Below are positions 1 to 39,275 of a DNA stretch of 39,275 nt, in pieces (within the stretch, counting starts at the first letter, position 1; each line of letters starts with the position of its first letter). The stretch covers positions 1 through 39,275 of the forward strand of contig SHVL01000023.1 in assembly GCA_009694305.1 (NCBI GenBank), written 5' to 3'. The position numbers and the translations under genes are program-made. The notes under the pieces were generated by a model. It saw only the letters and a program-made list of their open reading frames with translations, did not search any database and was not told where the DNA came from. The stretch is from Thermoleophilia bacterium. Lineage in GTDB: Bacteria > Actinomycetota > Thermoleophilia > Gaiellales > Gaiellaceae.

Positions 1-124
1 CGCCGACGCCGACGCCGAAACGGACGGCACCGTGGTCGTCACCGATACGCTGATGACCGACCGCGACGCCGCACGACGGCTCGCCCGGAGTACCCTGGAG
101 GCAGCTATGGAGACACAGTCATGA
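1..124 (+). CDS. cofD: CofD (2-phospho-L-lactate transferase), 3' end only
   Basis: The window opens inside a gene read in the frame beginning at base 2 and stopping at TGA 122-124. About 40 residues are visible, with the stretch VVVTDTLMTDRDAARRLA near the end. This matches the C-terminus of CofD/FbiA, where a DTxM block is followed by a helix. CofD transfers the phospholactyl (or phosphoenolpyruvyl) group to the deazaflavin Fo in coenzyme F420 synthesis. The stop overlaps the npdG start as ATGA, so the genes are translationally coupled, and cofE follows; this context supports the call more than the short sequence does. Confidence 0.72.
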   Translation, partial: ADADAETDGTVVVTDTLMTDRDAARRLARSTLEAAMETQS

Positions 125-741
125 AGGTCGCCCTGATCGGAGGAACGGGGGGCTTCGGAATGGCGCTCGCCGTGCGGTTGCGCGAGGCAGGGTACGCCGT
201 CGTGATCGGATCGCGCGACGCGGAGCGTGCCGCAGCCGCTGCAGCGGAACTGGGCGTCGCAGGGGCAACGAACGAGGAAGCGGCCCGGGACGCCGATCTC
301 GTCGTGCTGACGACGAAGGCCGACGGTGCGGTCGAGACCGCCCGCTCGCTCCGTGACGCCATTGGCACGACGCCGGTGTTGTCGGTCGCAGCAGAGCTCT
401 CGTTCACGAAGGGCGGCGTGTACCCGACGTCCGAGCCCACCTCCGTCGCGCAGCGGGTCCAGGCCGTGATCGACGGCCCGGTCGTCGCGGCGCTCCACTC
501 ACTTGCAGCAGCGAATCTCGGTGGAGAGGTTGCACCCGACGAGGACACGCTGGTCTGCGGCGACGACGCTGCGGCCAAGGCGATCGTCCTCGAACTCGCC
601 GGGGCAGTCACATCCGGCCGTGCAATCGACGCGGGCCCGCTCGCAAGCGCACGCGCCCTCGAGGGGATGACGGCGGTGATCGTGAACGTGAACAAGCGCT
701 ACAAGGCGCATGCGGGCCTCCGCGTCACCGGCATCCACTGA
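121..741 (+). CDS. npdG: NADPH-dependent F420 reductase (F420H2:NADP+ oxidoreductase)
   Basis: A 206-residue protein opening with a Rossmann dinucleotide fold: MKVALIGGTGGFG, then the second strand VVIGSRD, whose S-R pair is typical of NADP 2'-phosphate recognition. Family members transfer hydride between F420H2 and NADP+, linking the deazaflavin pool to the nicotinamide pool in the cytoplasm. The C-terminal half carries ALHSLAA and a VIVNVNKRYKAHAGLRVTG segment consistent with the F420-binding region. Length is normal for the family. It starts at an ATG overlapping the cofD stop and is followed two bases later by cofE, so it is the middle gene of an F420 operon. Confidence 0.93.
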   Translation: MKVALIGGTGGFGMALAVRLREAGYAVVIGSRDAERAAAAAAELGVAGATNEEAARDADLVVLTTKADGAVETARSLRDAIGTTPVLSVAAELSFTKGGVYPTSEPTSVAQRVQAVIDGPVVAALHSLAAANLGGEVAPDEDTLVCGDDAAAKAIVLELAGAVTSGRAIDAGPLASARALEGMTAVIVNVNKRYKAHAGLRVTGIH

Positions 742-743
742 GC

Positions 744-1490
744 GTGACCGGCGAGGCCCGGATCATCCCGCTCGCGGGATTGCCCGAACTCGAAGCGGGA
801 GACGATCTGGCGGCGCTCATTGCCGAGGCTGCCACGCGTACGGGAGGTTTCGAAGTCGGAGACATCGTCGTCATAGCGCAGAAGGCGGTGTCGAAGGTCG
901 AGGGCAGGGTCGTGCGCCTGGAGGACGTCATCCCGTCTGACCGCGCCGTCGAGCTTGCCGGCGAGGACGGTGACCCACGCCAGGTTGAAGTGATTCTGCG
1001 CGAGTCGGTTGAGGTCATCCGCTCGCGCCCGCCGCTTGTGATCGCGCAGACGCCCCATGGTTTCGTATGCGCTTCGGCAGGCGTGGACGCCTCGAATGCG
1101 AAGGGCCCGGGCACGGTGATCCTCCTCCCCCTCGATCCGGACGCTTCGGCGGCGGCGCTTCGTGAACGACTCACGGAGCTGACCGGCATCGCGCCCGGCG
1201 TGATCGTCAGCGATTCGTTCGGCCGCGCCTGGCGGCAGGGAACGACAGACGTTGCGCTGGGGGTCGCCGGGGTCGTTGCGATCCGCGACCTCCGGGGCTC
1301 TCGCGATGCTGCCGGCTACGAGCTGTGCTCGACGATGATCGCCGTTGCCGACGAGGTCGCGGGGGCGGCGGAGCTCGTGATGGGCAAGGCAAACGGGATT
1401 CCGGCAGCGATCGTGCGCGGTGTGGACGCGGCAGGGGATGGCACCGCAGCCGATCTCGTGATGCCGCGGGAGCGCGACCTCTTCCGCTGA
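744..1490 (+). CDS. cofE: Coenzyme F420-0:L-glutamate ligase CofE
   Basis: A 248-residue protein with GTG start two bases after the npdG stop. It carries family blocks VGDIVVIAQKAVSKVEGR (residues about 38-55), a central SNAKGPGTV segment, SDSFGRAWRQGTTDVALG and GKANGIPAAIVRG. CofE adds glutamates to F420-0 using GTP to give F420 with a polyglutamate tail. In mycobacteria the equivalent FbiB is fused to a C-terminal nitroreductase-like domain of about 200 residues. That domain is absent here, so this is the stand-alone, archaeal-like length. If the precursor is dehydro-F420-0, the reductase step must be done by a protein outside the window. Confidence 0.93.
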   Translation: MTGEARIIPLAGLPELEAGDDLAALIAEAATRTGGFEVGDIVVIAQKAVSKVEGRVVRLEDVIPSDRAVELAGEDGDPRQVEVILRESVEVIRSRPPLVIAQTPHGFVCASAGVDASNAKGPGTVILLPLDPDASAAALRERLTELTGIAPGVIVSDSFGRAWRQGTTDVALGVAGVVAIRDLRGSRDAAGYELCSTMIAVADEVAGAAELVMGKANGIPAAIVRGVDAAGDGTAADLVMPRERDLFR

Positions 1491-1556
1491 GCCTGCGTGC
1501 GGTCGGTGTGCCAGGCATCGACAGGTTCGCTCCTCGCTGGGCTGTAGACTTGTGAG

Positions 1557-2612
1557 ATGCGGAAGCTCGCCATCTGGGGGACACCGACGTCCGACTCCCA
1601 CCGCGCGTGGGTGGAGGCCGTGGCAGCCGAGTTCACGGCCGACGACTTCGAGATCGTTGACGACCACGCCGACGCCGACTTCGTCCTCAACATGTTCGAC
1701 AGTGCCAACCCGAAGGCGTTTCGCCGGTCTTCGCGTGGAACCTATTCCGCCTCGTTCTACGAGCTCCCCGAGGTGCCGGACGATGTCCTCCGCACGAGCT
1801 ACCCGAACCTCGTGCGGACGCTCGCGAACGTCGTCGTCCTCCATGTTCCCGGCCAGGGCGTGTGGTTCACGACGATGGAGCGCGGCACATACAAGATCTC
1901 CGACGACCCGAGCGAGGTCTTCGAGAGGCTGGCACCGCTCGCGAAGTCGAAGCTCGTGATCGACAACGAGTTCATCCCCGATCTCGAGCCCGAGCTGTGG
2001 GACGGCGACGAGATCACCGCCGACATCAGCGCCGCCGGGAAGCGCATGGGGGAGCTCGATCTGCTGCCCGCCCCGTTCCCGGTGCACGAGTTCCTGGACG
2101 AGCGCGACCTCCGGCACGTGATGCGGCTCTACCAGGTCGGGGGCCTCTCGTACGGCAACCTCTCGGCACGTAAGGACGAGACGCGGTTCTGGATGAGCGC
2201 GTCCGGCGTGGACAAGACCGCGCTCGAGGAGCCTTCTCGGGACATCCTGCTCGTCACGGGGTACGACGAGGAGAACGCGAGCATGCAGATCAGCGTCGCT
2301 CCCGCGATCGAGCCACGACGCGTCTCCGTGGACGCGATCGAGCACTGGATGATCTACCAGGCACATCCCGACGTCGGGGCCATCCTGCATTGCCACGCGT
2401 GGATGGAAGGCATCGCCGCAACCGACGTCAACTATCCGTGTGGGACGCAGGAGCTTGCGGAGTCGGTTGCCGAGCTGATCGATCGCGAGCCCGACCCGGC
2501 GCACGCCGTGATCGGGCTCCGCAACCACGGCATCACGGCCACGGGCGACACGCTGACAGACATTCTCGATCGCATCCAGGTGGACATCCTTCGCCAGGTG
2601 CCGATGACGTGA
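1557..2612 (+). CDS. Class II aldolase/adducin-domain protein with unknown N-terminal domain
   Basis: A 351-residue protein. The C-terminal half (from about residue 175) is a class II aldolase/adducin fold: QVGGLSYGNLSAR is the phosphate/substrate loop, HCH at residues 278-280 and H324 in GLRNHG are the zinc ligands. Such proteins are fuculose- or ribulose-phosphate-type aldolases or epimerases. The first 150 or so residues are an extra domain I do not recognise; it begins with a Rossmann-like strand (KLAIWGTPTSDS), so the substrate cannot be named. The start follows a TAGACT -10 box at 1545-1550 by 6 bases, so the mRNA is probably leaderless and separate from the F420 operon. Confidence 0.8.
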   Translation: MRKLAIWGTPTSDSHRAWVEAVAAEFTADDFEIVDDHADADFVLNMFDSANPKAFRRSSRGTYSASFYELPEVPDDVLRTSYPNLVRTLANVVVLHVPGQGVWFTTMERGTYKISDDPSEVFERLAPLAKSKLVIDNEFIPDLEPELWDGDEITADISAAGKRMGELDLLPAPFPVHEFLDERDLRHVMRLYQVGGLSYGNLSARKDETRFWMSASGVDKTALEEPSRDILLVTGYDEENASMQISVAPAIEPRRVSVDAIEHWMIYQAHPDVGAILHCHAWMEGIAATDVNYPCGTQELAESVAELIDREPDPAHAVIGLRNHGITATGDTLTDILDRIQVDILRQVPMT

Positions 2613-2645
2613 TTCATTGCCGCGCTCCGCGCTGATACTGAAGCC

Positions 2646-2662
2646 GGGAACCTGCGGTTCCC
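2646..2662. terminator. Hairpin between convergent genes
   Basis: Perfect 7-bp inverted repeat GGGAACC-TGC-GGTTCCC, 34 bases after the aldolase stop and 65 bases beyond the VKOR stop on the opposite strand. Position suggests a bidirectional terminator, but there is no U-tract. Confidence 0.45.
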
Positions 2663-2726
2663 CGTGACCCCTCCCTTCGAAACGCGAGTGCTCGATAGGG
2701 CACTGGTTCTGGCTGGGTTTGGCAGC

Positions 2727-3143
2727 TCAGGCATCTGGTGCTGACCGCAACCGCAGCAGCGCAAGCATCGTGAAAAGCGGCACGAGCACGACGTCGTTCG
2801 CCATGCACCACGGGCAGATCGCCTCGAGCACGAAGAGCTGCAGGATGACGAGGTAGGTAGTGAAGGTGAGAGACCCGATAGCGAGCGCGGTGGTGAGTGT
2901 GCGCGCAAGGTCGGTGTTCCAGATCGTCAGTGCGAGCGCAGCTATCCAGACGGCGAGCCCGAGGACGGCCACGGGAATGCCGACGAGGACGGCATAGTTC
3001 GAATCCTGAACGGTCTCGCAGCCGCCCGACCCGGTACAGATCAGGGCCTCTGGCTGGTAATGAACGTAGGTGAGATAGGCCGCCACCGCGATGCCGGCAG
3101 CGCAGACGACAATCAGGGCGACCCGCAGCAGCCGATCACTCAC
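2727..3143 (-). CDS. Vitamin K epoxide reductase (VKOR) family disulfide-bond protein
   Basis: A 138-residue integral membrane protein with about four hydrophobic segments. It has both VKOR cysteine pairs: loop cysteines C36 and C42 (CTGSGGC) and the active-site CPWC at 110-113 before the last helix. Bacterial VKOR reoxidises a DsbA-like thiol oxidase and passes electrons to quinone, replacing DsbB. A GTG at 3143 is chosen as start because it overlaps, as GTGA, the stop of the reading frame upstream (a decayed dsbA fragment), the usual coupling of dsbA-vkor operons; an ATG at 3173 would add ten residues. The intact DsbA-like partner lies just upstream on the same strand. Confidence 0.9.
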   Translation of the reverse strand: MSDRLLRVALIVVCAAGIAVAAYLTYVHYQPEALICTGSGGCETVQDSNYAVLVGIPVAVLGLAVWIAALALTIWNTDLARTLTTALAIGSLTFTTYLVILQLFVLEAICPWCMANDVVLVPLFTMLALLRLRSAPDA

Positions 3144-3315
3144 CGGCCGAGAGCCTCGTCGAGGACGAGCCACCTGACCCCCCTGCCGGTCGCGAACTCG
3201 TTCAGCCGTGGCTGGTTCTCATCGAACAACCCCGTCACCTGCCAGAGCGTACGCCGCCGCGCCGCCGCGAGGGCGCAAGTCGCAACGAGAAGTACCAGCC
3301 GGTCTCTCTGCAGGA
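3140..3315 (-). pseudogene. Remnant of a second DsbA-like gene (C-terminal fragment)
   Basis: Between the intact DsbA-like gene and VKOR, the frame ending at TGA 3140-3142 encodes LWQVTGLFDENQ, which closely matches LWEVVGLFYENQ in the neighbouring intact protein, preceded by an alanine-rich ALAAARR segment matching ALAAGLQNR. About 58 residues have no start and no CxxC. The frame differs from that of the intact gene, so this is not read-through. The natural reading is the 3' end of a tandem dsbA paralogue whose front has been lost. The preserved GTGA overlap with VKOR implies the lost copy was VKOR's original operon partner. Confidence 0.7.
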
Positions 3316-4065
3316 TTAGCCTTTCAGGGCGCCATCGAGGGCAGGACGGAAAGCGCTCGGCTCGAGCGGGAGCGGGCTGATCGAATACGGTGGCCTGAAG
3401 CCGACGCCGACATAGAACCAGGGCGTTCCCTGGACATTCAGTGCGGTGGCTTCCGCCTGGGTCGCCGCTATCTGCTTCGTCACGGCCGGGCTCTTCGCAT
3501 CGACCTTGACCTTCGCCGCGTCGAGGCCGGGAACCTCGCCCAGAATCCTGTCGATCAACGCATCCGTTACCCAACCGGAGTTCTCCGTACCCTGGTTCTC
3601 GTAGAACAGTCCGACCACCTCCCAGAGCCTGTTCTGGAGTCCTGCTGCGAGGGCTATCCGCAGCGCCTTCTCGGAATCGGGGCCCAGGAAGGTAAGTCCA
3701 CGGAAGTCGATCCGGACGAGACCTGGCTTCACGTATTCGTTGATGAGGGCGGGCAAGGCGTCGTCGGTGTAGCGCTTGCACACCGGGCACTGGAAATCCT
3801 CGAACTGGAGCAGGCGCACGGTCGTCCCGGCCTTCCCGAGCACTGTCCCCTTCTGGGGGATGCCGGCGACGAGCGCAACGGCGGTGCTCGTGTCCGGTGC
3901 CACGGTTTCGGTGGCTACCGTGTCCGTCGTCACGACGGGTGTCGTCTCGTCCGCTCCGTCGCGGGTCAGGTAGCTCACTGCTACGAGAACAATCGCGATG
4001 ACGACCGCCACGGCGATCGCAATCGCGAGAATGCGGTTGCGATGTGTCTTTGGTACCGGCATCAT
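3316..4065 (-). CDS. Membrane-anchored DsbA-like thiol:disulfide oxidoreductase
   Basis: A 249-residue protein from the first of two adjacent ATGs (4065 and 4062). Residues 10-33 form one strong hydrophobic N-terminal helix after basic THRNR, then a Thr/Val/Asp-rich linker to about residue 65, then a DsbA thioredoxin fold with FEDFQCPVCKRY (C93 and C96) and the cis-proline loop GTPWFYVG. It should act outside the membrane, oxidising or isomerising exported proteins, with VKOR downstream as its likely reoxidant. A CACACT hexamer 7 bases before the ATG could be a leaderless promoter. Longer upstream starts would run into the flavoenzyme gene and add a disordered proline-rich stretch, so I reject them. 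Confidence 0.88.
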   Translation of the reverse strand: MMPVPKTHRNRILAIAIAVAVVIAIVLVAVSYLTRDGADETTPVVTTDTVATETVAPDTSTAVALVAGIPQKGTVLGKAGTTVRLLQFEDFQCPVCKRYTDDALPALINEYVKPGLVRIDFRGLTFLGPDSEKALRIALAAGLQNRLWEVVGLFYENQGTENSGWVTDALIDRILGEVPGLDAAKVKVDAKSPAVTKQIAATQAEATALNVQGTPWFYVGVGFRPPYSISPLPLEPSAFRPALDGALKG

Positions 4066-4138
4066 CACATTCAGTGTGCCTGCAAGCGTGAGATCCGGTG
4101 TACGACTATGGCGCGGAGCGTGGTCTCTCGGCGCAGAG

Positions 4139-5221
4139 TCAGGCGGCGGAGACGGCATCGTCGGTGAGGGCCGCGATCTCCCGGCCGAGATACGGCGCGA
4201 ACTTGAAGCCGTGCCCGGAGCAGGCCGAAGCTACGACGACCCGGCCGTGCCGTTCGAGCACGAAGGACTCGTCGGGGGTGTTCGTGTACAGACATGTCTC
4301 CGACCCGATCGGTTCCGGGTCGAGTTCCGGGTAGCGGCGTGCAGCCCAGATCGACACCCAGCGCATGACCGCCGGGTCGGGGATGCCGGGGTCATCGGCG
4401 TCTACGGACGGCCCGGAGTGGTGGAGCCCTGCCTTGAGGCCGACCCCGGGAGCGGCGAGCGAGTAGTTGATCCGGCCTTGCCTCAATAGACCGTGCTCGT
4501 TTGCGTCCGGTACGGCGTCGTCGATGACGGTGGGCAGGGCAAGGGCGTCGGGCAGCCCGAAGTAGGTAATCGTCTCCCGGGTCGGGGTGACGGCAAGCTC
4601 TATGCCGGCCTCGTGGAGCAGGAGTCCGGCCCAGGCACCCGCTGCGACGACGCAGGCTCGAGCGGTGATCTCGTCTCCGTCGGTCCTGATCCGAACGGAG
4701 GACGGGCCCTGTTCTATTCCCGTTACGCGTTGATGCTCGAGAACGACCGTGCCGGAATCGACGGCGGCGGCGAGCATGACAGAGTGTGCGAGGTCCGACA
4801 GGATCGTGCCACCGTCCGCCTGGAAGAGCACCTGCTCGTGCGGCTCCGCGGCGATGGGCCAGCGCCCGGCAACCTCCGCTCCCGTCAGGAGCTCGTGCGG
4901 GACACCAGAGGCCGCGAGTGCGGGGGCGTTCTCGAGTGCCACCGAGCCAAAATCGAGCCCTCCGTTTGGCACGATCAGCTGCTCTCCACACTCTGCCTCG
5001 AGCTCGCGCCAGCCGAGTAGCGCGTCCTGGGCCATGCGAATGAAGTGTGTTTCGGGGTGGGAGAGCCGAAAGATCCGTGATGCGCCGTGGCTCGATCCCT
5101 GCGTGTGGCCGAGGCCGAACTGCTCGATCAGGATGACACCACGTCCTGCCCGGGCAAGGGCGCGCGCGGTTGCGACGCCAGTGATCCCGGCTCCCACCAC
5201 GACGACGTCGGCATCGATCAC
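4139..5221 (-). CDS. Monomeric sarcosine oxidase-like FAD-dependent amine oxidase
   Basis: A 360-residue flavoprotein. The N-terminus VIDADVVVVGAGITG is the Rossmann FAD fold (GxGxxG), followed by GHTQGSSHGASRIFR, the Ser-Ser-His-Gly segment of the MSOX/N-methyltryptophan oxidase family. C310 in CLYTNTPDESF corresponds to the cysteine that binds FAD covalently in monomeric sarcosine oxidase, and ACSGHGFKFAPYLG is the conserved flavin contact. Members oxidise N-methyl or cyclic amino acids with O2 to give H2O2. The start is GTG at 5221, since the next gene upstream stops at 5242 and no other start lies between. The XRE regulator upstream probably controls it; the exact substrate is unknown. 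Confidence 0.88.
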   Translation of the reverse strand: MIDADVVVVGAGITGVATARALARAGRGVILIEQFGLGHTQGSSHGASRIFRLSHPETHFIRMAQDALLGWRELEAECGEQLIVPNGGLDFGSVALENAPALAASGVPHELLTGAEVAGRWPIAAEPHEQVLFQADGGTILSDLAHSVMLAAAVDSGTVVLEHQRVTGIEQGPSSVRIRTDGDEITARACVVAAGAWAGLLLHEAGIELAVTPTRETITYFGLPDALALPTVIDDAVPDANEHGLLRQGRINYSLAAPGVGLKAGLHHSGPSVDADDPGIPDPAVMRWVSIWAARRYPELDPEPIGSETCLYTNTPDESFVLERHGRVVVASACSGHGFKFAPYLGREIAALTDDAVSAA

Positions 5222-5241
5222 CCTCGGGGTGCCCTGAGCCG

Positions 5242-5634
5242 CTACGGCGTGATTCCCCGGGCAGCCTTCGAGGCCGCCCGCGCAAGAGCCTGGTAGGCGC
5301 GGATGCGCTCGGCCCGATCGTCTCCGGCCTCGGCTGCCTCGACGGCGCCGATTCGCCCGGCGACTGCCGGATCGAGAGCCTCTCTGCCGAATGCGAGAAT
5401 CTGCTCGGAGACGTTGGCTCGGCGGGCGATCTCGCGGATGACCTGGAGCGACGGAACCCGCTCTCCCCTCTCGATGCGGGAGACGTACGCCGGGCTGCAG
5501 CCGGGGAATGCGAGCGCGCGTTGACTCAGCCCCGCTGCCTCGCGCGCCCCACGGATGCGCAACCCCACGGCGGCAGGATCGTCGTAGTGCGGCGTGCGAG
5601 CGCGTTTGAAAGTCAAGTTCGGTGGATCCGTCAT
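5242..5634 (-). CDS. XRE-family helix-turn-helix regulator
   Basis: A 130-residue protein with an N-terminal cro/C1-type domain (about residues 22-75): IRGAREAAGLSQRALA, then SPAYVSRIERGERVPSLQVIREIARRANVS. The C-terminal part is helical and charged, with no cupin or peptidase domain. The ATG at 5634 is chosen because it follows the ribosome binding site AGGA by about 7 bases; the longer frame to 5703 would place the start inside the divergent promoter region. It ends 20 bases before the sarcosine-oxidase-like gene and is transcribed divergently from the gamma-glutamyltransferase operon, so it may regulate both. An inverted repeat at 5662-5674 is a candidate operator. Confidence 0.85.
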   Translation of the reverse strand: MTDPPNLTFKRARTPHYDDPAAVGLRIRGAREAAGLSQRALAFPGCSPAYVSRIERGERVPSLQVIREIARRANVSEQILAFGREALDPAVAGRIGAVEAAEAGDDRAERIRAYQALARAASKAARGITP

Positions 5635-5661
5635 CACTGTCCTGCACGGTACATTCTTCCC

Positions 5662-5674
5662 GGGCACGATGCCC
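5662..5674. promoter_or_regulatory. Inverted repeat, candidate operator of the XRE regulator
   Basis: Perfect inverted repeat GGGCA-CGA-TGCCC in the 92-bp divergent region, upstream of both the XRE start (5634) and the GGT promoter (-35 at 5690). Its position would allow control in both directions; binding is inferred. Confidence 0.4.
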
Positions 5675-5689
5675 CCGGTGCGCTTCTCG

Positions 5690-5717
5690 TTGGCATGAGG
5701 CATCGGGGCCGTACACT
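5690..5717 (+). promoter_or_regulatory. Promoter of the GGT operon
   Basis: -35 TTGGCA (5690-5695), 16-base spacer, -10 TACACT (5712-5717). The start codon GTG at 5727 lies 9 bases beyond the -10, so the transcript should be leaderless or nearly so. Confidence 0.65.
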
Positions 5718-5726
5718 GCTTCTACC

Positions 5727-7220
5727 GTGCGCCTCGACCTCCATGCCCTCTTCCAGCCAGGGTGTGCACGCTCGAGCGGCTGGCGGCGAATGCCCGCAAT
5801 TGCAGGCGAGGCAATGGTCGCGACAAGCCATCCTCTTGCGACACGAGCCGGCCTGCGGGCGCTCGAGCGCGGTGGTAACGCCGTCGATGCGGCCCTTGCC
5901 GCCGCCGCAGTGCTGACGGTCGCCGAGCCAACCGACAACGGCATCGGCGGCGACGGCTTTGCGCTCGTCTGGGACGACGGCGTGCTGTACGGGATCAACG
6001 GCTCCGGACGGGCTCCAGCCTCGTTGGATGGCCTGTCTGCGACCGACGAGGGCCCGTGCTCGGTCACGGTGCCGGGCGCCGTACGCCTGTGGGACGACCT
6101 CGCTGTCCGTTTTGGCCGCTTCGGGCTCGATCAGGCAGTGGGGCCGGCGGCGGATCTCGCCGTCGCCGGGATTGCCTGTAGTGCCCGAATTTCCCACAAG
6201 TGGTCGGGCGCAGACCTCGCGCCGATGCCGGCCCCGGCAGTCGGCGAGCGCTACCGTCTCCCCGACCTCGCGATCTCGCTTGGCCGGATCGCCGCGGACG
6301 GGCCGGATGCTCTCTATGCAGGCGAGATCGCAGCGGCAATCGCCGCAGCGACGTGGCTTTCCGAGGACGATCTACTGGCCCATCGCTCCGAATGGGTCGA
6401 GCCGTTGCGGCGCGTCTACCGTGGCGTCGAGGTGTGTGAGCTACCGCCGAACGGTCAGGGGGCGGCGGCGCTCCTGGCACTCGCGCTCTACGAGGGCCTC
6501 GACCCCGGGCCGCACTCGGCGATCGAGGCGATGAAGCTTGCCCTGTCCGACACGCGGGCCGTGGTGCACGACGGCCCGTTGCCACCCGACTTCTTCGACG
6601 AGGGCCGGCTTGCCACCCGGCGGGCCCTCATCCACCCTGATTCCGTCGTCGATGCGAGCCTCGACCTGCCGCGCGGTGGGACGACGTACCTGTGTGTCGT
6701 TGACGGTGACGGCATGGCCGTGTCGCTGATCCAGAGCGTGTACGGGTCGTTCGGATCGGGTGTCGTCGCTCCGGGTACGGGGATCGTCCTCCAGAACCGT
6801 GCCGCCGGCTTCAGCCGCGAGCCGGGCCATCCGAATGCGCTCGCTGTCGGCCGACGTCCTTTCCATACGATCATCCCGGGGATGTTGCTGGAGGAGGGCG
6901 CATTGCTCGGGCCGTTCGGGGTGATGGGTGGGCCGATGCAGCCGCAGGGCCACTTCCAGGTCGTGAACCGACTCGTGGACATGGGGGACGATCCACAGGC
7001 GGCGCTCGATGCGCCGCGTTGGCGCGTGGAGGAGAACGGCGTCGTCGAGCTCGAGCCGGGTCTCGAGGGACTCGTTTCCGACCTGCGTGCCCTGGGGCAC
7101 GATGCCCGCATCGACAGCGTGCAGCACGGGTTCGGCGTCGGGCAGATAATCCTGCGTCACGGTGATGCGCTGATCGGCGGCTCCGACGGCCGCGGTGACG
7201 GGTACGCAGCCGGGTACTAG
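5727..7220 (+). CDS. Gamma-glutamyltransferase-family protein (Ntn hydrolase)
   Basis: A 497-residue protein. The N-terminal region has AMVATSHPLATRAGLRALERG and EPTDNGIGGDGFALVWD, both GGT signatures. T319 in GGTTYLCVVDGDGMAVS is the expected autoprocessing and catalytic threonine at the start of the small subunit, and GVMGGPMQPQGHFQ near the end is the family C-terminal block. GGTs hydrolyse or transfer gamma-glutamyl groups, and relatives include cephalosporin acylases. There is no signal peptide, so this looks cytoplasmic, unlike exported glutathione-degrading GGTs. The GTG start is set by the promoter just upstream; an ATG at 5622 would overlap the divergent regulator and read through promoter DNA. 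Confidence 0.88.
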   Translation: MRLDLHALFQPGCARSSGWRRMPAIAGEAMVATSHPLATRAGLRALERGGNAVDAALAAAAVLTVAEPTDNGIGGDGFALVWDDGVLYGINGSGRAPASLDGLSATDEGPCSVTVPGAVRLWDDLAVRFGRFGLDQAVGPAADLAVAGIACSARISHKWSGADLAPMPAPAVGERYRLPDLAISLGRIAADGPDALYAGEIAAAIAAATWLSEDDLLAHRSEWVEPLRRVYRGVEVCELPPNGQGAAALLALALYEGLDPGPHSAIEAMKLALSDTRAVVHDGPLPPDFFDEGRLATRRALIHPDSVVDASLDLPRGGTTYLCVVDGDGMAVSLIQSVYGSFGSGVVAPGTGIVLQNRAAGFSREPGHPNALAVGRRPFHTIIPGMLLEEGALLGPFGVMGGPMQPQGHFQVVNRLVDMGDDPQAALDAPRWRVEENGVVELEPGLEGLVSDLRALGHDARIDSVQHGFGVGQIILRHGDALIGGSDGRGDGYAAGY

Positions 7221-7238
7221 GGCCAACGAGGAGACCAG

Positions 7239-7694
7239 ATGACGATCTACTTCGAGGACATCGAAGCGGGGCGTGAGGTGACCACCGCGCGCCGGACGAT
7301 CACCGACGCCGACATCCTGTGGTTCTGTGGAATCTCGGGTGACTTCAATCCTCTGCACACGGACATAGAGTTCATCCGGGAGCACACGCCGTTCCGCGAC
7401 CGGATAGCGCACGGCCATCTCATTCTCTCGATCACCGGTGGGCTCCGCAGCGAGCTCGACAGCTGGCGGATCATCGCGTACCTGGACTGTCAGAGGCGGT
7501 TTCTCGCCCCGGTGTATGCCGGTGACACCGTCCATGCCGCTTACCTCGTCACGGAGGTGCGACCGTCGGCTTCGAGGCCCGGGACGGGTGTCGTCGTGTG
7601 TGAGATCAGGGCGTTGAACCAGGCAGGTGAGATCGTCCAGCAGGGCGCTGACGTGCTGCTGATCGGATCGCGGAACGGCCCGGACGAGTCGTAG
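7239..7694 (+). CDS. MaoC-like (R)-specific enoyl-CoA hydratase/dehydratase
   Basis: A 151-residue single hot-dog fold protein with the hydratase-2 motif SGDFNPLHTD; D35 and H40 are the catalytic pair. This family hydrates trans-2-enoyl-CoA or dehydrates related acyl-CoA or acyl-ACP intermediates. A strong ribosome binding site (GAGGAG, 7228-7233) precedes the ATG, showing SD-led translation inside the operon. It lies 18 bases after the GGT gene and 3 bases before the alpha/beta hydrolase. Why a MaoC hydratase is grouped with a GGT is not evident; the acyl substrate is unknown. Confidence 0.88.
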   Translation: MTIYFEDIEAGREVTTARRTITDADILWFCGISGDFNPLHTDIEFIREHTPFRDRIAHGHLILSITGGLRSELDSWRIIAYLDCQRRFLAPVYAGDTVHAAYLVTEVRPSASRPGTGVVVCEIRALNQAGEIVQQGADVLLIGSRNGPDES

Positions 7695-7697
7695 AGC

Positions 7698-8555
7698 GTG
7701 ACTGCTCCCGATAGAGTCGGTCCGACGGTCGTTGACGTGCAGGGCATCCCGGTCGCCTACGAGGTCCGGGGCGAGGGGCGGCCTATTCTCCTGATCCACG
7801 GCTGGTCGGCCGACCGCCGCTACATGATCGCCGACCTCGAGCCGATCCTCGCAGCAGAGCCGGGTTGGCGGCGCGTCTACCTCGATCTTCCGGGGCACGG
7901 GTCAACACCGGCTCCCGACTGGCTGGCCACGCAGGATCAGATGCTGTCGGTGCTCGGCGACTTCATCGACGCCGTGCTGCCGGGCGGACCGTTCGCGGTC
8001 GCCGGCAACTCCTACGGTGGCTTCCTGACGCTGGCGTTGATCCGGTCGCTGCCGGGTCGCCTGTGCGGTGCGGCGTTGCTCGTTCCCGACGTTCCTGCCG
8101 CGGACGGGACGCGCGATCTGCCCCGGCCGATCACGATCCACGAAGACCTGTCCGTATTCGGCGACCTTGCGTCCGACGAGCAGTGGATTCCCGCGGCGTT
8201 GCCCGTGCACGAGCGGCGAATGGTCGAGGAGATCAGGGCGTTCGACATGCCGGCCTACCGTCTCGCCGACTACCCGTTCCTCGAGCGTCTGAACGCGAAC
8301 TACCTGCCGTCCGGTGTTGCGGGACGCCCGGGCGCTCCGTTCGATCGGCCCTGCCTGATTGTCGCTGGTCGCCAGGACTCGACGGTCGGGTATCGGGGTG
8401 CTGCGGGTCTCATCGAGGAACTCCCTCGGGCGACCTTTGCCGTGCTCGACCTCGGAGGGCACCATCTCGGACGTATCGAAAGGCCGGCGCTGTTCGAGGC
8501 ACTCGTCCGTGACTGGCTCGACCGGATGGAACGTGGCAGTCAGGCTGCTTTCTGA
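7698..8555 (+). CDS. Alpha/beta hydrolase
   Basis: A 285-residue alpha/beta hydrolase with GTG start 3 bases after the MaoC-like gene. The oxyanion-hole strand LLIHGWSAD is followed by the nucleophile elbow GNSYGG (S105), a candidate acid in AGRQDSTVGY and the catalytic histidine in LDLGGHHLGRI. A cap region lies between about residues 130 and 220. No signal peptide is present. Esterases, lactonases, C-C hydrolases and haloalkane-dehalogenase-like enzymes share this pattern, so the substrate cannot be assigned. It ends the operon begun at 5727. Confidence 0.85.
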   Translation: MTAPDRVGPTVVDVQGIPVAYEVRGEGRPILLIHGWSADRRYMIADLEPILAAEPGWRRVYLDLPGHGSTPAPDWLATQDQMLSVLGDFIDAVLPGGPFAVAGNSYGGFLTLALIRSLPGRLCGAALLVPDVPAADGTRDLPRPITIHEDLSVFGDLASDEQWIPAALPVHERRMVEEIRAFDMPAYRLADYPFLERLNANYLPSGVAGRPGAPFDRPCLIVAGRQDSTVGYRGAAGLIEELPRATFAVLDLGGHHLGRIERPALFEALVRDWLDRMERGSQAAF

Positions 8556-8611
8556 ACGAGAACGGCGCAGCAAGATACACCCGAAGGTACATCTCGGGGA
8601 GAATGGTTTTT

Positions 8612-8623
8612 CGGAACGTTCCG
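8612..8623. promoter_or_regulatory. Perfect palindrome upstream of a LuxR-type gene
   Basis: CGGAACGTTCCG, a 12-base perfect palindrome ending 3 bases before a TAGCCT -10-like hexamer (8627-8632), with the gene start at 8641. It sits where a repressor or autoregulator would cover the core promoter. Function is inferred from position only. Confidence 0.4.
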
Positions 8624-8640
8624 CACTAGCCTCCACCGTC

Positions 8641-8907
8641 ATGATCACACAAGCGATACACAGAGAGGCGAGTCTGACGTCCCGACAGCGTGAAGTCGTT
8701 GCGCTGATCGCGGCGGGCTGCTCGAACAACGAGGTCGGAGAGCGACTGGGCATCTCTCCGAGGACGGCAAAGGCCCATTCGGACACGTTGCGCTCGAAGC
8801 TGGGTGTCAGCCGTCGTCGGCACATTCCCGTCGCATTCCGCGTGCTTACCGGGGAAGACCCGCTCTCGGCAAGCCTCGGAGTGCTGCACCGGAGACCGGG
8901 GCCCTGA
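8641..8907 (+). CDS. Small stand-alone LuxR-type helix-turn-helix protein
   Basis: An 88-residue protein that is almost entirely a GerE/LuxR DNA-binding domain: LTSRQREVVALIAAGCSNNEVGERLGISPRTAKAH is shown here only by its ends (LTSRQREV, GISPRTAKAH), followed by LRSKLGVSRRRHIPVAF. There is no receiver or sensor domain, so it resembles GerE-like orphan regulators. The ATG at 8641 follows a TAGCCT hexamer by 8 bases; starts further upstream run into the hydrolase gene. It lies 55 bases before the large LAL regulator in the same direction and may be co-transcribed. A perfect palindrome overlaps the promoter, hinting at autoregulation. Confidence 0.75.
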   Translation: MITQAIHREASLTSRQREVVALIAAGCSNNEVGERLGISPRTAKAHSDTLRSKLGVSRRRHIPVAFRVLTGEDPLSASLGVLHRRPGP

Positions 8908-8962
8908 CGGCCGGGCGCCCGCGGCCTGCACCCCCTGTCGGCCGCGGGCGCCTCCCTTCGCG

Positions 8963-11590
8963 ATGAGCACTTCTCTTGTAGCCTCTTCTGTCAACCAGAT
9001 GATCGGTTCATCGAAGCCACCGCTGCACCGGCGCCGCCTGCTCGAGCGGCCGAGACTGACCCGGGCGCTCGACGGCTCGCAGGCCCGGGTGCGGATGCTG
9101 GTCGCGGGCCCTGGTTTCGGCAAGACGATCCTCACTGAGGAGTGGGCGGCTGGTGGGCAGAGGGTGGCGTGGATCCGGTCGCGTCGCTCATCGGCAGACG
9201 TGGCCGTGCTTGCCCGGCAGATGGCTGCCGCCGGGGCCGAGATCTTGCCGGGGTGCGACCGGAGACTGTGCGAACGGCTGAACGCGACGGCCGATCCGGC
9301 GGGAGAGATCGCCGTTCTCGTAGACCTGCTGTCGGAGGATTTCGCGGGCTGGCCCGATGACGCGTGGATCGTGATCGACGACTACCAGCACATTCGTGAG
9401 TCGGCCGCGGCAGAGGCATTTGTCGAGGGCATCGTTCAGCAGTCTCCCGTTCAGGTCATCATCTCGACGCGCGACCGGCCGAGCTGGGTGACGACGCGCA
9501 GCATCCTCTACGGCGACGTGTTCGAACTCGATCAGAGCACATTGGCGATGACCGACGATGAGGTCTCCGAGATGCTCGCCGGGGTTCACGATGAGCTGAG
9601 CCCGAGCCTGCTCACACTCGCGGCCGGGTGGCCGGCTGTGATCGGCATGGCGAGCCTGACGACCTCTGCGCTGCCGATTCCCGAGGAGAATCTTGACCTT
9701 CCAGAGCAGCTGTACGCCTTCTTTGCCGAGGAGGTGTACCGCAATCTCGAACCGGATGTCAGCGACGGCCTCGGCCTGCTTGCGACCGCCCCGAGTCTCG
9801 ACCGGGAGCTTGCCATCGAGCTGCTTGGCCCGGAACGAGCCGAGCGCGTGTGCAGGGCGGCAATCACGTTGGGCGTCCTAGCAGAGCGTGGTGGCAAGCT
9901 CGAGCTCCACCCTCTAGGAGCAGCATTCCTGGAACAACGCGCCCGCCGGGAGGGCAGGGGGGAGGCGGATGCCGCGGTTGCCCGTTGTCTCGAGGTGTAT
10001 CGGTCGAGGCGCGAGTGGGACGCAGCGTTCGAGCTTGTGGATCGGTATGGGACCACACGGTTCGAGGGGCTGCTGGAGGAAGCACTTGACGATCTCTTGA
10101 ATTCGGCGCGCCTCACGACGATTACGGCGTGGACCGAACGTGCAGTGAGAGGGGGCCTAGATCTACCACTCATGGAAGTCGCCACTGCTGAGGTCAACTT
10201 ACGACACGGACTGCACACGTCAGCTGAGAGTGCGGGAAGGCGCGTATCCCTTCGCTCAGCGGCGAATGTCGATGTTCGATTCCGTGCGCTTGAGCTAGCT
10301 GCTAGGGCAGCTCACGTAGGATCTCGTGAAGAAGCTGCTCTCGAGCTGTACCAGCGTGCCAGCCAAGTTGCTCCTGATGAATATCGGCGTCGTAAGGCGA
10401 TGTGGGGCCAGATAATGTGTGCTGGCTCGCTGGAACTACCTGAGGCCCACGAGTTGATGAGCGAGCTTGAGGCATCGTCTGACGAATGGGAGCCAGCTGA
10501 GCTCGTGAGACTTGTCGATAAACAGCTCTTGCTGGGTTTTCGATTTGGTTACGTGCGTCACCTTGGGGAGGCGCGAAGGGTCTCCGAGTTGGTGCCGACT
10601 GTGGCTGATCCATTTATAAGATGCTCGTTTCTGAGTATGTACTCTTGGGCGTTGACTCTGGGGTGCTTCTATCAAGAGGCGAACGAGCAAGCTGCGCGAC
10701 TGCTTCATGATGCAACTGAGTACCGTGTTGATGTAGCTATCTCGCATGGGCAGGCGATGCTGGGGTATTCATTTGCGGGCCTTCGTGAATTTCACGATGC
10801 AGAGGAATCGCTCCGAAACGCTGCTGAGTCAGCTCGCTCCTTTAATGATCCTTTTGCGGAGCACAACGCCTATGCGCTTACTGTGAGGGTTTTACTTCAA
10901 CAGGGGCGGGCGGCTGAGGCGTGTGCGATCGAGCCCCCTGGTGCGACCGATTCGGTGAAGAGCATGCGTGGCGAGCTCCTCGCGTCGCGGGCACTCGCAC
11001 TCGCCACTCTTGGCAGATTGAATGAAGCGCTGGAAGTAGGCCGCGAGGCGATTTTGCTGACTCAAGGCATTGAGACTAGGTTACTTTGGTCTGGTATCCG
11101 GACGATTGTCGCTCTCAAGTCGCGAGATTCTGGGCTCGTGGGATGTGCGGAGGAATTCGTCTCACTGGCGTTTGAGACAGAAGCCGTCGATCTTTTGGTT
11201 TGCGTGTACAGATCGAATCCGGAGCTTCTCGCTACGTTGCTCGCATCATCGGTATGTGCTGAGCGCACGATCTTTGCACTCAGTCGCGCGGGTGACCATC
11301 ACATAGCCCGTGAAATGGGCCTCGAGGTGCTGGGGAGTCTGGACTTACGCTCGAAGCTTTCAACTCGAGAGCGTGAGGTCTATGACCATCTCTGTGCGGG
11401 ACTTTCAAACCGCGAAATCGCTCAGCGGCTCTTCATATCTGAGGCGACTGTCAAACTCCACGCCCATCATGTCTACGACAAGGTTGGAATCAGGTCGCGG
11501 ACAGCCCTCGCGATAAACGCAGTCCACGAGCGAGTTCGTCAGGCCACGCGGACAATTGACATCGATGATCCTACTGGAATCCCTAGGTGA
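8963..11590 (+). CDS. LAL-type transcriptional regulator (MalT-like ATPase plus LuxR HTH)
   Basis: An 875-residue protein. Residues 49-55 are a Walker A motif (GPGFGKT) and 134-140 a Walker B (WIVIDDY), giving a STAND/AAA-like ATPase. The middle is a long run of helical repeat-like sequence, and residues 799-853 are a LuxR helix-turn-helix (LSTREREVYDHL, then LFISEATVKLH). Architecture and length fit MalT/LAL regulators, which sense an inducer through the repeats and activate transcription when ATP-bound. Base composition changes within the gene: 9061-9120 has 47 G+C in 60 bases, 10681-10740 only 30 in 60, with the shift near 10130 (about residue 390). The 3' half looks foreign or recombined. 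Confidence 0.9.
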   Translation: MSTSLVASSVNQMIGSSKPPLHRRRLLERPRLTRALDGSQARVRMLVAGPGFGKTILTEEWAAGGQRVAWIRSRRSSADVAVLARQMAAAGAEILPGCDRRLCERLNATADPAGEIAVLVDLLSEDFAGWPDDAWIVIDDYQHIRESAAAEAFVEGIVQQSPVQVIISTRDRPSWVTTRSILYGDVFELDQSTLAMTDDEVSEMLAGVHDELSPSLLTLAAGWPAVIGMASLTTSALPIPEENLDLPEQLYAFFAEEVYRNLEPDVSDGLGLLATAPSLDRELAIELLGPERAERVCRAAITLGVLAERGGKLELHPLGAAFLEQRARREGRGEADAAVARCLEVYRSRREWDAAFELVDRYGTTRFEGLLEEALDDLLNSARLTTITAWTERAVRGGLDLPLMEVATAEVNLRHGLHTSAESAGRRVSLRSAANVDVRFRALELAARAAHVGSREEAALELYQRASQVAPDEYRRRKAMWGQIMCAGSLELPEAHELMSELEASSDEWEPAELVRLVDKQLLLGFRFGYVRHLGEARRVSELVPTVADPFIRCSFLSMYSWALTLGCFYQEANEQAARLLHDATEYRVDVAISHGQAMLGYSFAGLREFHDAEESLRNAAESARSFNDPFAEHNAYALTVRVLLQQGRAAEACAIEPPGATDSVKSMRGELLASRALALATLGRLNEALEVGREAILLTQGIETRLLWSGIRTIVALKSRDSGLVGCAEEFVSLAFETEAVDLLVCVYRSNPELLATLLASSVCAERTIFALSRAGDHHIAREMGLEVLGSLDLRSKLSTREREVYDHLCAGLSNREIAQRLFISEATVKLHAHHVYDKVGIRSRTALAINAVHERVRQATRTIDIDDPTGIPR

Positions 11591-11994
11591 CCTACGCTGA
11601 TGGGATAAAAGTCCGGTCGCTTTGCCATCCGATAGTCCTCAGTTGCTCTAGCAAGTAGAGCTTCAAACGCTGCCACGATGGTCGTATCGAATTGGCTTTC
11701 GACGGCCTGAGCCATGCGAAGGCGGGCCACGCGGCTCGGCATAGCATCCCTATAGGGCCTATCAGACGTCATCGCGTTGTACGCATCCGCAACGGCCGTA
11801 ATCTTGGAGAGCTGTGGGATGAGGTCGCCGGCAATTCGATCTGGGTAGCCCTCTCCGTCGATACGTTCGTGGTGGTGTCTGACTACAAGCGCTACGTCAG
11901 CGTACGTCTCAACGCGCTCCAGAATGCTTTCGCCGCTCTCGGGGTGGCGCTGCATCTCCCTTCGTTCTTCGAGGCTCAGCAGGACGCGACGGCT
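11539..11994 (-). pseudogene. 5'-truncated HD-GYP domain gene
   Basis: The frame closed by a TGA at 11995-11997 and ending at 11539 encodes the second half of an HD-GYP phosphodiesterase domain: HPESGESIL, HHERIDGEGYP (the GYP signature), KITAVADAYNAMTSDRPYR and QFDTTIVAAF. The first half, including the HD metal-binding HDIGK block, is missing; upstream sequence diverges within about ten codons. HD-GYP proteins degrade cyclic di-GMP, but without the HD half this fragment cannot bind the metal centre. An ATG at 11955 could start a 138-residue product. The 3' end overlaps the LAL gene antisense by 52 bases. It lies in the lower-G+C patch. Confidence 0.72.
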
Positions 11995-12017
11995 TCACCA
12001 CAGTGAACTAGTAGGTG

Positions 12018-12353
12018 TTACGCAATGAGCCCACGCCGATAGCCGACAGCTACGGCGTGGGCTCTACTGCGAGCCTGAAGCTTCGCGAGTAGATGCCGCA
12101 CATGGGACTTCACGGTTTCCTCCGAGAGGAAGAGCTGCTGGCCGATCTCGCGATTTACGAGACCGTCGGCAACGAGCTGGAGTACCTCGAGCTCGCGGGC
12201 CGTCGGATCCTGCACGATCTCGCGGATGGCCGGCGGGTCGAAGGGGACGACGATGCCCGAACGGCTCGTGCTGCGCCGTGCCGCTGCTGCCTCGAACCGA
12301 CGGCTGTGGTCGCGGTAGCGACTCAGGATCTCTTTGCGCTCAGTAGCTTCCAT
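12018..12353 (-). CDS. LuxR-type DNA-binding regulator without a receiver domain
   Basis: A 111-residue protein. The N-terminal 45 residues are charged and helical (EATERKEILSRYRDH), and the rest is a LuxR/GerE HTH: LEVLQLVADGLVNREIG, QLFLSEETVKSHVRHLL, ARSRAHAVAVGYRRG. It resembles the C-terminal half of NarL/FixJ regulators without the phosphoacceptor domain, and its HTH is closer in style to the response regulator at 19159-19815 than to the LAL protein. The start at 12353 is chosen because GATACA lies 6 bases before that ATG, the leaderless pattern common in this window; an upstream ATG at 12422 would bury that promoter. Confidence 0.8.
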   Translation of the reverse strand: MEATERKEILSRYRDHSRRFEAAAARRSTSRSGIVVPFDPPAIREIVQDPTARELEVLQLVADGLVNREIGQQLFLSEETVKSHVRHLLAKLQARSRAHAVAVGYRRGLIA

Positions 12354-12594
12354 AGCCCCTGTATCGGCAGACCAAAGGAGGTCTTTAGCCTGGTAACGGC
12401 TTCTTCCACAAGAATCACCCACCGTGGGGGATCTTCGAGGCCACGGGTGCCGTCGGAGAGCACAGCCGCCCGGTGAGGACGAGCAAGGCTACGGAAACGC
12501 TGTCCGGGTGGTGCCTCGAGTGTTCTGACGCGTACGGGCTCACGCGGCCCCCGGACTGTCGCCCGGGCCTGTACTCGGAGTTGCGACCGGACGA

Positions 12595-13695
12595 CTAGGC
12601 CGCGAGCGATGCGAGCTCGCGGAGAGCCGAGAGCCGTAACAGGGCCTGTCCCTCGAGCTGGCGTACGCGCTCGCGGGTCAGATCCAGCTCGTTCCCGATC
12701 GCCTCGAGTGTCCACGGTTCGCCGTCGAAGCCGAAGCGCAGCTCGAGGATTCTCCGTTCCCGCTCGGGCAGAGCGTCGAGAGCTCGCCGCACGCCCTGGC
12801 GTCGCAGCGACTCCTCGGCCTCCTCGAATGGATCGGCGGCCTCGCGGTCGGCAAAGAGATCGCCGAGCTCACCCTCGTCGTCGGCACCGACAGTCTGGTT
12901 GAGCGACACCGACGCGTGCGCTGCGCTGAGCGCCTCGAGGACATGCTGGATCGGCAGACCCGTTGCCTCGGCTAGCTCCTGCTTCGTTGCCTCGCGTCCG
13001 AGCTCGACCTCGAGCCTGCGGGCCGCTCGCGTCAGCTTCTGCTGCCGCTCGACGACGTGCACCGGCACCCGGATCGTGCGGGCCTGGTTCGCCACTGCAC
13101 GCTGCACCGACTGGCGGATCCACCATGTCGCGTATGTCGAGAACTTGAAGCCGCGGCGCCAGTCGAACTTCTCGACGGCGCGGTTCAGTCCAAGTGTCCC
13201 CTCCTGGATCAGGTCGAGGAACGGGACGCCGAGTCCGCGATAGCCCTTTGCGATCGAAACGACGAGCCGGAGGTTCGACTCGATCATCCGTCGCTTCGCT
13301 ACCGGGTCGCCGCGCTCGATGCGCTTGGAGAGCGTTACCTCGTCGGCGGCGGTCAGCAGCTTGTGCCGGCCGATGCCCGCGAGAAACAGTTGCAGCGAAT
13401 CCGCGGCGCCCGACAGGGGCTCAGCGGCCCAGACTGCAGCCTCGGCCTCTTCCTTCTTCCGCTCCGCCTCGGCGAGCAGCTTCTTTGCATCGGCGTTGGC
13501 CTGCGGCTCCCCTACCTCGAGGCCTGTCTTCTCGAGCTCGCGGGTGATCTGCTCGGCTTCCTCGTCATTCAGCTCATGCTCGAGGACGAAAGCCTCGAGC
13601 TCGATCAGGTCTACCCAGCCATTTTCCTCGGAGCGCTCGATCAGACCCTTGATCTGATCGGATTCGAACAGTTCGGTCAGCTGGTGTTGCGTCAA
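12595..13695 (-). CDS. rpoD: RNA polymerase principal sigma factor RpoD/SigA
   Basis: A 366-residue sigma-70 protein with region 1.1 ([19 protein letters not shown]), region 1.2 ([16 protein letters not shown]), the invariant region 2 ([47 protein letters not shown]), region 3 and region 4 ([25 protein letters not shown]). Presence of region 1.1 and the full set of regions marks the housekeeping sigma factor or a very close paralogue. The start codon is TTG at 13695. An extended -10 promoter lies about 70 bases upstream. The gene runs divergently from nothing; topA follows upstream on the same strand, beyond a 274-bp gap. Confidence 0.93.
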
Positions 13696-13764
13696 GAGTC
13701 TGTTTCAGTCCTTTCGCGTACCCCGGTGTGCACAATCTCGTATGACTCTACGTCGGTCTGCCCC

Positions 13765-13773
13765 ATTTTACCA
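13765..13773 (-). promoter_or_regulatory. Extended -10 promoter of rpoD
   Basis: On the minus strand TGG-TAAAAT (TG-N-TAAAAT) at 13773-13765, in the gap before rpoD. No good -35 is present, as is normal for an extended -10. Predicted 5' leader about 60 bases. Confidence 0.5.
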
Positions 13774-13894
13774 GGGGTACTGATTTGATCTGGATGTCAC
13801 AATCTGCCCGCGCAGTCTCCACAGCCGTTCCTCCGATACTCCGAAGAGCCTCGGATGTCACTGCCGGTTGGCCCTGCAGCCTCGCGGCCGGTAG

Positions 13895-13918
13895 CCCGGT
13901 CTACGATAGTAGATCGGG
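13895..13918. terminator. Hairpin downstream of topA
   Basis: Inverted repeat CCCGGTCTAC-GATA-GTAGATCGGG with one mismatch in 10 bp, beginning 52 bases after the topA stop. Likely terminator or processing hairpin for topA; no U-tract follows. Confidence 0.45.
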
Positions 13919-13969
13919 CGGCTGTGTGTGGAAGATGCGGCAACCGACCGTCTGGTCGTGCGTCAGGGA

Positions 13970-16699
13970 TCAGCTTTCGGGGAGGGGCTTGCCGATCGTG
14001 CTCACGAGAGCATCCCACTCCTCGGCCGCGGTAGACGAGCCGGGACTGCGGGCTTCGGTCTTCGACGCGGGTTTCTTCCCGGCGGGCGGTTTCTTCTTCC
14101 TCGCGGCCGGTTTCTTCTTCCTCGCGGGCGGTTTCTTCTTCGGGGAGGGGTCTTTGGCGCGCCTCTCGGCGAGCAGTTCGAGTGCTCTGTCCATCGTCAG
14201 GCTATCGGGATCGTCTCCGCGACGCAGGCTTGCATTCGTCTCGCCGTCGGTCACGTAGGGCCCGAAGCGCCCATCCTTGACCACGATCGACTTCGCCGTT
14301 GTCGGGTCGGGCCCGAGATCCTTGAGCGGTGGCTTTGCCTGCCCTCTGCCACGCCGTTCCTTCGGTTGCGCGAGCACGGCGAGGGCCTCGTCCACCTCGA
14401 TCGTGAACAACTGCTCCTCGTCGGTGAGCGAGCGGGTCTCCGCGCCCTTCTTGATGTAAGGGCCATAGCGTCCGTTCGCGACCTGGATCTCCTCGCCGTC
14501 CGGAGCGGCCAGCACGCGGGGGAGCGAGAGAAGCCGTACCGCATCCTCGAGCGTCACCGTTTCGAGCGCCATCGTCTTGAACAGCGAACCCGTGCGTGGC
14601 TTGTCGGTCGAGCCCTCCTCGAGCACCTCGCTCACGTAGGGGCCGTAGCGGCCGTCACGGGCCACGACGTCGCGACCCGACTCGGGGTTGGTCCCGAGCA
14701 CCCGGTCGCTCGATCCCCTGGCGAAGAGCTCCTCTGCCTTCTCGCGCGTCAGCTCGTCCGGGGCCATGTCGTCGGGCACGCCCGCCCTCTCCTCGCCACG
14801 CTGCAGGTAGGGCCCGTAGCGGCCGACGCGCAGCACGATACCGTCCGCACCCGGAATCTCGATCGAGTTCACCTCGCGCGCGTCGATCTCCTCTAGATGG
14901 TCGGTCACGAGAGCGTGCAGGCCTTCCTCGGCCGGATCTCCGTTGTGCGCCTCGCTGCCGCGGTAGAAGCGGCTCAGCCAGGCGACCCGGTTCTCGTCGC
15001 CCTCGGCAATCCGGTCGAGATCGTCCTCCAGCCTGGCCGTGAAGTCGTAGTCCACGAGCTGTCCGAAGTGCTTTTCGAGCAGTTGCGTGACCGAGAAGGC
15101 GAGGAACGTCGGTACGAGGGCCGTGCCCTTCTTGAACACGTAGCCCCGGTCGAGGATCGTGCCCATGATCGACGCGTACGTTGACGGCCTGCCGATGCCT
15201 CTGTCCTCGAGCGCCTTCACGAGCGACGCCTCGGTGTAACGGGCGGGGGGCGAGGTGGAATGGCCGTCGGCTTCGAGTGACGAGGCGCTGACTGCCTCGC
15301 CGACCTGGAGCGGCGGCAACAGGCGCTCGTCGTCGCCGCTTTTCGACTCGTCGTCCCGGCCCTCCTCGTAGGCGGCGAGGAACCCGCGGAAGGTGATCAC
15401 GGTGCCGGATGCACCGAACTCCGCATCGCGCCCGTCGTCGGCGGTTGCCCCGAGCCGCAACGACGCCGTCTGCCCGCGCGCGTCCTCCATCTGTGATGCG
15501 ACGGTACGTTTCCAGACGAGCTCGTAGAGTGCGAGCTCGTCGCGAGATAGCTCCCGCGCCACGGCAGCGGGCAGGCGGAACGTGTCGCCGGCAGGGCGGA
15601 TAGCCTCGTGTGCCTCCTGGGCGTTCTTCACCTTGCGGGCGTAGAGGCGCGGTGTCGCAGGAACGAACTCCGCTCCGTACAACTGTGCCGCCTGCGCGCG
15701 AGCGGCTGCAAGAGCCGACTGCGACAGCGTCGTCGAGTCGGTGCGCATATAGGTGATGTAACCGTTCTCGTAGAGGCGCTGGGCAACCCGCATCGTGGTC
15801 TGCGACGAGAACCTGAGCTTCCTGCTTGCCTCCTGTTGCAACGTCGAGGTCATGAACGGAGCAGCGGGGCTCCGCCTGTAGGGCTTCTCGTCCACCGAGC
15901 GAACGACGAACGGCGCAGTCTCGAGTCCTACTGCGAGCGAGCGAGCAGCGTCCTCGTCGAGCGCCAGGATCTCCGACCTGAGCCGGCCGTCCTCGTCGAA
16001 GTCGCGGCCCTGTGCGACACGTTTCCCGTTGACTGCTACGAGTCGCGCCTCGAACGGCCCGGGCGCAAACATGCCCGTGATGTCCCAGTACGAGGCAGAG
16101 ACGAACTTCATCCGTTCGCGTTCGCGCTCCACCACGAGACGCGTCGCTACCGACTGGACGCGTCCGGCGGAGAGGCCCGGCATCACCTTCTTCCAGAGAA
16201 CCGGCGACACCTCGTAGCCGTAGAGCCGGTCGAGAATCCTGCGCGTCTCCTGCGCGTCTACGAGATGGCTGTCGATGTCGCGCGTCTCGCCGAGGGCCCG
16301 GTTGATCGCATCCTGCGTGATCTCGTGGAACACCATCCTCTTCACGGGAATCTTCGGCCTCAGAACCTCGAGGAGATGCCAGGCGATCGCTTCTCCTTCG
16401 CGGTCTTCATCCGTCGCAAGCAGGAGTTCGGTTGCGTTCTTCAGCTCCCGCTTCAGCTGATCCACCTTCTTCTTTTTGTCCACATCGACGACGTAGAGGG
16501 GTTGGAACTCGTCGTCCACGTTCACTCCGAGCCGTGACCAGGACTCCTTCTTCATGTCGGCCGGGATGTCGGCGGCACGCTTCGGAAGGTCACGGATATG
16601 GCCGATCGACGATTCCACGACGTAGCCGTCGCCGAGGTAGCCGGCAATGGTCTTTGCCTTGGCGGGAGACTCGACGATGACGAGACGACGTTCGGCCAC
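13970..16699 (-). CDS. topA: DNA topoisomerase I (type IA)
   Basis: A 909-residue type IA topoisomerase that relaxes negative supercoils. The N-terminal Toprim domain has RLVIVESPAKAKTI and the metal-binding ATDEDREGEAIAWH. The active-site tyrosine lies in YITYMRTDSTTLS. Instead of zinc fingers, the C-terminus holds four glycine-rich repeats (GRYGPYLQRG, GRYGPYVSE, GRYGPYIKKG, GRFGPYVTDG) and ends with a lysine/proline-rich tail (PSPKKKPPARKKK and similar), typical of actinobacterial TopA and used for DNA binding. The GTG at 16699 follows AAGGA by about 8 bases; longer upstream frames are low-complexity and overlap plsC antisense. Confidence 0.95.
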   Translation of the reverse strand: MAERRLVIVESPAKAKTIAGYLGDGYVVESSIGHIRDLPKRAADIPADMKKESWSRLGVNVDDEFQPLYVVDVDKKKKVDQLKRELKNATELLLATDEDREGEAIAWHLLEVLRPKIPVKRMVFHEITQDAINRALGETRDIDSHLVDAQETRRILDRLYGYEVSPVLWKKVMPGLSAGRVQSVATRLVVERERERMKFVSASYWDITGMFAPGPFEARLVAVNGKRVAQGRDFDEDGRLRSEILALDEDAARSLAVGLETAPFVVRSVDEKPYRRSPAAPFMTSTLQQEASRKLRFSSQTTMRVAQRLYENGYITYMRTDSTTLSQSALAAARAQAAQLYGAEFVPATPRLYARKVKNAQEAHEAIRPAGDTFRLPAAVARELSRDELALYELVWKRTVASQMEDARGQTASLRLGATADDGRDAEFGASGTVITFRGFLAAYEEGRDDESKSGDDERLLPPLQVGEAVSASSLEADGHSTSPPARYTEASLVKALEDRGIGRPSTYASIMGTILDRGYVFKKGTALVPTFLAFSVTQLLEKHFGQLVDYDFTARLEDDLDRIAEGDENRVAWLSRFYRGSEAHNGDPAEEGLHALVTDHLEEIDAREVNSIEIPGADGIVLRVGRYGPYLQRGEERAGVPDDMAPDELTREKAEELFARGSSDRVLGTNPESGRDVVARDGRYGPYVSEVLEEGSTDKPRTGSLFKTMALETVTLEDAVRLLSLPRVLAAPDGEEIQVANGRYGPYIKKGAETRSLTDEEQLFTIEVDEALAVLAQPKERRGRGQAKPPLKDLGPDPTTAKSIVVKDGRFGPYVTDGETNASLRRGDDPDSLTMDRALELLAERRAKDPSPKKKPPARKKKPAARKKKPPAGKKPASKTEARSPGSSTAAEEWDALVSTIGKPLPES

Positions 16700-16819
16700 G
16701 TGTGTCCTTTTCGGGTCGGGTGCGCGGATCCTCCCCGGCCGACAGCCGGGTGCGCGCGTCACCATAGCGGGGCTGTGCCGTACCGCAAGTGTCCTGAAGA
16801 GACGATACTGCGCTCGACC

Positions 16820-17449
16820 ATGGCTACCACCACCCGTCCCAGCCGGCTCTACCTGCTCGTCGGAGCGCTCAGCTATCCCGTACTTCGCACCGTGGGTCGC
16901 CTGCGCTGGCAGGGGGCGGAGCGGCTGCCGGCAACGGGAGGATATGTCCTCGCCGCCAACCATCTGTCGAACTTCGACCCGTGGCTCGTGGGGATGCCGC
17001 TGTTCCCTCGCCGCTACCTCCGGTTCATGGCCAAGTCCGAGCTCTTCTGGTTCCCGCTCGGGCCGTTCATCAGAGCCTGCGGGGCCTTCCCGATCAGACG
17101 AGGGCAGCACGACGACGAGGCCGTGGAGACCGCGTTCAGCCTTTGCCGCGAGGGAAACGTGGTGGTCATGTTCCCGGAAGGAACGCGGCGGCAGAAGGGC
17201 CTACGGAAGCGTCACGAGGCACGCTGGCGCTCGGGAGCGGCCCGGATCGCCATCGAGGCAGGCGTGCCACTCATCCCTGCCGGAATCCACGGTTCGGCGA
17301 GGCTGATGCGGTTCGGGCGACTCCGCGTCGCCTTCGGCGTCCCGATCCTGCTCGACGACCTCGCCTGCCTGCCGGTTGACGAAGCCGTCCACATTGCGAC
17401 CGAGCGGCTGAGAACAGCTATCACGGAGCTCGAGGAGTCGCTCGCATGA
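16820..17449 (+). CDS. 1-acyl-sn-glycerol-3-phosphate acyltransferase family protein
   Basis: A 209-residue PlsC-type acyltransferase. It has the catalytic HX4D motif in NHLSNFD (H48 and D53), the glycerol-phosphate-binding FPEGTRR, and PLIPAGIHG as the last conserved block. It should transfer an acyl chain to lysophosphatidic acid or a related acceptor at the membrane inner face. The ATG follows a GATACT hexamer by 10 bases. It is divergent from topA and its TGA overlaps the ATG of the following exonuclease gene, so the two are translationally coupled. Confidence 0.88.
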   Translation: MATTTRPSRLYLLVGALSYPVLRTVGRLRWQGAERLPATGGYVLAANHLSNFDPWLVGMPLFPRRYLRFMAKSELFWFPLGPFIRACGAFPIRRGQHDDEAVETAFSLCREGNVVVMFPEGTRRQKGLRKRHEARWRSGAARIAIEAGVPLIPAGIHGSARLMRFGRLRVAFGVPILLDDLACLPVDEAVHIATERLRTAITELEESLA

Positions 17450-18270
17450 AGCCGCTCCTCGTCATGGACGGTGACTCGTTCGCGCACCGAGCGTTCCACG
17501 GGTTGCCGCGGTCGCTTCGCCGCGACGACGGCGCGCCCGCCAACGCGTTGATCGGTTTCATGTCCATGCTCCTGCGCCTCTGGCAGTCGGAGCAGCCGCG
17601 CGCGACCGTCGTGGCGTGGGACACCTTCGGCGGGCACACGTATCGCAACACCCTCCTCCCGACCTACCAGTCCGGACGGGAGTTCGATCCCGAGATCGTC
17701 GATCAACTCGCACTCCTGCCCGCGCTCGTCGCTTCCACCGGGATCGTCTGCGTTGGGCACGGAGGCTACGAGGCCGACGACTTCCTGGCTGCTGCCGTGG
17801 CCGCCGAACGCGTCCGCAGCGGCACGACTCTCGTTGCGACATCCGACCGCGACGCATTCCAGCTGGCGGCCCCTGACGTCACCATCCTACAGCCGGTCAG
17901 GGGTGTGAGCGAGATTGCCCGGATCGGCCCGCAGGAAGTGCGCGAGCGGTACGGTGTCGAGCCGCGGCAGGTTCCGGACTTCATCGCGTTGCGCGGGGAC
18001 CCCTCGGACAGGATTCCCGGTGCGCGCGGTATCGGCGAAAAGACTGCGGCGAAACTCCTGCAGGCGTTCCCCGATCTCGAGGCGATACTTGCCGATGGCC
18101 GTTTCGAGGACGAGGCGAGCCAGCTCCGAACGTTTCTGCGGATCGCGACGCTCGACCCGACAGCGCCTCTTCCCGCGATCCCTGATGCCGAGCCGAACTG
18201 GGCCGCCGGAGCGGATGCTGCCGTGACACTCGGGATCGGCCGGCTCGCCCAACGACTCCGGAAAGCCTGA
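17446..18270 (+). CDS. 5'-3' exonuclease / flap endonuclease, stand-alone
   Basis: A 274-residue protein matching the 5'-3' exonuclease domain of DNA polymerase I without polymerase. Acidic metal-binding motifs are [22 protein letters not shown] and [11 protein letters not shown], followed by the helix-3-turn-helix DNA-binding block [22 protein letters not shown] (ends only quoted: [18 protein letters not shown]). It should cut 5' flaps and RNA primers during replication or repair. It begins at an ATG overlapping the plsC stop, and the deacetylase gene begins 2 bases after its stop, forming a three-gene operon of apparently unrelated functions. Confidence 0.92.
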
Positions 18271-18272
18271 TC

Positions 18273-19124
18273 GTGGATCTCGTCAGCCACCCGGCGATGG
18301 CCTCCCTGCATCCGACAGGGGGGAGTCATCCCGAGTGCGGCGAGCGGCTGGCGGCGCTGCTCGCAGCCTTCAATCCCGAGCTCGAGGGTGAGCAGGCAAG
18401 CGTGGAAGCGATCGAGCGGGCGCACGACGGTGAGTACGTCGCCCGTATCGCAGCCCTTTCCGGGGACTGTCGGCTCGACGACGACACGCCGGCAGGCTCC
18501 ACGACCTGGGAGGCCGCGCGCCTCGCTGCGGGGTGCGCCATTAGCGCGGTCGAGGTGGGAGGGTTCGCGCTCGTCCGCCCGCCGGGACACCATGCCCTTC
18601 CCGATCGGGCTATGGGCTTCTGCATCTTCGGCAACACGGTGATCGCGGCCCGTCACGCGCAGGCAGACCTCGGAATCGAACGGGTAGCGATCATCGACTG
18701 GGACGTGCATCACGGCAACGGCACCGAGGCCATCGTGCGCGGCGACGAGTCGATCCTCTTCGTCTCGCTGCACGAGTGGCCCTTCTACCCCGGAACGGGC
18801 GGTCCGGAGACGGGCGATGCGACGACACTCAACATCCCCTTGCCCGCCGGATCGGGCAACGCGGCCTACGCGACCGCGTTCCGCTCTCTCGTCGAGCCGG
18901 CCGTGCAGTCGTTCGAGCCGGATTTGCTGATCGTCTCGGCCGGGTTCGACGCGCACGTTGACGACCCGCTTGCGAACATGGCGGTGACAGCGGACGGGTT
19001 CAGGGAGATGGCCGCACGGTGTACCCAGCTTTGCCCCCGTGTCGCAGCCGTTCTGGAGGGGGGCTACAACATCGAGACTCTTCCGGGACTTGTCGAGGCC
19101 TCACTCGAGGGGTTCGCTTCCTGA
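18273..19124 (+). CDS. Histone-deacetylase-family amidohydrolase (AcuC/AphA-like)
   Basis: A 283-residue arginase-fold zinc deacetylase. It has RPPGHHA with the paired catalytic histidines, [11 protein letters not shown] with zinc-ligand Asp and His, [13 protein letters not shown] with a second zinc-ligand Asp, and LEGGYN. Bacterial members deacetylate lysines on enzymes such as acetyl-CoA synthetase, or acetylpolyamines. The conserved active-site tyrosine position of class I HDACs maps to LEGGYN. The GTG start lies 2 bases after the exonuclease stop. No acetyltransferase or acetyl-CoA synthetase is nearby, so the target cannot be inferred from context. Confidence 0.9.
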
Positions 19125-19158
19125 CAGCACGTTTCTCTGGCGAACCGGCGCAGATTGT

Positions 19159-19815
19159 TCAGACGGCTTCGGCAGTCCATTTCCGTGCCGAGGCGAGCCG
19201 TTCGAGTGCACTCCGGCGTGACGACACCCCGAGCTTCCGCAGCATGCTCTTGACGTGCGAGCGAACCGTGTGCTCGGAGATGTAGAGCCGGGCCGCGATC
19301 TCGTCGGTGCCGAGATGCTCGTCGAGGAGCAGGAGAACCTCCACCTCGCGTGCCGAGAGTTCCCGCGCGATCTTCTCGGGGATATCGCCGCCGCAGTTGC
19401 TCTCGCGCACCTGGTCGAGCAGGAGGCGCGCGATCGGGCCGGAGAGTACCGCTTCGCCGTCGGCGACTCCGCGCAGAAGCAGGGCGATGCGCTCCGCCGA
19501 CTCGCTCTTCAGCAGGAAGCCGGACGCTCCCGACCGGATCGCCCCGAGGACGTTTGCGTCCGTCCCGGAGGCCGAGAGGATGACGACTGCGCTGTCCGGT
19601 GATGCGTCGCGAATGCGCGGTAGTGCTGCCAGTCCGTCCATGTCGGGCATCATCAGATCGAGCAGGATGAGGTGCGGCCGGAGGCGTGCTGCCTCGGTGA
19701 TCGCTTCTGCGCCGTTGGAGGCCTGGCCGACCACGTCAAAGCCGTGTTGTTCGAGGACATCCGTAAGAAGATCTCTGAGCAGCGGGTGGTCGTCAGCGAT
19801 CAGGACGGTGTCCAT
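19159..19815 (-). CDS. NarL/FixJ-family response regulator, orphan
   Basis: A 218-residue two-domain regulator. The receiver domain has acidic pocket ADDHP, phosphoacceptor D53 in LLDLMMPDMDG, the switch S in ILSAS and K in FLLKSES. The C-terminal LuxR HTH is LSAREVEVLLLL with ISEHTVRSHVKSML. No histidine kinase is adjacent. A GATACC hexamer lies 7 bases before the ATG, suggesting a leaderless mRNA. It is convergent with the deacetylase gene, with 34 bases between stops. Confidence 0.92.
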   Translation of the reverse strand: MDTVLIADDHPLLRDLLTDVLEQHGFDVVGQASNGAEAITEAARLRPHLILLDLMMPDMDGLAALPRIRDASPDSAVVILSASGTDANVLGAIRSGASGFLLKSESAERIALLLRGVADGEAVLSGPIARLLLDQVRESNCGGDIPEKIARELSAREVEVLLLLDEHLGTDEIAARLYISEHTVRSHVKSMLRKLGVSSRRSALERLASARKWTAEAV

Positions 19816-19990
19816 ACCGACGGGTATCGGCAGAAACCCTCCCGAGGAATAGGGGAACGAATGGAGCCGTTGCGCGGGCGCCGATCGCAGGTTGTCCTGC
19901 GGGACTCCTGCTCGTGTGTCTTCTCACTGCCGGGACGGCCTGCCCCATCCCTCGCAGAGTCCCGTAGACAGAGAATCATCGGTGACATAG

Positions 19991-20014
19991 AAAAGCCCCG
20001 TAAACGGGGCTTTT
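19991..20014 (-). terminator. Intrinsic terminator of rnpB
   Basis: Perfect 10-bp stem AAAAGCCCCG with loop TAAA and arm CGGGGCTTTT, directly 3' of the RNase P RNA on the minus strand; the stem itself ends in a T-run followed by CTATG. Strong Rho-independent terminator. Confidence 0.9.
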
Positions 20015-20019
20015 CCGTA

Positions 20020-20377
<358 letters not shown>

Positions 20378-20384
20378 GCTAGCG

Positions 20385-20390
20385 AGGGTA
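20385..20390 (-). promoter_or_regulatory. -10 box of rnpB
   Basis: TACCCT on the minus strand, 7 bases before the P1-defined 5' end of rnpB. No clear -35 at 16-18 bases. Confidence 0.5.
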
Positions 20391-20529
20391 GCGTGCCGAC
20401 GCGGTGCGGTGTGGTTTGTCCTGGTCGTTTGGCGGGGTGGGGTGGAACCATGGCGATCGACTACAGCCGGTTACCCGCTGACCGGCTGCTGGTGGATTGG
20501 GTTTCTGGTTGCCCGCGTGTTCCTGGTTC

Positions 20530-20742
20530 TCAGCCGGCCTGCGCCACGGTTGGAAGCGCGAGTTCCGGAACCGCATCGCCCTCGGCCAGGATCGAACGGC
20601 ACTCCGGGCAGGCAATCGCCAGCCCGTAGGCGCCCCTCATGTGCAGCACGAACTCGCTGCACACAGGGCAGGCGAGGCTCGCGCCGCGTACGAGCGCGAC
20701 GAGCTCCTGGTCGAGCGTGCGGGCGAGGGGCGTGATCGTCAT
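20530..20742 (-). CDS. Small zinc-ribbon protein, unknown function
   Basis: A 70-residue protein with two CxxC knuckles, CPVC and CPEC, 20 residues apart, which should bind one zinc ion. The flanks are short and uncharacteristic; I do not recognise a named family. Its ATG overlaps the lexA stop as ATGA, so it is translated with lexA and must fall under SOS control from the LexA box at 21401-21412. A role in the DNA-damage response is inferred from this coupling only. Confidence 0.75.
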   Translation of the reverse strand: MTITPLARTLDQELVALVRGASLACPVCSEFVLHMRGAYGLAIACPECRSILAEGDAVPELALPTVAQAG

Positions 20743-21377
20743 CGCAGGCTCCGGAACACCCCCACGACCTTGCCCATGACCTGCACGTGGTCGGCATAGA
20801 TAGGCTCGAGGGCGCTGTTCTCCGGCTGAAGGCGGATGCGCCCGCTGTCGCGGTAGAAGGTCTTCACCGTCGCCTCGTTCGCCCCCTCGTCGTCACCGAC
20901 GAGTGCGACGACGATGTCGCCGTTCGACGCGTCCTCCTGCTTGCGTACGACGAGTGTGTCGCCGTCGAGGATGCCCGCCTCGATCATCGAGTCGCCACGG
21001 ACGGTGAGCAGGAAGTCGGCGCTGCGCCCGAGCGGCTCCGGAACGGCGATTCGCTCCTCGATATTCTCCTCCGCGAGGAGCGGGGAGCCGGCCGCGATCT
21101 GGCCGAGCAACGGTAGGCGGGGGATCTCCTCGGCCGGCTGCGGTGTGGCGGCCGAGGCTGTCATCGTTCGGTGCCCGATCAGGTCGAGCGCTCGCGGCTT
21201 CGAGGGATCGCGCTTCAGCAGGCCTGCGCGTTCGAGGTTCGCGAGATGCGCGTGCACGGTCGACGGCGAAGCGAGGCCGACGGCTTCACCGATCTCCCGG
21301 ACGGTCGGTGGGTAGCCGTGCCCGTCCGTGTACTCGACGAGAAACTGCCAGATCTCCTGTTGCCGTGCGGTCAGCAT
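20739..21377 (-). CDS. lexA: LexA, SOS-response repressor
   Basis: A 212-residue repressor/autoprotease. The N-terminal winged HTH has LTARQQEIWQFL and PPTVREIGEAVGLASPSTVH. The cleavage site is A96-G97 in GQIAAGSP, and the Ser-Lys dyad is S130 (RGDSM) and K146 (VVRKQ). RecA filaments on damaged DNA trigger self-cleavage and derepress repair genes. The ATG at 21377 has GGAGG 5 bases upstream, which decides the start over longer frames. The promoter and a perfect LexA box lie directly upstream, so the gene is autoregulated. The zinc-ribbon gene is coupled downstream. Confidence 0.97.
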   Translation of the reverse strand: MLTARQQEIWQFLVEYTDGHGYPPTVREIGEAVGLASPSTVHAHLANLERAGLLKRDPSKPRALDLIGHRTMTASAATPQPAEEIPRLPLLGQIAAGSPLLAEENIEERIAVPEPLGRSADFLLTVRGDSMIEAGILDGDTLVVRKQEDASNGDIVVALVGDDEGANEATVKTFYRDSGRIRLQPENSALEPIYADHVQVMGKVVGVFRSLR

Positions 21378-21400
21378 GGTGCCTCCGAGGTGGGGTTTCC

Positions 21401-21412
21401 GAACATATGTTC
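21401..21412. promoter_or_regulatory. LexA (SOS) box
   Basis: GAACATATGTTC, a perfect palindrome (CGAACATATGTTCG with flanks) matching the Gram-positive/actinobacterial SOS box, 23 bases before the lexA ATG and immediately after the -10, where bound LexA would block initiation. Confidence 0.93.
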
Positions 21413-21419
21413 GTGATGA

Positions 21420-21448
21420 AGAGTACGGTTCCTTCCGGACGGCGTCAA
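21420..21448 (-). promoter_or_regulatory. lexA promoter
   Basis: Minus strand: -35 TTGACG (21448-21443), 17-base spacer, -10 TACTCT (21425-21420). The transcript would start at about 21413, at the edge of the SOS box. Confidence 0.75.
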
Positions 21449-21659
21449 GTGCGTGTGTATCGATGTGACCGCGTACCGCGTACCGCAGTCGCAAAGGAGC
21501 CCACGAGTGCCTGGCCTACGCTAACGGAGCCTCCGCAGGAAGGTCGTCGCGCCCGGGGTGTTGGAGAACTGCGGTAGCACGCGCTTCCCGTCGATCACCG
21601 ACAGCCCGGTGCTCCTGCCTCCAGGGTGCCGGCGGCCATGATCTGCGGCCGGCGTTGGA
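21449..21659. other. Gap with no supportable gene
   Basis: Between the lexA promoter and the substrate-binding lipoprotein. A minus-strand frame ending at TAG 21521-21523 contains TGLSVIDGKRVLPQF and could be the tail of a decayed gene, but there is no start and I do not recognise it. Confidence 0.3.
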
Positions 21660-22601
21660 TCAGAAGGCGAAGCCGGTCGCCGTCATCCAATCAGCGTCAA
21701 CGTGGAATGCGCCTTTTGCGTCGGTGATGTCCACGGTGACCGGCGCAGGCGTGCGATTGCCGGTGGGCATCTCGAACGCGACACTCCCTGTCCAGCCAGT
21801 CCAGCCGGACGTGGCCTCGAGCGCAGCGGTGAGCGGCTCTGCGGAGAACCCGCCCGCTTCCTCTGCCTTCTCGGCGAGGAGCTTCACCGAATCGTAGGTG
21901 AAGCGAGACCAGGAGCCCGGCGCTGCCGAGTAGAGCTTGCGGAACGTTGCGACACGGGCGGCAGAGTTCGTGAAGTCTCCGGGCGCAGGTACGCCGACGA
22001 TGGGACAGTGACGGGCTGCGGTGATTCCGGCTGCGGTGATGAAGCCATTGTCATAGGCGCCTTTGTCGGCAAGGCATCTGGCCGGTGTCCTCGAGTCGAA
22101 CATCTCCCTGGCGATCAGGCCGCCTTCCGGGAAGAACGTGACGATGTACATGAGGTCGGGCTTCGTCGCGGCGACCGTGGCGACGGTTGATGCGTAAGAG
22201 GTAGCACCGGGCGTGATGGGCTCGGACAAGGTGAGAGAGATCCCCACGCTCGAGTTGTAGGGTCCGACGATACCGTCAAGGCCTGAAGTAATCGCTTTGG
22301 CCGCGGCGGCGGCGCCGATTTCCGGGTCGGCCTGGTCGTCGATGGGCACGATGACGATCTTCTTTCCGAGAGTCCCACCGGCAGCGTTGATTTCCACGGC
22401 AGCCATCGACGCGCCGCGCAGCATGCCCACACCAAGCTCCCTCTGACTGCCCGTCAAAGGAGCCTCGAGACCGATGCGGATCGTGTTCGAGGTGGTCGTT
22501 CCCTCGGTCGAATCACCTGTTGACGAGCAGCCGACGAGCAGTGGAGCGCAAAGGACGAGAGCGCTCATCACAGTAACCCCAGGGAGAACGAATTGCATCA
22601 T
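21660..22601 (-). CDS. Branched-chain-amino-acid-type substrate-binding lipoprotein, internally shortened
   Basis: A 313-residue LivJ-type periplasmic binding protein. The signal peptide ends in lipobox LVGC (C25), so it should be lipid-anchored outside the membrane. It has IRIGLEAPLTG, DGIVGPYNSSVG (residues 109-120), AATKPDLMYI (144-153) and FTYDSVKLLA. Normal homologues have about 370-400 residues. Between residues 120 and 130 roughly 70 residues are missing in frame, the part that normally carries the crossover and much of lobe 2. No permease or ATPase genes are adjacent. Two ATGs start the frame, with AGGA just upstream. It may be a relic or a trimmed sensor-like binding protein. Confidence 0.82.
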   Translation of the reverse strand: MMQFVLPGVTVMSALVLCAPLLVGCSSTGDSTEGTTTSNTIRIGLEAPLTGSQRELGVGMLRGASMAAVEINAAGGTLGKKIVIVPIDDQADPEIGAAAAAKAITSGLDGIVGPYNSSVGISLTLSEPITPGATSYASTVATVAATKPDLMYIVTFFPEGGLIAREMFDSRTPARCLADKGAYDNGFITAAGITAARHCPIVGVPAPGDFTNSAARVATFRKLYSAAPGSWSRFTYDSVKLLAEKAEEAGGFSAEPLTAALEATSGWTGWTGSVAFEMPTGNRTPAPVTVDITDAKGAFHVDADWMTATGFAF

Positions 22602-22847
22602 TGTTTCCTGGCTTTCAAAGAGTTACTGAGAGAGCAGATCTTCTCTGGATGGAACCGCGCCGGATACCCATGACCGTTTCCACGCCTTGGACGGATAGCG
22701 TATAGGTTAGAGACGGGAGAAGAGAACAGTGCGCGCCGGAAGAATGGTACGGGGCAGCGCCGGTCATGTGGCATTCAGCCAGGTGACCGAAGACGACGTG
22801 TTGCCGACCCGAGTTCGACGCACTATTCCTTGACCGGAAGCGAACGT

Positions 22848-22874
22848 ACAGACGGCCCCGTCGGGGCCGTCTGT
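22848..22874 (-). terminator. Terminator-like hairpin after tRNA-Leu
   Basis: Perfect 13-bp inverted repeat ACAGACGGCCCCG with CGGGGCCGTCTGT around one base, starting 4 bases beyond the tRNA 3' end on the minus strand. Very GC-rich with no long U-tract; placement supports termination. Confidence 0.75.
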
Positions 22875-22878
22875 TGCA

Positions 22879-22962
<84 letters not shown>

Positions 22963-22996
22963 GCGGCGCGATTGTACCCGGAGTCCGGGCTCTCCG

Positions 22997-23218
22997 TTAC
23001 GCGAGCAGTCGATACAGGATGACGGTGTTCACGAAGAAGAGCACCCCCATGACCGTCGTCAGGCGCGTGAGGTTGCGCTCGACGATGTGCGTCCCTCCCT
23101 GCGACTGCGGCGTGAAGCCCATGCCACCGAAACCAGCCTCGCGGCCGGAGTGCATCAGCACGAGCGTCACGAGCGCTGCCGAGATGAGAACCTGTACGAC
23201 TGCAAAGAACGGGATCAT
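22997..23218 (-). CDS. secG: SecG, protein-export membrane subunit
   Basis: A 73-residue protein with two hydrophobic helices (FFAVVQVLISAALVTLVLM and VMGVLFFVNTVILYRLL) joined by a glycine-rich loop, GGMGF, and the ERNLTR motif before helix two. This is the standard SecG pattern; it assists SecYEG translocation. An extended -10 (TGG-TACGAT, 23233-23228 on the minus strand) lies 9 bases before the ATG, giving a nearly leaderless transcript. tRNA-Leu follows downstream on the same strand. Confidence 0.9.
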   Translation of the reverse strand: MIPFFAVVQVLISAALVTLVLMHSGREAGFGGMGFTPQSQGGTHIVERNLTRLTTVMGVLFFVNTVILYRLLA

Positions 23219-23253
23219 CGCTGCTGGATCGTACCAGCGCTACGCTCCTCTCC

Positions 23254-23487
23254 ATGAGTTCACCGGACGATCGCCGCGCCAGGGTTCAACGCCTTCTCGT
23301 GTCGGGCGATACCCGGCTCAAGCAGGGCGTCGCCATACCGAAGGTTCGTGCAACCTACCTGGCGGCGCTCGATGCGGCCAGGAAGGCAGGCCTCGAGGAT
23401 GCGGTTCGACCGCTTGTCGAGCTCAGGCTTGCCGATCTCGCACAGCGCGAAGCAGAATCTCCTCCACCCGTTCGGCCTGCCGCCTGA
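23254..23487 (+). CDS. Small alpha-helical protein of unknown function
   Basis: A 77-residue charged, helical protein (RRARVQRLLVSGDTRLKQG, then AALDAARKAGL) with a proline-rich tail. I do not recognise it. Support for being real: an ATG 7 bases after TACGCT (23241-23246), the start pattern of many genes here, and codon third positions rich in G and C. It is divergent from secG with overlapping promoters, and its last 65 bases overlap the 3' end of the glycosyltransferase gene on the other strand. Confidence 0.55.
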   Translation: MSSPDDRRARVQRLLVSGDTRLKQGVAIPKVRATYLAALDAARKAGLEDAVRPLVELRLADLAQREAESPPPVRPAA

Positions 23488-24442
23488 CGTCATGCGCCTC
23501 GGCCGCCCGACGGGCAGCGAGGTTCGGCCGGGGCAGAAGGGAGGCCGCTTCGAGTGCCGCGATGAGCGCGTCATCGTCGTGTGGGTCAACGAGCACACCT
23601 GTTTCGGCTCCGACGAACTCCGGGGGGCCGCCGGTTCGCGTGGCGACGACCGACCGCCCAGACGCAAGCCCTTCGAGCGTCGAGAGGCCGAACGGCTCGA
23701 TCAGGCTGGGCTGGCAGACGACATCGGCTGCCGCGAACCACGAGGGGACCTCTTCATGCCTCACGGGGCCCGTGAGGTGAATGCCGGGACGCCCTTCGAG
23801 CGCGCCTCTCAAGGGCCCGTCGCCGACGAACGCGAGGGCGCCCTCTCCCCGACGCGCGAAAGCACGCGCGAGGCCGAGCACGTTCTTGCGCTCGCTGAGC
23901 GACCCGACGCAGACGAACGCGGTGCCGGTGGGTGACCAGCCGACCTCGGCCCGTGCGCGGTCGGTGTCCCTGACGGCGAATCGCTCGAGGTCAACGCCGC
24001 AGTCGATCACGGCGCTCTTCGAGAGAGCCTCGGGCACCACGTCTACGAGGCGCTCGCGCAGCCATCGGGAGACGGTGACGACGGCGTGTGCTCGGCGAAC
24101 GGTAAGCCGTGTCGCCTCGCGCACGACGCGGCTGTTGCGCGCGTTCTCGACATCCTGTCCGTGGGCGGTCACCACGAGGGGTGCACGACCTCCGATCGCG
24201 GCGAGGAGTCCCGCCGGGACGAGAAAGTGTGCGTAGACGACGTCGGGACGGGATCGGCGCGCCGTCCGTACGACATCGAGAGCGAGCTTCGCGTGCCGAC
24301 TCCGGCCGCCCGTCCGATCGACCACAGCGCGCGTCAGGACGTGGCCGCGCGCCTCGAGCTCACGTTCGAGGGTGGCGACGAACGAGCCGAGTGCCGGGGT
24401 GTCCGGGCCCGGATACATCTGCGAGACGAGCAGGATGCGCAC
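23423..24442 (-). CDS. GT4-family glycosyltransferase
   Basis: A 339-residue GT-B fold glycosyltransferase. The N-lobe begins RILLVSQMYPGPDTPALGSF, with HFLVPAG and TAHGQD. The C-lobe has VGSLSERKNVLGLARAF, VGDGPLR and the EX7E donor-binding motif EPFGLSTLE. GT4 enzymes add a sugar from an NDP-sugar to a lipid, polysaccharide or small molecule at the cytoplasmic membrane face. The GTG start at 24442 follows a TAGGCT -10 by 6 bases. There are no other polysaccharide genes around, so the acceptor is unknown. Confidence 0.9.
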   Translation of the reverse strand: MRILLVSQMYPGPDTPALGSFVATLERELEARGHVLTRAVVDRTGGRSRHAKLALDVVRTARRSRPDVVYAHFLVPAGLLAAIGGRAPLVVTAHGQDVENARNSRVVREATRLTVRRAHAVVTVSRWLRERLVDVVPEALSKSAVIDCGVDLERFAVRDTDRARAEVGWSPTGTAFVCVGSLSERKNVLGLARAFARRGEGALAFVGDGPLRGALEGRPGIHLTGPVRHEEVPSWFAAADVVCQPSLIEPFGLSTLEGLASGRSVVATRTGGPPEFVGAETGVLVDPHDDDALIAALEAASLLPRPNLAARRAAEAHDVRRQAERVEEILLRAVRDRQA

Positions 24443-24471
24443 GAGCGAAGCCTACTGCCGCGAGGTGACGC

Positions 24472-26046
24472 TCACCGTCCGTCGTAGGTGCCCCAGAGCT
24501 CCCGCAGTGCTCCGCAGATCTCACCCACAGTGCAGTGCGCACGGAGCGCATCGCGCATCGGCGGGAGGAGATTGCCGTCACCAACGGCCGTCTCGCGGAC
24601 GCAAGCCAGGGCCGCTGTGGCTTCGTCGGCGTTGCGCTCCGCCCGCACCCGCGCGGTGCGCTCACGTTGCCGTTCTTCTCCGGCCGGGTCGATGCGGTAG
24701 AGCTCGATGCGTTCGTCCGATTCGTCGGTGAACGAGTTCACGCCCACGACCACGCGGTCGCCGTCCTCGACCGCGGTCTGGAACCGGTAGGCGGACTCCT
24801 CTATCTTCCCCTGCACGAACCCTGCCTCGATCGCCGCCACGGCGCCGCCGAGCTCGTCGATGCGCTCGATCAGCTCCTGTGCCTCACGCTCGAGGTCGGC
24901 GGTCAACGCCTCCAGGTAGTAGGAGCCACCGAGTGGATCGGCCGTGTCGGTCGTGCCGGCCTCGTGCATGAGGATCTGCTGGGTGCGCAGGGCGATCGTC
25001 GCCGCGTGCTGGCTCGGGAGCGCGAGGGCCTCGTCGAAGCTGTTTGTGTGCAGCGACTGGGCACCGCCGCAGACGGCAGAGAGTGCCTGGATCGCCACGC
25101 GCACGATGTTGTTCTCGGGCTGTTGTGCCGTCAACGTCGATCCTCCGGTCTGCGCGTGGAATCGCAGGGCCTGCGCCTTCGCGCTCGTCGCGCCGAACCG
25201 GTCACGCATGATCTGTGCCCACATCGTGCGCGCAGCCCGGAACTTCGCCACCTCGACGAAGAAGTCGTTGTGCGCGTTGAAGAAGAACGACAGCCGCGCC
25301 CCGAACGCATCCGGTGAGAGCCCGGCTGCGACGGCGGCATCGCAGTAGGCGATCCCGTTTGCGAGTGTGAACGCGAGCTCCTGTGCCGCGGTCGAGCCGG
25401 CCTCGCGGATGTGGTACCCGGAGATCGAGATCGTGTTCCAGTTCGGGATCCGCTCCGCGCAGTAGGCAAAGAGGTCGGTCGTCAGACGCATCGACGGGCG
25501 CGGCGGGAAGATGTAGTTGCCCCGCGCGACGTACTCCTTGAGGATGTCGTTCTGCACCGTCCCTCGGAGCGCCGTCCCCGAAACGCCCCCGTCTTCTGCG
25601 ACGAGTTCGTACAGCAGCAGTAGCAGCGCCGCCGGAGCATTGATCGTCATCGACGTCGAGACCTCGTCGAGCGGAAGCCCGCCGAGTAGGAGATCCATGT
25701 CAACGAGCGAGTCGATCGCGACGCCGGTGCGGCCGACCTCGCCCGCGGCCACGGGGTCGTCCGAGTCATAGCCCAGTTGCGTGGGAAGGTCGAACGCGAC
25801 CGAGAGCCCGGTCTGCCCCTGTGCGAGGAGGTAGCGGTAGCGCTCGTTCGACTCCTCGGCCGAGGAAAACCCGGCGTACTGCCGCATCGTCCAGGGCCGG
25901 CCGCGGTACATGTCCGGGTAGGGCCCGCGGGTGAACGGGAACATTCCGGGCGGCGGCGCCTCTGCCTCCGGCGCGTCGGCGGCACGGTAGAGGGGTTTCA
26001 CGTCTGCCTCGCTGTCGGACAGCGGTCGGTCGGGAGTGCTGGCCAT
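24472..26046 (-). CDS. Methylmalonyl-CoA mutase, catalytic (large) subunit without B12 domain
   Basis: A 524-residue acyl-CoA mutase TIM-barrel subunit. TMRQYAGFS supplies Y57 and [10 protein letters not shown] supplies R175, aligning with the Tyr and Arg that mark methylmalonyl-CoA rather than isobutyryl-CoA mutases; H212 in SISGYHI is the conserved active-site histidine. [11 protein letters not shown] and [12 protein letters not shown] are further signatures. The C-terminal cobalamin domain (about 130 residues) is absent, so a separate small subunit must be encoded elsewhere. It interconverts methylmalonyl-CoA and succinyl-CoA. The ATG follows TAGGAT (26058-26053) by 6 bases, giving its own leaderless promoter after the GntR gene. 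Confidence 0.92.
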
Positions 26047-26083
26047 ACCCCGATCCTACGCCGACTCCGGCCCGGGGGTGGAG

Positions 26084-26740
26084 CTAGAGCTCCCCGCCGG
26101 CGCGTTCGATCGCATCGAGCGCTATCTGCTTGCCCGACTGGATGTGCGCCCGGATAGCCTGCTGCGCGCGAGTCAGGTCGCTGGCCTCGAACGCCTCGAC
26201 GATTTGGCGATGCTCACGCACGAGGTAGTAGCCACCCTCGAGCTTGCCGCTGCGAATCACCTGCATCATCAGGTTCACCGACAGCTCGCTATAGGCGTGA
26301 GAGAGGATCGCGTTCCCTGCCAGGCCGATCTGGAACTCGTGAAATGCAGCGTTGGCGGTGTCCCAGTCCTCCTGGGAGATTGCTCGCTCCGACGCCTCCA
26401 TCAGCGCTCGAAACGCGGCGAGCGGCGCCGGCTTGGTCGAGCCGACGGTGCGTTCGGCGGCATGGAGCTCGAGGGCGAGGCGAACGTTGTAGCCGTCGCT
26501 CACAACCGTAGGCGTGACCGGCATCACGTAGTAGCCGCGGCGGGCCTTGACCGAGATGAGCCCCTCGGAGACGAGCCGCGTGAGCGCGTGATGCACCGGG
26601 CTGCGCGAGACACCGAGCTCGGTCGCGAGCTCGTGCAGGCTCAGCTTCGCCCCGGGCCCTGGCTCGCGCTGCAGGACACGCTCCCGGAGGGTTGCGTAGA
26701 CCTGGTCGTTCAGGTTTGTGCGTGAGAGCGTCGTCACCAT
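26084..26740 (-). CDS. GntR/FadR-subfamily transcriptional regulator
   Basis: A 218-residue regulator. An N-terminal winged HTH (NDQVYATLRERVLQ, LSLHELATELGVSRSPVHHAL) is followed by an all-helical FCD ligand domain with the metal-ligand pattern ELH, FHEFQIG and REHRQIVEAF. FadR-type members sense organic acids or acyl derivatives. It lies 37 bases upstream of the methylmalonyl-CoA mutase gene on the same strand, so propionate or related metabolism is a reasonable but unproven target. The ATG is 7 bases behind the promoter, and a perfect inverted repeat spans the start codon, suggesting autoregulation. Confidence 0.9.
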   Translation of the reverse strand: MVTTLSRTNLNDQVYATLRERVLQREPGPGAKLSLHELATELGVSRSPVHHALTRLVSEGLISVKARRGYYVMPVTPTVVSDGYNVRLALELHAAERTVGSTKPAPLAAFRALMEASERAISQEDWDTANAAFHEFQIGLAGNAILSHAYSELSVNLMMQVIRSGKLEGGYYLVREHRQIVEAFEASDLTRAQQAIRAHIQSGKQIALDAIERAGGEL

Positions 26741-26747
26741 GGGTGAC
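26733..26747. promoter_or_regulatory. Inverted repeat spanning the GntR start codon
   Basis: GTCACC-ATG-GGTGAC, a perfect 6-bp inverted repeat centred on the start, directly downstream of the -10 box. Candidate autoregulatory operator. Confidence 0.45.
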
Positions 26748-26776
26748 TATCTAACATGTCAGCCGTCTGTGTGCAA
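26748..26776 (-). promoter_or_regulatory. Promoter of the GntR gene
   Basis: Minus strand: -35 TTGCAC (26776-26771), 17-base spacer, -10 TAGATA (26753-26748). The ATG at 26740 coincides with the expected transcription start, so the mRNA is leaderless. Confidence 0.65.
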
Positions 26777-26909
26777 CCCCGTGGAGACGTACAGCGGTTC
26801 CGGAGCAGGTCTGGATGCGGCTCGTGCGCAGCCAGGCACGCTCCCTGGCAGAGAACCGCCCCGGCCTACACTCCTGGCCCAGGTCGAACCTCTAGCTACG
26901 CTGGGACGG

Positions 26910-27548
26910 ATGAAGGTTGCCGTTCGCCTGTTTGCAGGCCTCCGAGAGCTCGCAGGAACGCGGGCTCTCGAGATAGAGCTTCCCGATGGTGCGACCGCCG
27001 CCGATGTCTGGCCCGCACTCGACCTCGGAGACGAGCCGGCCGGGCTTCTCCTAGCCGTCAACAAGAGCTACGCGTCAGCCGCTACGGCGCTCACCGACGG
27101 TGACGAGGTCGCGCTCATCCCTCCGGTCTCCGGCGGGTGCTTCAGGCTGTCGGAGCACCCCCTCTCCCTCGACGAAGCGGTCAGGGAGGTCGCCTCCGAC
27201 GATGCGGGCGCCATCGCGACATTCACCGGGACGACGCGGTCGCGGTCGCGCGGCCGTGAAGTCGTGCGGCTCGAGTACGAGGCCTATGAGGGGATGGCGG
27301 AGGCCGAGATGGAGAGAATCGCGGCGGGCCTGAAGGAGCGGCATTCGCTGATCGACGTTGCGATCCACCACCGCGTCGGGATCGTGGGAGTCGGTGAGAC
27401 GAGCGTCGTGATCGCCGTCTCGTCCGCCCATCGGGCCGATGCACTCGCGGCCTGCGCGGAGGCGATAGACACGCTCAAGGAGTCGGTACCGCTGTGGAAG
27501 AAGGAGATCTACGTGGGCGGCGAGGAATGGATCGGGCAGGGGTCGTGA
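26910..27548 (+). CDS. MoaD-MoaE fusion, molybdopterin synthase
   Basis: A 212-residue fusion. Residues 1-76 are a MoaD ubiquitin-like domain ending PPVSGG (GG at 75-76), and from about 80 it is MoaE, with FTGTTRSRSRG, VAIHHRVGIVGVGE and the catalytic lysine region ESVPLWKKEIYVGG. Molybdopterin synthase uses a thiocarboxylate on the MoaD C-terminal glycine to put sulfur into precursor Z. In a fusion the GG is internal and followed by Cys, so the chain must be cut after GG to work, as is known for the mycobacterial MoaX fusion. The ATG lies 7 bases after TACGCT, indicating a leaderless mRNA. Confidence 0.9.
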   Translation: MKVAVRLFAGLRELAGTRALEIELPDGATAADVWPALDLGDEPAGLLLAVNKSYASAATALTDGDEVALIPPVSGGCFRLSEHPLSLDEAVREVASDDAGAIATFTGTTRSRSRGREVVRLEYEAYEGMAEAEMERIAAGLKERHSLIDVAIHHRVGIVGVGETSVVIAVSSAHRADALAACAEAIDTLKESVPLWKKEIYVGGEEWIGQGS

Positions 27549-27561
27549 GCGCGGCGACAGG

Positions 27562-28245
27562 ATGCGGGCGGTCCCCCGGGTCGGGTCGGTTGTGAGCGAC
27601 CACGTGCCAGAGGAGCCTGCGGCGAAGCCCCGTCGCGGCGGCCTCGGGCGGGTGCTCGGGCCGCTCGCGATCGCGGGCGCCGTGGCGCTGAAGGTTGCGG
27701 GGTCGCTGAAGTTTCTCGGCATCTTCGTTGCGGTCGGCGGGTACGCGCTCATCTGGGGCTGGCGCTTCGGGGTGGGGTTCGTCCTTCTCATCCTCGTGCA
27801 CGAGCTGGGTCACTACGTCGAGGCGCGCCGACAGGGGCTGAACCCGCAGATGCCCGTTTTCATCCCGTTCTTCGGCGCCTACGTCGCCCTGCGCAACCAG
27901 CCGTTCGACCCGTGGCGCAATGCGCTCGTGTCGATTGCGGGGCCTGTCGCCGGCGGCGTCGGCGCTCTCGCCTGCCTGGTCTACGGCAACGCTGTGGACT
28001 CGGACCTGCTCCTTGCGCTCGCCTATTCGGGCTTTCTCCTCAACCTCTTCAACCTGATCCCGATCGGCTTCCTCGACGGCGGTCATATCCTCCGTTCCTG
28101 GCGCATCTTACGAGCTGGCGGCGGACGAGTAAGCCCGGCCGAGGCGCGGCGGCTAGGCGGGCTCGTGGGCGCATATTCGGTCGCCGTCGCCGTCGGGCTC
28201 GCGCTCGGGATGGTCATCTCCCACATTCCCCAGACTCGATTGTGA
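27562..28245 (+). CDS. M50-family site-2-protease-like membrane metalloprotease
   Basis: A 227-residue multi-pass membrane protein with zinc motif HELGH in LVHELGHYVEA and the second metal site LFNLIPIGFLDGGH (the N-P-DG pattern). Several helices flank both motifs, and there is no PDZ or CBS domain. Members cut substrates within the membrane; specific targets are unknown. The ATG at 27562 is 13 bases after the moaDE stop; an in-frame GTG at 27592 is an alternative that drops ten residues. The nucleoside phosphorylase follows after 22 bases. Confidence 0.88.
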   Translation: MRAVPRVGSVVSDHVPEEPAAKPRRGGLGRVLGPLAIAGAVALKVAGSLKFLGIFVAVGGYALIWGWRFGVGFVLLILVHELGHYVEARRQGLNPQMPVFIPFFGAYVALRNQPFDPWRNALVSIAGPVAGGVGALACLVYGNAVDSDLLLALAYSGFLLNLFNLIPIGFLDGGHILRSWRILRAGGGRVSPAEARRLGGLVGAYSVAVAVGLALGMVISHIPQTRL

Positions 28246-28267
28246 CCGGGGTCACCGGGGACTCTCC

Positions 28268-29071
28268 ATGATCGACACCGCCGCTGCCGCGATCCGTGAG
28301 CGAACGACGCTTCGGCCCCGGGCAACCGTCATTCTCGGCTCCGGCCTCGGCGGATTCGCAGACGCAGTCGAGGATGCGGTCGAGATCCCCTACGGGGAGA
28401 TTCCCGGTTGGCCCGTCTCGACGGCGCTCGGGCACTCGGGCACGCTCGTGATCGGGACGTTCGCGGGCGTGCCGCTCGCCGTGATGAAAGGTCGCGCTCA
28501 TCTCTACGAGGGCCATACAGCCGAGAAAGTCGCCTTCGGAGTACGCGTTCTCGGGCGGCTCGGTGCAGCGTTCCTCGTTGTCACAAACGCCTGCGGAGGC
28601 GTGCGTGAGGACATGCGGCCGGGCGATCTCGTGCTCGTCTCTGACCACCTCAACCTGCAGGGAACCTCACCGCTGATCGGGCCGAACGACGACACTCTCG
28701 GGCCGCGGTTCCCTGACATGAGCAACGCCTACGACCCTGCGTTGCGGGCTCTCGCCCACGAAGCGGCCGGCCGGCTCGGCCAGACCCTCTCCGAGGGCGT
28801 CTACGCCGCCTGGCTCGGCCCCGCCTTCGAGACACCGGCCGAGATCCGCATGATCCGGGCGCTTGGCGGCGATCTCGTCGGGATGTCCACGGTGCCCGAG
28901 GTGCTCGCTGCGCGCCACATGGGGCTGCGCTGCCTGACGATCTCCTGCGTCACGAACATGGCGGCGGGCATCCTGCCCGAGCCACTCGACAGCGCGCACG
29001 TGCTCGCGGTGGGAGCGCAGGCGGAAGGCAGGCTGACCGCACTGCTCGCCGAGGTTCTTCCCGCTCTGTAG
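28268..29071 (+). CDS. Purine nucleoside phosphorylase (trimeric type)
   Basis: A 267-residue PNP. Phosphate and nucleoside contacts are ILGSGLGG, KGRAHLYEGH, VVTNACGGV, GPAFETPAEIRM with the base-binding glutamate, VGMSTVPE, and SCVTNMAAG with the Asn typical of trimeric 6-oxopurine-specific enzymes. It splits inosine and guanosine with phosphate to base plus ribose-1-phosphate. A methylthioadenosine phosphorylase role is less likely given that Asn. It lies 22 bases after the M50 gene; selA starts 30 bases further on with its own -10. Confidence 0.93.
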   Translation: MIDTAAAAIRERTTLRPRATVILGSGLGGFADAVEDAVEIPYGEIPGWPVSTALGHSGTLVIGTFAGVPLAVMKGRAHLYEGHTAEKVAFGVRVLGRLGAAFLVVTNACGGVREDMRPGDLVLVSDHLNLQGTSPLIGPNDDTLGPRFPDMSNAYDPALRALAHEAAGRLGQTLSEGVYAAWLGPAFETPAEIRMIRALGGDLVGMSTVPEVLAARHMGLRCLTISCVTNMAAGILPEPLDSAHVLAVGAQAEGRLTALLAEVLPAL

Positions 29072-29101
29072 ATAGAGGCCCTCTGGCCCTACACTTCCCG
29101 T

Positions 29102-30409
29102 ATGGCGTCTTCCCTGCGCACGCTTCCGTCGGTTGACCGCCTGCTCGCCGACCCGCGACTCGCGAGTCTGGCGCGCGCGCCGGTCGTCGCGGCTGTTCGG
29201 GTGACGCTCGAGCGCGCGCGCCTTGCGATCAGGGACGGCCGTGACCCGGGCGACCTCGTCGAGGCGACGCTCGCAGAGGTCGCGGCGGCCGCGCGCCCCT
29301 CGTTGCGGCGCGTCCTCAACGCGAGTGGAGTCCTGATCCACACCAATCTCGGGCGCGCCCCCCTCGCACGGTCAGCGCTCGACCGCGTCGTCGAGGTGGG
29401 CGGCAGCTACTCGAACCTCGAGTACGACCTCGACGCGGGCGCCCGCGGCTCGCGCCAGGATCATCTCACGGCACTGCTGCGCCAGATCATCGGTGGGGAG
29501 GCGTCGCTCGTCGTCAACAACAACGCTGCTGCCGTGATGCTTGCCCTCGCCGCGCTTGCCGAGGGCCGCGAGGTGCTCGTCTCGCGTGGCGAGCTGATCG
29601 AGATCGGCGACGGTTTCCGGATTCCCGACGTGCTGGCGCGCTCGGGTGCACGGCTCGTCGAGGTCGGGACGACGAACCGCACCCGTGCCGCCGACTACGA
29701 GCGTGCGATCGGCCCGGACACGGCACTCATTCTCCGCGTCCACCAGGCGAACTTCCGCGTTGTCGGTTTCACCGAGCAGCCGTCGCTCGGCGAACTGGCG
29801 GCGATTGCGAGGAGCGCCGGACTGCCGCTCGTGGACGATCTCGGCTCGGGAGCGCTGTCTGCGATCGGCGACGAGTCCACCGCGGCCGCGAGCCTTGCCG
29901 CCGGAACCGATCTCGTGTGCTTCTCGGGCGACAAGCTGCTCGGTGGCCCGCAGGCCGGGATTCTCGTCGGGCGCGCAGACCTGATCGAGCGCCTGCGCCG
30001 TCATCCGCTGCAACGCGCACTACGGGCCGACAAGCTGACTCTCGCGGCGCTCGAAGGAACGCTCGCCCTCGCCCTCGATCCTGCCCGTGCGCGCGCCGAG
30101 ATCCCGGTGCTGCGAATGCTTGACGAGCCGGTCGCGGCGGTGCGGGCACGGGCGGAGCGGCTCGCGGTGCTCGTCGGCGGCGAGGTCGAGGAGACGGTTG
30201 CGCGTGCCGGGGGCGGTGCGCTGCCGCTCGCCGAGCTACCGAGCTTTGCCTGTGCGATCGAGGAGGAGTTGTTCGACGCGCTGCGGGCCGGCGAGCCGCC
30301 GGTTGTCGGAATCGTTCGTGACGGCCGTCTGCTCCTCGACGTGCGCGCACTCGCCGAGAGCGAGGTGGACGAGGTGGCAGAGGCGGTTGCGGCGGCCCGG
30401 GCGCGATGA
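29102..30409 (+). CDS. selA: SelA, L-seryl-tRNA(Sec) selenium transferase
   Basis: A 435-residue PLP enzyme converting seryl-tRNA(Sec) to selenocysteyl-tRNA(Sec) with selenophosphate. The N-terminal helical domain has LPSVDRLLADPRL, then NASGVLIHTNLGRAPL. The core has VNNNAAAVMLAL, the strand LVDDLGSG, and K278 in FSGDKLLGGPQAG as the Schiff-base lysine. Full length for the family. A TACACT -10 (29090-29095) lies 6 bases before the ATG. The stop overlaps the start of an HpcH/HpaI aldolase, after which selB follows, so all three are co-translated. Presence of selB and selC nearby makes this a bona fide selenocysteine system, not an orphan paralogue. Confidence 0.97.
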   Translation: MASSLRTLPSVDRLLADPRLASLARAPVVAAVRVTLERARLAIRDGRDPGDLVEATLAEVAAAARPSLRRVLNASGVLIHTNLGRAPLARSALDRVVEVGGSYSNLEYDLDAGARGSRQDHLTALLRQIIGGEASLVVNNNAAAVMLALAALAEGREVLVSRGELIEIGDGFRIPDVLARSGARLVEVGTTNRTRAADYERAIGPDTALILRVHQANFRVVGFTEQPSLGELAAIARSAGLPLVDDLGSGALSAIGDESTAAASLAAGTDLVCFSGDKLLGGPQAGILVGRADLIERLRRHPLQRALRADKLTLAALEGTLALALDPARARAEIPVLRMLDEPVAAVRARAERLAVLVGGEVEETVARAGGGALPLAELPSFACAIEEELFDALRAGEPPVVGIVRDGRLLLDVRALAESEVDEVAEAVAAARAR

Positions 30410-31155
30410 GCGGGGAGGCCCTGGCGGCCCGGATCCGTGCGGGTGAGACGCTCCTCGGCGCGTGGTGCTCGTTGCCGGGCTCGGGCGCAGCCGGGTTTCT
30501 TGCTGCCGGTGGTGTGGACTACGTCGTCTGCGACCTGCAGCACGGTCTCGTCTCCGAGGCAGACCTGCCGACGTTGTTTCCCGCCATCGAGGTGCGTGGT
30601 GCGGCTCCCGTCGTGCGGTTGCTCGCGAACGACCCGGCTGCAATCGGCCGGGCGCTCGACCTCGGTGCGCACGGCATCGTCGTCCCGAACGTCAACTCCG
30701 CCGAGGAGGCCGGGAGCGCCGTGGGTGCAACGCGCTACCCGCCGCACGGCACGCGCGGGTTCGGGCCTATCCTCGGCGCGCGCACCCGTGGTGGAGATGC
30801 ACTCGACGACATCGCGGTGATCGTGCAGATCGAATCCGCTGCAGCCGTGGAATGCGTCGAGGACATCGCGCGGGTCGAAGGAGTCACCGCGCTCTACGTC
30901 GGCCCATGGGATCTCTCGGTCTCACTCGGCGTGCCGGTGCCGCCCGACCTCGACGGCGTGGTGCTTGCCTCGGCGATTGCACGTGTCCGTGGAGCCGCTG
31001 ACGCAGCGGGGCTTCCCGCGGGCGTGCACACGATCCGCGCGGCCAGTGCGGTTCCTCTTGCCGCTTCGGGATGGCGTCTCGTGAACGTCGCCGACGACGT
31101 GACGTTGATGCGCGACGGCGTCGCCGCCGGCGTCGAGCTTCTTCGTCCCTCCTGA
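30406..31155 (+). CDS. HpcH/HpaI-family aldolase between selA and selB
   Basis: A 249-residue TIM-barrel class II pyruvate aldolase. Key residues are D and H in CDLQHG, R in VVRLLANDP, metal-ligand E in VQIESAAAVE and D in GPWDLSVSLG, all present. The family cleaves or forms 4-hydroxy-2-oxo acids such as 2-dehydro-3-deoxyglucarate. It is tightly embedded: its ATG overlaps the selA stop as ATGA, and selB starts 1 base after its stop. No known step of selenocysteine synthesis needs an aldolase, so its presence is either a passenger or points to an unknown link. Confidence 0.92.
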   Translation: MSGEALAARIRAGETLLGAWCSLPGSGAAGFLAAGGVDYVVCDLQHGLVSEADLPTLFPAIEVRGAAPVVRLLANDPAAIGRALDLGAHGIVVPNVNSAEEAGSAVGATRYPPHGTRGFGPILGARTRGGDALDDIAVIVQIESAAAVECVEDIARVEGVTALYVGPWDLSVSLGVPVPPDLDGVVLASAIARVRGAADAAGLPAGVHTIRAASAVPLAASGWRLVNVADDVTLMRDGVAAGVELLRPS

Positions 31156-31156
31156 G

Positions 31157-32893
31157 ATGGCGTTGACCGTCGGCACGGCCGGCCACATCGATCACGGCAA
31201 GACATGGCTCGTACGGGCGCTGACCGGCAAGGACACGGACCGTCTGCCCGAGGAGCAGCGACGCGGGATCTCGATCGACCTCGGCTACGCGCCGCTCGAG
31301 CTGCCAGACGGCAGACGGCTCTCGCTCATCGACGTTCCGGGCCACGAGCGTTTCGTGCGCACGATGGTGGCGGGCGCGACCGGGATCGACCTGTTCCTGC
31401 TCGTGATCGACGCGGCCGAAGGCGCCCGCCCCCAGACCCTCGAGCATCTTGGGATCCTGCGGCTGCTCGGCGTCGATCGGGGTGTTGTCGCAGTGACCAA
31501 GGCCGACCTCGTGGACGAGGAGACGCTCGAAATCGCCGTCGAGGAGGCGAGCGAGCTCGTCCCGGGGGCGGAGGTCGTCGCCGTCAGCGCGAGGACGGGG
31601 GTCGGGCTGGACGACCTGCGAGCCGCCCTGGCGCGCGCAGCCGACAGCGTGGTGGCCCGAGACGCAAGTGGTGCAACCCGACTGTACGTCGATCGCGTGT
31701 TCACCCTGCGGGGCATCGGCACGGTCGTCACGGGGACGCTCTGGTCGGGGACGATCGTCGAGGGCGACACGCTGCATGTCGCTCCGCGTGGGGGCGAGGT
31801 CAGAGTGCGATCCGTCCAGGTGCACGACACGTCCGTGCAGAGCGCAACCGCAGGCGAGCGTGTCGCGCTCGGCCTTCCGGGCATCGAGAGGAGCGAGCTA
31901 CACCGGGGCGATGCTCTCGTGGCGCCGCATGCCTACCCCGTCTCCTACCGGCTCGATGTCGAGCTCGAGGAGCTGACCCCGATCGACAACGGCGCGCGTG
32001 TGTCGGTGCATCACGGCACGTCGCGTATCGCCGCCAGGGTGGCCCGGGTCGGCGGGCGGTTGGCACAGTTACGGCTCGAGGCACCGGTTGTTGCGGCGCG
32101 GGGCGATCGCATCGTCCTGCGGGGGGAGACGACGCTCGGCGGCGCAATCGTGCTCGATCCTGCTCCACCGCGACGGCTCGAGGCCGAACGGCTCGAGCTC
32201 CTCGAGCAGGGTGACCCGGTGTCGATCGTCGCTGCGACGGTGACTGCGCCCGTCCTCGTCGAGTCGCTCGCGGCTCGCGGGCTGCTCTCGCCCGCAGAGC
32301 TCGAGGAAGGGCTCGCGGCAGTGATCCAGGCAGGCGGTTGGGCGTTCTCACGGGAGTGGCTCGACGAGACGAGCGATGTCGTCGCGGAGCGACTGCGTGT
32401 GCGGGCGGTCGCGTCGCCACTCGAGCCGGGACTTGCCGTGGCCGAACTGCTTCCTGCGGAGCCATGGGCGGCGGTAGTGCTGCCGCTCTTGCCGGTCGAG
32501 CGGCGCGGCGGGATCGCGTATCTCCCGGGCGTAGCGGCCTCGCTCGGCGCGCGCGCGGAGGCGGCCGAGGCACTCAGGGGCGAGCTCGAGGCGAGTGGCC
32601 TCGCGGCGGTGAAACCGGACGATGCCGGGCTGGCACGATTTCTGGAGGCCGAGGGCGTTCTTGTCCGGCTCGGCGACGGTTTCGTCGTCTCCACCGCGGC
32701 CTACGAGCGCGCACGCGAGCTGGTTGTGACCGAATGCCGGGCGACGGGTGAGATCGTCCTCGCGCGCTTTCGTGATCTTGCGGGCGTCGGTCGTCGCGAC
32801 GCGCAACTGCTGCTCGAGCGGCTCGACCAGGACGGGGTCACACGTCGCCTCGGCGACCGTCGTGTGCTCCGCAGAGCGGGGCTTGAAGGGTAG
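31157..32893 (+). CDS. selB: SelB, selenocysteine-specific elongation factor
   Basis: A 578-residue GTPase. G1 is GHIDHGKT (residues 9-16), the effector block RRGISIDLG, G3 DVPGHE (59-64) and G4 TKAD (114-117). Domains II and III (to about 340) include VFTLRGIGTVVTGTL, and the C-terminal 200 residues are the winged-helix domain IV, ending ARFRDLAGVGRRDAQLLLE, which binds the SECIS hairpin. SelB brings Sec-tRNA(Sec) to UGA codons followed by a SECIS. Length is normal. It is the last gene of the selA operon, converging on a selenoprotein gene that uses it. Confidence 0.97.
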   Translation: MALTVGTAGHIDHGKTWLVRALTGKDTDRLPEEQRRGISIDLGYAPLELPDGRRLSLIDVPGHERFVRTMVAGATGIDLFLLVIDAAEGARPQTLEHLGILRLLGVDRGVVAVTKADLVDEETLEIAVEEASELVPGAEVVAVSARTGVGLDDLRAALARAADSVVARDASGATRLYVDRVFTLRGIGTVVTGTLWSGTIVEGDTLHVAPRGGEVRVRSVQVHDTSVQSATAGERVALGLPGIERSELHRGDALVAPHAYPVSYRLDVELEELTPIDNGARVSVHHGTSRIAARVARVGGRLAQLRLEAPVVAARGDRIVLRGETTLGGAIVLDPAPPRRLEAERLELLEQGDPVSIVAATVTAPVLVESLAARGLLSPAELEEGLAAVIQAGGWAFSREWLDETSDVVAERLRVRAVASPLEPGLAVAELLPAEPWAAVVLPLLPVERRGGIAYLPGVAASLGARAEAAEALRGELEASGLAAVKPDDAGLARFLEAEGVLVRLGDGFVVSTAAYERARELVVTECRATGEIVLARFRDLAGVGRRDAQLLLERLDQDGVTRRLGDRRVLRRAGLEG

Positions 32894-33005
32894 AGGCGTT
32901 CTCCCGTGCCGTCACTCGTCCGTCTGTAATCGTTGGTGAACGCGGGGCCGTGTTCCGCTTCCATCCGTTTGCCGAAGGAACGATCGGATGGCGGTCTGGC
33001 CGGGA

Positions 33006-33025
33006 GGGCGGGACAGGTCCCGCCC
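33006..33025. terminator. GC-rich hairpin between selB and the selenoprotein gene
   Basis: Perfect 9-bp inverted repeat GGGCGGGAC-AG-GTCCCGCCC between two convergent stops (32893 and 33082). Likely bidirectional terminator; no U-tract. A further imperfect hairpin with arms CCATCCG/CGGATGG lies at 32961-32991. Confidence 0.5.
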
Positions 33026-33052
33026 GCGTGTGGTTGTCCCGCCCGCGTGTGG
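33017..33052. repeat. Tandem 17-base direct repeat
   Basis: GTCCCGCCCGCGTGTGG occurs at 33017-33033 and again at 33036-33052, with 2 bases between. The first copy also forms the 3' arm of the hairpin at 33006-33025. Confidence 0.85.
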
Positions 33053-33081
33053 CGAGGGGTTGCCCGTGCGCCCTCTCGCCC

Positions 33082-33636
33082 CTACGTTCCCCGCCCGTCC
33101 CACCCGGGTTCGTTCTCGACCCCGACACCCTCGGCGACACGGTTGATGTAGTTGAAGTACGAAATCACCTGGATTGCATCGTGGATCGCCGTGTCATCCC
33201 AGCCGTGGGCTCTGAGTGCGTCAGCGTCTGCGAGCCCGACCGTCGCCGGAGAGTCGGTCAGCTTGACGGCGTAGTCGCACAGGGCACGAATCCGCGGCTC
33301 GAGGTCGGCCTTGCCGTAGTCGTGCGCCGCATGTCGCGCGAGCTCCTCGTCTGCGCCCTCTGCACGGAGGTCGTCTGCGTGCGATGTCGTTCAGTAATGG
33401 CAGGCGTTGTGGCGCGACGTGACCGTGGCGAGGAGTTCCCGCTCTGCCCGGGTCAGGGCCGAGGGGCCGAACATGATCGCCTTGTACATCTCCATGGAGG
33501 CGTGGAGCACCTCGGGGCGAAGGCTCATCGCCTTGACGATGTTGAAGATCTTCCCGGCACGACCGACCGCAGCGTCGTACTCGGAGGCGAGGAGCCCGGT
33601 CGCTTCGTCCGGCTCCGTCAGGCGAATGTGCGGCAC
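33082..33636 (-). CDS. Selenoprotein: AhpD/CMD-family peroxidase with in-frame UGA (Sec82)
   Basis: From GTG 33636 an 81-codon frame runs to TGA at 33393-33391, then continues in the same frame for 102 more codons to TAG at 33084-33082. The read-through protein has 184 residues and matches the peroxidase-related branch of the carboxymuconolactone decarboxylase/AhpD family before the TGA (LTRAERELLATVTSRHNACHY) only in short quoted parts such as TRAERELLATV and RHNACHY, and after it (TTSHADDLRAEG, LCDYAVKLTDSPATVG, VISYFNYINRVAEGVGVE). It keeps the AhpD motif EX11CX2CX3H as E67, C79, U82, H86, with Sec in place of the second, peroxidatic cysteine. A SECIS-like hairpin follows the UGA, and selA, selB and selC flank it. 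It should reduce peroxides through a Sec-Cys pair. TAGGAT 6 bases before the GTG marks a leaderless start. Confidence 0.9.
33362..33382 (-). promoter_or_regulatory. Candidate bacterial SECIS hairpin
   Basis: Starting 9 bases after the UGA on the minus strand: 5-bp stem GCACG/CGUGC, a C-C mismatch, 2 bp AG/CU and a pentaloop ACGAC centred 19 bases after the UGA. Distance and small G-containing apical loop fit bacterial SECIS elements bound by SelB domain IV. It lies inside the coding sequence, as bacterial SECIS do. Confidence 0.7.
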
Positions 33637-33642
33637 CGAGCG

Positions 33643-33648
33643 ATCCTA
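33643..33648 (-). promoter_or_regulatory. -10 box of the selenoprotein gene
   Basis: Minus-strand TAGGAT, 6 bases before the GTG start. The same TAGGATCG precedes the mutase (26058-26051) and the GST (35995-36002) at equal distance. Confidence 0.55.
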
Positions 33649-33742
33649 CTTCCCGACCCGCCCGCCGGGTGCGACAGCGGCACCTCCATCCGGTGTGTAG
33701 TCCACTGTCTAGGCATCCGATACCCCTACAGGAGGCTCTCCC

Positions 33743-34090
33743 GTGAATGCACTAGGCGTGATCATCTACATCGCAATCATTGTTCTCATAATCGCCGGTC
33801 TCTGGAAGGCCTTCATCAAGGCAGGAGAGGAGGGCTGGAAGGCGATCATTCCGATCTGGAACTACCTCATCATCCTGAAGATTGCCGGCCGCCCGTGGTG
33901 GTGGATTCTTCTGTTGTTGATCCCGTTCGTCAACATCGTGATCGGGATCATCGTCGCGCTCGACGTGGCAAAGGGATACGGCCGCGGCGTCGGGTTCGGT
34001 ATCGGCCTCATCTTCCTTTCGCCGATATTCTGGTGCATCCTCGGCTTCGGCAGTGCGACGTACTCGGGGCCGGCGATGAAGGCCGCGTAG
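33743..34090 (+). CDS. DUF5684-type small membrane protein
   Basis: A 115-residue protein with three or four hydrophobic helices: GVIIYIAIIVLIIAG, then a conserved amphipathic stretch AGEEGWKAIIPIWNYL, then ILLLLIPFVNIVIGIIVAL and a final helix. The pattern, a GWKAxIPxxN block between helix one and two and PWWWI before the next, fits the DUF5684 family, for which I know no function. The GTG at 33743 has GGAGG 7 bases upstream, so translation is SD-led. It is divergent from the selenoprotein gene. Confidence 0.82.
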   Translation: MNALGVIIYIAIIVLIIAGLWKAFIKAGEEGWKAIIPIWNYLIILKIAGRPWWWILLLLIPFVNIVIGIIVALDVAKGYGRGVGFGIGLIFLSPIFWCILGFGSATYSGPAMKAA

Positions 34091-34111
34091 TCAGCGAGAG
34101 CCACCTGTTGT

Positions 34112-34172
34112 GGGCAGTCTGCACGGTCGGTGTCAAGGCTTTGAGACCTGACACCAACCGTGCAGGCTGCCC
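34112..34172. terminator. Long imperfect hairpin between convergent genes
   Basis: Arms of 6, 9 and 7 bp: GGGCAG, CTGCACGGT and GGTGTCA pair with TGACACC, ACCGTGCAG and CTGCCC, interrupted by one T-G wobble and one C-A mismatch, with a 13-base loop. It sits between the DUF5684 stop (34090) and the PAS gene stop (34190), so a bidirectional terminator is likely. Its 3' half contains GAGACCTGACACC, whose reverse complement recurs after selC. Confidence 0.6.
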
Positions 34173-34189
34173 CTGTACCTCTTCTCGTC

Positions 34190-34588
34190 CTAGGCCGAGA
34201 TCACGCGTTGGACGGCGATGTAGTGCGTCGTCTTTGCGGCTGCGCCCCGGCCTGACCTCACCGGTGCGACGCGCCAGTGCATGATGAACGGGCTCCCGTC
34301 GGCGCGGTAGTTGATCGTGCGACCTTCGAACCGGCGTCCGGCCGCCAGGTCTGTGATCAGCTGCTTGATCGTTCCCTTGTCCGTGGCGGCACCTTGCAGA
34401 AATTTAGGGTCGCGGCCGATCACGTCCTTCGCCTTGTACCCGGTCAGCTTCTCGAACGACTTGTTGACGTAGACGATCTTGTTGGTGGTACCGGCAGTCG
34501 TGATCATCACCGAGTCGAAACTCTGGTCGGCGATCGTCGCGAAGCCACTTTCGAGCTCAGTGAGCGCATGCTGTTTTGTTGATGCCAT
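34190..34588 (-). CDS. Single PAS/LOV-like domain protein lacking the photoactive cysteine
   Basis: A 132-residue protein that is essentially one PAS domain. NKIVYVNKSFEKLTGY is the PAS core, GRDPKFLQGAATDKGTI aligns with the LOV GRNCRFLQG block, and INYRADGSPFIMHWRVAPV plus HYIAVQRVIS match LOV strands. The LOV adduct-forming Cys is Pro61 here, so a canonical photocycle is impossible; it may still bind flavin or act as an ordinary PAS sensor. There is no output domain. The ATG at 34588 follows GAGG by about 9 bases, which decides against a longer frame to 34666. Confidence 0.82.
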   Translation of the reverse strand: MASTKQHALTELESGFATIADQSFDSVMITTAGTTNKIVYVNKSFEKLTGYKAKDVIGRDPKFLQGAATDKGTIKQLITDLAAGRRFEGRTINYRADGSPFIMHWRVAPVRSGRGAAAKTTHYIAVQRVISA

Positions 34589-34725
34589 ACGTTTTCCTCT
34601 CTCGATACATTGGCAGCAATCGAAGGTACCGATTCCCCTCGGGGCTGCGTCTGCCCTACCAATCATGACTGGCGGGATCCGCTCGCCTCCTACCGACCTG
34701 CGTCTCTAGCCCCCCTGCCCGTCGC

Positions 34726-34731
34726 TATTCT
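34726..34731 (+). promoter_or_regulatory. -10 box of selC
   Basis: TATTCT 7 bases before the first base of tRNA-Sec. No convincing -35 at 16-18 bases. Confidence 0.5.
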
Positions 34732-34738
34732 CCGTCGC

Positions 34739-34831
34739 GGAGCGGCACGGGCCCGGTGGCCCAGCGGGTCTTCAAAACCTGTGCGGTGTGGTAACCCCAC
34801 GCTCGGTCGGTTCGACTCCGGCGCCGCTCCG
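34739..34831 (+). tRNA. selC: tRNA-Sec (anticodon UCA)
   Basis: A 93-base selenocysteine tRNA. The acceptor stem has the diagnostic 8 bp: GGAGCGGC with GCCGCTCC, discriminator G. The D arm is GGGCC-CGGT-GGCCC with a 4-base loop, as in other tRNA-Sec. Anticodon stem CGGGT/ACCTG encloses CTTCAAA, anticodon TCA at 34772-34774. A long variable arm and T-arm GTCGG-TTCGACT-CCGGC follow. CCA is not encoded. It decodes UGA with SelB, and a client UGA lies 1.4 kb away. Confidence 0.96.
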
Positions 34832-34840
34832 TTAGGGGGT

Positions 34841-34881
34841 GTCAGGTCTCGCGTTGCTAGACGCTCGACCCGCGACCTGAC
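34841..34881 (+). terminator. Hairpin downstream of selC
   Basis: GTCAGGTC (34841-34848) pairs with GACCTGAC (34874-34881), helped by GCG/CGC inside; the loop is large. It begins 10 bases after tRNA-Sec and shares GGTGTCAGGTCTC (34838-34850) in inverse orientation with the hairpin at 34112-34172. Terminator or repeat element. Confidence 0.45.
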
Positions 34882-34985
34882 CTCCGACCCCGGCGGCTCT
34901 TCTTCCAGCCTGCGCGGGACTCCGGCGACGGTGGCTGCGGGCGGAACGACGAAGACCTGAACCCTGCCGCCGCTATGGTCGTCGT

Positions 34986-35078
34986 ATGGCGTCGCCGCTA
35001 AGGAGTTCCTGCGTCTGTCCCCTTCACGGAGTCGGCGGCGGCACAACGACGGGGGAGCGCGCATGGCCGGACGGGTGA
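34986..35078 (+). CDS. Possible 30-codon leaderless upstream ORF
   Basis: ATG at 34986 lies 5 bases after TATGGT (34975-34980). The 30-codon frame has two cysteines close together (SSCVCPLHG) and stops at TGA 35076-35078, overlapping the start of the DsbA-like gene by 16 bases. Such an arrangement can couple or attenuate translation of the next gene. Weak evidence: start pattern and overlap only. Confidence 0.25.
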   Translation: MASPLRSSCVCPLHGVGGGTTTGERAWPDG

Positions 35079-35941
35079 AGGCGACTCTGTACAGCGATGC
35101 CGGCTGCCCGTGGGGCTATTCGGCGGATCCTGCTCTCCGGGTGCTCGAGTGGCGCTACGGGGCGCAACTCGACTGGCGGCTCGTGCTGATCGGGCTGACC
35201 GAGCACGCCCAGCAATACGTTGACCGCGGCTACACGCCGCTTGGGTCGGCCGAGGGGTACGTCCGGCGGTATCGCCCGTACGGGATGCCGTTCGCGCCAG
35301 AGCCTCGCGCGCGGGTCATGGGTACGGGGCGGGCCTGTAGAGCGGTTGTCGCGGCGCGCCTGCAGGAGCCGGGCGCGGAGTGGGCGACGTTCCGTGCGCT
35401 CCAGTTCGCCTGGTTCACGACGACGCTGCTGCTCGACGAGGACGACGGCATCGCCCGGGCGCTTGCAGGCGTCCCGGGGCTCGACGTGGACGCGGTGATC
35501 GCTGCGATCGAGACGCCCGAGGTCGAGGAGGCCTATCAGCGCGACCACGCCGAGGCGCGCACTGCGGCCGGCTCACCGCCCGAGCTGCAGCACAAGACGG
35601 CCACCACCGACGGCCCCGTCCGCTTCACTGCGCCCTCCATCGTCTTCGAGCACGCGGGCCGGACGCTCGTGGCCGGCGGCTGGCAGACGATCGAGGCCTA
35701 CGACGTGCTCGTCGCAAACCTGATTCCCGACGGGGAGCGCCGTGGCGTGCCCGACGACCCGTTCGAGTTGCTCGAGTACTTCCCGGGTGGCCTGACCACG
35801 CAGGAGGTCGCGCAGCTGCTGACGCGGGGCAACGACGCTGCCGACCGCCCCGGGGCCGAGGCCGCGATGCTGGGCCTCGTGGCGTCAGGGCTGGCGGTGC
35901 GCACCCGGCTCGGCGACGACGCACTCTGGGTGGTGGCGTAG
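35063..35941 (+). CDS. DsbA/FrnE-like thioredoxin-fold protein with C-terminal extension
   Basis: A 292-residue protein. The N-terminus KATLYSDAGCPWGYSADPALRVL (key part CPWGYS) is the FrnE/2-hydroxychromene-2-carboxylate isomerase-type DsbA fold, in which only the first cysteine of the CxxC is kept. A helical insertion (about 85-150) follows, and the cis-proline loop FTAPSIVFEHAGR lies near residue 190. Residues 225-292 resemble a small winged helix (TTQEVAQLLTRGNDAA). No signal peptide, so it is cytoplasmic. It may be a glutathione-analogue-dependent isomerase or thiol oxidoreductase. RBS GGGGGAG precedes the ATG. Confidence 0.82.
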   Translation: MAGRVKATLYSDAGCPWGYSADPALRVLEWRYGAQLDWRLVLIGLTEHAQQYVDRGYTPLGSAEGYVRRYRPYGMPFAPEPRARVMGTGRACRAVVAARLQEPGAEWATFRALQFAWFTTTLLLDEDDGIARALAGVPGLDVDAVIAAIETPEVEEAYQRDHAEARTAAGSPPELQHKTATTDGPVRFTAPSIVFEHAGRTLVAGGWQTIEAYDVLVANLIPDGERRGVPDDPFELLEYFPGGLTTQEVAQLLTRGNDAADRPGAEAAMLGLVASGLAVRTRLGDDALWVVA

Positions 35942-36006
35942 GGCCGGCATCCCGCCTCGACGAGCGACTCCGTCCGCCGGACGTGGCGGGTTGGTAGGAT
36001 CGCGGT

Positions 36007-36624
36007 GTGGCATCCATGCTTCTCTACGGGCGGTCGGGATCTGCCTCGATGGCCCCTCATGCCGCGCTCGCCGAGATCGGGGTGGACTACGACCTCGTGC
36101 TGATCGAGAGAGACGAGGCACAGACCGACCCCGGCTACCTCGCGCTCAATCCGCTCGGCGTCGTGCCGACGCTCGTGGACGGCGACGTCGTCCTGACCGA
36201 GTCGGCGGCGATCCTGCTCCATCTCGCCGACCGGTATCCCGAGGCACGCCTTGCTCCAGAAAACCGTGCGCAGTTCTACCGTTGGCTCGTCTTCATGACG
36301 AACACGCTGCAGACCACGTTGCTCAGGATGTTCTACCCGGAGCGGTACGGCGACGAGAGCGTCGGCCCACGGGCAACGGCGGAGGCAGGACGTCACTTCG
36401 ACCTGATCGAGTCGCATCTCGCGGGGCGTGAGTGGCTCGTCGGCGAGCACCGGACGGGGGCGGATCTCTTCCTCCTGATGCTCACCGACTGGGGCTCCGA
36501 GCTCGACCCGCCCGCATGGGACAGGCCTGCCATCCGCGCGCATTTTCGCCGGACGCTCGCGCTACCGGGCGTTCAGCGGATGTTCGAGGAAGAGGGGCTC
36601 GAGCAGCCGGAGTGGGCCGTCTGA
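36007..36624 (+). CDS. Glutathione S-transferase-family protein
   Basis: A 205-residue GST. The thioredoxin-like N-terminal domain has LLYGRSGSASMAPHAALAEIG, LNPLGVVPTLVDGD with the cis-Pro, and LTESAAILLHLADRYP with the conserved E-S glutathione contact. The C-terminal helical domain includes GREWLVGEHRTGADLFLL, the N-capping box. A serine-rich loop occupies the usual catalytic position. Actinobacteria mostly lack glutathione, so the thiol cofactor is uncertain. The GTG start lies 6 bases after an extended -10 (TGG-TAGGAT ending 36000). Confidence 0.88.
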   Translation: MASMLLYGRSGSASMAPHAALAEIGVDYDLVLIERDEAQTDPGYLALNPLGVVPTLVDGDVVLTESAAILLHLADRYPEARLAPENRAQFYRWLVFMTNTLQTTLLRMFYPERYGDESVGPRATAEAGRHFDLIESHLAGREWLVGEHRTGADLFLLMLTDWGSELDPPAWDRPAIRAHFRRTLALPGVQRMFEEEGLEQPEWAV

Positions 36625-36650
36625 CCCACCGGTCGCCGCAGCGGCGAGGC

Positions 36651-38081
36651 TCAGACTCGGTGCGCTTTCGTTGCCGGCAGGACCTTGCCGGGGTTGAGTA
36701 TGCCGTTCGGGTCGAAGCTCGCCTTGATCGCCTGCATCAGCGGAATCAGGTCTCCGTGCTCCTGCTCGAGGGCGCCGATCTTGCCGAGGCCGATCCCGTG
36801 CTCGCCGGTGCAGGTGCCGCCGCGCGCGAGAGCGTCGTCAACGAGGTTGTGGACGAGCTCGTCGGAGAGGCTGATCTCGGAGGCATCGACCTGCATGGCG
36901 ATGTGCAGGTTGCCGTCGCCTGCGTGGCCGACGATGCCTGCGTTCAGGCCCAGCCGGTCGATCTCGGCACGCGCGAAGCGGGCAGCGCCGGCGAGCTCCG
37001 TCAGGGGCACGCATACGTCCGTCGTCCGCTCCTTGGTGCCGGGGAACGTCGCCGACGTGGCGTGTGCGACGTCGTGGCGCGCTTTCCAGAGGAGGGCTCG
37101 TGCCTCGGGGTCGAGCTCGTGAACGATGTCCTTTGCGCCCTCGGCGAGGGCCACCGCCTGCACGAGCTCGAGGTCGTCGGCCACCACTCCCTCGCTTCCC
37201 GTTGACTCCACGAGCAGGCAGACTCCCTCCGGATACGACGTCCCGGAGTACGCGTTGACCGCCGTCACGATCCACGCATCCATCAGCTCGAGCCGCGTCA
37301 CCCCGGCGCCCGCGGCAACGACGCCCGCAGCCGTGCGGCAGGCGCTCTCGATGTCCGCGAAGGCGATGCGCAGCGCCACGGCCCGCTCGGGGATTGCGTG
37401 GAGCCGCACCGTCACCTCGGTGATCACCGCGAGCGTGCCCTCCGACCCGACCAGAAGTCCCGTGAGGTCATAGCCGGCCGATGTCTTCGCGGCCCGGCTG
37501 CCGGTGCGGACCACCCGTCCGTCGGCCAGCACCGCTTCGAGTGCCAGCACGTTCGCTCGCATCTTCCCGTAGCGCACCGTCGTCGTGCCCGCAGCGTTCG
37601 TTGCCGCCATCCCGCCGATCGTGGCGTCGGCACCGGGGTCAACGGGGAAGCAGAGGCCGTGCTGGCCGGCCGCTCGTTCGAGCGTGAGTCGTGTGACGCC
37701 CGCCTGCACCGTTGCCGTCAGGTTCTCGGGCGCGATGTCGAGGATGCAGTCGAGCCTCGAGAGGTCGAGGCTGATGCCGCCGTGGAGAGGGATCACGTGG
37801 CCCTCGAGGCTCGTGCCGACCCCGAACGGTGTTACCGGAATCCGGTACTCGCTCGCGAGCGCAAGCACCTGCGAGACCTCGTCGGTCGAGACCGGATAGA
37901 CGACGACATCCGGCCGGTGCGGTGTGTGAAACGTGATGTCCCCGGCGTGCAGGTCGAGGTCGGAATCGCCGTCGCGCACGCGATCCTCGCCCAGAGCCTC
38001 GCGGAGCCTCAGCTTTATTTTTTCGATATCCGTCACCGGGCGAGAGGGTATCGGTGCTGTCGCCGTGGTGCCCGAGGACAT
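36651..38081 (-). CDS. FAD-linked oxidase, GlcD/D-lactate dehydrogenase type
   Basis: A 476-residue flavoprotein. The FAD-binding PCMH domain has VVVYPVSTDEVSQVLALA, PVTPFGVGTSLEGH and PVDPGADATIGGMAATNAAG; the C-terminal domain has GHAGDGNLHIAM and CTGEHGIGLGKI, with metal-ligand histidines, and ends FDPNGILNPGKV. It should oxidise a 2-hydroxy acid such as glycolate or D-lactate. An in-frame GTG at 38036 is an alternative start, 10 bases after GATACC and removing a Ser/Thr/Pro-rich leader. It follows the deacylase gene by 33 bases on the same strand and probably shares its transcript. No GlcE or GlcF subunits are adjacent. Confidence 0.92.
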   Translation of the reverse strand: MSSGTTATAPIPSRPVTDIEKIKLRLREALGEDRVRDGDSDLDLHAGDITFHTPHRPDVVVYPVSTDEVSQVLALASEYRIPVTPFGVGTSLEGHVIPLHGGISLDLSRLDCILDIAPENLTATVQAGVTRLTLERAAGQHGLCFPVDPGADATIGGMAATNAAGTTTVRYGKMRANVLALEAVLADGRVVRTGSRAAKTSAGYDLTGLLVGSEGTLAVITEVTVRLHAIPERAVALRIAFADIESACRTAAGVVAAGAGVTRLELMDAWIVTAVNAYSGTSYPEGVCLLVESTGSEGVVADDLELVQAVALAEGAKDIVHELDPEARALLWKARHDVAHATSATFPGTKERTTDVCVPLTELAGAARFARAEIDRLGLNAGIVGHAGDGNLHIAMQVDASEISLSDELVHNLVDDALARGGTCTGEHGIGLGKIGALEQEHGDLIPLMQAIKASFDPNGILNPGKVLPATKAHRV

Positions 38082-38114
38082 GCTTCTTCAGGGTGAAGCG
38101 CACTCGTTTCTGCG

Positions 38115-39275
38115 CTACGGCCGCCGGAGTACCTGCCCGTTTCTGATTCCCGTGAGCTTGCCTGCACTCAGCGTCACAGCCCCGTTGACGATCACGGTGT
38201 CCATCCCGGTAGCGAGTCTGCTCGGATCGAATGTCGTCCCTTCCTCCCTGAACGTGGTCGGGTCGAAAACGACGACGTCGGCATGGGCACCCGGCCGGAG
38301 GACGCCGCGATCCTGGAGGCCGATTCGCTCCGCCGGCCGGGCCGTGAGGCGATGGATCGCCTCGGACAGGCTTAGCACCTTCTCCTGCTGGACACAGAAG
38401 CGCAGGTACCACGCAGCCCAGGTGTAGGCCCCGTGGAAGACCTTTCCCTCGAGCGGGCCCGTCGGTGCCATCGTCGTGGCGTCCGATCCGGGTACGCAGA
38501 GGGGATGGGCAAACGCCTCCCGCTGCTGCTCCTCGGTGTAGGCATGGATGATCACCATCAGCTGCCCGGGATCAGCCTTGCTGCGGTCGTCGGCCGCGCC
38601 GAGAAGAAGGCCATAGACGGCATCGAGAGGCTCCTGACCACGCTCGGCTGCAATCGTGGCGATATCGCGGCGGGCGTACTCCGGCCACACCTCGTTGTCG
38701 AGCAGCACGACCCGACTCCAGTCGCCACCGGCGCTGAGGATGCTCTCGTAGTCACGCATCGCCCGCCGCTGCTCCCTGTCGCCGAGGATCTCGCGCAACC
38801 GCGTAGCGTCCGTGAGTGCCCACGGCGGCAACGCGGTCAGCAGGAACGTTGTTCCGTAGAGGCGTGTGTGCATATCGAACGCCACATCCATACCGCTTCC
38901 CGCAGCGTCTTCGACGAGCTCCAGGCAGCGGCGCGCAGAGTCGATGCCGTTCCGGGGGGTGAGGTGAGAAACCTGAAGTCGCACGCCGGATCGCTCGGCC
39001 GTGCGGATCGCCTCGGCAACCGCATCGTCGGCACCCTCGTCGCGTCGCCGCGTGTGTGTCGCGTAGATCGCGTGGCGGCCACCGCACACCTCGCACATCG
39101 AGACCAGCTCGTTCTCGTCTGCACCGCGCTCCGCTGCATACTCGAGCCCCGTCGAGTAGCCCCAGGCTCCCTGCTCCAGCGCCTCCTCGAGGAGGTACCG
39201 CATCTGTGCCAGCTCGTCGGGGCGAGCCGGCCGGTCGGCGAGGCCGACGACCGACAGCCGGATCTGCCCGTTCGG
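38115..39275 (-). CDS. N-acyl-D-amino-acid deacylase (amidohydrolase), 5' end outside the window
   Basis: A partial gene of 386 codons visible, open to the window edge. Sequence at the edge (GLADRPARPDELAQM, then GAWGYSTGLEYA) matches the middle of D-aminoacylases. Further blocks are YATHTRRRDEG with a metal-site histidine, VSHLTPRNG, FDMHTRLYGTTFL, MVIIHAYTEEQQ, LCVPGSDAT with the catalytic Asp, and the C-terminal beta-domain GVLRPGAHADVVVFDP. These zinc enzymes hydrolyse N-acyl-D-amino acids or, in relatives, dihydropyrimidine-type amides. About 120 N-terminal residues with the HxH site lie beyond the window. The GlcD-type oxidase is immediately downstream. Confidence 0.9.
   Translation of the reverse strand, partial: PNGQIRLSVVGLADRPARPDELAQMRYLLEEALEQGAWGYSTGLEYAAERGADENELVSMCEVCGGRHAIYATHTRRRDEGADDAVAEAIRTAERSGVRLQVSHLTPRNGIDSARRCLELVEDAAGSGMDVAFDMHTRLYGTTFLLTALPPWALTDATRLREILGDREQRRAMRDYESILSAGGDWSRVVLLDNEVWPEYARRDIATIAAERGQEPLDAVYGLLLGAADDRSKADPGQLMVIIHAYTEEQQREAFAHPLCVPGSDATTMAPTGPLEGKVFHGAYTWAAWYLRFCVQQEKVLSLSEAIHRLTARPAERIGLQDRGVLRPGAHADVVVFDPTTFREEGTTFDPSRLATGMDTVIVNGAVTLSAGKLTGIRNGQVLRRP

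Follow-up and report, generated by a model that had tools for sequence, protein, structure and literature searches.

A predicted AhpD-like selenoprotein of a Thermoleophilia bacterium, with selenocysteine at an in-frame UGA and a covarying SECIS hairpin

The window, i.e. the whole stretch of 39,275 nucleotides that was analysed, belongs to the genome of a Thermoleophilia bacterium (Actinomycetota), a placement with which its named relatives agree, and carries an AhpD-like gene among genes for selenocysteine (Sec) incorporation (Table 1). The AhpD-like gene and selB are convergent, an arrangement that at least four relatives (G060, G057, G056 and G053) share with the window. A gene for a HpaI/GarL-type aldolase (30406–31155, plus strand) lies between selA and selB and overlaps the end of selA by four bases. 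Directly after selC, a DsbA-like protein is encoded (35063–35941, plus strand), which reads CPWG where its relatives presumably have CPWC in most cases. The PAS protein encoded at 34190–34666 (minus strand) contains a LOV-like GRDPKFLQG stretch, in which Pro occupies what we take to be the position of the photoactive Cys of LOV domains (GRNCRFLQ). Between selB and the AhpD-like gene, we also observed the palindromic element GGCGGGACCTGTCCCGCC (33007–33024), present in 15 exact copies in the genome vs none for the reversed control; it is a candidate REP-like or terminator element.

Table 1. Coordinates of the Sec-related features in the window.
Feature	Position	Strand	Details
selA, L-seryl-tRNA(Sec) selenium transferase	29102..30409	+	TIGR00474, 510.7 bits, above the NCBIfam cut-off
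selB, Sec-specific elongation factor	31157..32893	+	TIGR00475, 361.7 bits, above the NCBIfam cut-off
AhpD-like (TIGR01926) gene, predicted selenoprotein	33082..33636	-	GTG start, 184 residues, Sec at codon 82, TAG stop
Predicted SECIS apical hairpin, GACCUC-[CGUGCA]-GAGGGC	33355..33372	-	+22..+39 from the U of UGA; from constraint, covariation and folds
In-frame TGA, predicted Sec82, second redox position of C-H-Y-U	33391..33393	-	shared with orthologues and homologues
selC, tRNA-Sec, anticodon TCA	34739..34831	+	ARAGORN and Rfam, 62.5 bits vs cut-off 47

The reading frame starts at GTG 33636, meets TGA at 33393–33391 and then stays open for 102 codons up to TAG 33084–33082. The TIGR01926 model (NCBIfam, peroxidase-related enzyme) spans the TGA, matching residues 5–177 of the read-through protein with 151.5 bits (cut-off 81.8), and the Pfam CMD profile scored 42.6 (cut-off 23). 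The active site of AhpD has the spacing E-X11-C-X2-C-X3-H. In the read-through protein, the corresponding residues are E67, C79, U82 and H86, which gives E-X11-C-X2-U-X3-H. The earlier note had claimed this frame, the location of the TGA at the second Cys of the AhpD motif, and family-like sequence on both of its sides; the frame was reproduced exactly, the residues were placed as it had described, and the profile match crosses the TGA. In an alignment of 27 sequences, the columns of R66, E67, C79, C/U82 and H86 were invariant. The AlphaFold2 model, with Cys in place of Sec, had a mean pLDDT of 94.3. Its best solved fold matches were "peroxidase-related" proteins with the AhpD core (TM-score about 0.84–0.89), which were also the closest in sequence. 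When the window was scanned for further read-through frames with CxxU or UxxC, none was convincing by eye.

Among the 129 genomes of the order (Thermoleophilia) that we searched, 16 further orthologues were found, 62–83% identical, each carrying TGA at the matching codon and no other stop within the conserved domain; for orthologue L011, translation was continued through a further TGA at codon 180, its likely natural stop. Thus, the window included, TGA occupies exactly this codon in 17/17 orthologues of the order, where Cys homologues have their catalytic Cys. A Cys paralogue encoded in the same genome reads CRYC. An in-frame UGA that orthologues share and that lines up with Cys in homologues is the pattern by which bacterial selenoproteins are recognised, and the alignment proposed earlier, with U expected in close relatives and Cys elsewhere, came out in this way. 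Downstream of the TGA and the SECIS stretch, comparison of the window with nine orthologues gave dN of 0.11–0.30 vs dS of 0.71–1.66, and the levels before the TGA were similar. The frame downstream of the TGA is under purifying selection. The window alone offers a stop codon within a family match, as would be expected if the TGA were accidental (a pseudogene, a nonsense mutation or an assembly error) and the product only an 81-residue fragment, but TGA recurs at this codon in the 16 orthologues that other genomes encode and in homologues belonging to 13 phyla, and the selection on the downstream frame also argues against such an accident. The earlier argument that a nonsense mutation was unlikely to fall on this codon is thereby strengthened, as all orthologues share the TGA and conserve the protein that follows it.

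The earlier note identified no SECIS element, and the one described here is an addition to it. Across the orthologues and homologues, the predicted hairpin takes the general form GACCUC-[CG(U/G)GCN]-GAGGUC at +22..+39 from the UGA. The 17 orthologues showed no variation in the DNA at +21..+31, counted from the U of UGA; codon +8 (Leu) was CTC and codon +9 (Arg) was CGT in 17/17, CGT being a minority Arg codon in the remainder of the AhpD-like gene. Codon sharing above expectation amounted to 0.28 at codons 5–13 vs 0.06 elsewhere, a level that 0/100,000 resamplings reached, which is an optimistic figure because these codons were picked after the alignment had been inspected. Among 89 distinct sequences, which cover all of the phyla sampled, the six-pair core had 91% of its base-pair cells paired, vs 25–47% when it was slid by 1–3 nt. 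The same sequences held 32 double-sided compensatory cells, compared to a shuffle mean of 4.7, and 0/2000 shuffles were as high, with the reservation that kinship among the 89 sequences inflates compensatory counts. Alternative pairing stems were GAGUUG/CAACUC in Poribacteria and GAUCUC/GAGAUC in several others. Equally pairing but different stems in separate phyla would be hard to explain otherwise than by a conserved hairpin.

The SECIS loop has G at position 2, i.e. within its first two positions. This agrees with a figure in an earlier survey (PMC1088965), in which a guanosine is conserved in the apical loop of bacterial SECIS elements. In the clade of the window, the stem includes one A·G mismatch (Gly GGC in place of Val GTC), which is an A-U pair in other clades. 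Visual inspection ruled out GCACG/CGUGC, the stem first considered, since its pairing is broken in several orthologues. The window hairpin alone folded with −5.3 kcal/mol (z −0.55), not better than shuffles, and the minimum-energy fold of the 47 nt after the UGA was a different hairpin (z −0.07). Stability alone is therefore uninformative here, and the SECIS came from comparison. A local fold no better than shuffles would also suit an accidental TGA, but a covarying SECIS would not; because the TGA is shared and the SECIS covaries, the pseudogene reading is refuted in practice, and we assign a negligible probability to an accident of any of these kinds.

The earlier claim that selA, selB and selC stand beside the AhpD-like gene holds, all three being real by their profile and tRNA-Sec scores. 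Moreover, selD lies elsewhere in the genome (355 bits vs cut-off 125), so that selA, selB, selC and selD, the machinery on which a bacterial selenoprotein depends, are all encoded. The genome also encodes a formate-dehydrogenase-like molybdopterin protein (FdhA) with a TGA at NRTUHAPS (L117 1729–1731, genome contig C4), which we take to be the usual Sec site of FdhA. Since FdhA carries this TGA in addition to that of the AhpD-like gene, two or more proteins encoded in the genome very probably contain Sec. A hairpin is located downstream of the FdhA TGA, with its loop at GUCUGG (L117), and the Sec-type fdhA has a further copy of GGCGGGACCTGTCCCGCC ~1 kb upstream.

That the frame is open with TGA as a sense codon could also mean that UGA is reassigned or otherwise read through (an alternative code, or Cys or Trp suppression) and not read as Sec, yet this has hardly any chance of being correct: of the 30 main genes that we listed for the window, 20 end with TGA as an ordinary stop, so that the genetic code is not reassigned, tRNA-Sec, SelA, SelB and SelD are present, position 82 aligns with Cys and not with Trp, and a SECIS is present. 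The AhpD-like gene almost certainly encodes a selenoprotein with Sec inserted at the internal UGA of codon 82, a prediction that we make because of the TGA/Cys alignment of the orthologues, the covarying SECIS, the complete machinery and the presence of FdhA as another Sec-type protein. The same lines of evidence support the CxxU selenoprotein proposed in the earlier note.

A genome collection was scanned for homologues with an alignment as the query, and the best 80 loci were kept; a scan with a single protein as the query found no relatives. Position 82 was U in 77 of the best 80 loci and C in 3, a ratio biased by a query alignment made up largely of Sec sequences and by the retention of the most similar loci alone. 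The U-bearing loci among these 80 came from 13 phyla. Five of the 80 were apparently contigs already met in the order and were excluded from later counts. A tree of 106 sequences, which has uneven support and an arbitrary root, places the Cys rows in two groups among the Sec rows. A second group of AhpD-like genes containing UGA (L029–L031; CPYU/CYYU) fell inside a Cys clade of this tree, and their placement suggests that Sec and Cys may have been exchanged repeatedly. Tentatively, Sec could be the default of the subfamily in at least 13 phyla, with a near-invariant SECIS (GACCUC-CGNGCN-GAGGUC) dictating the conserved peptide DLRAE that lies after the active site, and the Cys enzymes could be later replacements, partly reversible because L029–L031 fall inside the Cys clade; we consider this model rather doubtful. 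In four genomes of one bacterial family (L020, L021, L022 and L023), the AhpD-like domain with CHYU continues in frame into a YjeF_N-like (NAD(P)HX epimerase-like) domain, with Pfam run on L020 and L023. A literature search joining selenoprotein, selenocysteine and YjeF gave no match.

The sequence itself shows the frame, where U lies, the orthologues, the SECIS and the machinery; from these we infer that Sec is incorporated, as well as the chemistry of catalysis, the substrate and the thiol partner. In the proposed mechanism, SelA and selenophosphate from SelD would yield Sec-tRNA(Sec), which SelB, bound to the mRNA SECIS hairpin 22–39 nt downstream, would deliver to the UGA at codon 82. In the protein, the catalytic roles of E67, C79, U82 and H86 are carried over from AhpD by homology. 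U82 would be the nucleophile that, helped by E67 and H86, attacks an oxidised substrate, for which a hydroperoxide is the likeliest candidate. C79 would then resolve the selenenic acid to a Cys-Sec selenenylsulfide, which a thiol partner would reduce.

A hydroperoxide is probably the main substrate, and peroxidase activity would be expected of the protein by analogy with AhpD. The earlier name, "AhpD-like peroxidase", is accurate in its first part, as shown by the TIGR01926 match and the AhpD-core fold; "peroxidase" reflects homology only, given that TIGR01926 is annotated "peroxidase-related" and the CMD fold houses other chemistries, such as that of the debrominase Bmp8. The main job of the Sec protein could accordingly differ from hydroperoxide reduction, e.g. 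as a thiol-disulfide adaptor or in Bmp8-like reductive dehalogenation. The family name, which goes no further than "peroxidase-related", leaves room for this, as does the CMD fold, a host of several chemistries with Bmp8 (6ohi, 6ohj) among the fold matches, but the closest solved structures and profiles are those of AhpD-core proteins, the E, C, C/U and H columns of the alignment do not vary, and Sec is typical of peroxidases. Such a different main function appears unlikely, and hydroperoxide reduction is the function that we favour.

A 2005 report described CxxU AhpD-like selenoproteins in the Sargasso Sea (27 sequences, COG2128; PMC1088965), and the GOS survey distinguished AhpD-like 1 (299; COG2128) and AhpD-like 2 (70) (PMC2398784). 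A 2026 review listed an "AhpD-like protein, TIGR01926, CxxU", with MCB9421940.1 as the representative, as "predicted with high confidence" and not verified (PMC13188914). As such selenoproteins of TIGR01926/COG2128 have been reported since 2005, the Thermoleophilia gene is a new member of an already known selenoprotein family and not a new family. It shares TIGR01926, CxxU and a SECIS downstream of the UGA with the published proteins (PMC1088965, PMC2398784, PMC13188914); its likeness to MCB9421940.1 is by family model and motif. Whereas the two surveys covered marine metagenomes (PMC1088965, PMC2398784), our gene is from a Thermoleophilia genome and is convergent with selB. A literature search on selenoproteins and Thermoleophilia found, by title and abstract, nothing on this selenoprotein class.

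Compared to the neighbouring models, NF041238 (AhpD_rel_CFYUT, alkylhydroperoxidase-related (seleno)protein) shares the CxYU-T motif, but the match was partial, with 69.6 bits vs a cut-off of 175 and only positions 174–337 of 357 covered. AhpD sensu stricto of the Mycobacterium tuberculosis type (TIGR00777; 20.5 bits vs cut-off 191.95) likewise has E-X11-C-X2-C-X3-H, but with Cys in place of Sec. The Cys peroxidase-related structures 2pfx, 3c1l, 6k40, 2oyo and 2prr are alike in fold and length (29–35% identity); 2pfx and 3c1l, aligned residue by residue, have Cys at the Sec position of the AhpD-like selenoprotein.

Automated annotation that takes the TGA as a stop would split the genes of such AhpD-like selenoproteins. 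The present gene adds a well-supported Sec enzyme in Thermoleophilia. For a family that has so far only been predicted, it comes with a comparative SECIS, in which two codons are fixed order-wide and the stem covaries across phyla. Both this SECIS and the range of phyla covered usefully extend what is known of the AhpD-like selenoprotein family.
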